Source: Clostridia bacterium | GTDB taxonomy: Bacteria > Bacillota > Clostridia > Christensenellales > Aristaeellaceae | Direction: 5' to 3' | Assembly (NCBI GenBank): GCA_017527065.1 | Contig: JAFXQO010000041.1 | Location: 1-48,787, forward strand | DNA length: 48,787 bases | In this document: in pieces, positions 1-48,787 of the stretch | How the letters are laid out: every line of letters begins with the position of its first letter | How positions within the stretch are numbered: the stretch's first letter is position 1 | Position numbers and translations under genes: made by a program | The notes under the pieces: model-generated | The model's database searches: none | What the model was told of the DNA's origin: nothing | What the model saw: the letters and a program-made list of their open reading frames with translations, nothing else

Positions 1-1829
<1,829 letters not shown>

Positions 1830-1845
1830 TTTCCGGAATGAGGAA

Positions 1846-1876
1846 GGGGAGGCGCGATGAGCGTCTCCCCTTGTTT
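1846..1876 (+). terminator. Rho-independent terminator of ppdK
   Basis: Ten-base stem GGGGAGGCGC / GCGTCTCCCC with one G-U pair and a five-base loop, followed by TTGTTT. It lies 16 bases after the ppdK stop codon. Confidence 0.85.
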
Positions 1877-1906
1877 ATATAAACAATACTCACATTTACA
1901 TGCGGT

Positions 1907-1934
1907 TTGCCTGCGTTTTATTCAGAAGTATAAT
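1907..1934 (+). promoter_or_regulatory. Probable sigma-A promoter for the acyltransferase-like gene
   Basis: TTGCCT (1907-1912), a 16-base spacer and a perfect TATAAT (1929-1934) in an AT-rich stretch about 95 bases before the next start codon. A second possible -10 (TAAAAT, about 1970) lies downstream, so the exact promoter is uncertain. Confidence 0.55.
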
Positions 1935-2030
1935 AAAATAGTGGCTGGTATTCTGCGTGAAACAATGGTAAAATATGTATGGAAATAAAATGGCAAATTG
2001 TGCGACGCAGATTCGGAGGTTGTCTTAATT

Positions 2031-2714
2031 ATGGCTTCACAGGGACGTTATTACCGGAACTGCCGGCGGATCCTGCGTCTTCATTACCGCAAGTTTAAGC
2101 TCAATAGCGAGGCGGAGTGCGCCGATCCGGTCGTCTATGTCTGCCGCCATCGCAATGCGATCGGCCCTATGGCCTGCCTGTGCGTGCTGCCCCTGGGCGT
2201 TCGTCCCTGGGCGTTTGCGCCGTTCATGGATCCCGCGGCCTGCCGCGAGCATCTGGCCAATTACACCTTTCCCGTTGCGCAGAAAAAGAACCCCATCTTC
2301 TCTCGCGCCCTCGCCGCCGTGCTGGGGCCGCTGTTCGCGTGGCTCGTGTGCTCCACGGGCGCGATTCCCGTGTATCGCAATTCACTCAAAGTGCGCGAAA
2401 CCTATCAGCAGAGCATCAAGGCGCTGGAGGAAGGCGACAGGCTGGTCATCTTCCCGGATGTTAACTACGCCGAAAAGACGGGCGAGACAGGCGCGCTCTA
2501 CGAGGGCTTTCTGCTGCTCGAACAGCTGTGGAACCGCAAGAACGGCGGGCACATTCAGTTTGTGCCGGTCAACGCCAGCGTGACGAATAAGACGCTGACG
2601 ATCGGCAGGGCTGTTTCTTTTCCCGGCGAGAAGCCTTACCGCGAGGAGAAGGACCAGATCGTGAAGCGGCTTGCGGCGTCGCTGGACGACATGGCTGAGA
2701 AATACGGCGCGTGA
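2031..2714 (+). CDS. PlsC-like glycerolipid acyltransferase family protein
   Basis: Protein of 227 residues. The ATG at 2031 is preferred over an upstream TTG (1998) because CGGAGGT lies ten bases before it. The layout resembles 1-acyl-glycerol-3-phosphate acyltransferases, which acylate lysophosphatidate at the membrane. It has an early His-containing motif (CRHRNAIGP), a hydrophobic segment near the middle (LGPLFAWLVCSTGA), then IPVYR, which resembles the substrate-binding block, and RLVIFPD, which resembles the block usually written FPEG. Two features are odd. The first motif, normally H-x4-D, reads H-R-N-A-I-G with no Asp, and FPEG reads FPDV. It may be a divergent acyltransferase with another acyl group or acceptor, or a non-catalytic relative. 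The family call is moderately sure and the substrate is unknown. Confidence 0.65.
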   Translation: MASQGRYYRNCRRILRLHYRKFKLNSEAECADPVVYVCRHRNAIGPMACLCVLPLGVRPWAFAPFMDPAACREHLANYTFPVAQKKNPIFSRALAAVLGPLFAWLVCSTGAIPVYRNSLKVRETYQQSIKALEEGDRLVIFPDVNYAEKTGETGALYEGFLLLEQLWNRKNGGHIQFVPVNASVTNKTLTIGRAVSFPGEKPYREEKDQIVKRLAASLDDMAEKYGA

Positions 2715-2753
2715 CAGCCGCTTTCTTTCATCGAAAAGGGGAGATCGCAAGCA

Positions 2754-3644
2754 ATGAAACTGTTTGATCCGGATAAGCCGTTTTACAAGGGAAACCTCCA
2801 TACCCATACGACCAATTCGGACGGCAAGCTGAGTCCTGACGAGGTGACGGGCCGCTATCAGGAAGCGGAGTATGATTTCCTTGTGCTGACGGATCACTGG
2901 AAGCGGACGGTTGAAACGCCCCATTTCTACAGGAACATGCTGCTCCTGCCGGGCATCGAACTGGATTATAACCTCACCGACGAGGTCATTCACATCGTAG
3001 GCGTCAACGTGGACGAATCCATCCTCACCCGGGCCGACCGCAGGCATACCGCCCGCCGGGGGATCCGGGATATCCGCCGCGCCGGGGGCCGGGCGATACT
3101 CGCCCATCCGGCGTGGTCGCTGAACACATTGGAGACCATAAGGGAGCTCGACGGCATCGTCGCGGCGGAAATCTACAATTCCGTGTCCGGTTTGCCCTGG
3201 AACGGCGACCGCGCCGACGCCATGATCCTTCTGGACATCGCCGCCTCCCATGGATTGCTGCTCAACACCGTGGCCTCCGACGATTCGCATTTCTACACGG
3301 GCGAGGACCGCACTTCCTTCACCATGATCCAGGCCGACGAGCTCTCCGCGGAAGGCGTCTGCAAAGCCCTGGACACAGGCGCGTTCTATGCCAGCCGCGG
3401 GCCGCGCTTTGAACAGATCGAAATCGAAAACGGCGAGATACACGTGACCTGCTCCCCTGTGTCGAAAATCGTGTTCCATTCCAATCTCTTCTATTCCCGC
3501 TATCGCTGCGCCTGCGGCGAAGGGCTCACAGAGGCCTCCTACAGGATAAACGCCGAGCAGATGGAGCGCTTCGTGCGCGTCATACTGATCGACGAGAACG
3601 GCCTGCGCGCCTGGTCAAATCCCATCGACACAAGAGCCCTGTAA
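2754..3644 (+). CDS. PHP-domain metal-dependent phosphoesterase family protein
   Basis: Protein of 296 residues, ATG preceded by a GGGGAG ribosome-binding site. The PHP metal-binding signatures are all visible in order: NLHTHTTNSDG near residue 14 (motif I, H-x-H), LTDHW near residue 44 (motif II), LAHPAW near residue 117 (motif III) and SDDSHFY near residue 176 (motif IV). PHP proteins bind two or three divalent metals and hydrolyse phosphoesters. Stand-alone members include nucleoside 3',5'-bisphosphatases and the CehA/McbA-like group, so the substrate cannot be fixed here. The last 80 residues form a beta-rich extension. It follows the acyltransferase-like gene by 39 bases, so the two are probably co-transcribed. 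A terminator closes the unit. Confidence 0.85.
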   Translation: MKLFDPDKPFYKGNLHTHTTNSDGKLSPDEVTGRYQEAEYDFLVLTDHWKRTVETPHFYRNMLLLPGIELDYNLTDEVIHIVGVNVDESILTRADRRHTARRGIRDIRRAGGRAILAHPAWSLNTLETIRELDGIVAAEIYNSVSGLPWNGDRADAMILLDIAASHGLLLNTVASDDSHFYTGEDRTSFTMIQADELSAEGVCKALDTGAFYASRGPRFEQIEIENGEIHVTCSPVSKIVFHSNLFYSRYRCACGEGLTEASYRINAEQMERFVRVILIDENGLRAWSNPIDTRAL

Positions 3645-3666
3645 CTATCGGCCAGCCCAATACCGA

Positions 3667-3703
3667 CCCGAGTCTCCGCGATGCGCGGCGGCTCGGGCCT
3701 TTC
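3667..3703 (+). terminator. Rho-independent terminator after the PHP gene
   Basis: Long GC-rich hairpin with CCCGAGTC on one side and GGCTCGGG on the other (stem 3667-3697), followed by CCTTTCT. Confidence 0.75.
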
Positions 3704-3953
3704 TGACGAAGGGAGGAGGCGAAACGCCGGTGATCCCGCTGCGTCGTCTTGGCAGGCATAAGTTTTGTGTAAAATTCAATTTCCGGCAGGGAAAACGACA
3801 ATCTGCGTTGTATATATCATCATCACAGGGCATAATGAAGAATGATGGGAAACCAGAAATTAACCTGCGAATTACCCCGCCTGACCGGCAGGAAAATGTC
3901 CTATTGTGCCGAAATAATTCTAAAGCGCCGTTTCTGTGAATTAGGTGGTGACA
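3704..3953 (+). other. Leader region before dnaG, no gene seen
   Basis: This 250-base intergenic stretch turns AT-rich toward dnaG (TTGTATATATCATCATC around 3805-3825). It should hold the promoter of the dnaG-rpoD operon, but I cannot choose a convincing -35/-10 pair. A 69-codon frame here (3730-3939) has no ribosome-binding site and no recognisable sequence, so I do not call it. Confidence 0.4.
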
Positions 3954-5702
3954 ATGGCCTCGAGACTTCCGGACGCCTGGCTTGACGAACTGCGCTCACG
4001 CGTTGAAATTACCGACGTCGTGGCGGAATATGTGGAACTAAAGCAAAAGGGGAGACGCTTTTGGGGGCGCTGCCCTTTTCATGGTGAAAAGACGCCTTCT
4101 TTCAGCGTGGACAGCGAAGCGCAGATGTTTTACTGCTTCGGCTGCCACAAGGGCGGCACCGTGATCAACTTCATCATGGAAATCGAGCGCATGGAGTTCA
4201 TGGAGGCTGTGAAGCTGCTGGCCGACAGGGCGCACATGGAGCTTCCCGCCCGGGTGGACGACGGACGCAGCGACGAACAGACGCGGGCGCTGAGGGAACG
4301 CATCTATGAGGCGAATCTGGAGGCCGCCCGCTTCTACCACGCCACGATCTGGACGGAGGAAGGCGCGGAGGCGCTCAGCTACCTGCACAAGCGCGGGCTG
4401 GACGACGCGGGCATCCGCCGCTTCGGGCTCGGCTCCACGGCCCACGGCTGGGACGCGCTGACCCGGCACCTGACGGAACAGGGCTTCACCTTCGACGAAT
4501 TAAAGCAGGCCGGCCTCGCCAGCGAGCGCGACGGACGCCGATACGACATGTTCCGCGGCCGCGCCATGTTTCCCATCATCAACCCCCAGGGGCGCGTGCT
4601 GGGCTTCGGCGGACGCATCATGGGCGAGGGCAATCCGAAATACCTCAACACCTCCGACACGCCCGTATTCAACAAGCGCCAGGGCCTGTATGCCCTCAAC
4701 CTGGCCAAGAAGGAGCGGGGCCTCAAGCGGCTGATCCTCGTGGAGGGCTACATGGACGTGGTATCGCTGCGACAGCAGGGCGTGCAGGGCGTCGTGGCAA
4801 CCCTGGGCACCGCGCTCACCGAGGAGCAGGCGCGCCTCATCAAGCGCTACGCGCCGGAGGTGTGGGTCTGCTACGACGGCGACAGCGCCGGTCAGAAGGC
4901 CATTCTGCGGGCGCTGGATATCTTTGAGTCTCAGGAAATGCCGGCAAAGGTCATCGACATCCCCGACGACATGGACCCCGACGATTACGTCAAAAAGAAC
5001 GGCGCGGAAGGCTTCGAGGCGCTTCGGCCCATGCCGCCCGCCGAATACAGAATGCTGCGCGCCGCCGACGGCGTCGATCTGACCACGCAGGACGGCCGCA
5101 CGCAGTACGCCATCGCCTGCTGCAGTATACTGCGCAGGGTATCCAATCCTGTGGAATTGGAAAACTACCTGAAAAAGCTGTCCGTGCAGACGGGATTCGA
5201 GCGGGAAGTGCTCCTGAAGCAGATAGGAACCGTCGCCCCGGCCGCGGAAGAAAAGAGGACCACGAGGCCGGTCGCGCGCTGGGAAAAGCCGGAAACGACG
5301 CCGGAGCACGTAAAGGCCGAGCAGCTGCTCATCAACCTGATCGCCAGAGGGCAGATAGACCGGGACCTGCCGCTGGAATCCGCCTTTGTGACGCCGCTGT
5401 ACCTGCGCGTCGCCCGGGAACTGTCGGCGGGGGAGAGCCCGGCCGCCATCCTCGAGCGGCTGGAGGACAGCGACCGCGAGGCGGCGGCGCAGGCGCTGAT
5501 GATGGACAGCCAGATCGAGCGCGATCAGGTCGCCCGGGCTGTTGAAGAATGTCTTGAAAAGATCGAACGGTACCGAAAGAAAACGCGGATTGAAGAAATA
5601 AAGGAACAGCTGAAGGGAGAAGCGTCTCCCGACAGGAAGACAGAATTACTGGCCCTTCTGACACAGCTGATGAACGAGCCTGGCAGCGCCAGGAAGCCCT
5701 GA
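3954..5702 (+). CDS. dnaG: DNA primase
   Basis: Makes the RNA primers for replication together with the replicative helicase. From the ATG at 3954 the protein has 582 residues, a normal length. That start is chosen over two upstream GTG codons because AGGTGG sits six bases before it. The N-terminal CHC2 zinc ribbon uses C40, H43, C61 and C64 ([11 protein letters not shown] and CFGCHKGG). The Toprim catalytic core shows LVEGYMDV near residue 261 and YDGDSAG near residue 307, which carry the metal-binding acidic residues. The C-terminal third matches the helicase-interaction region only in its helical character. It starts the dnaG-rpoD operon typical of Bacillota. The stop codon lies 13 bases before the rpoD start. 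Confidence 0.98.
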
Positions 5703-5715
5703 AGGAGTGAGCGGT

Positions 5716-6816
<1,101 letters not shown>

Positions 6817-6817
6817 T

Positions 6818-7507
6818 ATGATTGAACTGGATGAAAGGCTGAGTATGCTGGCCGCGCTGACGCCCGCCTGCCCTGTGGCGGCGGACATTGGCGCGGACCA
6901 CGGTTTTTTGGGCGCGTGGCTGCTGCAAAGCGGAAAGTGCGGGCGGGTGCAGTTTCTGGATATCAGCGAGCCGTCCCTCAGGAAGGCGTCGCGGCTGATC
7001 CGGTCGCTCAATCTTTCGGATCGGGCCGTGTTCAGCGTCGGCGACGGGGCCGAGGCGCTGGCGGAACCGGCCGGCGCCGTCGTCATCGCCGGCATGGGCG
7101 CGGCGACCATCGAGGGCATCATCGAGCGGGGGCGGGATAAGCTGGGCGACGCGGCGCTGATCCTGCAGCCCAACATCAACGTCGAACGCCTGCGGGAAGC
7201 CCTCGTCCGGCTGGGCTATGTCATAAGCGACGAAAGCCTCGCCCGCGCCGGGGGACGCTGGTATGTGGGCCTGCGCGCGGAACGGGGCAGCGCCGCATAC
7301 TCGCAGCGCCAGCTGCTGGCCGGCCCGGTGCTGCTTGAAAGGCGGCATCCGTCTCTGGCGGGTTACGCGAGGTTTCGGCTGACCGTGCAGAGGAAGGCAT
7401 ATCTTGGCGCGGTGCGGAGCGACAAGGCGCGCGCCCAGGCGCTGCTTGAAGAAATTAAATGCTGGGAGGAGATAGAAGCATGGCTGCAAGCGTCGGCGAG
7501 ATCCTGA
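6818..7507 (+). CDS. trmK: tRNA (adenine(22)-N1)-methyltransferase TrmK family
   Basis: Protein of 229 residues starting one base after the rpoD stop. The SAM-binding motif I is VAADIGADHGFLG near residue 22 and the motif for TrmK-type N1-adenine methylation appears as VVIAGMGAATI near residue 88, followed by LILQPN. TrmK methylates A22 in the D-loop of a subset of tRNAs, and its position between rpoD and nif3 is conserved in Bacillota. The last 28 bases overlap the nif3 start, which suggests translational coupling. The length is normal for the family, and the family call is firm from motifs plus context. Confidence 0.92.
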   Translation: MIELDERLSMLAALTPACPVAADIGADHGFLGAWLLQSGKCGRVQFLDISEPSLRKASRLIRSLNLSDRAVFSVGDGAEALAEPAGAVVIAGMGAATIEGIIERGRDKLGDAALILQPNINVERLREALVRLGYVISDESLARAGGRWYVGLRAERGSAAYSQRQLLAGPVLLERRHPSLAGYARFRLTVQRKAYLGAVRSDKARAQALLEEIKCWEEIEAWLQASARS

Positions 7508-8256
7508 CCCTTTTGAATGAAATCGCGCCGCCGGAATTGGCGGAAAGCTATGACAACGTGGGCCTGCTGGCCGGGCATCCCGCCTGGCCGGTCGAGCGCG
7601 TGCTCTGCGCGCTGGACCTGACGGAGGAGGTCGTATCCGAAGCGAAGGCAGCCGGCGCTCAGCTGATCCTGACGCATCATCCCATCTTCTTCCGCGGCCG
7701 GAAAAACATCCGCGAGGACGACACGGAAGGCGCGGCGGTCTGTGCGCTGATCCGGGAGCGCTTGGCGCTCATCGCGGCGCATACGAATTTCGACAGCGCC
7801 TCACCGGGCGTCAACGACGCGCTGGCCGCGGCGCTTGGCCTGAATGATGTGGAGGCCGCGCCGCACGGCATGCGCGTGGGCATGCTTGAGGGTGAGATGT
7901 CCACCGCGGAATTTGTGCGGCTCGTCGAGACGCGCCTGAACACCCGCGCGCGCTGGTACTGCGCTGGGGAGAAGACCATCCGCCGGGTCGCCGCGCTGGG
8001 CGGCGCGGGCGGCGATTTCTTCGAGGAGGCGCTCGCCCTGGGGGCGGACGCTTACGTGACGGGCGAAGTGAGGCATCACGAGGCGCTCGCGGCTGTCGGG
8101 CAGGGTCTGTGCGTGGTGGAAGGCGGCCATTATGAAACCGAACAGATTGCAATAAAATTACTTATAGAGTGTTTACAAGCCAGATGCGATGCGCTACAAT
8201 ATAATATAACCGTAATTGAAAGCCGCCTGTCTCCCTACCAGAGGCAGACGATTTGA
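7480..8256 (+). CDS. Nif3-like dinuclear metal-centre protein (GTP cyclohydrolase I type 2 family)
   Basis: Protein of 258 residues. I prefer the ATG at 7480, ten bases after GGGAGG, over an ATG at 7459. The metal ligands of the NIF3/YqfO family are visible: LTHHPIFF near residue 66, AAHTNFD near residue 100, and the C-terminal RHHEAL and GGHYETE. Family members are toroidal hexamers with a di-metal site. They carry the name GTP cyclohydrolase I type 2, but the true reaction is unsettled. The protein lacks the long central insertion found in YqfO of Bacillus, so it is the short form. It follows trmK as in many Bacillota and is followed 16 bases later by the zinc-ribbon gene. Confidence 0.92.
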   Translation: MAASVGEILTLLNEIAPPELAESYDNVGLLAGHPAWPVERVLCALDLTEEVVSEAKAAGAQLILTHHPIFFRGRKNIREDDTEGAAVCALIRERLALIAAHTNFDSASPGVNDALAAALGLNDVEAAPHGMRVGMLEGEMSTAEFVRLVETRLNTRARWYCAGEKTIRRVAALGGAGGDFFEEALALGADAYVTGEVRHHEALAAVGQGLCVVEGGHYETEQIAIKLLIECLQARCDALQYNITVIESRLSPYQRQTI

Positions 8257-8272
8257 AGGAGGATGTATCACA

Positions 8273-8986
8273 ATGCGACTTGACGCGCTTTGGAATTACA
8301 TGCAGTACGATATGGAAGCGGATCGCTTCGAAAACGGCATGAGAAATTCGCCCAATCGCCTGAAACTGCTGAAGCAGCGTGATTTTCTGCTGGAACAGCA
8401 GAACAATATGAAGAAGGTCGAGAACAACATCGCCACGATGAGCGACCGCCTGGAAGCCGTTCAGGACGAAGCGGATCGCCTTCAGGGCGTGCTGGCAAAG
8501 CTTCAGCAGGAGCTGCAGGAGCATCAGCCGGAGACAATGGAGGAGATTCAGAAGCAGCTTTCCGCCGCGCAGAAGCTCGAAAACACGCTCCAGCACTATG
8601 AGCAGGAGCTGGCCAAGATGCGCAAGGAGAGCGAGCAGTTCGACCGCATGCAGCGGGAGATCCGCATGAAAGCGGCGCGCACCAAAGCCGAGTACGACGA
8701 GCTCAAGCGTCAGTACGAGACGGAGTTCAAGGACGCGCAGGCCAAGCTGACCGAGCTCAAGCAGCGTTCCGAGGAGGAGGGCAAGGCCATCGATCCGGCC
8801 ATGATGGCGCGCTATCGCCAGATCAAGCAGCACGCCATGCCGCCCATGGCCAAGCTGAACGGCGATCGCTGCGGCGGCTGCAATATGTCGCTGCCCGCTG
8901 CGACGCGCGACAAGCTGAACACGGGCGAGGAGATCGTCGAGTGCGACAACTGCGGCCGCATACTGTTCATGCCCTCGGCGGAATAA
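8273..8986 (+). CDS. Coiled-coil C4 zinc-ribbon protein (CT398/YqfO-neighbour type)
   Basis: Protein of 237 residues from an ATG ten bases after AAGGAGG. Residues about 25-175 are almost entirely charged alpha-helix with heptad character and should form a long antiparallel coiled-coil hairpin. The C-terminus holds a zinc ribbon with CGGCN and CDNCGRIL. This matches the family of small putative nucleic-acid-binding proteins (Chlamydia CT398 type) that sit next to nif3 in many bacteria. Its biochemical role is not established, and proposals include links to flagellar or secretion ATPases and to RNA binding. It ends the dnaG operon, and a strong hairpin follows. Confidence 0.85.
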   Translation: MRLDALWNYMQYDMEADRFENGMRNSPNRLKLLKQRDFLLEQQNNMKKVENNIATMSDRLEAVQDEADRLQGVLAKLQQELQEHQPETMEEIQKQLSAAQKLENTLQHYEQELAKMRKESEQFDRMQREIRMKAARTKAEYDELKRQYETEFKDAQAKLTELKQRSEEEGKAIDPAMMARYRQIKQHAMPPMAKLNGDRCGGCNMSLPAATRDKLNTGEEIVECDNCGRILFMPSAE

Positions 8987-9003
8987 AAGAATACAAAAAC
9001 CAT

Positions 9004-9038
9004 GCGGGCCGGATCGGGAATGATCCGGCCCGCGTTGT
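9004..9038. terminator. Bidirectional terminator between convergent genes
   Basis: Perfect 12-base stem GCGGGCCGGATC / GATCCGGCCCGC with a six-base loop. GTTGTCAAT follows on the plus strand, and on the minus strand the exit side reads GGTTTTTGT, so it can serve both converging units. Confidence 0.85.
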
Positions 9039-9565
9039 CAATAATCGAAGCCTCCGCGCTGATTGTAGAAATAATCCCAGAAATCATCGAATTCCTGCTC
9101 CGAGACGGACCCGCCCATCGCGACGATGATATACCGCTCGCCGCGCCAGGTGTATTGGATTTCCGTCGGCGCGAAACCGTTGCGCGCATAGAACGCCATG
9201 CGCCGCCGGCGCAGCGGATCATCGGGCGCGCCGTCATACGGCTGCTCGATATCGGCGATGATGCGGTTTCGCGGATAGAGCGTGCGGATACTGCGCAGTA
9301 TCTCCCCGCCGAGGCCGCGGCCGCGCAGTTCTTCCGATACAGCGAAATAAAGGATGTGCGTTATGTCGCGCCAGGTGAGCAGGATCGCCAGCCCGACAAA
9401 GCCGTCGCCTTCGCGCACGGCCAGCACGTCGCTCGCGCCGCTCTCGTCGCGCAGCAGCACGTCGAGGGGGCGGCGCTCGTTGGCCGGAAAGGCGCGCAGA
9501 TACAGCGCCATCACATCCTCCAGCAGGAGCGAGTCATTCTTCACGCGTAACAGTTCTACCGGCAT
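9038..9565 (-). CDS. GNAT family N-acetyltransferase
   Basis: Protein of 175 residues, ATG at 9565 with AGAGGA upstream. The GNAT acetyl-CoA pyrophosphate-binding segment is seen as VSEELRGRGLGGEILRSI near residue 75, preceded by the beta-strand pair VGLAILLTWRDITHILYFAV. The acceptor is unknown. The C-terminus is aromatic and acidic (FDDFWDYFYNQRGGF), which is unusual. The gene reads from a promoter that overlaps the end of the preceding minus-strand DUF3810 gene and ends at the shared terminator. Confidence 0.8.
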   Translation of the reverse strand: MPVELLRVKNDSLLLEDVMALYLRAFPANERRPLDVLLRDESGASDVLAVREGDGFVGLAILLTWRDITHILYFAVSEELRGRGLGGEILRSIRTLYPRNRIIADIEQPYDGAPDDPLRRRRMAFYARNGFAPTEIQYTWRGERYIIVAMGGSVSEQEFDDFWDYFYNQRGGFDY

Positions 9566-9603
9566 TTTTCATTCCTCTTTGACGTGTTTTCTGATCCGCT
9601 GAC

Positions 9604-9632
9604 ATTATACCAGAACAGCGCTTCATTGTCCA
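9604..9632 (-). promoter_or_regulatory. Sigma-A promoter for the GNAT gene
   Basis: On the minus strand TGGACA (9627-9632), 17 bases, then TATAAT (9604-9609) in a TGG-extended context. The -35 lies inside the last codons of the upstream DUF3810 gene. Confidence 0.65.
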
Positions 9633-10606
9633 GCGCCGGCGTCGATTCTCCAATGGGCGGCGAGCAGGGGAAGCACGCGCTCATAGGAGGATATGCCGTC
9701 CGGATCGCCGTTCAGGCGAAGGAAGACGTCCGTCAGGCCCTGCTGCGCGCCGCCCGGCAGCGCCGCCGCCAAGCCGTTCGCGCGCACGAAGCGCCCGTAC
9801 AGCGCGTCGCTCATCCGCGACAGGGTGTTCAGCCAATCCGCCCGGTCGGCAGCGCGGAGCGATTTCATGGCGTACAGCAGCGCCGTGAAACAGGCGGAAT
9901 AACGGAACAGGGCGCTTTCGCTCGTTTCGCAGGCGAGGAAGGCGCAGTAGCTGGCTTCGTCCTCCCGCGCGACGCCGGCCTGGTGCGCCAACTCATGGCA
10001 GATGGTGAAGGGCAGTGTGTCGGGGCAATCCTCGGGATTGACGATGGACTCGCCCGTGAAGGGAAAGTAGAGGCCGGCGAGGCCCAGTCTTGTCAACAGG
10101 CCGGGATGACGCGCGGCCTTCGCGGGCGAGAGGGGAAGGCCCGTCTGAGCGCGCATCAGCGCGCAGCCCGTTTCGAGCAGGCGCTCAAGATCGCCTTCCG
10201 GCGCAGCCTGAGTCATCGCCATGTCGGCCTCGTCGATCAGCCGCCTGCACAGACGGCTCAGCGCCTGATTGGAGAGAACGTCGGCCCGTGCGGCCGGGCA
10301 GGCGTACAGCGAGCCCCACATCGCCCAGTAGGCGCAAAGGAGTGCGCAGAGCAGCGCCGCCAGCCCTCTCGCCGCCCGGGGAGAGCGGAAGGAAAGCAGC
10401 GACAGCGCGGCGATAATCAGCGCCGCCAAAATGGTGAAATACCCGGCCAGCGGGAAAGAAACGCGCGCCGACAAAGAGCCCGCAAACGCGGCCAGCGGCC
10501 GCGCGACATGGAGGCGGACAAAGACCGCCACCGCGGGAAAGGCGCGGGGCAGGAGCAGGAAGGCAAGGACGGCGGCGAAAAGAGCCCCCGTTATTCTGCG
10601 CGTCAT
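9623..10606 (-). CDS. DUF3810 family membrane-bound putative zinc metalloprotease
   Basis: About 327 residues from an ATG near 10606. A GTG nine bases further upstream lies within the ribosome-binding site GGGAGG and is not favoured. The N-terminal 130 residues hold three hydrophobic stretches (ITGALFAAVLAFLLLP, FTILAALIIAALSLL and GLAALLCALLCAYWAMWG), so the protein is anchored in the membrane. Further on is TICHELAHQAGVAREDEA near residue 205, an HExxH zincin motif with a downstream Glu, followed by YCAFLAC. These are the hallmarks of DUF3810. Proteolysis is inferred from HExxH, and the substrate is unknown. It is transcribed alone from its own promoter, divergent from the MATE gene. Confidence 0.85.
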   Translation of the reverse strand: MTRRITGALFAAVLAFLLLPRAFPAVAVFVRLHVARPLAAFAGSLSARVSFPLAGYFTILAALIIAALSLLSFRSPRAARGLAALLCALLCAYWAMWGSLYACPAARADVLSNQALSRLCRRLIDEADMAMTQAAPEGDLERLLETGCALMRAQTGLPLSPAKAARHPGLLTRLGLAGLYFPFTGESIVNPEDCPDTLPFTICHELAHQAGVAREDEASYCAFLACETSESALFRYSACFTALLYAMKSLRAADRADWLNTLSRMSDALYGRFVRANGLAAALPGGAQQGLTDVFLRLNGDPDGISSYERVLPLLAAHWRIDAGAGQ

Positions 10607-10628
10607 GACAGCCACCTCCCGCGTATAT

Positions 10629-10658
10629 ATTATCTCACAGGCGGCAGGCGGATTTCAA
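10629..10658 (-). promoter_or_regulatory. Probable promoter of the DUF3810 gene
   Basis: Minus strand TTGAAA (10653-10658), 18 bases, GATAAT (10629-10634), placed just before the GGGAGG ribosome-binding site. Confidence 0.5.
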
Positions 10659-10733
10659 ATGCAATTACTGGATGGGCGCTTTCCGCCATTTGCAGAGGAA
10701 ACATCGAATATTTACACATTTGTCCGTTTCATT

Positions 10734-10764
10734 TTGCGGAGAATTCGCTGCGGCGTGGTATAAT
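10734..10764 (+). promoter_or_regulatory. Extended -10 promoter of the MATE exporter gene
   Basis: Perfect TATAAT (10759-10764) preceded by TGG, giving an extended -10. The best -35 is TTGCGG (10734-10739) at a long 19-base spacing, so the extended -10 probably carries recognition. Confidence 0.65.
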
Positions 10765-10811
10765 AACCGGGTAATCAGGCACGGCGTCATACAGGTGGGG
10801 AGGCTTGTCAC

Positions 10812-12191
10812 GTGGAATTCCTGCGCGGGCGATTGAACGGCCGGCTGTCCTCCGAGCTGTTTACCTATCCGGAGCTGAGGAGCATGTTCTTCACGCTGAT
10901 CCTCGATCAGTTTTTCATATTCTTTATCGGCGTGCTTTCGACAGCCATGGTTTCCTCCGTGGGCGAGGCGGCCATCGCCGCCGTTTCCATGGTCGTGTCG
11001 ATCAACAGCATTGTCTCCCTGATGTTCACCTCGCTGGCGGCGGGCGGCGGCATCGTCGTCGCCCGCGCGAAGGGCAGCGGGGACATGGATGAGATTCGCC
11101 GCGCCATCGGCGAAGTGACCAGCCTGTGCGTGCTGGTGTCCATCGTGCTGGGCGGCCTTCTCTACGTCTACGCGGAAGCCATCGTCGGGCTTTTGTATCG
11201 CGAAGTGGAGCCGCTGGTGGTGGAATACGCCATCCGTTACATGCGCCTGATGTGCATATCCTTCGTGCCGTATTCCGTGTTCAACGCCATCTTCAATATC
11301 TTCCGCAACCTGGGCGACACCAAGTCCAGCCTGATGCTGACCGTGGTCATCAACGTGCTGCATCTTATCCTGAGCCTTGTTTTCATCAACGTGATGAATC
11401 TGGGCGTGACGGGATCGGGGCTTTCCTATATCGTCGCCCGCGTCGTCGGCATGCTGGTGGCGCTGGTGTGGATCATGAAGGTACAAAACACGTATGGCGT
11501 GCGCCTGCGCAATTTCTTCCGATTCAGCCGGGCCGTCACGCGGGATATCTTCTCCCTCGGCATGCCGCTGTCGGTTGAGTCGATGCTGCTGCAGGGAGGC
11601 ATGCTGCTGGTTCAGCTCTACCTGGCGCGGCTGACCACCACCGACCTGGCCGCCCACGCGGTGGCGAACTCCATCCTCATGCTGTACAACACCACGACCG
11701 GCGCGCTGCTGTCGCTCACCAGCACGGTCTGCGGCCAATGCTATGGCGCGAAGCGGTACGACCTCGTGCGCCGCTATGGGAAGAACCTCATCTTCGTGGG
11801 GCGCTTCGCGCTGCTGGCGACGCTGTTGATCCTCTATCCCTTTACGCCGCTGCTGCTGAAGCTGTATCATGCCACGGAGCAGGGCCGGCCCATCATTTAC
11901 ACGGCGCTCAGCATCGCGGTGTTCTCCCTGCCGCTGTTCTGGTGCGACGGAAATATCCCCTCTACGGTGCTTCGCGTGGCGGGAGACAGCATCTACACGG
12001 GCGTCGTGTCCGTCTGCGCGCTGCTCCTGTGCCGCTGCCTCGCGGGGTATGTTCTCACCATTCCGCTGGGACTGGGGGTGCCGGGCGTGTGGATCGCGCT
12101 GGTCCTCGAATGGGTCGTGCGCGCCGTCTGCCTGCACGCGCGGATGCGCGGCAGCCGCTGGCTGCACATCAAGCCGGACAAGCAGGGCTGA
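10812..12191 (+). CDS. MATE family efflux transporter
   Basis: Protein of 459 residues from a GTG with GGGGAGG eight bases upstream. It has about twelve hydrophobic segments in two halves, as expected for MATE proteins, which export drugs or metabolites in exchange for Na+ or H+. Early sequence (FIGVLSTAMVSSVGEAAIA), the first-half motif NIFRNLGDTKSSL and the second-half segment VCGQCYGAKRYD are typical of the family. The substrate cannot be predicted, and many Clostridia carry ten or more such genes. It is a single-gene unit with its own promoter and a terminator shared with the convergent XpaC-like gene. Confidence 0.93.
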   Translation: MEFLRGRLNGRLSSELFTYPELRSMFFTLILDQFFIFFIGVLSTAMVSSVGEAAIAAVSMVVSINSIVSLMFTSLAAGGGIVVARAKGSGDMDEIRRAIGEVTSLCVLVSIVLGGLLYVYAEAIVGLLYREVEPLVVEYAIRYMRLMCISFVPYSVFNAIFNIFRNLGDTKSSLMLTVVINVLHLILSLVFINVMNLGVTGSGLSYIVARVVGMLVALVWIMKVQNTYGVRLRNFFRFSRAVTRDIFSLGMPLSVESMLLQGGMLLVQLYLARLTTTDLAAHAVANSILMLYNTTTGALLSLTSTVCGQCYGAKRYDLVRRYGKNLIFVGRFALLATLLILYPFTPLLLKLYHATEQGRPIIYTALSIAVFSLPLFWCDGNIPSTVLRVAGDSIYTGVVSVCALLLCRCLAGYVLTIPLGLGVPGVWIALVLEWVVRAVCLHARMRGSRWLHIKPDKQG

Positions 12192-12224
12192 CGTTCTCCT
12201 GAATACATTGAGAAAAAACATAAA

Positions 12225-12265
12225 GACGGCGCCGCCGCGGATTCTGCTCCCGCGGAAGCGCCGTC
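12225..12265. terminator. Bidirectional terminator between MATE and XpaC-like genes
   Basis: Stem GACGGCGC / GCGCCGTC enclosing a second stem CCGCGG / CCGCGG. The minus-strand exit reads TGTTTTTTCT and the plus-strand exit is GATTGT. Confidence 0.8.
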
Positions 12266-12281
12266 GATTGTATGGAATTGT

Positions 12282-13439
12282 TTAGTGACCGCCCCGACGC
12301 TGGAGCTTGAAGTCGCTCTCTTTCAGGCCGTCGGCCGCCAGCATGTTTTCCATGACCTCGATATCCGAGGAAATATCCATGGCCTGGGAGGAGAAGAGCT
12401 GATCGAGCTGCTTCTCGAAGCTCTTGATGAGCGTGTCCATGATCTGGCTGATCTGCTGCTTGGAGGCGGTGATGTTGTCGCCCTCGATGCCCTGTTCTTC
12501 CAGCATCGCGTAGGAATCGAGCAGTTTGAGCGTGGTGGGCAGGTAGTAGTTCATGAACTTGCGGATCTCGCCGATGCGCTCGGGCTTCTTGCGCACGATG
12601 CCGAAGATGCGCGCGGTGATGGACTCGATCTTGTCGATCTTGTCGGAGATTTCCTTATCCGCGATGCGGTTGTTCAAATCGCGAATCTGATTGAGCGTGC
12701 GGGCGAACTGGTCGTCCTGCCCGGGCTGCGGGTTTGCGGCTTTCGCCGTTTTCGCGGGTTCAGGCTGCGCGGCGCTCTGCTGAGGGCGATGCGCGGTCGA
12801 TTTGCGGCGGGAGGACGTCTCCTCGGCGGTGTCTTTCGCAAATTCCTTCTTGACCTCGTCGCGCACGGTGTGGAAAAGGTCCGACGCGGTCTTGACAAAG
12901 TCCTCCACATTGATATGGATATCCCCGGTTTTGCCCTGCCCCTGGGCGGTGTAGGCCTTCCAGTTGAGATCGTCAACGCCGTCGAGCACCACGCAGCGGC
13001 GGTTGTGATCGATATAGGTATCCAGGCCGAAATAGCCCATGTCGATCATGTCCTGCAAATCCTTCTCGACGGTTTCGATGCTCTCGTTGCTGCGCGCGGC
13101 GATCTCGGTCAGCGCGATGGGGGACTGGCCGCCGATCACGGCCAGGTATTTGCGGAAGCGCTCCTCGCGCCGCTTGTCGTTCTGCCCGAACACGGCCAGG
13201 CCGAGACCCGCAAGCACCGCCAGCATGGCCCAGCCAAAGTGGCCGACCCAGGCGTAGAAGATGGACGCGACCACGGCGGTGAGGCCCATGTTGCGAATCT
13301 GGCGGCCCCTGTTCTTGCTGCGCCCGTATTTGCGGAAGCGGTTGGCCAGCATGATGATGCCGACCGGCGGGATGATCACCAGCATAATGAGGCCGCCGAT
13401 CATGCTCTTGTCGAACTCGAAGTCAAAATCCCTGCTCAC
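12282..13439 (-). CDS. XpaC-like protein (5-bromo-4-chloroindolyl phosphate hydrolysis family)
   Basis: Protein of 385 residues starting with GTG. An upstream ATG is out of frame and meets a stop at once. The N-terminus has two hydrophobic segments (MIGGLIMLVIIPPVGIIML and WVGHFGWAMLAVLAGLGLAVFG). Next comes a winged-helix-like part (PIALTEIAARSNESIETVEKD), then a low-complexity linker rich in Ala, Pro and Gln (about residues 190-235). The C-terminal domain (FMNYYLPTTLKLLDSY near residue 300, then helices) is the conserved XpaC region. The family name comes from an old phenotype in Bacillus, and a phosphatase activity is not established. XpaC genes usually sit beside telA, but no telA is seen here. 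The helical C-terminus and membrane anchor suggest an envelope-stress role. Confidence 0.85.
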   Translation of the reverse strand: MSRDFDFEFDKSMIGGLIMLVIIPPVGIIMLANRFRKYGRSKNRGRQIRNMGLTAVVASIFYAWVGHFGWAMLAVLAGLGLAVFGQNDKRREERFRKYLAVIGGQSPIALTEIAARSNESIETVEKDLQDMIDMGYFGLDTYIDHNRRCVVLDGVDDLNWKAYTAQGQGKTGDIHINVEDFVKTASDLFHTVRDEVKKEFAKDTAEETSSRRKSTAHRPQQSAAQPEPAKTAKAANPQPGQDDQFARTLNQIRDLNNRIADKEISDKIDKIESITARIFGIVRKKPERIGEIRKFMNYYLPTTLKLLDSYAMLEEQGIEGDNITASKQQISQIMDTLIKSFEKQLDQLFSSQAMDISSDIEVMENMLAADGLKESDFKLQRRGGH

Positions 13440-13474
13440 GTGCCATTCATCCTTTTCTTAATCTCGATGCAGAC

Positions 13475-13503
13475 AGTATAACATGTTTTTGATCCATTGT
13501 GAA
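13475..13503 (-). promoter_or_regulatory. Promoter of the XpaC-like gene
   Basis: Minus strand TTCACA (13498-13503), a 17-base spacer and TATACT (13475-13480). Confidence 0.6.
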
Positions 13504-13556
13504 GAGCTTTTCTTTTCGTGTAAACAAATCATAAGCAAAATCTAATCTTCATGCCC

Positions 13557-13594
13557 GCGAAAAATCGCCCGCCTCTCATGGAGAAGCGGGCGGT
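13557..13594 (-). terminator. Terminator of alaS
   Basis: On the minus strand a CCGCCCGC / GCGGGCG stem with a 13-base loop is followed by ATTTTTCG. It starts about 15 bases after the alaS stop codon, which supports that stop as the true end of the gene. Confidence 0.8.
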
Positions 13595-13609
13595 GAAGGG
13601 AATCGCCGG

Positions 13610-15607
13610 TCAGTTCTGGCCGATGACGGCCTTGATGCGCCGCACGCCGGCGGAGGAAGCCTCTTCCTTCACGATCTTGAAGGACTTCAGGTCGCCGGTG
13701 TTCGTCGCGTGGGGCCCGCCGCAGATTTCCTTGGAGAACGGGCCCATGGTGTACACCTTGACGCGTTCGCCGTATTTACTCTCGAACAGGCCGGTGGCGC
13801 CCTGCGCCTTGGCCTCGGCCACGGTCATTTCCTCGCAGGTGACGGGCACGGCCGCCTTGATGTACTCGTTTACCAGCGCCTCGGTCCGCTGCTTCTCCTC
13901 GTCGGTCATCTTGCGGGGGAAGCTGAAGTCGAAGCGCAGGCGCTCGGCGGTGATGTTGGAGCCCTTCTGATTGACCTCCGGGCCCAGCACCTTGCGCAGC
14001 GCCGCCTGCAGCAGATGGGTGGCGGTGTGCAGCTTGGCGGTTTCCTCGGTGTGGTCGGCCAGGCCGCCCTTGAAGCGCTGCTCCGCGCCGGCGTGGCTCT
14101 TCTCCTGGTGCGCCTTGAAGCGGTCTGCAAAGCCCGCCTCGTCCACGGTGAGGCCGTTCTCCTGGGCCATTTCCATGGTCAGCTCGACCGGATAGCCGAA
14201 GGTGTCGTACAGCTTGAAGGCGGTGCGGCCATCGATCACGGTCATGGTGCGCAGGAAGGCGTCGATCTGTTCGCCGAGGTTCGCGGGGATCTCGCCGGTT
14301 TCCTGGGCCTTTTTGAGCGCGTCCAGCATGGGCGTCATTTCAGGGGTGGGACGCAGCGTTCCGATGGCGGCCTTGAGGGGCTCGGCCGTATCCGCGTTCG
14401 CGGCGACGGTGTCCTTGAGGGCGGTCAGCGCGGCGGTGACGCGATTGATATTGCCCAGCACCTTCTCGAATTCGCGCATGCCCTGCCTGAGGGTGCGCTG
14501 GAAGCGTTCTTCCTCCAGCTTGAGCTGCTCGAGGATGAAGTCCTCATGGCGCTTGAGCTCGGGATAGACGTTTTCATACTGGCCGATGATGACCTTGGCC
14601 ACCTCGCAGGTGAAGCCCTCGGGCAGGCCCAGCTTCATGCCATGGCGCACAGCGCGGCGGATCAGGCGGCGCAGCACGTAGCCCTGGTCCACGTTGGAGG
14701 GCGTCACGCCGCGGTCGTCGCCGATGATGATGGTGGCGGTGCGCATATGGTCGGCGATGATGCGGAAGGAGGCGGTGAACTCGTCGTCGGGCCTGTACTC
14801 CTTGCCGGACAGCTCGGCGATCTTGGAGATGATGCCTGAGAACAGGTCGGTTTCATAGACCGACTTCGCGCCGGTCAGCACGCCGATGGTGCGCTCCTGG
14901 CCCATGCCGGTGTCCACGTTCTTCTGCGCCAGAGGGATATAGCTACCGTCGGGCTGCTTGTTATACTGCATGAACACGTCGTTCCAGATTTCGAGATAGC
15001 GGCCGCAGTCGCAGGCGGGGGAGCAGTCCGGCCCGCAGGGCGCCTTGTCGGTGATGATGAACATCTCGGTGTCCGGGCCGCAGGGGCCGGTGGTGCCGGC
15101 GGGGCCCCACCAGTTGTTCTTGCGGGGCAGGTAGAAGATGTGGTCGTCCTTCACGCCGCAGCCGCGCCAGAGGCTGGCGGCCTCCTCGTCGCGCGGCGCG
15201 GTGTCGTCGCCCGCGAAAACGCTGAAGGCCAGCTTATCCTTGTCAAGGCCAAGCCATTCGGGGCTGGTGAGGAACTCCCAGCTCCAGCTGATGGCTTCTT
15301 TCTTGAAATAGTCGCCCAGCGACCAGTTGCCCAGCATCTCGAAGAAGGTGCAGTGGCTGGCGTCGCCGACCTCGTCGATATCGCCGGTGCGGATGCACTT
15401 CTGCACGTCGGTCAGGCGGGTGCCCATGGGATGCTTTTCGCCAAGCAGGTAGGGGACCAGCGGGTGCATGCCGGCGGTGGTGAACAGCACGGTGGGGTCG
15501 TTCTCCGGAATGACGGAGGCGGAGGGAATCACGGCGTGGCCGTGCTGCTGATAGAACTTCAGGAACAGCGAGCGCAGCTCTGAGGAATGCTTGATGTTGG
15601 AATTCAT
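13610..15607 (-). CDS. alaS: Alanyl-tRNA synthetase, short form without C-terminal domain
   Basis: Charges tRNA-Ala with alanine and hydrolyses mischarged product. The ATG at 15607 (MNSNIKHSSELRS) gives 665 residues. The class II catalytic core is intact (VLFTTAGMHPLVPYLLG, then HCTFFEMLGNWSLGDYFK). A Cys-rich stretch CGPDCSPACDCGRYLEIWND lies near residue 200. The editing domain has its four zinc ligands (HTATH 527-531 and CGGPH 629-633). The protein stops at the end of the editing domain, whereas the common bacterial enzyme continues to about 870 residues with a coiled-coil and DHHA1 domain. A terminator follows, so this is not a frameshift. The EVGDASH / GNWSLGDYFK type recalls compact AlaRS forms of reduced bacteria. 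Expression is controlled by an upstream T-box. Confidence 0.93.
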   Translation of the reverse strand: MNSNIKHSSELRSLFLKFYQQHGHAVIPSASVIPENDPTVLFTTAGMHPLVPYLLGEKHPMGTRLTDVQKCIRTGDIDEVGDASHCTFFEMLGNWSLGDYFKKEAISWSWEFLTSPEWLGLDKDKLAFSVFAGDDTAPRDEEAASLWRGCGVKDDHIFYLPRKNNWWGPAGTTGPCGPDTEMFIITDKAPCGPDCSPACDCGRYLEIWNDVFMQYNKQPDGSYIPLAQKNVDTGMGQERTIGVLTGAKSVYETDLFSGIISKIAELSGKEYRPDDEFTASFRIIADHMRTATIIIGDDRGVTPSNVDQGYVLRRLIRRAVRHGMKLGLPEGFTCEVAKVIIGQYENVYPELKRHEDFILEQLKLEEERFQRTLRQGMREFEKVLGNINRVTAALTALKDTVAANADTAEPLKAAIGTLRPTPEMTPMLDALKKAQETGEIPANLGEQIDAFLRTMTVIDGRTAFKLYDTFGYPVELTMEMAQENGLTVDEAGFADRFKAHQEKSHAGAEQRFKGGLADHTEETAKLHTATHLLQAALRKVLGPEVNQKGSNITAERLRFDFSFPRKMTDEEKQRTEALVNEYIKAAVPVTCEEMTVAEAKAQGATGLFESKYGERVKVYTMGPFSKEICGGPHATNTGDLKSFKIVKEEASSAGVRRIKAVIGQN

Positions 15608-15649
15608 GGGGTTTCTCCATCCTTTCAAAAATGAAATCTCTACCTGGAC

Positions 15650-15882
15650 ATAATAAAGCGCCTTTTCCGTACAAGGACGAAAAGGCGCTCTTCGCGGTAC
15701 CACCTTGATTGACCCGGCCAGGCCGAGTCCTCTTGAACGCGATAACGGCGCAAACCGCCCCGCCATTGGCCTGCGGGGAGCTGATGGAGTGGCGTTCGCG
15801 GATGTCCGTCCCGGCTTGCACCGACCACCGGGTCTCTGAAACGTACGCTGCCGTTACTGGGCTCCGTCATGGCTTCATATCG
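15650..15882 (-). promoter_or_regulatory. T-box riboswitch (alanine) upstream of alaS
   Basis: The minus-strand leader contains the T-box sequence AAGGTGGTACCGCG (15693-15706). A terminator hairpin follows at 15658-15688 with arms GCGCCTTTTC / GAAAAGGCGC and the exit TTTATTATG. Stem I closes with TGACGGAG and CTCCATCA, contains an AGTAACGG bulge region near its start, and carries GAACGCCACTCC on its 3' side. The GCC at 15791-15793 is the probable specifier, an alanine codon. Uncharged tRNA-Ala should pair with GCC and the T-box and favour read-through into alaS. Confidence 0.93.
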
Positions 15883-15888
15883 TCTCAT

Positions 15889-15917
15889 ATTATAGCGCGC
15901 GGGGCGCGGTTCGTCAA
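15889..15917 (-). promoter_or_regulatory. Promoter of the alaS T-box leader
   Basis: Minus strand TTGACG (15912-15917), exactly 17 bases, TATAAT (15889-15894). Transcription should begin near 15882. Confidence 0.85.
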
Positions 15918-15987
15918 ATTAAGATTCACCGAATGAGGGCGTCAATTAAGCGTATCACATCTTTTTTTGAGGTATCAGAAAAGGATT

Positions 15988-16118
15988 TTAACATTCGCGT
16001 TAAAGTACTTTATATTATAAAGCGAACGTAAACCGTCATCGGGTTCCCAAATCCTGCTCAAAGGAGAATGAGTATGACACAACGGACATCTGCTCCCGAA
16101 AACCAAAGCATCATGTGA
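15988..16118 (+). other. Possible promoter and 14-codon reading frame, function unknown
   Basis: TTAACA (15988-15993), 17 bases and TATATT (16011-16016) are followed by a strong AAAGGAG and an ATG at 16074. The frame encodes only MTQRTSAPENQSIM and stops at 16118. It faces the minus-strand GNAT gene. It may be a leader peptide, the decayed start of a lost gene, or chance. The stretch is AT-rich, unlike its surroundings. Confidence 0.3.
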
Positions 16119-16123
16119 ATGGA

Positions 16124-16600
16124 TCAAACAGACAGTTGATAATACCTTGAAGCTTTTCCATCCTCAACAAATTCTTCCAGAAGTTGAAAGCCGTTCTTTT
16201 TAAGGACGCTCTGCGAAGCAAAGTTGTCGGAAAATGTGAAAGCGCCGACTGTTCCGATTCCGAACTTCTCGTGTATAACTCTCAAAAACATGGAAACGGC
16301 TTCCGACGCAATTCCTTTGCGCCAATACGTTTCTTCAAATATGCAGAAACTTAACATGGCGTTCGGCGTTTCGGACTTGTCAATGCAGTAACACCATATG
16401 TCTCCAATATATACGTTGTCAACGAAAATTGTCTGTCCGTAACTCGTGCTGTCTGGAAGAAGCGTTATATAATAATCTGATACAGCTTCTTCAACGCTTT
16501 TTGCTTTTTGCGGCAACATAGATTTGATTATAGGCTGCTGTGTTTTTTCATAATACTCCCTTACAGTTGCTTCTGTTCTGTCATGAAGTAATATAGTCAT
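16124..16600 (-). CDS. GNAT family N-acetyltransferase (AT-rich)
   Basis: Protein of 158 residues, ATG at 16600 after GAGGTGAG. The RimJ/RimL-type GNAT fold is indicated by YWRKGIASEAVSMFLRVI near residue 93 (acetyl-CoA loop, R-K-G-I-A) and by SVLKKNGF near residue 133. The acceptor is unknown. The codon usage is clearly more AT-rich than all neighbours (many AAA, TTT and ATA codons), and flanking DNA is AT-rich too, so recent horizontal gain is likely. It lies between the alaS leader and the two tRNA genes with no operon partner. Confidence 0.8.
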   Translation of the reverse strand: MTILLHDRTEATVREYYEKTQQPIIKSMLPQKAKSVEEAVSDYYITLLPDSTSYGQTIFVDNVYIGDIWCYCIDKSETPNAMLSFCIFEETYWRKGIASEAVSMFLRVIHEKFGIGTVGAFTFSDNFASQSVLKKNGFQLLEEFVEDGKASRYYQLSV

Positions 16601-16707
16601 CTTCTCACCTCTATGAATCCCGAATAATTATCATTTCCAGCCGCATTATATCGGAAAACGCCCGATTTCGCAACAATTATTCATTTAGAAAACCCTGTCG
16701 GAAGAAA

Positions 16708-16742
16708 CTGAAGAATGAAGACTGAAAACTAAAGAATGAAAA
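16708..16742. repeat. Heptanucleotide tandem repeat, five units
   Basis: Five consecutive 7-base units: CTGAAGA, ATGAAGA, CTGAAAA, CTAAAGA, ATGAAAA (consensus MTGAARA). They lie in the gap after the tRNA-Trp terminator on the minus strand. No coding or RNA function is evident. Confidence 0.8.
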
Positions 16743-16745
16743 ATA

Positions 16746-16791
16746 CAAAGCAAAAACCCTGCCGACTGTCGTCGACAGGATTTTTGCTTTG
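16746..16791. terminator. Terminator of tRNA-Trp (long inverted repeat)
   Basis: Near-perfect inverted repeat CAAAGCAAAAACCCTG / CAGGATTTTTGCTTTG with an inner GTCGAC part. A-rich and T-rich arms allow termination in either direction. It begins right at the 3' end of tRNA-Trp. Confidence 0.8.
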
Positions 16792-16863
16792 GCAGGGGCA
16801 GAAGGATTCGAACCCTCAACAAAGGTTTTGGAGACCCACGTGTTACCATTACACCATGCCCCT
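16790..16863 (-). tRNA. tRNA-Trp (anticodon CCA)
   Basis: Minus-strand cloverleaf: acceptor AGGGGCA pairs with TGCCCCT, the D-arm is GTGT...ACAC, the anticodon loop is CTCCAAA with anticodon CCA, and the T-arm is AGGGTTCGAATCCTT. The discriminator is G. The terminal CCA is encoded (16790-16792). The outermost anticodon-stem pair looks mismatched. Confidence 0.93.
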
Positions 16864-16886
16864 TCGCTTACCAGCGAACATTGAGA

Positions 16887-16915
16887 ATTATACACGCAAA
16901 AGGATGAGTTGTCAA
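16887..16915 (-). promoter_or_regulatory. Promoter of tRNA-Trp
   Basis: Minus strand TTGACA (16910-16915), 17 bases, TATAAT (16887-16892): a perfect consensus promoter. Confidence 0.9.
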
Positions 16916-16979
16916 GCCCTTTTTTCCGTCGCCGCACTCTTTTGTTATTATTTTTCCTGGCTGGACAATAAAAACACAA

Positions 16980-17015
16980 ATCCGAACCTTTCACCTTTCG
17001 GTATAAGGTTCGGAT
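16980..17015 (-). terminator. Terminator of tRNA-Leu
   Basis: Minus-strand stem ATCCGAACCTT / AAGGTTCGGAT followed by TTGTGTTTTTATTG. It separates tRNA-Leu from the tRNA-Trp promoter, so the two tRNA genes are independent units. Confidence 0.88.
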
Positions 17016-17028
17016 CAGGATGGTCAAG

Positions 17029-17110
17029 TGCGGCCAACGGGACTTGAACCCGTACCCATTGCTGGACACGCCCCTCAAACGTGCGCGTATGCCTATTCCG
17101 CCACAGCCGC
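17029..17110 (-). tRNA. tRNA-Leu (anticodon GAG)
   Basis: Minus-strand type II tRNA: acceptor GCGGCTG pairs with TGGCCGC, discriminator A, anticodon stem CACGT / GCGTG around the loop TTGAGGG with anticodon GAG, a long variable arm, and the T-arm ACGGGTTCAAGTCCCGT. The CCA end is not encoded, unlike the neighbouring tRNA-Trp. Confidence 0.93.
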
Positions 17111-17138
17111 ATATTCTGCCTTACCGGCAACAGAACAT

Positions 17139-17167
17139 ATTATAAGCGTGCGCATGCGGTTTGTCAA
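17139..17167 (-). promoter_or_regulatory. Promoter of tRNA-Leu
   Basis: Minus strand TTGACA (17162-17167), 17 bases, TATAAT (17139-17144). Confidence 0.9.
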
Positions 17168-17241
17168 GCCCGTTTTTGGGCTTTAATCCGATTTTACAGT
17201 CAAAGCCCCACGGAAGCCATGAAAAAACCGACGTTTTCCCT

Positions 17242-17280
17242 GAAATCATGATTGAATGAAATCATGACCGGCGTTATAAT
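17242..17280 (+). promoter_or_regulatory. Promoter with 10-base direct repeats around the -35 (aldose epimerase gene)
   Basis: TTGAAT (17252-17257), 17 bases, TATAAT (17275-17280). The -35 is flanked exactly by two copies of GAAATCATGA (17242-17251 and 17258-17267), which look like operator half-sites for a regulator. Confidence 0.7.
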
Positions 17281-17315
17281 GAGTAAGCAACAGGCGTGAA
17301 CGGAGGCGGCAGCGA

Positions 17316-18185
17316 ATGATGGAAAAGCTGTATTCGATTGAGAACGGGCATATGCGCGTTGAGATAAGCGATCTAGGCGCGGAAATGCGGGAGATCCTGC
17401 TGAAGCGGAGAGGCGAATCGCTCCTTTGGACAGGCGACCCGGCCGTCTGGCGTGGACACGCGCCCTGGCTGTTTCCGGTCATCGGCCGCCTGAAGGACGA
17501 TTATTTCACATTTCGCGGCCGGCGCTTCGATATGCCGATGCACGGCTTCGCGCGCAAGGCGTTATTTACTGCGGTGGAGACGGGGGAGGACGCCGTCTGC
17601 TTCGAGCTCAGCGATTCGCCGGAGACGCTGGCCGTTTATCCCTGGCGCTTTGCGCTGCGCGTGGCCTATCGACTGCGCGGCGAAGAGTTGGAGATCGCCT
17701 GCCGCCTCCGCAACCGCGATGACAAGCCCATGTTCTTTTCGCTGGGCGCGCATCCGGGTTTCCTGTGCTCCGAGGGCGATAAACTCTTCTTCGACGGCGT
17801 GAACGAACTGACCTGTCATCGCCTCACTGCGGATACCCATCTGCTCCGCCCGGGATCGGTCGCCGTGTTACTGGACGGCCACGCGCTCACGCTGTCCGGC
17901 GCGCTGTTCGAGGCGGACGCCATGCTACTCAAAAGTCCCGATATCGCCGGTGTCACCCTGCGCCGCGCGGTGAGGCCGTCCGTGCGGCTGACCTTCGACA
18001 GGGTGCCCTGGCTGGGCGTCTGGAGTAAACCGGTCGACGGCGGACTTCGCTATGTGTGCCTCGAACCCTGGCTCGGCGTCGACGATCCCGTCGATTCGGA
18101 TCATGAAATCGAACACAAAGAAGCCATCCAGCGCCTGGAGGCCGGCGGCGAGACCGCGTTCAACCTGACCGTGCAGACGGTCTGA
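17316..18185 (+). CDS. Aldose 1-epimerase family protein
   Basis: Protein of 289 residues, ATG nine bases after GGAGG. Aldose 1-epimerases (mutarotases) interconvert alpha and beta anomers of galactose or glucose and feed galactokinase. The beta-sandwich family pattern is visible: IENGHMRVEISDLGAEM at the start, FPVIGRL near residue 55, MPMHGFAR near residue 75, LGAHPGF near residue 147 (catalytic-His region) and CLEPWLG near residue 248 (catalytic-Glu region). This is the subgroup often called LacX/YihR-like, and substrates may include phosphorylated or modified sugars. It is followed 34 bases later by an esterase gene. Nearby galK, galT and alpha-galactosidase make a role in galactoside use plausible. 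Confidence 0.9.
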   Translation: MMEKLYSIENGHMRVEISDLGAEMREILLKRRGESLLWTGDPAVWRGHAPWLFPVIGRLKDDYFTFRGRRFDMPMHGFARKALFTAVETGEDAVCFELSDSPETLAVYPWRFALRVAYRLRGEELEIACRLRNRDDKPMFFSLGAHPGFLCSEGDKLFFDGVNELTCHRLTADTHLLRPGSVAVLLDGHALTLSGALFEADAMLLKSPDIAGVTLRRAVRPSVRLTFDRVPWLGVWSKPVDGGLRYVCLEPWLGVDDPVDSDHEIEHKEAIQRLEAGGETAFNLTVQTV

Positions 18186-18219
18186 ACAATATGCGAAATA
18201 AAGCAAGGAGGAAACGAAT

Positions 18220-19080
18220 ATGATCCCGGAAATCGGTCATCTGCCCATGAATCCCACGCTGAAGGGCCAGGCGGAGCTCCTGCAGCACATCGCCTACTCG
18301 GCCAACGGCCAGGAGCTGACGCTCATACTGCCCTGGACGATCGGCCAGGATCGCTCGAAACAAAAGCCCGCGCCGCTGATCCTGTTCGTACAGGGCAGCG
18401 CCTGGACGACGCCCAACCTGAACTATGAGATTCCCATGCTCTCGCACTTCGCGGAGGAAGGCATCGCCGTGGCGACGGTCAGTCATCGCAGCGCCCGCGA
18501 CGGATTCCCGTTCCCCACGTTCCTGGTGGATGTGAAATGCGCCATCCGCTTCCTGCGGGCGCACGCGGCGGAATACGCCATCGATCCCAAGCGCATCGCG
18601 GCCTTCGGCACCTCGTCCGGCGGCAACACGGTGTGCCTGCTGGGCCTCACGGGGGACGATCCGGCCTTCAAAAACGGCGAATACCCCGAGGAGAGCGACG
18701 CGGTCTGCGCGGTCGTGGCCTGCTTCGCGCCCACCGACCTGCCCGCGCTGTTCGAGTACCTGAAGAACGCGCCGGATATCAACGCCGTTCTGGCCGCCTA
18801 TTTTGGCCCGGATGAGACTCGCTGGCCGGAAGTGGCGACCGCGTGCAGCCCTGTGGCGCTTGTGGAAAAGGGAAAGGATTACCCGCCCTTCCTGCTCCTG
18901 AACGGCACGGCCGATCCCGTCGTTCCCCACGCGCAGATGGAGGAGCTCTATGAAAAGCTCAAGGCCGCTGGGTATGAGGTGAACGCGTGGTATGTCGACG
19001 GCGCGGAGCACGAGGGCAATTTCTGGAGCCCCGAGGTGCGCAAGGTCATCCACGACGAACTCGTCCGCCGCCTGGCATAG
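18220..19080 (+). CDS. Alpha/beta hydrolase (carboxylesterase / feruloyl-esterase-like)
   Basis: Protein of 286 residues, ATG with AAGGAGG upstream. The fold is shown by LILFVQGSAW near residue 48 (oxyanion region), the nucleophile elbow FGTSSGGNT near residue 130 (G-x-S-x-G with Ser), the acid in GTADPVVPH near residue 230 and the base in DGAEHEGNFW near residue 263. There is no signal peptide, so it acts in the cytoplasm. It resembles the BD-FAE/Aes group that removes acetyl or aryl esters from sugars. Linked to the aldose epimerase, it may de-esterify imported glycans. The specific substrate is not predictable. Confidence 0.88.
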   Translation: MIPEIGHLPMNPTLKGQAELLQHIAYSANGQELTLILPWTIGQDRSKQKPAPLILFVQGSAWTTPNLNYEIPMLSHFAEEGIAVATVSHRSARDGFPFPTFLVDVKCAIRFLRAHAAEYAIDPKRIAAFGTSSGGNTVCLLGLTGDDPAFKNGEYPEESDAVCAVVACFAPTDLPALFEYLKNAPDINAVLAAYFGPDETRWPEVATACSPVALVEKGKDYPPFLLLNGTADPVVPHAQMEELYEKLKAAGYEVNAWYVDGAEHEGNFWSPEVRKVIHDELVRRLA

Positions 19081-19091
19081 GGGAAGGCCCA

Positions 19092-19400
19092 TCAGGGTTC
19101 GTCTTCACGGCCCAATTCGCCGCCATAGCGCATGGCGGTGTACTTCGCCTGAGCGTCAAGGCTCGCTTTCCTGTCGCGCCAGGCGTCTATTTCCGAGCAG
19201 ATGGCAAGCATTTCGTCGACGAGCATTTCCTCGCTGACCGGCTGCGCCTGACGGATGTAGGAGGTCATGCGGTCGATGGCTTTGGGGCTTTTGAGCTGCC
19301 TCGCCATCAGTTCCGCCAGCTCGGCGTGAAAGCCCAGCGCGGTCACGGCCGAGACGAGCTGGTTCCGCGAGCGCGCCCAGATTCTCTGATTGGGTGTCAT
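19092..19400 (-). CDS. Conserved hypothetical protein, co-transcribed with nudC
   Basis: A 102-residue protein I do not recognise. The ATG at 19400 has GGAGG nine bases upstream, and the gene begins 21 bases after the nudC stop on the same strand, so it is likely real and translated in that operon. The sequence is helical, with no membrane segment and no Cys. It starts MTPNQRIWARSRNQLVSAV, contains a central basic stretch and ends acidic (GELGREDEP). No function can be inferred. Confidence 0.6.
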   Translation of the reverse strand: MTPNQRIWARSRNQLVSAVTALGFHAELAELMARQLKSPKAIDRMTSYIRQAQPVSEEMLVDEMLAICSEIDAWRDRKASLDAQAKYTAMRYGGELGREDEP

Positions 19401-19421
19401 GTCATGCGCCTCCAGGACGGT

Positions 19422-20261
19422 TTATTGGGCGCGCGGCTCTTTTCCGGCGCGGAAGGTCATCATCATCTCGTGGGTCAGGCTGAAATCGTTGGGCTGGCCC
19501 ACGATGTCTTCCCGCCGCACCCACACGGCTTCCTTGAGCTCGCGCGCGTCCATGCGGATGGTGGTGTCGCCGTCCACGTCGCAGTAGAAGCCCGCCAGCA
19601 GGTCGTCGACCACGGCCCAGGGCTGGGATTTGTAATAGCGGATGTTTTTAACGCGCAGGCCGGCTTCCTCCATAACTTCGCGCGCCACGGTTTCCTCCAG
19701 CGTCTCGCCGATTTCCGTAAACCCGGCGACGAGGGCATAGAAGGAGATTTCCCGGCCCCGGTATTTCGTCATGAGGATTGTATCTCCGCTTATCACGCCC
19801 ACGATCACCGCGGGGATGATGCGCGGATAGATGCGCCTTTTGCAGGCCGGGCACACTAGGGCGCGTTCGTCGTCGGCCTGGACGGTTTCATTGCCGCAGC
19901 GGCCGCAGAACCGGTTGTCGCGATACCAGTTGTAGAGCTGAAACGCCGTCCACGCGGCGAAGATGATCTCGCGGGGGCCTTCCGCCTGCGAGCGCAGCGC
20001 GCCGACGCGCACCGGCGTCCAATCCTCCGGTAGCGAAGCGCCTTCCATATCGAGAAAGCACGGCGCGCCGTCCAGCGCGAAGAGATAGCGTAAGTCATTG
20101 ACCGGCGACGCCTCTTTTACCCGCGGCAGGCGCACTGCGCCGTTTTCGATGCGGCAGAAGACGCCTCCGTCGCGGAAGGCGAAGAGCCAGCCCTCCGGAT
20201 CGACGGCGCGCCCGGGAATAAACTCATTCCGCAGCCTGTGAGGCCATATATCCTGAATCAT
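19422..20261 (-). CDS. nudC: NAD(H) diphosphatase (NADH pyrophosphatase)
   Basis: Protein of 279 residues. NudC hydrolyses NAD(H) to NMN(H) and AMP and in bacteria can also remove NAD caps from RNA. A zinc ribbon (CGRCGNE and CPACKRR, residues about 120-142) precedes the Nudix box GFTEIGETLEETVAREVMEE (about 175-194, followed by AGL). The diagnostic SQPW motif lies just after, near residue 208. The length and domain order match the family. It is expressed from its own strong promoter together with a downstream 102-residue hypothetical protein. Confidence 0.95.
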   Translation of the reverse strand: MIQDIWPHRLRNEFIPGRAVDPEGWLFAFRDGGVFCRIENGAVRLPRVKEASPVNDLRYLFALDGAPCFLDMEGASLPEDWTPVRVGALRSQAEGPREIIFAAWTAFQLYNWYRDNRFCGRCGNETVQADDERALVCPACKRRIYPRIIPAVIVGVISGDTILMTKYRGREISFYALVAGFTEIGETLEETVAREVMEEAGLRVKNIRYYKSQPWAVVDDLLAGFYCDVDGDTTIRMDARELKEAVWVRREDIVGQPNDFSLTHEMMMTFRAGKEPRAQ

Positions 20262-20301
20262 GCTTTCAACAGCCTTTCATCCCTATCCTTTTCAGAATGG
20301 A

Positions 20302-20330
20302 ATTATATCACAGATCGCGCCCTGTGACAA
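20302..20330 (-). promoter_or_regulatory. Promoter of nudC
   Basis: Minus strand TTGTCA (20325-20330), 17 bases, TATAAT (20302-20307). Confidence 0.85.
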
Positions 20331-20355
20331 CGCCCGAAAAATTCGCGAAACGGCC

Positions 20356-20384
20356 TTTTCAAACAGGGTGAGAAATGCTACAAT
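20356..20384 (+). promoter_or_regulatory. Promoter of the alpha-galactosidase operon
   Basis: TTTTCA (20356-20361), 17 bases, TACAAT (20379-20384), 33 bases before the start codon. The weak -35 fits an inducible gene. Confidence 0.6.
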
Positions 20385-20416
20385 ATAAACAAAATGAACC
20401 GAGGAGGCGATTCACC

Positions 20417-22582
20417 ATGCCAATTTCCTTCAATGAGTCCGATAAGGTCTTTCATCTGCAGGGCAAGACGTTCAGCTACTGTCTGATGCTCCATCCCGAG
20501 CAGGGCCTTCTGAACTTGTATTGGGGCAGCCGCCTGCCGGACGGCGAAATCACCTATCTGATCAACAGTTTCTGGGGCCTCGCGTCCTTTGATTTGGGCG
20601 CGAACCGCTTTCCCACCGAATTGCCCACCCGCGGCACGGGCTATTACGGCACGCCCGCCGTGTGCGCTTTGAACGCACAGGGCAACGACCTGACCAAGCT
20701 GACCTATGTGAGCCACGCCATCGTCCCCGGCAAGCGCAGGCTGGAGGGCCTGCCCGCCGTTTACACAGAGGCGGACAGCGAGGCGACCACCCTCGTGATC
20801 ACGCTGAAGGACGCGCTGACCGGCCTCACCGTCGAGGCGGAATACACCGTGCTGGAGGATCTGGACGCGCTGACGCGTTCCCTGCGCCTCACGAACGGCG
20901 GGGCCGAACGCCTCACGCTCACGCACATGCAGAGCGCCAGCGCGCCGCTCTATGGCGATGATTACGAGCTCATCAACCTGAACGGCGCGTGGGCCCGCGA
21001 GCGCCAGGTTGTCCGCACGCCCCTCGGCCGCGCGAACACCCGCGTGGAGAGCCAGCGGGGCGCCTCCGGCCACGAGCAGAACCCCTTCATCGCGCTGGTC
21101 AAGAAGGATACCACCGAGCAGGCCGGCTCCGCCTGGGCCATGGCGCTGGTGTACAGCGGCTCCTTCCTGGCGACGGCGGAGGTCAACAACTTCTACAACA
21201 CGCGCATGTCCATCGGCCTGAATCCCGAGGTGTGCCGCTGGCAGCTCGATCCCGGCGCGTCCTTCCAGACGCCCGAGGCCATCCTGGTCTATTCCGCCGA
21301 AGGCCTGAACGGCATGTCGCACCGGTTCCACAGGATCATCCGCACCCGCGTGGCGCGGGGCTACTGGCGCGACAAGGTGCGCCCGGTGCTCATCAACAAC
21401 TGGGAGGCGACCTATTTCGGCTTCAACGAGGAGCTCATTCTGAACATCGCCCGGGCGGCGAAGGAGATCGGCGTGGAGCTGTTCGTGCTGGATGACGGCT
21501 GGTTCGGCAAGCGCGACCGCGACAACTGCTCACTGGGCGATTGGGTGGTCGATCGGCGCAAGCTGCCGGGCGGCATCGAGGGCGTGGCCCGCAAGGTGAA
21601 CGAGCTCGGCCTACGCTTCGGCCTGTGGTTCGAGCCGGAGATGATCTCGCCCGACAGCGACCTGTACCGGGCGCATCCCGACTGGTGCCTGCACGTGGAC
21701 GGCCGCAGCCGCACCGAGGCCCGCCAGCAGCTCATCCTCGACCTGAGCCGCAAAGAGGTTCAGGATTACGTGATCGAGGCGGTCTCATCCGTGCTGCGCA
21801 GCGCGCCCATCAGCTACGTCAAGTGGGACATGAACCGCAACATGACCGAGTACTTCTCCGGCGATCAGACGCCGGACCGCCAGATGGAGACGCAGCATCG
21901 CTACATCCTCGGCCTGTATCGCGTGCTGGAGGAAATCACCTCCGCGTTCCCCGAGGTGCTGTTCGAGGGCTGCTCCGGCGGCGGCGGGCGCTTCGACGCC
22001 GGCTTCCTCTACTACATGCCGCAGTTCTGGACCAGCGACGACACCGACCCCGTGGAGCGCCTCGGCATCCAATACGGCACCAGCTTCGTTTATCCGCCGG
22101 CCACCATGGGCGCGCATGTTTCCGCCAGCCCGAATCACCAGACCGGCCGCGCCACCTCCATCAAGATGCGCGCCGACGTGGCGCTGGGCGGTAATTTCGG
22201 CTTTGAGCTCGACCTCAACAAGCTCACCCAGGAGGAAATCGAAGCCTGCCGCAAGGCCGTTGAGACGGTCAAAGCCGTGCGCGGCACGCTGCAGCAGGGC
22301 GAGTTCACCCGCCTGGAGAGCCCCTTCGAGGGCAATTTTGCGGCTTGGCAGTTCGTCGGAAACGAGGGGCGCGACGTGGTGCTCTGCGCCTATCAGCGGC
22401 TGGTCGCGCCGAATCCGGGCTGTCATCGCGTGTTTATGACCGGCCTTTGCCCGGACGCGCGCTATCGCGACGCGGAATCCGGCCAGGTGTTCTCCGGCGC
22501 GGCGCTCATGCACGCGGGCCTGCCGCTGCGGCCCATCCGCAGCGACTTCGGCAGCTGGATCTTCCGCTTTGAGAGGGTATAA
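20417..22582 (+). CDS. Alpha-galactosidase, glycoside hydrolase family 36
   Basis: Protein of 721 residues, ATG nine bases after GAGGAGG. GH36 enzymes release terminal alpha-1,6-galactose from raffinose-family sugars and galactomannans by a retaining mechanism. The N-terminal beta-supersandwich is followed by the TIM barrel with LFVLDDGWFGKRD near residue 357, WFEPEMISPDS near residue 405, KWDMNR near residue 470 (catalytic nucleophile Asp) and FEGCSGGGGRFD near residue 515, followed by WTSDDTD (acid/base region). There is no signal peptide, so it acts on imported oligosaccharides. The size matches the large tetrameric GH36 group. Galactose would pass to galK and galT encoded nearby on the other strand. 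The stop is one base before the DUF3842 gene. Confidence 0.96.
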   Translation: MPISFNESDKVFHLQGKTFSYCLMLHPEQGLLNLYWGSRLPDGEITYLINSFWGLASFDLGANRFPTELPTRGTGYYGTPAVCALNAQGNDLTKLTYVSHAIVPGKRRLEGLPAVYTEADSEATTLVITLKDALTGLTVEAEYTVLEDLDALTRSLRLTNGGAERLTLTHMQSASAPLYGDDYELINLNGAWARERQVVRTPLGRANTRVESQRGASGHEQNPFIALVKKDTTEQAGSAWAMALVYSGSFLATAEVNNFYNTRMSIGLNPEVCRWQLDPGASFQTPEAILVYSAEGLNGMSHRFHRIIRTRVARGYWRDKVRPVLINNWEATYFGFNEELILNIARAAKEIGVELFVLDDGWFGKRDRDNCSLGDWVVDRRKLPGGIEGVARKVNELGLRFGLWFEPEMISPDSDLYRAHPDWCLHVDGRSRTEARQQLILDLSRKEVQDYVIEAVSSVLRSAPISYVKWDMNRNMTEYFSGDQTPDRQMETQHRYILGLYRVLEEITSAFPEVLFEGCSGGGGRFDAGFLYYMPQFWTSDDTDPVERLGIQYGTSFVYPPATMGAHVSASPNHQTGRATSIKMRADVALGGNFGFELDLNKLTQEEIEACRKAVETVKAVRGTLQQGEFTRLESPFEGNFAAWQFVGNEGRDVVLCAYQRLVAPNPGCHRVFMTGLCPDARYRDAESGQVFSGAALMHAGLPLRPIRSDFGSWIFRFERV

Positions 22583-22583
22583 T

Positions 22584-23006
22584 ATGATTGTTGTCGTGAT
22601 GGACGCTCAGGGCGGCGGCGTGGGCCGCATGCTGGTGGAGCAGATGAAAAAACGCCTGCCGGAGCAGAAGCTCATCGCCGTGGGCACAAATTCGGCGGCG
22701 ACCGCGGCCATGCTGCGGGCTGGCGCGGATCAGGGCGCGACAGGGGAAAACGCCGTGCGCGTCAACGCGGCGCGGGCCGACCTGATTATCGCGCCCATCG
22801 GGCTGGCGCTCTGCGACGCCATGCTGGGCGAAGTGACAGGCGGCATGGCGCTGGCCGTGGGCGGCTCGCCGGGGCACAAGATCCTGGTGCCCGTGTCCCG
22901 CTGCGGCGTGACGATCGCGGGCACGCCGGCCATGACGCTGGCCGAGGCCGTTTCACAGGCGGTGGAGCAGGCCGTGCTGTTTGTGAATAACAATGGGATA
23001 GTATAA
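22584..23006 (+). CDS. DUF3842 family protein
   Basis: Protein of 140 residues starting one base after the alpha-galactosidase stop, with GAGAGG within that gene as its ribosome-binding site. The N-terminus MIVVVMDAQGGGVG looks like a Rossmann-type nucleotide-binding loop. Later segments (ADLIIAPIGLALCDAMLGE and KILVPVSRCGVTIAG) are characteristic of DUF3842, a small cytoplasmic family found mainly in Clostridia. The biochemical role is unknown. Coupling to the alpha-galactosidase may reflect only shared transcription. A strong terminator follows. Confidence 0.85.
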   Translation: MIVVVMDAQGGGVGRMLVEQMKKRLPEQKLIAVGTNSAATAAMLRAGADQGATGENAVRVNAARADLIIAPIGLALCDAMLGEVTGGMALAVGGSPGHKILVPVSRCGVTIAGTPAMTLAEAVSQAVEQAVLFVNNNGIV

Positions 23007-23010
23007 AAGA

Positions 23011-23056
23011 GCGAACCGGGCGGGCCGAAAGACAACGGCCCGCCCGGTTCGTTTGG
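23011..23056. terminator. Bidirectional terminator between DUF3842 and cupin genes
   Basis: A 15-base stem, CGAACCGGGCGGGCC pairing with GGCCCGCCCGGTTCG, with a ten-base loop. GTTTGG follows on the plus strand and CTCTTTTATA on the minus strand. Confidence 0.85.
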
Positions 23057-23063
23057 CGATCCT

Positions 23064-23396
23064 TTATTTCAGGAAATCCTCCCGCATGGGCGTGAACACA
23101 TCCACCAGGATGCCTTCCTCCAGGCACAGCGTGCCGTGGGGCTGGTTCGACTCGAAGACGAGGCTGTCGCCCGGGCCGACGATGACCGGCTTGTTATCCA
23201 CCGTGAACTCAAACAAGCCGGATCTGACATAGGTACACTGAACGTGCGGGTGAGTATGGACCGCCCCGCGGCCGTTTGTCTTGAAATGCACCTCGACCAT
23301 CATGATGTCCTTGTTGTAGGCGAGGATCTTGCGCCCGCTCAGTTCGTCGAGCTTGTGCAGCGGCGCGTCTTCGTTGTGGATCATGGAAACGCTCAT
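23064..23396 (-). CDS. Cupin-domain protein (KdgF-like)
   Basis: Protein of 110 residues, ATG with GGAGGG upstream. A single cupin barrel is shown by HTHPHVQCTYVRSGLFEF near residue 47 (metal-binding His residues) and GPGDSLVFESNQPHG near residue 74 (second motif with His). Small cupins of this kind include KdgF, which linearises unsaturated uronates released by polysaccharide lyases. The heparinase-type lyase and uronate epimerase elsewhere in the window make that role possible but unproven. It is the last gene of the galK-to-galT minus-strand operon, 26 bases after galT. Confidence 0.8.
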   Translation of the reverse strand: MSVSMIHNEDAPLHKLDELSGRKILAYNKDIMMVEVHFKTNGRGAVHTHPHVQCTYVRSGLFEFTVDNKPVIVGPGDSLVFESNQPHGTLCLEEGILVDVFTPMREDFLK

Positions 23397-23422
23397 GTCT
23401 TTTTCCCTCCGTCTTTTGTTTT

Positions 23423-24949
23423 TTACTTTTCCGTGTAACCCAGCGTGTTCAGGAAACGCAGCACGCCCGCGCGGCCGTTTTCATCGTGCTTGTAGACGCC
23501 CGCGTCGGCCAGCACGGCGGCGCACTTCACGGCCATCGCCGCATGGATGGCCTGAACGGCTTCTTCCTGTGTGAGCGACGCGCCGGTCTTCGCGGCGATC
23601 TCCTTCACCCATTCATAGTGCTTGAGGATGGGGGAGTCGTCGGCGGGCTTCTGGTCGAGGGGGATCTTGCCGGTCAGGTACCCGGACAGCTCGGACAGCT
23701 CGCCCAGCAGGCGGCCCGGCAGGATGAACAGGCCCATGACTTCGATCAGGCCGATGTTTTCCTTCTTGATGTGATGCAGCGGCGCGTGGGGGTGGAAGAT
23801 GCCCAGCGGGTTTTCCGCGTCGGTGCGGTTGTTGCGCAGCACCAGGTTCAGGCTCCACAGGCCGTCCTTTTTGCGCAGGATAGGCGTGATGGTATTGTGG
23901 GGCGCGTCGGTCTGGGCCAATATGCCGCAGGCCGCGTCGGAGTACGCCCGCCAGGCGTCAAGCATCGCCATCGCCGCGCGTTTCAGGGCGTTCCGATCCG
24001 CGCCGGTCAGATTCACGCAGGTAAGGGGCCAGTCGAGCACTGTCGCGTGAACGGCGGCGTCCGGGCCGTTCAGGTCGATCCACACGCCGGCGTGATCCAT
24101 GGGGAAGGTGTAGTGGCCGCCCTGGAAGTGGTCGTGGCCCAGTATGGAGCCGCCTACGATGGGCAGGTCGGCGTTGGAGCCGATCAGGTAGTGCGGGAAC
24201 TGCTCCACGAAGTCGAACAGGCAGTCAAAGGTATTCTCGCAGATGCGCATGGGCCGGTGCTGTTCGTTCAGCACGATGCAATGCTCCGGGTAATAGAGAT
24301 ACGGCGAGTATTGGAAATACCATCTCTCGCCGTTCAGCGTGAGCGGCACGAGGCGGTGGTTTTGACGGGCCGGGAAATCGAGCCGGCCGGCGTAACCGGT
24401 GTTTTCGACGCAGAGCAAGCATAGGGGATAGCCGACCTTCGGCGCGTTGCGCTGGGCGGCGATGTCGCGGGGGTCCTTTTCCGGCTTGGAGAGATTGATG
24501 GTGATTTCCAGTTCACCCGCGGGCGAATCGATGAAGTAGCGCACGTTGCGGGCGATGCTGTCCACGCGGATGTAGTCGCACGCACGGCACATCTCGTAGA
24601 ACCACGCCGTGGCCGCCTCCGGGCCTTCGCTCTCATACAGCGCCTTGAATTTGCCGCGCACGACGGCGGGCGCGGGCGTGATTTCGCCGCACAGTTTCGC
24701 GCCGAAGAGATCCTTCGCGCCGGCCGTGTCCGCGATGAGGCCGCGCTGAGCCGCGACGGCGGTCAGTTCCTCCAGCATGGGCGTGACGGTGGGCGGCAGC
24801 GGCTCGTCGCAGGGCTTCGTCTCCTCGGGCGCGCTCATCTGCATGGCCTCGAGCAGGCGGTTGAGGATGTAGGGGCGGTCGATGTCCTCCACAAGGCCGT
24901 GGGCGACGGCGAAATCAATCAGGCGCAGGAGGTTTTCGGTGGCGTTCAT
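23423..24949 (-). CDS. galT: UDP-glucose--hexose-1-phosphate uridylyltransferase, Firmicutes type
   Basis: Protein of 508 residues from the ATG at 24949 (MNATENLLRLIDFA). An upstream in-frame TTG lies inside the end of rsmI and has no ribosome-binding site. GalT transfers UMP between UDP-glucose and galactose-1-phosphate in the Leloir pathway. The length and the motif LGHDHFQGGHYTFPMDHAG near residue 280 identify the GalT type 2 family of Bacillota, which differs from the 350-residue E. coli type. Other family blocks are YLYYPEHCIVLNEQHRPM and RNNRTDAENPLGIFHPH. It belongs to the operon that begins with galK, but rRNA and tRNA modification genes separate the two Leloir genes. Confidence 0.95.
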   Translation of the reverse strand: MNATENLLRLIDFAVAHGLVEDIDRPYILNRLLEAMQMSAPEETKPCDEPLPPTVTPMLEELTAVAAQRGLIADTAGAKDLFGAKLCGEITPAPAVVRGKFKALYESEGPEAATAWFYEMCRACDYIRVDSIARNVRYFIDSPAGELEITINLSKPEKDPRDIAAQRNAPKVGYPLCLLCVENTGYAGRLDFPARQNHRLVPLTLNGERWYFQYSPYLYYPEHCIVLNEQHRPMRICENTFDCLFDFVEQFPHYLIGSNADLPIVGGSILGHDHFQGGHYTFPMDHAGVWIDLNGPDAAVHATVLDWPLTCVNLTGADRNALKRAAMAMLDAWRAYSDAACGILAQTDAPHNTITPILRKKDGLWSLNLVLRNNRTDAENPLGIFHPHAPLHHIKKENIGLIEVMGLFILPGRLLGELSELSGYLTGKIPLDQKPADDSPILKHYEWVKEIAAKTGASLTQEEAVQAIHAAMAVKCAAVLADAGVYKHDENGRAGVLRFLNTLGYTEK

Positions 24950-24971
24950 GGCAATCACTCTCGCTTTCTCT

Positions 24972-25829
24972 TCACTCTTCTTCAAATAAACCCTGTATCC
25001 GCACCTTCGCGCGGTATATCTCGTTTCTCGGGCAGCCGGCCTTCCGGGCGGCTTCTTCCGCTTCCTCCAGGCTCGCGCCGTCCAGTATGGCGCGGAGCAT
25101 GACCACGTCGGCGGGCAGCGCCTCGGCCTTCTTTTCGACAGGCGGCATAGGACTCATGTCGATCACCAGGCAGTATTCGCCCTTTTCCACGTTGGGATTG
25201 GCCGTGAGCTGGGCCAGAACGGCCTCGCAGGGTCCCCGGTAGATCTTCTCATAGAGCTTGCTCAGATCGCAGCATACCGCCAGATCGCAGCCGGGCAGCG
25301 CCTGGTAGATCGCCTCGACCAGCTTCACCACGCGATGCGGCGATTCATACGCCACGGCCACCGGGACGCCTGTTTCACGGATGGCGCCGAGCTTTTCCAT
25401 GAGCGGCTTTTTCTCCCGCGGCAGGAAGCCGTAGAAGGCGAATTCCCGCGCGTCGAATCCGGCGGCGGAGAGGGCTGTCACCGTGGCGGAGGGGCCGCAC
25501 ACCGGCTTCACCTCGATGCCCGCGCGCCAGGCGGCGTCAACCAGAACCCGACCCGGGTCTGAAATGGCCGGCGTGCCCGCGTCGCAGGTGAGGGCGACAG
25601 TGAGGTTCTCGGCGAGCATGCGCTCGATGATCGGGCCGGAACGGCTTTCCTCGTTGTGCCGGTGACAGGATACGGTCGGTTTTGACAGGCCCAGGTGGTT
25701 CAAGAGCTTCATCGCCACGCGGGTGTCCTCCGCGGCGACGAGATCGGCCTGCTCCAGCGCCTCGCGCACGCGGGGCGAGAGGTCGTTCAGGTTGCCGATG
25801 GGCGTGGCGACGACATACAGTACGGCCAT
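24972..25829 (-). CDS. rsmI: 16S rRNA (cytidine(1402)-2'-O)-methyltransferase
   Basis: Protein of 285 residues from the ATG at 25829. RsmI adds the 2'-O-methyl group to C1402 in helix 44 of 16S rRNA, next to the P site, working with RsmH, which adds the N4-methyl to the same base. The tetrapyrrole-methylase fold is shown by LYVVATPIGNLNDLSPR at the N-terminus, LVAAEDTRV near residue 35, LTCDAGTPAISDPG near residue 82 and YESPHRV near residue 167. The normal length is 280-290. The start is two bases from the end of the Rmt-like methyltransferase gene, so the two are translationally linked. Having rsmI and rsmH in one operon is unusual. Confidence 0.95.
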   Translation of the reverse strand: MAVLYVVATPIGNLNDLSPRVREALEQADLVAAEDTRVAMKLLNHLGLSKPTVSCHRHNEESRSGPIIERMLAENLTVALTCDAGTPAISDPGRVLVDAAWRAGIEVKPVCGPSATVTALSAAGFDAREFAFYGFLPREKKPLMEKLGAIRETGVPVAVAYESPHRVVKLVEAIYQALPGCDLAVCCDLSKLYEKIYRGPCEAVLAQLTANPNVEKGEYCLVIDMSPMPPVEKKAEALPADVVMLRAILDGASLEEAEEAARKAGCPRNEIYRAKVRIQGLFEEE

Positions 25830-25831
25830 GA

Positions 25832-26572
25832 TTATACTCCGCTCCTTCGGACGATGTAGCACAGCTCGCCGAACAGCGCCTCGCGCCGCAGGATGTCGAA
25901 CATGCCGCGCGATTCGCCCTCGAACCATTCGCTGTAATGCCGCTCCATTCCGACGCCGCGTCCGCCCAGCGTTTTCATGGGAAATGTGACGATGATCACC
26001 GGCGCGGGCAAACGCCCCAGGAGCCGCATGGCCGCGCCCTTCTCCTGCTGCTCAAGAACGGGCAGCAGCTTCATCGCCAGCGCGGCGTCTGCCCCGGGCA
26101 AATGTGGGTCGCAGAGCAGGTCGCGGCACTCGGCGGATACGTCCCAGCCCCGGGCCGCCGCCCAATCGTTCACCAGGGCGATGCAGCCGCCGCTGATGTC
26201 GACGCCGCGCACCACGAAGCCCCGGGACCCCAGATAGATGGGGTTCAGCCCGCAGGCCAGATCGAGCAGCGTGCGCGCGCCGATGGGCCCCAGCAGCGCG
26301 TCGTAGAAGGCGTCGATGTGGGGGAGGCGTTCGCGCGTAGAGGAATGCAGCGCCAGCGTTTCGGAGAGCGCCCGGGCCGGGTCGTCCCCAGCGGATGCGA
26401 GCAGCTTTCGCGCGCGCTTCAGTTCGTCCGGCGTCATGAACGCGCCGGTGATCTGGTGCAGCGCGGTTTTAACGGCCTTGTCCGCTTCCTTCGCGCTCCG
26501 GTAGCGGGCCGCGGCCTGCGCCGTCAGCCGGGCCACGGTATCCGGGCAGATATCCGCGTATTTACCGCCCAT
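25832..26572 (-). CDS. 16S rRNA (guanine(1405)-N7)-methyltransferase family protein (Rmt/ArmA/FmrO type)
   Basis: Protein of 246 residues, the usual size of the aminoglycoside-resistance rRNA methyltransferases. From memory of RmtB the matches run from end to end: KYADICPDTVARL (4-16), ITGAFMTPDELK (41-52), LALHSSTRERLPHIDAFYD (73-91), the SAM-binding block LLDLACGLNP (102-111), ALAMKLLPVLEQ (164-175), VTFPMKTLGGRGVGME (195-210) and HYSEWFEG (212-219). The family methylates N7 of G1405 in the aminoglycoside site of 16S rRNA, blocking gentamicin and amikacin binding. The ATG overlaps the tgt stop by 11 bases and rsmI starts two bases after this gene, so it is embedded in a modification operon. 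Composition equals its neighbours, and no mobile element is near. Family membership is very likely, but target base and resistance need testing. Confidence 0.9.
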   Translation of the reverse strand: MGGKYADICPDTVARLTAQAAARYRSAKEADKAVKTALHQITGAFMTPDELKRARKLLASAGDDPARALSETLALHSSTRERLPHIDAFYDALLGPIGARTLLDLACGLNPIYLGSRGFVVRGVDISGGCIALVNDWAAARGWDVSAECRDLLCDPHLPGADAALAMKLLPVLEQQEKGAAMRLLGRLPAPVIIVTFPMKTLGGRGVGMERHYSEWFEGESRGMFDILRREALFGELCYIVRRSGV

Positions 26573-27650
26573 CGCGCATCAACTCCATCAGGCGGGCGTA
26601 GAAGCGCAGGTTGTGGGCCGTCGCGAGCCGGTAAGCCTGGGCGTCGCCGATCTTGAAAAGATGATGAAGATACGCCCGCGAATAGCGCCGGCACAGGACG
26701 CAATCGCAGTTCGGATCGACGGGCTCCTTATCGCGCACATGCGCTTCGTCCATCATGTAGAGGAACGAGTAGAACTTGCCGTCCGCCCGGCGCACGCCCT
26801 CGGCGGTATCCATGCCCTTTTTGAATACGTACAGCCGCTGGTGGCGCGCCTCGCGGGTTGGGATCACGCAGTCGAACAGCGTGTAGCCCATGCCGACGCA
26901 TTTCACGATCTCCTCCGGCCGGCCGAGTCCCATGGCGTAGCGGGGGAGGTTCGGATCCATGGCGTCGGCGCAGTCCTGCAGGATATCCTCGCGTAGTTTT
27001 CCATTTGCGTCCAGCGGCCAGCCGCCGAAGCCAAAGCCGTCGAAGCCGATCTCGCGCAGCCGCGCGCCGCATTCCAGCCGCAGCGCCTGGCTGCCGCCGC
27101 CCTGCACGATGCCGAACAGCAGCGGCCTCGGCCCCTTCCGGCCCTTCGCCAGCTTGTCATATTCCGCCCGGCATCGCGCCGCCCATTTCACCGTCAGTTC
27201 GACGGAGCGGCGCTGCGCCTCGTCCGGGTCGTCCGGCTCGGTGCACACGTCCAGCGCCATCATGATGTCCGAACCGAACTGGAACTGGGCCTGGATGCAC
27301 TTTTCGGGCGTGAAGGTGAGCCTCTCTGCGCCGCGGTCCGGCCGGAAGATGATTTCGTTGTCGCGAATCTCGCCGTACTCCGGGTTTTCATGGATGAGGG
27401 AATACAGCTGGAACCCGCCGGAATCGGTGAGGATGGGGCGGCGCCAGCCGGTGAAGGCGTGCAGTCCTCCCACGCTCTTGATGAGCCGGGCGCCGGGCCG
27501 GTTGTAGAGATGATACGTGTTCATCACGCAGCCCGGAATGCCTGCGTTTTCCGCGTCCTCGAAGCCGGTGGCCCGCAGCGCGCCGTAGGTGGCGTCCGGG
27601 AAAAAGGCGGGCAGCGGCACAGCGCCGTGGGGGGTGTTGAGCTCCGGCAT
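26562..27650 (-). CDS. tgt: tRNA-guanine transglycosylase (queuine tRNA-ribosyltransferase family)
   Basis: Protein of 362 residues from the ATG at 27650 with GGAGG upstream. It exchanges G34 of tRNAs with GUN anticodons for preQ1 or queuine. Visible are ILTDSGGFQLYSL near residue 81 (catalytic Asp), FDCVIPTREARH near residue 262 (nucleophile Asp) and the zinc site CDCVLC plus a later His (YLHHLF). The base-recognition loop, usually GGLAVGE or GGLSVGE, here reads FGFGGWPLDANG, which points to a distinct subfamily and perhaps another base preference such as queuine salvage. It lies ten bases after rsmH and overlaps the Rmt-like gene. Confidence 0.88.
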   Translation of the reverse strand: MPELNTPHGAVPLPAFFPDATYGALRATGFEDAENAGIPGCVMNTYHLYNRPGARLIKSVGGLHAFTGWRRPILTDSGGFQLYSLIHENPEYGEIRDNEIIFRPDRGAERLTFTPEKCIQAQFQFGSDIMMALDVCTEPDDPDEAQRRSVELTVKWAARCRAEYDKLAKGRKGPRPLLFGIVQGGGSQALRLECGARLREIGFDGFGFGGWPLDANGKLREDILQDCADAMDPNLPRYAMGLGRPEEIVKCVGMGYTLFDCVIPTREARHQRLYVFKKGMDTAEGVRRADGKFYSFLYMMDEAHVRDKEPVDPNCDCVLCRRYSRAYLHHLFKIGDAQAYRLATAHNLRFYARLMELMRDGR

Positions 27651-27660
27651 AATTCCTCCG

Positions 27661-28608
27661 TTACAGGTGTTCAATGATGCGCAGCGTGGCGCTGCGGGCG
27701 CGGGGATTTTCGGCGAGTTCTTCCAAAGAAGCCGTGACCGGCTTGCGGGTGATGGGTTTCACCGCGGCCTTCCTGCCGCAAACGCACACGGGGAAGGAGG
27801 GCGGACAGACGCAGGGATTCGCCAGCGAACGGAAGGTGTTTTTGACCACCCTGTCCTCCAGCGAATGAAACGCGATCACGCACAGCCGTCCGCCGGGATT
27901 CAGCAGCGACGCGATATCTCTAAGCGCCTGCTCCAGCGGGGCCAGCTCGTCGTTCACGGCGATGCGCAGCGCCTGGAAGGTGCGCCGCGCCGGATGGGAG
28001 CCGTCCTTCTCCCGCAGCTTTTTCGGGATGGCCGCGTCGATGACGGACACCAGCTGCCCCGTGGTGAGGATGGGCGCGGCCTTCCGCCGGTCGCAGATGA
28101 CGCGGGCGATCTGCGCGGCCCAGTTTTCCTCGCCCCAGTCGCGCAGGACGCGGGCGATCTCATCCGCGCTCCATTCATTGACGATTTTGGCGGCGGTCAG
28201 CGCCTGGCCGCGGTCCATGCGCATGTCCAGCGGCGCGTCGGTGTGATAGGAAAAGCCGCGCGCGCCCTCGTCCAGCTGATACGACGACACGCCCAGGTCG
28301 AGAAGCGCCCCGTCGATCTTCTCCACACCGATGCCCGCGAGCAGCGCCTTCGCGTCGTGGAAATTGCCGCGCAGCGCGTCGAAGCGGGGCAGGCCGTCCC
28401 TTTGCAGCGCCGCGATGCGCGCGGAAGCGGCCTCGATGGCGTCGCCGTCACGGTCGATGCCGATCAGCCGCCCGCCTTCGAGGCGCTTCAGTATTTCGCT
28501 CGAATGTCCGCCGCCTCCCAGCGTGCCGTCGAGGTATACGCCGTCCGGACGGACGGCCAGCCCCTCCATGCACTCTTCCAGCAGCACGGGCCTATGCTTA
28601 AACTCCAT
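27661..28608 (-). CDS. rsmH: 16S rRNA (cytosine(1402)-N4)-methyltransferase
   Basis: Protein of 315 residues, normal for RsmH (MraW), which methylates N4 of C1402 in the decoding centre. The start HRPVLLEECMEGL, the SAM loop YLDGTLGGGGHSSEIL near residue 25, LDLGVSSYQLDEGARGFSY near residue 102 and the C-terminal VIAFHSLEDRVVKN near residue 238 are diagnostic. Unusually it is not in the mraZ-rsmH-ftsL division cluster where it normally lies. Here it follows galK (41-base gap holding a heptamer repeat) and leads tgt, the Rmt-like gene and rsmI. Confidence 0.97.
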   Translation of the reverse strand: MEFKHRPVLLEECMEGLAVRPDGVYLDGTLGGGGHSSEILKRLEGGRLIGIDRDGDAIEAASARIAALQRDGLPRFDALRGNFHDAKALLAGIGVEKIDGALLDLGVSSYQLDEGARGFSYHTDAPLDMRMDRGQALTAAKIVNEWSADEIARVLRDWGEENWAAQIARVICDRRKAAPILTTGQLVSVIDAAIPKKLREKDGSHPARRTFQALRIAVNDELAPLEQALRDIASLLNPGGRLCVIAFHSLEDRVVKNTFRSLANPCVCPPSFPVCVCGRKAAVKPITRKPVTASLEELAENPRARSATLRIIEHL

Positions 28609-28623
28609 AACTTCCTGATTATA

Positions 28624-28655
28624 AATTCCTAATTCCCAATTCCAAATTCCTAATT
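28624..28655. repeat. Heptanucleotide tandem repeat overlapping the galK stop codon
   Basis: Units AATTCCT, AATTCCC, AATTCCA and AATTCCT at exact 7-base spacing (28624, 28631, 28638, 28645), with a partial fifth unit AATT at 28652. It fills the galK-rsmH gap and runs into the last codons of galK. Confidence 0.85.
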
Positions 28656-29933
28656 GAGCCTCAACTCCACCGCGCCGTCCGCGCGGATCATGAGCTGGGT
28701 GACCGCGCCTTCGCCGAACACGGCGTTCATGGCCGCGGTGTATTTGGCTGTCATATCCTTCGGAATAAACGCCAGGATGGTGCCCGCGAAGCCGCCGCCG
28801 TGGATGCGCCAGGCGCCCTTGCCCTCCAGCATGCGGCGGGACAGCTCCAGCGCCAACGGCATTTCCTGGTTGTCGCTCCCGGCCACATACAGGTTTTGCA
28901 GCAGCTTCCAGGAGGATTCGCCGGAGGCCACCAGCATGTCGAAGAAGGTCCTGATGTCGCCTTCCGACAGCGCGGCGACGGCTCTCTGAACGCGCTTGTT
29001 CTCATCGTAGAAGTGCAGCGCGCGCAGTATGGCGCGATCCTTCACCTTGCCCTTGAGGGCCGGGATCTGCTTTTCCATCTCGTCCGGATCAATCTCGCGT
29101 AACACCTTGCCGCCCAGCGCCTCGGCTACGGATCTCATCTCGGCGGGGATGGCGGCGTATTCATGGGTCAGGTTGCCGTGTTCGCCGCCCACGGATACCA
29201 CGGCCGGCACGTATCCCGCCGCGCCGAAATCGAACTTCATGGCGGTGACGACGGGATCGGCCTGCCCGAAGTCGATGGCGACCAGGCCGCCCACGGAGCT
29301 GGCCATCTGATCCATCAGGCCGCAGGGCTTGCCGAAGAACACGTTTTCGGCGTATTGGCCGATCTTGGCGCGCAGTTTGGCGTCCACCACGAAGCCGTTA
29401 AACAGCGAATCGAAAATAGCGCACACCAGCACCTCGAAGGCGGCGGAGGAGCTCAGGCCGGAGCCCTTGAACACGGTGGAGGTGGCCACGGCGTCGAAGC
29501 CGCCGATGACATAGCCCAGTTCCTTCATGCGCGCCGCGACGCCCCGGATGAGGCCGTCGGTGGTCTCGTATTCGCTCTTCTTCGGTTCGAGGTCGTTGAG
29601 ATCGACAACGAATGCCTTGTCATAACCCTCGGAGTAAAGCGTCACGACGGAGGTGCCGTTGGGCGTGACCGCGGCGACGGTGTCCAGGTTGACGGCGGCC
29701 GCCAGCACGCAGCCGCTGTTGTGATCCGTATGGTTGCCCGCCACCTCGGTGCGGCCGGGCGCGGAAACGAAGCGAAGGCCGTCTTTCTCGCCGAAGAGCG
29801 CCGCGTGGCGGGCGGCCAGGGCGGCATACCGCTCAGTCTGGGGGGCGATGGCGTCGCGGCCGTAGAGCCGGGTCAGGAACTCGATCGCGGCGGGCGAGGC
29901 GAGGGCATGGGAGGCTTGCGTATTCAGGCTCAT
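28650..29933 (-). CDS. galK: Galactokinase
   Basis: Protein of 427 residues from the ATG at 29933 with AGGAG eight bases upstream. It phosphorylates galactose to galactose-1-phosphate in the Leloir pathway. The GHMP-kinase signatures are the sugar-binding block SAPGRTEVAGNHTDHNSG near residue 56 (the common form is GRVNLIGEHTDYN, so this is the Asn variant seen in Clostridia), the ATP loop GSGLSSSAAFEV near residue 158 and the C-terminal IHGGGFAGTILAF near residue 377. The catalytic Asp lies in CGLMDQMASS near residue 206. It heads the minus-strand operon galK-rsmH-tgt-rmt-rsmI-galT-cupin, with a promoter about 35 bases upstream. Confidence 0.94.
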   Translation of the reverse strand: MSLNTQASHALASPAAIEFLTRLYGRDAIAPQTERYAALAARHAALFGEKDGLRFVSAPGRTEVAGNHTDHNSGCVLAAAVNLDTVAAVTPNGTSVVTLYSEGYDKAFVVDLNDLEPKKSEYETTDGLIRGVAARMKELGYVIGGFDAVATSTVFKGSGLSSSAAFEVLVCAIFDSLFNGFVVDAKLRAKIGQYAENVFFGKPCGLMDQMASSVGGLVAIDFGQADPVVTAMKFDFGAAGYVPAVVSVGGEHGNLTHEYAAIPAEMRSVAEALGGKVLREIDPDEMEKQIPALKGKVKDRAILRALHFYDENKRVQRAVAALSEGDIRTFFDMLVASGESSWKLLQNLYVAGSDNQEMPLALELSRRMLEGKGAWRIHGGGFAGTILAFIPKDMTAKYTAAMNAVFGEGAVTQLMIRADGAVELRLN

Positions 29934-29967
29934 GGATGTCACTCCTGTCAGGCAGTATTTCTCATTT

Positions 29968-29996
29968 ATTTTAATGCAAAACGCGGGACTTGGCAA
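29968..29996 (-). promoter_or_regulatory. Promoter of the galK operon
   Basis: Minus strand TTGCCA (29991-29996), 17 bases, TAAAAT (29968-29973). No clear operator is seen, which would fit constitutive expression of the rRNA-modification genes carried in the operon. Confidence 0.65.
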
Positions 29997-30037
29997 CGGA
30001 TTTTTCGCAAATTGGGCATGAAATCACATCGTCCGCT

Positions 30038-30571
30038 TCAAACGCCCAATTCGCGCTCGATGCGCTTCAACAGCGCGGGCAGTTCTTCCGGCCTGTCGAG
30101 CACGTAATCGGGGGTTTCCGCGGCGTTTGACCACTCGTGACGGTAGCGCGGCGACATGCGCAGGAACGCCGAGCGGACGCCAAAGGCGTTGGCTCCGGCC
30201 ACATCCTTTGCCAGATTGTTGCCGATCATGAGGATGCGCGGTTTGTCCGTCCCGGAAAGGCCCAGCTGGTCCATGGCGCACTGGAACATGCGCGCGTCGG
30301 GCTTTTCAACGCCCACCGCCTCAGAAATGGCCTTCGCGGCGAAGATATGGTCGAGTCCATGCTGGGTCATGGTATTGTGGAAGGATTCAACCAGTCCGTC
30401 GGCCACCATGGCGATGGTGTATCCTTCCTCATACAGGGCGAGCATGGTTTCCTTCGCGCCCGGCAGGCAGTCCGCCCGGCTCACGACGCCGCCCGGCACG
30501 GCGCGGATCTCCGTGCCCTCGTCGATGATGGTGTCTCCGATGTCGGTAAAGAGTATGACGCGATGCTCCAT
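30038..30571 (-). CDS. HAD superfamily hydrolase
   Basis: Protein of 177 residues, ATG at 30571 with GGAGG seven bases upstream. HAD motifs are visible: ILFTDIGDTIID near residue 6 (motif I, nucleophile Asp), IAMVADG near residue 55 (motif II region), the Lys in VGVEKPDARMF near residue 90 (motif III) and ILMIGNNLAKDVAGA near residue 113 (motif IV). In motif I the usual second Asp of D-x-D is Gly (D-I-G), as in YihX-like sugar phosphatases. A small-molecule phosphatase is likely, with unknown substrate. It is divergent from the tagaturonate epimerase gene with about 195 bases between start codons. Confidence 0.85.
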   Translation of the reverse strand: MEHRVILFTDIGDTIIDEGTEIRAVPGGVVSRADCLPGAKETMLALYEEGYTIAMVADGLVESFHNTMTQHGLDHIFAAKAISEAVGVEKPDARMFQCAMDQLGLSGTDKPRILMIGNNLAKDVAGANAFGVRSAFLRMSPRYRHEWSNAAETPDYVLDRPEELPALLKRIERELGV

Positions 30572-30608
30572 GGCGAGGCCTCCATTCGTGTGTTCATGCT
30601 GTGCGACT

Positions 30609-30638
30609 ATTATAGCATATCCCGCGCCGCCCACGCAA
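30609..30638 (-). promoter_or_regulatory. Promoter of the HAD gene
   Basis: Minus strand TATAAT (30609-30614) in a TGC-extended context, with TTGCGT (30633-30638) at 18 bases. Confidence 0.65.
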
Positions 30639-30670
30639 CGGCAAACGCGCTTCTCCGGTCCATTTGAGCC

Positions 30671-30699
30671 TTGACAACCTTCCCGCGGTTGGGTATGAT
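30671..30699 (+). promoter_or_regulatory. Promoter of the tagaturonate epimerase gene
   Basis: TTGACA (30671-30676), 17 bases, TATGAT (30694-30699). Confidence 0.8.
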
Positions 30700-30766
30700 T
30701 AAGTCGCAGGCACACGACACTGAATCAGAAGGTCGCGGAACGCGAATCAGGACAGGAGGATGTATG

Positions 30767-32212
30767 ATGAGCGCAAGAGATGGATTCATCGAGCGCGCCG
30801 GGGCGCAGGCGCTGCGTATTTACCCGAATTCCGTTGACGAGGCCCAGGGAACAATCTGCGCCATCGCCAGGGAAGAAGGCGGCGGAAAGGTTCTGCTGGT
30901 CAGCGGAGAAGGGGCCGGGGCCTTTGCGGGCGAAGGACGCGACGGGCTTCTGCGCTGCCCGCTGACCAAAGAAAACGCCGCCGCGCTGATGACGCTGTTC
31001 CCTTACACGAAGCCGGTAAGCCACCGGGGGCGCCCCTTCACTTTCGGCCTCGGCGACCGCCTTGGCCTCGCGACGCCCGGCCATGTGCGGGCCATTGCCG
31101 GTTACGGCTGTTTCCCGGTCTTCGCCCAGCAGTCCATCCGCGAGCTGAACCTGACGGGGCGCACCTTTGCCGACGTGATTGCCGCGGCCGCCTTCGGCGT
31201 GTTTCAGGAAGGATACAAGGGCGGGTACGGCGCCGACGGCGATCACCTGAAGACCAAGGATGAGATCACCTACGCCCTGCGCTCCGGCTGCTCCATGATC
31301 ACGCTGGACTGTTCCGAGCACATTGATATCCGCGCCGCCGCCCTCAGCGACGAGGGGATCGAGGCGCTTTACGCGGAAATCCCCGAAGACGTCCGCCGCC
31401 ATTACGAGGAAACCTATCTGGCCGGGCCGCTGCCCGTCATCGGCGCGATGAGCCCAGCGGAACTCAGGCGCATCGCGGTCGTCTTCTGGCGGGCGGTGAA
31501 CCACGCCGTGGACTGCTACCGCCATATACAGACCATTCGCACCATCGATGTGGATTTTGAACTCTCCATCGACGAGACACTGACCATCACCACGCCGGCG
31601 GAGCACTTCGTGGTGGCGAACGAGCTGGCGCTCAACGCCATCCGGCCGGACAGCATGGCGCCCCACTTCTCAGGCGCGTTTGAAAAGGGCGTCGAGTACG
31701 CGGGCAATCTGAACGACTTCGCCAGGGATTTCGTGGCGCATCAGCGGATCGCGGATCACTTTGGCTATAAGCTCTCCGTCCATTCGGGATCGGATAAGTT
31801 TTCCGTCTTCTCCACCGTAGGGCGCGTCACGAAGGGCCATGTCCACGTGAAGACGGCGGGCACCAACTGGCTGGAGGCCCTGGCCGTGGTGGCCGAGCGC
31901 GACCCGGCGCTGTACCGCAAAGCGCACAAGTTCGCGATCGAGCATCGCGGCGAAGCGGAGAAATACTATCACGTTTCCACCAATGTGAACGAGATTCCGA
32001 ACATAGACCTGCAAAGCGACGCGTATCTGCCGGAATACCTGAAGATTCCCGCGTCCCGGCAGACGCTGCACATCGCATACGGCCTGCTGCTGGCCGAACC
32101 CTGGTTCCGCGAGCCGTTCTTCGCGCTGCTGGACGCCCACGAGGAGGATTACTACGCGCGGCTCGTCGCGCACATCGGGAAGCACCTGCGTTATGTGACC
32201 GCAGAGGCGTAA
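30767..32212 (+). CDS. uxaE: Tagaturonate epimerase family protein
   Basis: Protein of 481 residues. Of two adjacent ATG codons I choose 30767, six bases after AGGAGG. The UxaE family epimerises D-tagaturonate to D-fructuronate, joining galacturonate breakdown to the glucuronate branch without NADH-dependent steps. Characteristic blocks are FGLGDRLGLATPGHVRAI near residue 84, GGYGADGDHLKTKDEI near residue 147, MITLDCSEHID near residue 175 and KLSVHSGSDKFSVF near residue 335. It is cytoplasmic, with no signal peptide. It is a separate unit with its own promoter and terminator but lies just before the ABC importer and lyase genes, which supports a role in uronate-containing glycans. Substrate assignment rests on family similarity. 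Confidence 0.85.
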   Translation: MSARDGFIERAGAQALRIYPNSVDEAQGTICAIAREEGGGKVLLVSGEGAGAFAGEGRDGLLRCPLTKENAAALMTLFPYTKPVSHRGRPFTFGLGDRLGLATPGHVRAIAGYGCFPVFAQQSIRELNLTGRTFADVIAAAAFGVFQEGYKGGYGADGDHLKTKDEITYALRSGCSMITLDCSEHIDIRAAALSDEGIEALYAEIPEDVRRHYEETYLAGPLPVIGAMSPAELRRIAVVFWRAVNHAVDCYRHIQTIRTIDVDFELSIDETLTITTPAEHFVVANELALNAIRPDSMAPHFSGAFEKGVEYAGNLNDFARDFVAHQRIADHFGYKLSVHSGSDKFSVFSTVGRVTKGHVHVKTAGTNWLEALAVVAERDPALYRKAHKFAIEHRGEAEKYYHVSTNVNEIPNIDLQSDAYLPEYLKIPASRQTLHIAYGLLLAEPWFREPFFALLDAHEEDYYARLVAHIGKHLRYVTAEA

Positions 32213-32240
32213 GGGGAGCGCGTTGCGCGAAAAAGAGAGG

Positions 32241-32282
32241 GAGCCGCTGCAGAAGCGTCAAATACTGCGGCGGCTCTTTTTG
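32241..32282 (+). terminator. Terminator of the tagaturonate epimerase gene
   Basis: Stem GAGCCGC(TGCAG) / (CTGCG)GCGGCTC followed by TTTTTGT. Confidence 0.9.
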
Positions 32283-32362
32283 TAGACAGCCCAATGTTTC
32301 CGCTGCAAAACAAGATCGTTTTAAACAATATACAGAACCTGCCCGAGGGCGGAAGATTATGC

Positions 32363-32391
32363 TTGACATTAATATAAAATTGATTTATCAT
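32363..32391 (+). promoter_or_regulatory. Strong promoter of the sugar ABC transporter operon
   Basis: TTGACA (32363-32368), 17 bases, TATCAT (32386-32391), in a 70-base AT-rich tract that is rare in this genome. TCGTTT occurs upstream (about 32313) and downstream (about 32407), possibly regulator half-sites. Confidence 0.8.
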
Positions 32392-32468
32392 TAACGGCAG
32401 ATAAAATCGTTTCTATGGCCTGACCTTACAGTCGCCGGCGGCGCAAAGCGGACGCCGGTACGGGGGAG

Positions 32469-33425
32469 GTGTTCACCATCAGACAGAGGCAATTGGGCGC
32501 CACAAAAAAGAGCTATTGGCGGCGCATCTGCGAAAACCGGCAGATGTACCTTTTCCTGTTGCTGCCGATCATCTGGCTGCTGCTGTTCAAATACGAGCCC
32601 ATGTACGGCGCGCAGATCGCCTTCCGGAAGTTCAAACTGGCCAAGGGCATCACCGGTTCCCCCTGGGTGGGCCTGGAGAACTTCCGCAAATTCTTCACGT
32701 CGGTGTATTTCAGCCGCACGGTTGGCAACACATTGTATCTGTCCATCTATTCCCTGGTGGTGGGCTTCCCGCTGCCAATCATCTTCGCGCTGCTGCTCAA
32801 TTCCGTGCGCAGCAAGGCCTGGCGCGGCTGGATCGAGAACGTGACCTACATGCCCCATTTCATCTCCACAGTGGTCATGGTGGGCATGCTCAAGCGCGTG
32901 TTCGACGTGAATACCGGCCTTCTGTCGAACGTATTATCGCTGCTGGGAGGCGGACGCCTGCCCTTTGACATGTTTATAGGCGACACCAACTTCCGCACGC
33001 TGTACATCTGGTCCGGCGTGTGGCAGGGCACGGGCTGGGGCTCCATCATCTATATGGCGGCCCTTTCCGCGGTGGATCCGCAGCTGCACGAGGCCGCCAC
33101 GGTGGACGGCGCGACCCGCTGGCAGCGGCTGCTCCATATCGATCTGCCCGCCATCGTGCCCACCATCACCATCACGCTGATTCTGCGCTTCGGTTCCATC
33201 ATGGGCATCGGCTTCGACAAGGTGTTCCTCATGCAGAACGACACGAACCTGGCCGCCAGCGAGGTGATTTCGACCTATGTCTATAAGGTGGGCCTCACCT
33301 CGGAGTATAACATGAACTATTCCTACTCGACAGCCATCGGCCTGTTCAACTCGGTTGTGAACCTCATCATGATTTCATTGGTGAACTTCATCTCCAACCG
33401 GGTGAACGGCAGCGGCCTGTGGTGA
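32469..33425 (+). CDS. ABC transporter permease, LplB type (carbohydrate importer)
   Basis: Protein of about 315 residues with six membrane segments. The N-terminal part (LFLLLPIIWLLLFKYEPMYG, then KLAKGITGSPWVGLENF) is typical of LplB/YteP permeases that import oligosaccharides derived from pectin or other uronate glycans. The EAA loop that contacts the ATPase is HEAATVDGATRWQRLLHIDL near residue 213. The start is unclear. The only in-frame GTG (32469) overlaps the GGGGGAGG ribosome-binding site, and the codon at the ideal spacing is ATC (32478). No ATPase gene is in the operon, so a shared MsmK-like ATPase elsewhere is expected. Next gene starts 22 bases later. Confidence 0.93.
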   Translation: MFTIRQRQLGATKKSYWRRICENRQMYLFLLLPIIWLLLFKYEPMYGAQIAFRKFKLAKGITGSPWVGLENFRKFFTSVYFSRTVGNTLYLSIYSLVVGFPLPIIFALLLNSVRSKAWRGWIENVTYMPHFISTVVMVGMLKRVFDVNTGLLSNVLSLLGGGRLPFDMFIGDTNFRTLYIWSGVWQGTGWGSIIYMAALSAVDPQLHEAATVDGATRWQRLLHIDLPAIVPTITITLILRFGSIMGIGFDKVFLMQNDTNLAASEVISTYVYKVGLTSEYNMNYSYSTAIGLFNSVVNLIMISLVNFISNRVNGSGLW

Positions 33426-33447
33426 GGCGCGGAAGGGAGGCATGAGG

Positions 33448-34374
33448 ATGAACGCATCTGTCGATACCCCTTCCCGGAAAGCGAAAACCAGGAACAGGAT
33501 CAAGATCACCACGAGCGAAAAGGTCTACTATGTCATCGTCAATCTGATCCTGGGCGTGTTCTTCACGCTCGTGCTGGCCCCGCTGATCAATATCGTGGCT
33601 TCGTCGTTCTCCTCGGCGGACGCGGTCATCAAGGGCAAGGTGCTGCTGTGGCCGGTGGATTTCAACGTGGAGGGCTACAACGCGGTGTTCGACTACAAGG
33701 GCATCTGGCGCTCCTACTGGAACACCATCGTCTACACCGTGGTGGGCACGGGCATCAACCTGTTCATGACCATGGTCGCGGCCTATCCGCTGGCCCGGAA
33801 AAACCTGCCCCTCAAGAAACCCATCGTGATGCTGTTCATGTTCACCATGCTGTTCTCCGGCGGCATGATCCCCGGCTACCTGCTCATCCGCAACCTGAAG
33901 ATGATCAACACCATCTGGGCCATCGTTCTGCCCGGGGCCATCAGCGTGTACAACATGATCATCGCCCGCACCTTTATCCAGGGTATTCCCTCGGACATCG
34001 AGGAGGCCGCCAAGATCGACGGCTGCAGCGACATCTACTATTTCTGGCGGATGGTGCTGCCCCTCAGCAAAACGGTCATCGCGGTGCTGGCGCTGTACTA
34101 CGCCGTGGGCCACTGGAACGACTACTTCACGCCCTGGCTGTACATGAACAAGACCGAGAAGTATCCGCTGCAGATCATACTGCGCACCATCCTGGTCATG
34201 AACACCTTCGACGCCGAGTCCATGCTGGAGGACGATCTGCTGGCCAACAAGGCGCTGCAGGACCTTTTAAAGTATTCGCTGATCATCGTGTCCTCGGTGC
34301 CCATCCTCGTTGCTTATCCCTTCGCCAAGAAGTTCTTCCTGAAGGGTGTTATGATCGGCGCTCTGAAGGGATGA
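33448..34374 (+). CDS. ABC transporter permease, YtcP type (carbohydrate importer)
   Basis: Protein of 308 residues. The second ATG (33448) is preferred over 33442 because GGGAGG ends one base before the first. Six membrane segments are visible, including VYYVIVNLILGVFFTLVLAP and IVMLFMFTMLFSGGMIPGYL. The EAA motif is IEEAAKIDGCSDIYYFWRMV near residue 184. The family pairs with LplB in importers of complex carbohydrates. Its C-terminus KKFFLKGVMIGALKG is the family signature. It lies between LplB and the binding protein in one operon. Confidence 0.95.
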   Translation: MNASVDTPSRKAKTRNRIKITTSEKVYYVIVNLILGVFFTLVLAPLINIVASSFSSADAVIKGKVLLWPVDFNVEGYNAVFDYKGIWRSYWNTIVYTVVGTGINLFMTMVAAYPLARKNLPLKKPIVMLFMFTMLFSGGMIPGYLLIRNLKMINTIWAIVLPGAISVYNMIIARTFIQGIPSDIEEAAKIDGCSDIYYFWRMVLPLSKTVIAVLALYYAVGHWNDYFTPWLYMNKTEKYPLQIILRTILVMNTFDAESMLEDDLLANKALQDLLKYSLIIVSSVPILVAYPFAKKFFLKGVMIGALKG

Positions 34375-34428
34375 CAATTCTGAAATTTCAGCGCGCGAGC
34401 GCTGGAAAAATATAAGGAGGTATTCAAC

Positions 34429-36126
34429 ATGAAGAAATGTCTGTCCGTGCTTCTGGCTGCGGCCATGCTGCTCTCGCTGTTCGGCTTTGCCGCGGCTGAG
34501 GGCGAGCTGAGCGAGCCCGGCGTGCTGCCCATCTGGACTGGCTCCGAGCCCGCCGTGATCCGCGTGCTGACGCCCGAGAACCCCAAGGTCTCCGACTTTG
34601 ACGACAACGCCTATACCAAGTGGATCGAAGAGGGCTGCAACGTCGATCTGCAGTTCACCTTCCTCCCCGCCACCGACACCCTCCAGAAGCTGACCACCAT
34701 GATCGCGGGCGGCTCCATCGAGGATGAGAAGATCGACGTCATCAACTACTCCGGCATCAGCGTCGCCGTGGCGAAGTCCTGGGGCGACGAGGGCGTCATC
34801 CTGGATGTGTCGGATTACTACGCCAATGGCCTGGCCGTCAACGCCGACGCCGCCGTGGCGAGCCATCCCGAGATGAACCTCATCAAGAACATCACCACCG
34901 CCGAGGGCGCTGTGTACAGCGTGCCGAAGATCCAGGTGTCTCCTTCCAACGAGACCCGCTTCAAGATGTGGGTCAACCAGCAGTGGCTTGAGAATCTGGG
35001 CCTGGAAGTGCCCACCACCATCGACGAGTTCTACGCGATGCTGGTGGCCTTCAAGGAGCAGGACGCCAACGGCAACGGCAATGCCGATGATGAAATCCCC
35101 TTCATCACCTCCACCGGCTTTGGCGGCACCGCCTATAAGTTCCTCACCAACGCCTTCGTGTTCGAGTCGGTCGACGACGACATGTTCCTGCTGAAGGACG
35201 GCCACGTGACCACCTCCTACCTGCAGGACGAGTGGCTCGAGGCCCAGACCTTCCTGAAGAAGCTGTGTGAAGAGGGCCTGCTGGCCAAGGAATCCTTCAC
35301 CTACAACAACGACGACCTGAAGGCCGTGGCCTGCTCCGACGACGACATCGTGGGCGTCGTGACCAACTCCTCCTGCGCCTTCATGGGCCAGGCCAACGAT
35401 CCCTATCGCCTGCGCTACATCTGCCTGAACCCGCTGACCGGCCCCGAGGGCGTGTGCTTCTCCTCTTACGCCGCTTCCGCCACCTCCAACTGCTGGATGG
35501 TGACCAGCTATGCCGCGAATCCCGAGCTGTGCTTCCGCGTGGGCGACTATCAGTTCACGGAAGACGGCTTCCTGCGCGGCCGCTTCGGCGTCGAGAACGA
35601 GAACTGGATGACCAAGGAAAACTACGCCGCCGCCCATCCCGAGGAGACCCTGGTCGCCCGTTACGGCTCCATGGGCTTCGAGGGCAAGTACGTGTTCTAC
35701 AACGACATCCGCGACCAGACGGTCAACAACCTCTATTGGTATGAGCATATGCCCTACTTTGCCGGCGACGTGGAGTCCAACGGCATGTACGTGGCCGACG
35801 ACGGCAAGGGCACTGTGATCAACCTGGAGAACAACGGCACCTGCCGCCAGGAGACTGGCTCCGGCTACTATCAGCTGGTCAAGCCCGGCCTGGACACCTA
35901 TGTGCCCACCCTGGCCTTCACCGAGGATGAGCTGGAAGTGCTGGCTGAGTGCCAGGCCAACATCCGCACCTATGTCAAGGAGCAGCGCACCAAGTACATC
36001 ATTGGCGACGCCTCCGACCTGGCCGACAAGGAAGCCTTCGTGCAGAACCTGAAGGACACCTTCAACCTGGATGAGTTCCTTGAGATCTGCGATCGCGCCT
36101 ATCAGCGCCAGTATGCCGCCAAATAA
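34429..36126 (+). CDS. Extracellular solute-binding protein, LplA/family 1 type
   Basis: Protein of 565 residues with AAGGAGG upstream. It begins with a signal peptide (KKCLSVLLAAAMLLSLFGFA, cleavage likely near AAA-EGE). The mature part has the two-lobe binding-protein pattern of LplA proteins: VDLQFTFLPATDTLQKL near residue 70, IDEFYAMLVAFKEQDANGNG near residue 200 with a D-x-D-x-N calcium-like loop, and a C-terminal QRTKYIIGDASD block. Most LplA proteins of Gram-positive bacteria carry a lipobox Cys, but none is present around the cleavage site here. The codon usage is strongly biased, suggesting high expression. It works with the two preceding permeases. A hairpin follows. Confidence 0.93.
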   Translation: MKKCLSVLLAAAMLLSLFGFAAAEGELSEPGVLPIWTGSEPAVIRVLTPENPKVSDFDDNAYTKWIEEGCNVDLQFTFLPATDTLQKLTTMIAGGSIEDEKIDVINYSGISVAVAKSWGDEGVILDVSDYYANGLAVNADAAVASHPEMNLIKNITTAEGAVYSVPKIQVSPSNETRFKMWVNQQWLENLGLEVPTTIDEFYAMLVAFKEQDANGNGNADDEIPFITSTGFGGTAYKFLTNAFVFESVDDDMFLLKDGHVTTSYLQDEWLEAQTFLKKLCEEGLLAKESFTYNNDDLKAVACSDDDIVGVVTNSSCAFMGQANDPYRLRYICLNPLTGPEGVCFSSYAASATSNCWMVTSYAANPELCFRVGDYQFTEDGFLRGRFGVENENWMTKENYAAAHPEETLVARYGSMGFEGKYVFYNDIRDQTVNNLYWYEHMPYFAGDVESNGMYVADDGKGTVINLENNGTCRQETGSGYYQLVKPGLDTYVPTLAFTEDELEVLAECQANIRTYVKEQRTKYIIGDASDLADKEAFVQNLKDTFNLDEFLEICDRAYQRQYAAK

Positions 36127-36158
36127 GATCGTCACGCTGCGCTGACATTGCGACTTGC

Positions 36159-36196
36159 GCGGGCCGCGGTATCCATATGCCGCGGCCCGCGTTTCA
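36159..36196 (+). terminator. Hairpin after the binding-protein gene (terminator or partial terminator)
   Basis: Stem GCGGGCCGCGG / CCGCGGCCCGC with a ten-base loop and GTTTCAT exit. The T-run is weak, so some read-through into the next same-strand gene is likely, giving more binding protein than downstream enzyme. Confidence 0.6.
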
Positions 36197-36214
36197 TCTG
36201 GAAGGGGAGTATAC

Positions 36215-37669
36215 ATGGAAGCGATCAGGATAGGCAGAGACAGGCAGCCGTTTTGGGATGATTACCTGATTGACACAAGCCTGACTTCGGCTTTTCAGCG
36301 CGTGATGCCGCCCGTTAAGAAGGAATGCTGTTTCTGGTTCGACCAGCCCAACGAGACATTCAGCATCAGCTATCCCTGCATCGTAAAAGACGGGAAAGGC
36401 TATAAAATGTACTATCAGCCGTGGTATGAGGAGGACATGACGCCATGCGTCTGCGTCATCGAAAGCGAGGATGGCGTAAACTGGTTCAGACCGCGGCTCA
36501 ATATTTTCAAAGGTCATGACATCAAAGAGAACAATATCGTCATAGAGCATGTAAAAGACGGCATTTTCGTGTTCTACGATCCGAATCCGAACTGTCCGGA
36601 AAGTGAAAAGTACAAGGCGATCGGCTCGGCGTCTATGCTGCATCCCGACGGGGAGAAAAAGACGTCGCTGTGCTGTTTCACTTCGCCGGACGGGTATCAT
36701 TTCACCCTGTCCCATCCGATGACGCGTTACGGCGCGTTTGATTCGCTCAACACAGCCCTCTGGGACGGAGAGAGATATGTGTGCTATCTGCGTTCCTTCC
36801 ACAATATACCCGGCGTCAGCAAGGAAACCTCGCTGGATCTGGGGCAGATATACAGCCATGAGAAGGTCTGGCTCTACGCGACGCGGGATATCCGCGTCAT
36901 GTATTCCGACGACTTCCGCAACTGGACAATACCGGAACTGATCCGCTTCGACGACGGATACGACTATCCGCTGTACACGAACAACGTCGAAAGATACGCC
37001 CGCGCGCCGGTATTCATCGGTTTTCCGGTGCGATACTGCGAGCGCCCCGAGTGGACGAAGAACATCGAGCAGATGACGGGCTACGAAACCAAAAAGAAAT
37101 CCACCGAGCGCATAGAGCCGCGCACAGGGCGCGTTTCCACCGACTGCATTTTCATGTGCTCCCGCGATGGAAAAAACTGGCACAGATACAATGAAGCCTT
37201 CCTGATGCCCGGCTATGAGGACAGCCACAACTGGATATACGGCGACTGTTACCTGGCCTACGGCATGATCGATTCGGGCAGGGAGTTTTATAATCTCTAT
37301 ACAATCGACCGTCATTTTTCATTCGGCTGTTCAAAGCCGCTCAACAGGTACGAAATGCGCAAGGACGGCTTCGCCTGCTATATGGCGGGCGGAGACGAAG
37401 CCGAGATCGTGACCAAGCCTGTCATATTTGACGGCGCAACGCTGAGCCTGAACTTCGCTTCTTCCGCCTATGGGTATATTTATGTGAGCGTGCTCGACGA
37501 GAAAGGCGATGCCCTTTCAAAGGGAGAAAGCGTAGAGGTGTTTGGCGACAACATCGACAGGCAGGTCATATTCGACAATGGCTTTGAGCTTTCGGACTGC
37601 GCGGGAAAACCCGTGCGCCTCAAATTCCGCATGCGGGACGCAAAGCTGTTCTCCATGAAGTTTGAATAG
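36215..37669 (+). CDS. Five-bladed beta-propeller glycosidase-like protein (GH32/GH43-like)
   Basis: Protein of 484 residues from the ATG at 36215 with AAGGGGAG upstream. I do not recognise a characterised family with certainty. The start IRIGRDRQPFWDDYLID resembles the VDDYLI opening of GH32/GH43-like propeller proteins. The repeated pattern of aromatic blades fits too: KGYKMYYQPW near residue 70, FTSPDGYHFTLSHPM near residue 152, MYSDDFRNWTIPEL near residue 228 and MCSRDGKNWHRYNEAF near residue 310. A C-terminal beta-sandwich (SAYGYIYVSVLDEKG) resembles that of GH32. There is no signal peptide, so it is cytoplasmic. It lies between an oligosaccharide importer and a lyase, so glycan cleavage is the natural inference. 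Confidence 0.65.
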   Translation: MEAIRIGRDRQPFWDDYLIDTSLTSAFQRVMPPVKKECCFWFDQPNETFSISYPCIVKDGKGYKMYYQPWYEEDMTPCVCVIESEDGVNWFRPRLNIFKGHDIKENNIVIEHVKDGIFVFYDPNPNCPESEKYKAIGSASMLHPDGEKKTSLCCFTSPDGYHFTLSHPMTRYGAFDSLNTALWDGERYVCYLRSFHNIPGVSKETSLDLGQIYSHEKVWLYATRDIRVMYSDDFRNWTIPELIRFDDGYDYPLYTNNVERYARAPVFIGFPVRYCERPEWTKNIEQMTGYETKKKSTERIEPRTGRVSTDCIFMCSRDGKNWHRYNEAFLMPGYEDSHNWIYGDCYLAYGMIDSGREFYNLYTIDRHFSFGCSKPLNRYEMRKDGFACYMAGGDEAEIVTKPVIFDGATLSLNFASSAYGYIYVSVLDEKGDALSKGESVEVFGDNIDRQVIFDNGFELSDCAGKPVRLKFRMRDAKLFSMKFE

Positions 37670-37738
37670 CCGCGGGACACTGGCCGACATGGACTATTAT
37701 AACATGGATACGGATGAGATAAGGAGGGGAGAGAGCCT

Positions 37739-39742
37739 ATGACGCTCTTTTCCGAACAGGACATAGCCCGCTTCCGGGCGCGGCTGAAAGAAGACGATTC
37801 CATCCTGGAGGGGCTGCGCAAGGGATGCGAACCAGTCGTCCGCTTCGGCGTCAAGGTGCCGCGCACCGGCGTCGCCACCTGGGACCACTATTTCGCCTGC
37901 CCCGAAGATTCGACCAGGCTGGTCTACGATTACGCACTGGACCGGGATTTCCGCTGTCCCAAGTGCGGGCAGGTGTACAACGGCGAGCCGTATCTGGGCG
38001 CCTGGTGGCGCTGCACAAACGGCGTCTCCTGCGGCACGGCCTGGCAGGGCGCGCTGCTGTGGGCGCTGAACGGGGAGGAGTCTTACCGGGCGCTGAGCGA
38101 GGCGATCCTCGCCGCCTTCGCGGACAACTACCCCAACTACGAGGAGCACGGGGGCATTCCCTACAACAAGCCGGGCCGCATGAACGCCCAGGCGCTGTGC
38201 GAGGCCTCCTGCTTCCAGCGCCTGGCCATGGCCTATGACCTGGTGAAGGACACCATCGCCCCCGCCGAACGCCGGCGTATCGAGGAGAATTTGTTTGTGC
38301 CCGGGGCGCGGCTGCTCATGAAAAACCGTACCAACCAGCTGCACAATCACGAGGTGATCGTGGACGCGGGCGTGGGCATGATCGGGCTGGCCATCGGACG
38401 GGAGGATTTCATCGACTTCGCCGTCAACAGCCCCTACGGCCTCAGGTATCAGCTGGAGCACGGCCTGCTGGACGACGATCTGTGGTTCGAGGCCACCTTC
38501 CACTATCATTTTTTTGCGCTGCTCTCCTTCATGGCCTACGAAAAGATGGCCCTCGGCACGAAGTGGAGCCTGCTGGGCATGCCCCAGTACCGCCGGATGT
38601 ATCGGATGCCCCTGCGGGCGCTGCAGCCTGATTACGGCCTGCCCCGGTTGGGAGACGGCGGCGCCGGGTCCTTCTTCCAGGCCATGGCCGGCCATTACGA
38701 GTTTGCCTACAGGGCTTATGGGGATCCGGCCTTCGCCGCCATACTCAACGCGGTGTACGCCCGCTATCCCCGCGCGGGACTGGAGCCTTTCCTGTTCGGC
38801 AAGGACGGCATCGAGCCGGCGTCCATGCCGCCTCTGGAGGATTACCATAACGACCGGGGCTCCGGCCTGACCATCATGCGCGGGCGCGACAGGCGGCAGT
38901 ATCTGCTGTTCCGGCATGGGCGGTTTGGCGGGGAGCACGACCATTACGACAAGCTGGGCCTGCACTACATGGTGGACGAACACGAGGTCATGCCGGACCT
39001 GGGCACCGTGCTGTACGGCGCGCCCCAGCACTACGGCTACTTCAAGAATACCTTCACCCACAACACCGTGTGCATCGACGCGCAGAATCAACCGCCCTGC
39101 GACGGCTATACGGCGCGCTATGAAAAGCGGGACGGCGAGACGCTGGTTGAGGGCCGGGCGGACTGGCGCGGCGCGCCGCCGCAGCTGGACAGCTTCACCA
39201 TCCGCCAGTGGGATGAGGCCGCCTACGCCGGGGTGCGCATGGAGCGCACGATACTGCACCGGGACGAGTACTTCCTGGAGGCGTTCCGGGTGCGCGGCGC
39301 GGCGGGACGGCAGGTGGATTGGATCATCCACCCGGTGGGGCAGTGCGCGGAACAGGAAGCCGAAAAGCGCCTCGTGGACTTGGGCCGGACCGAGCCCGTC
39401 CGCTATATGAAAAACGCGCGGGGCTTCAATGCCGAAGGGCTGGTCGCCTCCGCATGGGAAGGACCGGCCGGGCGGTTCACCGTGTGGTCGGCCTGCTCGT
39501 CGCCCTCTTTGGGCATTTACGCCGAGGGGCTCGATAATCCGCCCACCAGCGACCTGACCTATTTCATTCGACGCTGCGCTCCGGCGGAGGACGACGTCGT
39601 ATTCGCCGCCGTCTTCTGCCTCGCCCGGGAGGGAACGCCCGTCGATCGGCCGGAAATCATGATCGACGGCGACCGCGTGACGGTCCGGCTTGCCTGCGGA
39701 CGCGAAGCGAGGGAGCATGTGTTCAGCGTGGGGGAGGATTAA
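37739..39742 (+). CDS. Heparinase II/III family polysaccharide lyase
   Basis: Protein of 667 residues, ATG about 11 bases after AAGGAGG. The N-terminal half is an alpha/alpha toroid (alginate-lyase-like), with CPKCGQVYNG near residue 80 and NQLHNHEVIVDAGVGMIGLA near residue 199, which carries the likely catalytic Asn/His. The C-terminal beta-sandwich has FGGEHDHYDKLGLHY near residue 397 and FKNTFTHNTVCID near residue 432, matching the heparinase II/III domain of families such as PL12, PL15, PL17 and PL21. Such enzymes cleave uronate polysaccharides by beta-elimination, giving unsaturated uronates. There is no signal peptide, so it probably acts as an oligo-lyase on imported fragments. Exact PL family and substrate are open. 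Confidence 0.85.
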   Translation: MTLFSEQDIARFRARLKEDDSILEGLRKGCEPVVRFGVKVPRTGVATWDHYFACPEDSTRLVYDYALDRDFRCPKCGQVYNGEPYLGAWWRCTNGVSCGTAWQGALLWALNGEESYRALSEAILAAFADNYPNYEEHGGIPYNKPGRMNAQALCEASCFQRLAMAYDLVKDTIAPAERRRIEENLFVPGARLLMKNRTNQLHNHEVIVDAGVGMIGLAIGREDFIDFAVNSPYGLRYQLEHGLLDDDLWFEATFHYHFFALLSFMAYEKMALGTKWSLLGMPQYRRMYRMPLRALQPDYGLPRLGDGGAGSFFQAMAGHYEFAYRAYGDPAFAAILNAVYARYPRAGLEPFLFGKDGIEPASMPPLEDYHNDRGSGLTIMRGRDRRQYLLFRHGRFGGEHDHYDKLGLHYMVDEHEVMPDLGTVLYGAPQHYGYFKNTFTHNTVCIDAQNQPPCDGYTARYEKRDGETLVEGRADWRGAPPQLDSFTIRQWDEAAYAGVRMERTILHRDEYFLEAFRVRGAAGRQVDWIIHPVGQCAEQEAEKRLVDLGRTEPVRYMKNARGFNAEGLVASAWEGPAGRFTVWSACSSPSLGIYAEGLDNPPTSDLTYFIRRCAPAEDDVVFAAVFCLAREGTPVDRPEIMIDGDRVTVRLACGREAREHVFSVGED

Positions 39743-39827
39743 AAAGGGAATAATGGGAACAATGAGGCGGAGCGCCGCACGGGTTTCACGGATGGCGTCG
39801 GACGGATGGATGCCGGGGAATGTTAAT
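39743..39827 (+). other. Intergenic region before the hsp20 control elements
   Basis: About 85 bases with no gene and no clear terminator for the lyase gene. The remainder of the 218-base gap holds the hsp20 promoter and operators. Confidence 0.4.
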
Positions 39828-39881
39828 AGTCAGTAAAAGTCAAATTCTGGTATTGACTTTCTTTGACCTTTATGCTATACT
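39828..39881 (+). promoter_or_regulatory. hsp20 promoter with two CtsR-like operators
   Basis: TTGACT (39853-39858), 17 bases, TATACT (39876-39881). On the minus strand 39852-39868 reads GGTCAAA-GAA-AGTCAAT, close to the CtsR consensus RGTCAAA-N3-RGTCAAA, and covers the -35. A second site on the plus strand (39828-39844) reads AGTCAGT-AAA-AGTCAAA. Heat-shock repression by CtsR is the natural reading. Confidence 0.75.
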
Positions 39882-39960
39882 CTAATCGTTCCAAGGGGAT
39901 GAGAAATCCCGGAGCAGTCCATACTACATTTTACCGACGCTTTAAAGGAGGCGCACTGTT

Positions 39961-40389
39961 ATGTTTACTATGATTCCCTATCGCTCTTCTATGATGAATC
40001 GCCCTGTGAATCCCTTTGCCGATGATTTCTTCCGGCCCTTCTTCAGCCGGACGGACGACGGCATGTTCCGCGTGGACGTTCGCGACCAGGGCGACAGCTA
40101 CATGCTCGAGGCCGAGCTGCCCGGCGTTTCCAGGGATGATATTCACGTTGATGTCGAAAACGACGTGCTGAGCATCGATGTGGAGCGCAACGAGTCCAAG
40201 GACGAAAAGAACGAAAGCGGCTACGTGATCCGCGAGCGCCGCAGCGGCCGCATGAGCCGGGCGTTCAATGTGGAGGGCATCCGCAAGGACGACATTCAGG
40301 CCGCCTATCAGGACGGCGTGCTGCGTCTCACCCTGCCCAAGGAGCAGCCGCAGCCGAAGGAGACCAAGCGCAGCATCACCATCTGCTGA
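39961..40389 (+). CDS. Hsp20/alpha-crystallin family small heat-shock protein
   Basis: Protein of 142 residues, ATG with AAAGGAGG upstream. The N-terminal arm (MFTMIPYRSSMMNRPVNPF, then DDFFRPFF) is followed by the alpha-crystallin domain from residue 37 (VRDQGDSYMLEAELPGVSR, DDIHVDVENDVLSI) and the conserved DGVLRLTLPK near residue 120. The C-terminal anchor is KRSITIC. Small heat-shock proteins form oligomers that hold unfolding proteins without ATP. The promoter carries CtsR-like operators, so expression should rise on heat or proteotoxic stress. Confidence 0.95.
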   Translation: MFTMIPYRSSMMNRPVNPFADDFFRPFFSRTDDGMFRVDVRDQGDSYMLEAELPGVSRDDIHVDVENDVLSIDVERNESKDEKNESGYVIRERRSGRMSRAFNVEGIRKDDIQAAYQDGVLRLTLPKEQPQPKETKRSITIC

Positions 40390-40402
40390 CCAACGCAAAA
40401 AG

Positions 40403-40497
40403 ACGGGAAGGGCTGTAAGCCTTACCCGCCTCAAACCACTGACGAAGGGGCCGCAAAACAGCCCCGTGAAGGCCGGGCGATTCGTTCACCCGGCCTT
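40403..40497. terminator. Hairpin cluster between hsp20 and the convergent GNAT gene
   Basis: Three hairpins in a row: CGGGAAG...CTTACCCG (40404-40428), GGGGC / GCCCC (40447-40465) and AAGGCCGGG / CCCGGCCTT (40469-40497). The last includes the stop codon of the minus-strand GNAT gene. T-runs are weak, so termination in both directions is probable but not certain. Confidence 0.6.
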
Positions 40498-41004
40498 GAT
40501 TTCATACAGGATGCATTTGCGGGTCTCGCCCCGGTATTCGATATCCTCCGTCTCCCCTGTGGGCGTCATGCCGCATTTTTCCATCACGCGGCGGCTGGCG
40601 GCGTTTCCCTCAAAGAAGCCCGCCGTCACGGAGCGATAGCCCATCTTGAAAAGCGCCCCGATCGCGGCGGCGAAGGCTTCTGTCATGTAGCCCTGCTTCT
40701 GCCAGTCCGGGTAGATCACATAGCCCATTTCGATGGAGTTTTCATCCTTCTTCGTCTCGTTCATGAAGCCGATCAGCCGCCCGTCGAGGGCGATGCCGTA
40801 GACGAACCGTTCCGGGTTTCCGCTCAGCGCGATGAAGCGCTGAAACAGCTTTTCCATGGCCTCGACGCTGTCGAAATCCGGCAGCATGTAGGTCTTTTTG
40901 ACGCAGTTATTTGAGAAAACGCGAAACATATCCTCGCGGTCGCCCTCTTCGACGGCGCGCAGGAGCAGCCGCTCTGTGCGGATGGATTCAGGTTTTGCCG
41001 GCAT
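40486..41004 (-). CDS. GNAT family N-acetyltransferase, RimJ/RimL type
   Basis: Protein of 172 residues. The start IRTERLLLRAVEEGD is the classic RimJ/RimL opening. YVIYPDWQKQGYMTEAF near residue 96 is the acetyl-CoA loop (Q-K-Q-G-Y), followed by FEGNAASRRVMEKCGM near residue 126. Members acetylate ribosomal protein N-termini or small molecules, and the substrate is unknown. It starts three bases after the LysR stop on the same strand, so the two form an operon. Confidence 0.88.
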   Translation of the reverse strand: MPAKPESIRTERLLLRAVEEGDREDMFRVFSNNCVKKTYMLPDFDSVEAMEKLFQRFIALSGNPERFVYGIALDGRLIGFMNETKKDENSIEMGYVIYPDWQKQGYMTEAFAAAIGALFKMGYRSVTAGFFEGNAASRRVMEKCGMTPTGETEDIEYRGETRKCILYEIKAG

Positions 41005-41007
41005 GGT

Positions 41008-41895
41008 CTAAGCCTCCGTTTCTTCGCGAATGATGTCGATCATGGCCTGCATGGCGGGCGTGATCCACTTCCCCTTGTGGTAGATGAGCTGACGCCAGAG
41101 CGATACGTCCACGCCTTCCACGTTCAGCCGCACGATGGCGCCGCGCGCCAACTGGTCGCGCACGACGAATTCCGGCAGGAAAGACAGGCCCATGCCCTGT
41201 TCCACCAGTCGCGCGATGAGGTCCGTGTTGCCCAGTTCGAGGAAGGGGTTGAGCTCCAGGTTTCTCTCGGCGAGGCGCGCGTCCAGCTGGGAGCGGTAGC
41301 TCATGCCCTTTTCCGTGAGGATGAAAGGATACTGCCGGCACGACTCCAATGGCACCCGCTCGAGCCCGGCCAGCGGATGCCCCGCCGGCGCCACGAAGAT
41401 GACCGGCACAGGCCCGGATACGGGCACCACGATATCAGAACGGTAGATCTGCTGGTCAAGGTGCAGTATGATGTCCGCGTCGTTCTGGGTCAGGGCGCGG
41501 AACATGTCGCTCGTGGTGCCGGTCTTTATGACGATGCTTACGTCGGGATAGAGCGCGTGAAAGCGCGCGAGCACGGGCGGGAAGAGCGACATGCAGATGG
41601 ATTCCGCCATCATCACGCGCAGCTGCCCGGCCACCGCGCCGGCGGTTTTCATGTCTTCCCGCGCGCTCTCAGCCATGCGCAGGATGTTCTGAGCGTATTC
41701 AAAGAAGCGAAGGCCTTGCGGCGTGAGGGCGACAGTTTTGCCGACGCGGTCGAACAGCGGCGCGCCCAGTTCCGATTCGAGCTGGCCGATCTGCATGGAG
41801 ACGGCGCTCTGCGAGTAGCCGAGCTGGCGGGCCGCCTGCGAAAAGGAATGCAGTTCCGCCGCGCGCACAAAGGTGGTCAGGTTGCGAAATTCCAT
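41008..41895 (-). CDS. LysR family transcriptional regulator
   Basis: Protein of 295 residues from the ATG at 41895, seven bases after AAGGAG. The N-terminal winged helix is typical (MEFRNLTTFVRAAELHSFSQ, then SQSAVSMQIGQLESELG and FDRVGKTVALTPQG). The effector domain spans residues about 90-290. LysR proteins usually respond to a small metabolite and often control a neighbouring or divergent gene. Here the only close partner is the downstream GNAT gene, and no divergent target is present, since the toxin-antitoxin genes lie upstream in the same direction. The target is therefore unknown. Confidence 0.94.
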   Translation of the reverse strand: MEFRNLTTFVRAAELHSFSQAARQLGYSQSAVSMQIGQLESELGAPLFDRVGKTVALTPQGLRFFEYAQNILRMAESAREDMKTAGAVAGQLRVMMAESICMSLFPPVLARFHALYPDVSIVIKTGTTSDMFRALTQNDADIILHLDQQIYRSDIVVPVSGPVPVIFVAPAGHPLAGLERVPLESCRQYPFILTEKGMSYRSQLDARLAERNLELNPFLELGNTDLIARLVEQGMGLSFLPEFVVRDQLARGAIVRLNVEGVDVSLWRQLIYHKGKWITPAMQAMIDIIREETEA

Positions 41896-41969
41896 AAAAC
41901 GCTCCTTGTCGGTACCGGGGATGGTATGGCGCGGGAAATAGTGCGCCTGAACCCAAAGACACATAAAAC

Positions 41970-41988
41970 GGGGGACATCGTGTCCCCG
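41970..41988 (-). terminator. Terminator of the toxin-antitoxin pair
   Basis: Minus-strand hairpin CGGGGACACGATGTCCCCCG followed by TTTTATG, starting directly at the toxin stop codon. Confidence 0.75.
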
Positions 41989-42306
41989 CTATTTTAGTTT
42001 TGCTATGAAATTCTCACGGAAATGGAATACGTTTGTTATCTTGGCCTCGTCATCATCGACTTTATAGAGCATGAAGTATTCATGCCGTTCAAAGTTCATC
42101 CGCTTCAGCCCTCTGCGAATCAATTCCGCGTCTTCCGGCTCTTTGACGCTGCCCGCAATTATGGACAGTTTACCGGCGGAGGCAATGAAATCATCATAGA
42201 CGCTTTCGGCCGCCTGCGGGTTTTTCAGTTTGTTTTTTATGTAGGCAAGGTGCCGCCTCATCTGCTTCTTGGCTTCCGGCCCGACAAGCACTTTGTACGT
42301 CTTCAT
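41989..42306 (-). CDS. RelE/ParE family toxin
   Basis: Protein of 105 residues. The start YKVLVGPEAKKQMRRHLAYI and the C-terminal half with LIRRGLKRMNFERHEYFMLY and VFHFREN fit the RelE/ParE fold. RelE members cut mRNA at the ribosome and ParE members poison gyrase, and the sequence does not decide between them. The ATG overlaps the antitoxin stop (ATGA), the normal arrangement of antitoxin first and toxin second. Its composition is somewhat more AT-rich than the surroundings. Confidence 0.85.
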   Translation of the reverse strand: MKTYKVLVGPEAKKQMRRHLAYIKNKLKNPQAAESVYDDFIASAGKLSIIAGSVKEPEDAELIRRGLKRMNFERHEYFMLYKVDDDEAKITNVFHFRENFIAKLK

Positions 42307-42596
42307 TTTACAAATCCAAATTCGGTGGCCAGTTCCGCACCTGCTTCTACCAGCGGCTGTCCCTCGCCGCGATCGACCTCCGCGAGCCCGCGATCGATGC
42401 TGGCCAGCATTTCTTCTCTAGCAAGTGGCGTATATAAAGAGGCGATGGCGCTATTCCCGTCCTCTTCGTTTTTTACCACCATATCCACCAGCGTTTTCAC
42501 CATACTGCGCTGTTCGCTGGTCATGCCTTCCCATGCCCTTCTCAGGTTATCAACCACGTCATTCAGGTTCTTCAAATCCGACGCTGTCATTGCCAC
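42303..42596 (-). CDS. Antitoxin partner of the RelE/ParE toxin
   Basis: Protein of 97 residues starting with GTG (42596) eight bases after GGAGGT. An ATG six bases further in is too far from that site. The N-terminal 55 residues are helical. The C-terminus EEMLASIDRGLAEVDRGEGQ resembles the toxin-binding tails of ParD/RelB-type antitoxins. No clear DNA-binding motif is recognised. It is the first gene of the pair and overlaps the toxin by four bases. A perfect promoter precedes it. Confidence 0.75.
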   Translation of the reverse strand: MAMTASDLKNLNDVVDNLRRAWEGMTSEQRSMVKTLVDMVVKNEEDGNSAIASLYTPLAREEMLASIDRGLAEVDRGEGQPLVEAGAELATEFGFVK

Positions 42597-42622
42597 GAGA
42601 AAACACCTCCTCGACTATAGTT

Positions 42623-42651
42623 ATTATACTATGAAATCAGCGGTTTATCAA
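42623..42651 (-). promoter_or_regulatory. Promoter of the toxin-antitoxin operon
   Basis: Minus strand TTGATA (42646-42651), 17 bases, TATAAT (42623-42628). Confidence 0.88.
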
Positions 42652-42688
42652 CCGACTTTTTCATCGCCGGATAACTTTTGCCAAAGCG

Positions 42689-42717
42689 GCAGGATTTTCA
42701 GCGCCCGCGTAGAATAA
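42689..42717 (+). promoter_or_regulatory. Sigma-H-type promoter before the Spo0A-like gene
   Basis: GCAGGATTT (42689-42697), 11 bases, GTAGAATAA (42709-42717). This fits the Bacillus sigma-H consensus RnAGGAwWW-N11-12-RnnGAATww at every fixed position. No good sigma-A promoter is seen in the same gap. Confidence 0.65.
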
Positions 42718-42751
42718 TGTTGTCAGAAACAATCGGAAGCGGGGGCGAAGC

Positions 42752-43483
42752 ATGCCGGAGGCGCGCATCCTGATGACGCCGGAGCTCGCGCGGCTTTGGC
42801 GCATACCGCTCTACAGGGCGGGGGAAGATGTGAGTGTATGCGCGGCGGACGCGCAGGCGGTTCTGGAGGCCGTGGCGCGCGAGGAGCCGGACATTTTGCT
42901 GCTCAACGCCATGCTCTTTTCGCTGGACGCCGCCCGGGCGGCGCGCGCCATCCGTATGATGCCGCTCACCCGCTCGCCCGCCGTGATCGCGCTGTTTCCC
43001 GGCGCGCCGGCGGAGGCCATGCGCCGCGCCGGAAGCGAGGGCGCGATCTGTTTGAGCGGCGTGGAGGCGACGGCGGACGGGATCGTGCGCCGCTGCGAGG
43101 ATATGACCGTGGAGGATCGCCTCCTGCCGGATTTTGCCCGGCCGGAGCGCGTCGAGGCCTTGCTGCGGGCGCTGAGCGTGAGCGAGAAGGCGGCAGGATT
43201 TCGCTATATCGCCGCGGCCGTGTCGATATGCGCACGGGATCAGCGCTGCTTTAACGCCCTGTCGCGCACGGTGTATCCCGCGGTCGCGCGCCGTTTCGGC
43301 GCTCAGGCGGCGGCGGTCGAGCGGCTGATCCGCCACGCTATCGAGTCGGCCTGGCTCAGGGGCGACATGGAACGCCAGTACGCGCTGTTCGGAAACACCG
43401 TCGACGAGGCGCGGGGCAAACCCACCAATGGCGAATTCATAGCGCGCGTTACAGAAGCGCTGAGACTGGAGGCAAACCTATGA
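42752..43483 (+). CDS. Spo0A-like regulator with degenerate receiver domain
   Basis: Protein of 243 residues. The C-terminal 105 residues match the Spo0A DNA-binding domain: GFRYIAAAV near residue 149, SRTVYPAVARRFG near residue 170, VERLIRHAIESAWLRGD near residue 189 and ARGKPTNGEFIARV near residue 221. The N-terminal 120 residues keep the receiver outline, but EEPDILLLNAMLF has Asn52 where the phosphorylated Asp should be, the N-terminal acidic pair is missing, and the conserved Lys near residue 105 is absent. Phosphorelay control is therefore unlikely. A sigma-H-type promoter lies upstream, as for spo0A in Bacillus. The stop overlaps the deoB start (ATGA). It may be a paralogue of spo0A or a lineage-specific replacement. 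Confidence 0.85.
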   Translation: MPEARILMTPELARLWRIPLYRAGEDVSVCAADAQAVLEAVAREEPDILLLNAMLFSLDAARAARAIRMMPLTRSPAVIALFPGAPAEAMRRAGSEGAICLSGVEATADGIVRRCEDMTVEDRLLPDFARPERVEALLRALSVSEKAAGFRYIAAAVSICARDQRCFNALSRTVYPAVARRFGAQAAAVERLIRHAIESAWLRGDMERQYALFGNTVDEARGKPTNGEFIARVTEALRLEANL

Positions 43484-44661
43484 AAAAAATGAAGAGAGTC
43501 GTGATGATCGTGCTGGACGGCTGCGGCATCGGCGAACTGCCGGACGCCGGAAAATACGGCGACGCCGGCTCCGATACGCTGGGCCACGTGCTCGCGCAGC
43601 GGCATCCCTCGCTTCCCAATATGAGCGCGATGGGTCTGGGAAACATCCGGGGCTGGAGCGACTATGCCGACGACGAGCCCATCGGCTGCTACGGCAAGAT
43701 GGCCGAGATCGCGCCGGGCAAGGATACCACCACCGGCCATTGGGAGCTGGCGGGCCTTCAGCTGAAGAAGCCGTTCCCGACCTACCCGAACGGCTTCCCC
43801 AAGGAGGTCATGGACGCCTTCGAGGCCGAAACGGGCATGAAGGCGATCGGCAACAAGCCGGCTTCGGGCACGGCCATCATCGAGGAGCTCGGCCCGGAGC
43901 ACCTGCGCACCGGGAGCCTCATCGTGTATACCTCGGCGGACAGCGTGTTCCAGATCGCCGCGCACGAGGGCGTGGTGCCGGTGCTCACCCTGTGGGACAT
44001 CTGCCGACGCGCGCGCCGCATACTGACCGGCGAGCACGCCGTGGGCCGCGTGATCGCGCGCCCCTTCGTGGGCCAGCCGGGTTCCTTCGTGCGCACCGAT
44101 AACCGCCGGGATTTCTCCGTCGACCCGCTGGGCGAGACCATGCTGGATGTGATCAAGGCCGCTGGGAAGGACGTCATCGGCGTGGGCAAGATCGAGGATA
44201 TCTTCAATCACCGCGGCCTGACCCGCTCCGACCACGCGGCGGGCAACCCCGCCTGCATCGATTCCACCATCTCCTTCCTCAAAAAGGACAACTGGGAGGG
44301 CCTGATGTTTGTCAACCTGGTGGACACGGACTCCAAATACGGTCATCGCAACGACGTGCCGGGCTACGCGGCGGCGCTGGAGGAATTCGACAGCCGACTG
44401 CCGGAGATCATCCGCCTGCTGGGCGAGGACGACCTCCTGATGATCGTGGCCGACCACGGCTGCGATCCCGCCTTCCCGACCACCGACCACACGCGCGAGT
44501 ATGTGCCGCTGCTCGTGTGGGGCCTGGGGCTGAAGGAGGGCGTCGACCTGGGCGTGCGCGCCACCTTCGCCGACGCGGGCAAGACCGCGCTCGACGCGCT
44601 GGGCGTTGAGAACACGCTGACCGGAACGTCCTTTTACCCCGATATCATCGAAGAAGACTGA
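43480..44661 (+). CDS. deoB: Phosphopentomutase
   Basis: Protein of 393 residues, the normal length. DeoB interconverts (deoxy)ribose-1-phosphate and 5-phosphate in nucleoside salvage. The alkaline-phosphatase-like metal sites are visible: VMIVLDGCGIGELPDA near residue 8, KDTTTGHWE near residue 80 (phosphorylated Thr region), NLVDTDSKYGHRND near residue 280 and IVADHGCDP near residue 321 with TTDHTREY. It is translationally coupled to the Spo0A-like gene. In many Clostridia deoB lies just upstream of a D,D-carboxypeptidase gene, as it does here. Confidence 0.97.
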   Translation: MKKMKRVVMIVLDGCGIGELPDAGKYGDAGSDTLGHVLAQRHPSLPNMSAMGLGNIRGWSDYADDEPIGCYGKMAEIAPGKDTTTGHWELAGLQLKKPFPTYPNGFPKEVMDAFEAETGMKAIGNKPASGTAIIEELGPEHLRTGSLIVYTSADSVFQIAAHEGVVPVLTLWDICRRARRILTGEHAVGRVIARPFVGQPGSFVRTDNRRDFSVDPLGETMLDVIKAAGKDVIGVGKIEDIFNHRGLTRSDHAAGNPACIDSTISFLKKDNWEGLMFVNLVDTDSKYGHRNDVPGYAAALEEFDSRLPEIIRLLGEDDLLMIVADHGCDPAFPTTDHTREYVPLLVWGLGLKEGVDLGVRATFADAGKTALDALGVENTLTGTSFYPDIIEED

Positions 44662-44697
44662 CGCCCCGGCCCGGGGCTGCGGCCAAGCATAATGCCT

Positions 44698-44741
44698 CCT
44701 CCCGTCGGATATTCTAATAAAAAAAGATGACCGGTGGGAGG
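44698..44741 (+). promoter_or_regulatory. Hairpin that would hide the ribosome-binding site of the carboxypeptidase gene
   Basis: An 11-pair stem of CCTCCCGTCGG (44698-44708) with CCGGTGGGAGG (44731-44741), two G-U pairs and a 22-base A-rich loop. The 3' arm contains the GGGAGG ribosome-binding site (44736-44741) of the gene starting at 44749. A GC palindrome GCCCCGGCCCGGGGC just upstream (about 44663-44677) may be a weak deoB terminator. Confidence 0.6.
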
Positions 44742-44748
44742 GATTTTT

Positions 44749-45918
44749 ATGGGAAAACGCTTGACCGTGTGCCTTTTGTGCGCTGCGCTGGCCCTGCCCG
44801 GCGCGGCGAGCGCGCTTTCCAACGCGCCTCTTGAGGACAGCGCGCCTGAAAAATACGACTGCGCCGCGGCGCTGCTCGTGGAGCCGTCCAGCGGGCAGAT
44901 CGTGTTCGCGGTCAACGCGAACGAGAAGCGGCCCGTGGCCAGCGTGACGAAGATCATGACCATCCTCCTGGCCTGCGAGGCCGTGGAGCGGGGCGATATA
45001 GACCTTTCCGACCGCGTGCAGGTCAGCGCCAACGCGGCGGGCATGGGCGGCTCGCAGGTGTTGCTCGACGCGGGCGAAACGCAGACGGTGAGCGAACTTC
45101 TCAAGAGCGTGATCGTGGGCAGCGCGAACGACTCCGCCGTGGCGCTTGCGGAGTACATCGCCGGCTCCGCCCCGCTGTTTGTGGACCGCATGAACCGGCG
45201 CGCCGCCGAGCTGGGCATGGAGGACACCGCATTTGTGAACTGCACCGGCCTGCCTGCCGACGGCCAGCACACCACCGCCCGCGATGTGGCGGCCATGGCG
45301 GTCGAGCTGTCAAAGCACGATCTGTACTACGACTACTCTACCATCTGGCTGGAGGATTTCACCCACGAGAGCGGCCGTGTGACGACCCTCACCAACACGA
45401 ACAAGCTCATCCGCCAGTACGACGGCTGCGACGGCCTCAAGACCGGCTCCACAAGCGAGGCGGGCTACTGTATGGCCGCTTCGGCCAAGCGGGGCGGCAT
45501 GCGGCTGGTCGCCGTGGTGCTGGGCGCGACCAGCGGCAAGGAGCGCTTCAGGACAGCCTCTCAGATGCTGGACTACGGCTTCGCCAGCTACCGGCTGTAT
45601 CCCGTGGCCGAAAAGGGCGCGACGGTGCGCGGCCGGATGCCCGTGACAGGGTCTCAGAAGGACAGCGTGGCCCTGGCGCTGGACGGCGACGTGACGCTGC
45701 TCGTCAAAAAGGGCGGCGAGTCGGCCGTGTCGCTGGCCGCCGATCTGCCTCAATCCCTCAGCGCGCCGGTGACGGCGGGCGAGGCGGTGGGCTGGGTGAA
45801 CGTGCTCAAGGACGGCGAAACGGTGGCGCAGATCCGCGTCGTCTCGGCCGAAGACGCCCCGCTGCGCGGCCTGAGCGACGGGCTGGGCGTGGTGTTCCGG
45901 GCCTGGTGCTTTCAGTGA
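44749..45918 (+). CDS. D-alanyl-D-alanine carboxypeptidase (DacF/PBP5-type, peptidase S11)
   Basis: Protein of 389 residues. The ATG at 44749 lies seven bases after GGGAGG, and an in-frame GTG at 44734 is within the hairpin arm. A signal peptide covers residues 1-22 (LTVCLLCAALALPGAASA). The penicillin-binding motifs are SVTK with Ser65 as nucleophile, SANDS near residue 124 and KTGSTSEAG near residue 231. The enzyme trims the terminal D-Ala from peptidoglycan stem peptides outside the membrane. A PBP5-like C-terminal beta domain follows, but an obvious amphipathic anchor is not seen. Position after deoB resembles dacF of sporulating bacteria, which acts in forespore cortex formation, but the spoIIA genes do not follow. 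Confidence 0.93.
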   Translation: MGKRLTVCLLCAALALPGAASALSNAPLEDSAPEKYDCAAALLVEPSSGQIVFAVNANEKRPVASVTKIMTILLACEAVERGDIDLSDRVQVSANAAGMGGSQVLLDAGETQTVSELLKSVIVGSANDSAVALAEYIAGSAPLFVDRMNRRAAELGMEDTAFVNCTGLPADGQHTTARDVAAMAVELSKHDLYYDYSTIWLEDFTHESGRVTTLTNTNKLIRQYDGCDGLKTGSTSEAGYCMAASAKRGGMRLVAVVLGATSGKERFRTASQMLDYGFASYRLYPVAEKGATVRGRMPVTGSQKDSVALALDGDVTLLVKKGGESAVSLAADLPQSLSAPVTAGEAVGWVNVLKDGETVAQIRVVSAEDAPLRGLSDGLGVVFRAWCFQ

Positions 45919-45992
45919 ACGGCAGAGGAAAAGGATTAACAAATTGCTAATTCGTTGAGAAATACTTGCGGGCTTAAAACAAAGAGGGTAGA

Positions 45993-47312
45993 ATGATTAA
46001 ACTGGAATGGAAAGGGCCGGAGGAGAAGCCCCTTGTGCTGGCGGCGGTGTCCGGCGGCGCGGATTCCGTGGCGCTTTTATCGCTGTTGTGCGAGCTGGCC
46101 GGCCGCGGCGCGATCCGTCTGGCCGCGGCTCATTTCGAGCACGGCATCCGCGGCGGCGCTTCGCGGGCGGACGCGGCGTTCGTGCGGGTGTTGTGCGAAG
46201 ACTGGGGCGTGCCGCTCATTGAAGGCCGCGCGGACGTGCCGGCGCTGGCGAAGGCGCGGGGCGCGGGCCTTGAGCAGACAGCGCGCGACGCGCGATACGC
46301 CTTCCTCCGCCGGGCGAAGGCGGACACGGGCGCTGATGTCATCGCGCTGGCCCACCATCTTGACGACCAGGCCGAGACGGTGCTCATGCACCTGGCGCGG
46401 GGCGCGGGGCTGCGCGGCGCGTGCGGCATGCGCGAGCGCGAGGGCGACCTGTGGCGGCCGCTTCTCGGGCTGCGGAAAGCGGAGCTGACGGCGTATCTCC
46501 TGGATAACGCCGTCGCCTGGCGCGAGGACGAGACCAACGCGCTGGCCGACAATCCGCGCAACATCATCCGACTTTCTGTCATGCCCGCTCTGGAAACGGC
46601 CTATCCGGGGGCGGCGCGGGCGCTGGGCCGGTTTGCGGCCCTGGCGCGGGACGAGGATGCCTATATGGAGGCGCAGGCCAGCGCCTTCCTGGCCGCGAAC
46701 GCGGAATTTCTTCCCTTTGGCAGCCGCGTGCGATGCCTGGACGGCGTTCCGGCGGCCATCCTGCGCCGGGCGATTCACCGGCTGACCGGGCTGGACGCGG
46801 CCGCCTGCCTGGCCTCGGAGGAGCTTTTCCGGGCCGGGAAAGGCGCTGCGGCGCTGCCGGGCGGCGTGCGGGCCGAGAGGACGGGAGAGTATCTCTACTT
46901 CATCAGCCGCGCGGTCGCGCCGGTTGAAGCGCCTCTGCCCATGGAGGGTCGCGCCGCGCTGCCGGGCGTGGGTGAGATCGTCGCCGCGCCGGCGGAGGCC
47001 GCGCCGCGGAGCGATCCCTTCTGCCAGGTGCTGGACGGCGACAGCCTGTCCGGCGCTGTCGTGCGGACCCGCAGGCCGGGCGATTTCATCCGCCCGCTGG
47101 GAATGCGCGGCACGCAGAAGCTGAGCGACTATTTCATCAACCACCGCGTCGACAGGCCGCTGCGCGACGCGGCGCTGCTCGTGGCGCGGGGGAGCGAGAT
47201 CCTGTGGGCGGCGGGTGTCGGCATTTCGGAAGAGGCGAAGCTCAGGCCGGGCTCAAAGGGCGTCCGGCTGGAAGCCAGGGAATACAGAAAGAGCTGGGAG
47301 GAGAATTCATGA
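45993..47312 (+). CDS. tilS: tRNA(Ile)-lysidine synthase
   Basis: Protein of 439 residues. TilS converts C34 of the CAU-anticodon tRNA-Ile to lysidine so that it reads AUA. The ATP-pyrophosphatase loop VSGGADSVALL lies at residues 18-28, followed by FEHGIRGGASRADAAFV near residue 48 and LAHHLDDQAETVLMHLARG near residue 119. The C-terminal substrate-binding domain has VVRTRRPGDFIRPLGM near residue 352 and LSDYFINHRVDRPLRD near residue 374. The stop overlaps the hpt start codon (ATGA). The order tilS-hpt-ftsH is conserved in Bacillota. Confidence 0.97.
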   Translation: MIKLEWKGPEEKPLVLAAVSGGADSVALLSLLCELAGRGAIRLAAAHFEHGIRGGASRADAAFVRVLCEDWGVPLIEGRADVPALAKARGAGLEQTARDARYAFLRRAKADTGADVIALAHHLDDQAETVLMHLARGAGLRGACGMREREGDLWRPLLGLRKAELTAYLLDNAVAWREDETNALADNPRNIIRLSVMPALETAYPGAARALGRFAALARDEDAYMEAQASAFLAANAEFLPFGSRVRCLDGVPAAILRRAIHRLTGLDAAACLASEELFRAGKGAAALPGGVRAERTGEYLYFISRAVAPVEAPLPMEGRAALPGVGEIVAAPAEAAPRSDPFCQVLDGDSLSGAVVRTRRPGDFIRPLGMRGTQKLSDYFINHRVDRPLRDAALLVARGSEILWAAGVGISEEAKLRPGSKGVRLEAREYRKSWEENS

Positions 47313-47869
47313 TTCTGCACGAGGATTTGGACAGAATTCTGATTACCGCTGAGGACATCAAAAAGCGCGTGGCGGAGCTCGGCCGGGCAATCACCGAGGA
47401 ATACAGAGATGCGCCGGAGCCCGTGGTTCTGGTGTGCATCCTAAAAGGGTCCGTGGTGTTTTTCAGCGACCTCATGCGCCAGATCGACCACGACTGCCGG
47501 CTCGATTTCATGATCGTAAAGAGCTACGGCGGCGGCACGGAATCCAGCGGAAACGTGCGCTTCGTGAAAGACCTGGACAATTCCATCACCGGCAAGCACG
47601 TGGTGATCGTGGAGGACATCATCGACAGCGGCCTCACGCTCACCTTCCTCAAGGGCAACCTCATCACCCGCGGCGCGAAGACGCTCAAAATCTGCACCCT
47701 GCTGGACAAGCCCGTTCGCCGCAGCCCCAAGTCCACCATCACGGTGGACTACTGCGGTTTCACGATCCCCAACGAGTTCGTGGTGGGATACGGGCTGGAT
47801 TACGACGAAAAGTACCGCAACCTGCCGGATATTGGCGTATTAAAACCGGAAGTTTACACAAAAGCCTGA
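47309..47869 (+). CDS. hpt: Hypoxanthine phosphoribosyltransferase
   Basis: Protein of 186 residues starting at the ATG that overlaps the tilS stop, seven bases after GGAGGAG. It salvages hypoxanthine and guanine with PRPP to give IMP and GMP. The PRPP-binding motif is VVIVEDIIDSGLTLT near residue 105, preceded by VLVCILKGSVVFFSDL near residue 43 and DFMIVKSYGG near residue 67. The C-terminal YCGFTIPNEFVVGYGLDYDE is characteristic. Hpt of Bacillus interacts with TilS and FtsH genes in regulation, consistent with this neighbourhood. Confidence 0.97.
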   Translation: MILHEDLDRILITAEDIKKRVAELGRAITEEYRDAPEPVVLVCILKGSVVFFSDLMRQIDHDCRLDFMIVKSYGGGTESSGNVRFVKDLDNSITGKHVVIVEDIIDSGLTLTFLKGNLITRGAKTLKICTLLDKPVRRSPKSTITVDYCGFTIPNEFVVGYGLDYDEKYRNLPDIGVLKPEVYTKA

Positions 47870-47878
47870 CGCATGGGT

Positions 47879-47907
47879 TTGAAACAATGGCTGTGTCGTG
47901 ATATAAT
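47879..47907 (+). promoter_or_regulatory. Promoter of ftsH
   Basis: TTGAAA (47879-47884), 17 bases, TATAAT (47902-47907), ten bases after the hpt stop. Confidence 0.85.
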
Positions 47908-47964
47908 ATACGGGCAGATTTCTCATTGCGGAAAATACAGACCGGAAGGCGAGGGAGGCTCGTT

Positions 47965-48787
47965 TTGAATCAACCCAAATTCAGAAAGATAGCGCACGCG
48001 CTGACGTATGTGCTGCTGGTGGTCGTCATTCTGGTGGTCGTTCAGGCCATCGGCTCGCCTCAGCGCGATGCGGTCAAGGAACTGAACTATTCCGAGGTGC
48101 TGCAGCTGATCGAGGACGATAAGCTCGCCTACGTCATGATGAGCGGCAACACCATGATCGGCGCGACGACCGACAGCGGCATCGCCGCCAAGGAATTCGG
48201 CACGCGCTATAACGTGACCTCGCTCCTGCCCAGCGTCGCGCAGTTCTATTCCGACGTGAACGCCATTTACGGCGAGCGGCTGAACAAGGACCCCGACCAG
48301 GTCAAGGTGACGGATTACGAATTCACCATCACCGTGAAGCCGCCGGCCACAGCGCCCTGGTGGCTCGAATGGCTGCCCCTGATCGTGACGATGCTGCTGT
48401 TCGGCGGACTTTGGTACGTGATGATGCGCCAGCAGACGGGCGGCGGCAAGGGCGTCATGAGCTTCGGCAAGGCGCGCGCGCGGCTGAGCGACCCCGAAAA
48501 GAACAAAGTGACCTTCGCGAACGTCGCCGGCGCTCAGGAGGAGACCGACGAGCTGCGCGAGGTGGTCGAATTCCTGAAAGACCCCAAGAGGTTCCGTGAC
48601 CTGGGCGCCCGCATCCCCAAGGGCGAGCTGCTCGTGGGCCCGCCAGGCACCGGCAAGACGCTGCTGGCCCGAGCCGTGGCCGGCGAGGCCGGCGTGCCGT
48701 TCTTCACCATTTCCGGCTCCGATTTTGTTGAAATGTTCGTGGGCGTGGGCGCGAGCCGCGTGCGCGACCTGTTCGACGAGGCGAAAA
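47965..48787 (+). CDS. ftsH: ATP-dependent zinc metalloprotease FtsH (5' part, runs off the window)
   Basis: The frame opens with TTG at 47965, six bases after GGGAGG, and stays open to the window end (274 codons). FtsH is a membrane-anchored AAA+ protease that degrades membrane and regulatory proteins. Residues 12-27 form the first membrane segment ([16 protein letters not shown]), a 90-residue external domain follows, and a second segment ([19 protein letters not shown]) lies near residue 135. The AAA domain starts with [20 protein letters not shown], contains the Walker A motif [11 protein letters not shown] near residue 227 and continues to [16 protein letters not shown]. The Walker B, SRH and HExxH protease parts lie beyond the window. 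Confidence 0.97.

Follow-up and report, generated by a model that had tools for sequence, protein, structure and literature searches.

To our knowledge, the origin of the acquired G1405 16S rRNA methyltransferases of Gram-negative pathogens is an open question. Aminoglycoside-producing actinomycetes are a commonly suggested source according to the accessible text of PMC12406665, and the accessible part of PMC12188727 does not list 16S methyltransferases among models of resistance-gene transfer between phyla. In the open-access literature searched, so far as its text was available, no statement was found on a chromosomal source of acquired rmt genes or on a second tRNA-guanine transglycosylase (Tgt); subscription papers lay outside the scope of the search.

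The window analysed here, the whole 48,787-nucleotide stretch of contig JAFXQO010000041.1 from a member of the Clostridia, carries a gene of the Rmt type and raises the question of what such a gene does there and how it is related to the plasmid forms. Taking all of the evidence together, we consider it highly probable that the gene encodes a native 16S rRNA G1405 N7-methyltransferase, that it belongs to an operon devoted to the decoding centre, and that it represents the source type of several plasmid rmt genes.

The rmt gene and its product

A preliminary description had likened a 246-residue frame to RmtB and ArmA on the strength of seven sequence blocks; the frame and all seven blocks are present in the translation, on the minus strand (Table 1), which that description had left unspecified. 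The protein scored 109.6 bits against PF07091 (gathering score 27) and 262.1 bits against the NCBIfam Rmt equivalog NF000466 (cut-off 250). Comparison with solved structures using phmmer gave 6pi9 (E 4.1e-68) and 3b89 (E 3.3e-55), both labelled as 16S rRNA methyltransferases; further solved relatives were Sgm (3lcu, E 4e-35) and 8ghu (E 4e-21). We take 6pi9, 3b89 and 8ghu to be RmtF, RmtB and RmtC, respectively. Similarity of this degree lies well outside chance, and the homologue of RmtB/ArmA type is real and native.

By tblastn the plasmid-borne RmtF1 was 51.3% identical to the window protein over 97% of the query. Identities to the acquired enzymes were 51% for RmtF, 41-45% for RmtB, RmtG and RmtD, and 32% for RmtE2. 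All 23 residues that are invariant in eight acquired sequences (RmtB1, RmtB2, RmtC, RmtD1, RmtE2, RmtF1, RmtG and ArmA) are kept; conservation is the sole basis on which these residues were judged. Within the set RmtB1 is a near-copy of RmtB2, and RmtA and RmtH lie outside it. The enzymes RmtA to RmtH are listed as acting at G1405 in the available portion of PMC9311965, and because the window protein is bracketed by enzymes so listed, its predicted target is G1405. A 19-base pattern for the 16S decoding site, searched with a tolerance of two mismatches, matched 2 of 36 relatives, both without Rmt; the pattern is rarely found probably because the draft genomes lack 16S genes.

Pairwise dN/dS values for four rmt genes of the same genus ranged from 0.16 to 0.28 (six pairs), and rmt is under purifying selection. 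An open reading frame on the plus strand (25937-26656) overlaps rmt and was taken for a shadow frame.

The operon in the window

Table 1. Genes of the rmt operon and its flanks in the window
Gene	Position	Strand	Length and start	Product or remark
galT	23423..24985	minus		Flank downstream of the operon; likewise in same-genus relatives
rsmI	24972..25928	minus		16S rRNA C1402 2'-O-methyltransferase
rmt	25832..26572	minus	246 aa, ATG start, TAA stop	Predicted G1405-type 16S rRNA N7-methyltransferase
tgt2	26562..27674	minus	370 aa, TTG start	Second tRNA-guanine-transglycosylase paralogue; catalytic residues and zinc ligands conserved; pocket motif GGWPLDA
rsmH (mraW)	27661..28608	minus		16S rRNA C1402 N4-methyltransferase
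galK	28650..29996	minus		Flank upstream of the operon; likewise in same-genus relatives

The genes follow one another on the same strand in the order galK, rsmH, tgt2, rmt, rsmI, galT. The end of rsmH overlaps tgt2 by 14 bases, and the last 11 bases of tgt2 are also the first 11 of rmt. Since the TIGR00096 match of RsmI starts only at residue 36, rsmI probably begins in fact with the ATG at 25829, two bases past the rmt stop. In the closest relative (G004/RUG13560) tgt2 lies in two frames that change near residue 300 (L003:413-1508), through error or decay.

The compact operon described beforehand was borne out. The local composition, described as normal, proved slightly different: the GC content of rmt (67.9%) is a little above that of its three operon neighbours (64.6-66.7%), and the window as a whole has 61.6%. 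No mobile-element family was found among the nine scanned proteins of 22569-30715, and the operon place of rmt is conserved in relatives, so that on these grounds the window gene does not show the transposon, IS or plasmid context of an acquired gene. An aminoglycoside biosynthesis cluster was likewise absent among the scanned neighbours (rsmH, tgt2, rsmI, galT, galK, a HAD hydrolase, a cupin and a DUF3842 protein).

By their family names and the available text of PMC5053481, RsmH and RsmI have the same target, C1402 of 16S rRNA. This base is three positions from G1405. A 2025 paper, PMC12406665, refers in its accessible part to earlier work showing that ArmA blocks the action of RsmI at C1402; marks at C1402 and G1405 are therefore known to influence each other. 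In the mechanism that we propose, Rmt would methylate G1405 at N7 on the 30S subunit, and Rmt, Tgt2 and the two C1402 enzymes RsmH and RsmI would jointly tune the decoding site. The accompanying loss of 4,6-deoxystreptamine binding would be incidental, and resistance would appear after transfer to aerobes that take up aminoglycosides.

Distribution within the family and class

The window Rmt was matched in 16 of 60 relatives. As the match in G037 (E 2e-4) is at chance level, 15 of the 60 were counted as carriers; two of these (G023 and G031) hold rmt as fragments only. Across the family, 150 of 308 genomes match Rmt at E 0.001 or better, and 69, spread over 19 of 50 genera, have a strong match (E <= 2.3e-17; the next best E is 3.5e-9). 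No strong match is present in 239 of the 308 genomes, many of them incomplete drafts, so the family can do without the gene. In the class sample PF07091 was matched in 7 of 391 genomes, with four of the matches over the cut-off.

A script that required the same strand and a distance within 300 bases was applied to 67 of the 69 strong-match genomes, and placed tgt directly upstream of rmt in 61. Three more have tgt adjacent by coordinates (G649, with 358 bases between the genes, G634 and G716). By the same strict script rsmI is directly downstream of rmt in 42 of the 67, many others being cut or further apart. The only Tgt found in G561 is a 39%-identical copy with the canonical motif, and rmt there lies near a contig end. 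Among the high-scoring named loci, tgt2 is linked in 41/44, rsmH in 36/44 and rsmI in 39/44. Three genomes of the family (G511, G512 and G520; loci L163, L165 and L168 with L244, L246 and L247) carry the operon in two separate parts, rmt-rsmI and rsmH-tgt2, neither of which has been lost.

The family that bears the native operon consists of gut and rumen anaerobes. Among its named members are Candidatus Faecivicinus and Candidatus Excrementavichristensenella, which the available text of PMC8035907 assigns to GTDB order Christensenellales, family CAG-74; the window's family is therefore probably CAG-74.

The same data bear on a different purpose for the gene, namely that gut and soil bacteria retain rmt as an intrinsic resistance gene against the aminoglycosides of their neighbours, and not to tune the ribosome. 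The window Rmt belongs to the same family as the self-protection genes of producers (124 bits to Sgm), and a patchy distribution, with 69 carriers in 308 family genomes, is what a dispensable defence trait would show. Against this, the genes linked with rmt are tgt2 and, in many cases, rsmH and rsmI, not drug genes; there is purifying selection as well, though a resistance gene would show the same. Anaerobes take up aminoglycosides poorly, so that selection for resistance should be weak. On balance we regard intrinsic resistance as unlikely, while leaving it some weight, and prefer a native function at the decoding centre.

Relatives beyond the family

Named-genome loci were compared for the best 80 of 406 relatives, and 36 of these 80, scoring no more than 240 bits to the Rmt profile, were taken to lie outside the family. 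Twenty-two of the 36 are labelled Chloroflexota, and the others come from Gemmatimonadota, Latescibacterota, Armatimonadota, Eiseniibacteriota, Bacillota and Patescibacteria-type genomes. Within the locus, a tgt gene is on the same strand in 28 of the 36 and rsmI is present in 10, six of which show the order rsmI-tgt-rmt. The rmt-tgt pair is also present in other phyla.

For the eight outside-family loci without tgt, the genomes were searched. Those of L105 and L117 hold an unlinked Tgt2 with GGWP, those of L097 and L102 hold a Tgt with the canonical motif only, and that of L100 has one 43% Tgt copy whose pocket motif was not located by the script. The remaining three are Patescibacteria (L080, L087 and L109, two of them Liptonbacteria); each carries an Rmt homologue, and no Tgt match was obtained in their genomes of about 1 Mb. 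Because of the outside-family genomes in which no Tgt2 was found, the pairing of Tgt2 with Rmt is strong but not absolute.

The second Tgt paralogue

The window genome encodes two Tgts, a canonical one scoring 566 bits against PF01702 and the operon Tgt2 scoring 323 bits; the unusual second Tgt had been overlooked in the preliminary description. QueA, the next enzyme of queuosine synthesis, was found in 60/60 relatives. Of the 60 relatives, the 15 with Rmt, and no others, have a Tgt at least 55% identical to the window Tgt2; in the 45 without Rmt the best Tgt is 42% identical. Since the genomes are related and the genes mostly neighbours, this co-occurrence reflects joint gain or loss, and the 60 genomes do not count as independent trials. 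Two further genomes of the class sample, G061 and G143, have a strong native Rmt, and both also have Tgt2 (52% and 59%, partial matches). No other Tgt in that sample exceeded 42% identity to the window Tgt2 among the matches listed; G405, with a weak PF07091 match, has only a 38% Tgt copy with the canonical motif.

The catalytic aspartates, the glutamine and the zinc ligands are kept in all or nearly all of 91 operon Tgts. At the pocket, GG[W/F/Y]P was read in 91/91 linked Tgts (GGWP in 89, GGFP in one and GGYP in one) and GGL[S/A]VGE in 20/20 canonical Tgts; the GGWPLDA of the window Tgt2 thus differs from the canonical motif. Residue numbers are those of the Zymomonas Tgt, and the pocket loop has a part in holding the base. 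The pattern of conserved and altered residues suggests that the chemistry of Tgt2 is retained and its base pocket changed.

It may be asked whether Tgt2 is a plain queuosine Tgt that happens to adjoin rmt. Its conserved catalytic Asp, Gln and zinc ligands would agree with this, as would the scores of the window Tgt2 (308.2 bits) and the rmtB2 plasmid Tgt (317.7 bits) above the TIGR00430 cut-off of 306.75, and its co-occurrence with Rmt could be joint gain or loss of neighbours in 60 non-independent genomes. In addition, five Rmt genomes without Tgt2 were found (the three Patescibacteria without any Tgt, and G720 and G722 with the canonical motif only), a further Rmt genome (G721) holds one Tgt copy whose motif was not read, and G561, in the window's own family, shows a canonical-motif copy only. 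However, a canonical Tgt is present in the same genome and QueA in all 60 relatives, the pocket motif differs in all 91 linked Tgts, and Tgt2 is present in 15/15 Rmt relatives and 0/45 others. It is also kept where it is unlinked (G511, G512, G520 and the genomes of L105 and L117), and the rmtG plasmid Tgt falls below the TIGR00430 cut-off at 296.2 bits. A plain queuosine role therefore seems to us rather improbable.

A more far-reaching proposal, which we put forward tentatively and rate as unlikely, is that Tgt2 acts on the ribosome and not on tRNA, replacing a 16S rRNA guanine within or close to the decoding site by another base, and forms a joint module with Rmt at G1405 and with RsmH and RsmI at C1402. 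Such a module would extend from Clostridia to Chloroflexota and Gemmatimonadota, and the clinical rmt genes would be fragments of it torn loose several times.

Pieces of the operon on plasmids

A tblastn search of plasmids with the window Tgt gave 69 records, 12 of them at 60-80% identity and 57 under 60%; four of the 57 were at 53-54%. Neighbourhoods were examined in six of the 16 records at 60-80% and 53-54%. The tgt genes beside plasmid rmtG, rmtD1, rmtB2 and rmtE2 are 53-69% identical to the window tgt. The rmtG plasmid carries rsmH (71% identical to the window gene), tgt (68%), rmtG and then 79 matched residues of rsmI (73%), and the block recurs as a tandem repeat in a second plasmid. 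The rmtD1 plasmid has the last 30 aa of rsmH, tgt (69%) and rmtD1; the rmtB2 plasmid has tgt (64%), a metallophosphoesterase and rmtB2; and the rmtE2 plasmid has a tgt lacking its first third (54%) followed by rmtE2, with a second record also showing a broken tgt. In the 1.5-4 kb flanks of the records examined, no tgt was found near rmtB1, rmtF1, rmtC or armA.

Native loci contain closer relatives of these plasmid Tgts. The closest native Tgt is 82% identical to that of rmtD1 (L062), 81-84% to that of rmtG (L077, and L065 over 337 residues), up to 70% to that of rmtB2 and 63% to that of rmtE2. The closest native Rmt is only 52% identical to RmtG and 56% to RmtD, so the donor species of rmtG and rmtD were not sampled.

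An IS91-type transposase is present in the examined stretch for rmtG, rmtB2, rmtE2, rmtC and one of two rmtF1 records; none is annotated in the examined stretch for rmtD1, rmtB1, armA or the second rmtG record. Copies of ISCR14 around rmtD2 are described in the accessible part of PMC11590977. Because such transposases or ISCR14 adjoin several rmt genes, capture by IS91/ISCR-type elements is suggested. Gene order and trees support separate captures of several plasmid rmt genes from operons of the window's type, some retaining pieces of rsmH, tgt2 or rsmI.

Several further features of the plasmids were noted. The metallophosphoesterase between tgt and rmtB2 lies at L034:7158-7967 on a Providencia plasmid, and a tgt-phosphoesterase-rmt arrangement was not found in the native loci compared. 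Small open reading frames directly after rmtD1 (L032:6854-7237) and rmtE2 (L035:6564-6881) may mark donors; RsmI was considered as their identity and rejected, as they had no NCBIfam match and no homologue in the native loci compared. Partial rmtF copies flank plasmid rmtF (L037:4006-4157 and 4962-5061), with 96.7% identity over 152 bases upstream and 93% over 100 bases downstream, and are perhaps the remains of diverged tandem copies.

Phylogeny and the direction of transfer

After removal of 20 loci (fragments, chance hits and repeat records) and of repeat copies, 107 Rmt and 91 Tgt rows remained. The Rmt tree was built from the 107 rows by the careful method and rooted at the midpoint. RmtD and RmtG are sisters (99/93) inside a 35-row clade (100/97) whose other 33 rows are native. 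The window Rmt lies in a 61-row clade (98/97) that contains RmtD, RmtG and RmtF, and RmtF, inside this native clade, may be nested or its first branch. RmtB comes next outside (63 rows, 99/94). The partners of RmtE2 are L014, from the window's family, and L022, from a different family of Clostridia (100/97). The positions of RmtC and ArmA, both on long branches, are uncertain; ArmA, RmtC and RmtE2 have odd composition.

A single origin of the eight acquired rows was rejected (219 log-likelihood units, p-AU 6.6e-37). Also rejected were RmtB, RmtD, RmtF and RmtG as a single clade (94 units, p 5.1e-4) and the 58 native rows as a clade excluding the acquired ones (91 units, p 6.5e-4), both of these groups having been chosen after the tree was seen. 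The Tgt tree (111 rows) was made by a quick method without bootstrap and rooted on chosen canonical Tgts, and it carried a long-branch warning; in it the four plasmid Tgts fall in clades matching their Rmts. The rmtD1 and rmtG Tgts are not sisters there, unlike RmtD and RmtG in the Rmt tree. Several captures from related donors fit best.

The topology also bears on the target. Activity at G1405 is a prediction, and identity to the acquired enzymes is 51% at best, so that the window Rmt might methylate another base or another RNA. Since its clade includes RmtF, RmtD and RmtG and has RmtB next to it, and since 23/23 invariant residues are kept, such a change of target would be very unlikely, and G1405 is the preferred assignment.

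Flow in the opposite direction, with plasmid rmt genes inserted into these chromosomes, has a precedent in that acquired genes do enter chromosomes: a gene identical to rmtB1 is present in the chromosome record of Providencia rettgeri PROV023 (L060). The native genes, however, are far more diverse, forming a broad radiation that is largely matched by Tgt2, they hold the same operon place, and the tgt-rmt pair is shared by relatives in other phyla. Insertion from plasmids is accordingly extremely improbable, and movement from chromosomes to plasmids is the direction we adopt.

Gene order and trees together point firmly to capture of rmtD and rmtG from the window's family. On the same evidence rmtF and rmtB were probably captured from that family or a close sister, and an origin of rmtE in related Clostridia is supported. 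The capture explanation does not cover ArmA and RmtC. The suggestion that an anaerobe of this kind could be a reservoir or ancestor of the mobile genes holds at the level of the family, in which RmtD and RmtG are nested, and plasmid rmtG, rmtD1, rmtB2 and rmtE2 retain operon neighbours. The window rmt itself was rejected as a donor because its identities to the acquired enzymes are too low (51% at best).

The evidence places the source of several acquired G1405 methyltransferases in uncultured gut and rumen Clostridia. With the family named and donor-type operon pieces found on plasmids, the origin of the acquired enzymes becomes directly testable. A native setting for G1405 methylation, apart from resistance, is suggested, and the second Tgt subfamily tied to Rmt, should its substrate prove to be rRNA, would add a new component to ribosome biology.

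Comparison with known systems

RmtF resembles the window Rmt in its 51% identity over 97% of the length, in the same invariant residues and in its place in the native family clade. It differs in its plasmid location: one record has an IS91-type transposase close by, the flank examined contains no tgt, and partial self-copies lie on both sides. The rmtG plasmid block has the same four genes as the window, in the same order and with short rsmH/tgt and tgt/rmt overlaps; unlike the window operon it is mobile and its rsmI is shortened, and RmtG is 42% identical to the window Rmt. The available text of PMC9311965 describes rmtG in an operon with rsmH, tgt and 'rsmL', that of PMC3904158 a tRNA ribosyltransferase gene immediately upstream of rmtG, and that of PMC10132066 mentions an unnamed primary ancestor for rmtE4.

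The Sgm/Grm self-protection enzymes share the Pfam family, named FmrO, with the window Rmt (124 bits for Sgm), but the score of Sgm is more distant than those of 6pi9 and 3b89. Unlike the genes of Sgm/Grm producers, the window rmt has RNA-modification and galactose genes as neighbours and no antibiotic cluster. Tgt2, for its part, resembles the canonical queuosine Tgt in sequence family and catalytic residues, and differs from it in having GG[W/F/Y]P in place of GGL[S/A]VGE, in being a second genome copy and in being tied to Rmt.
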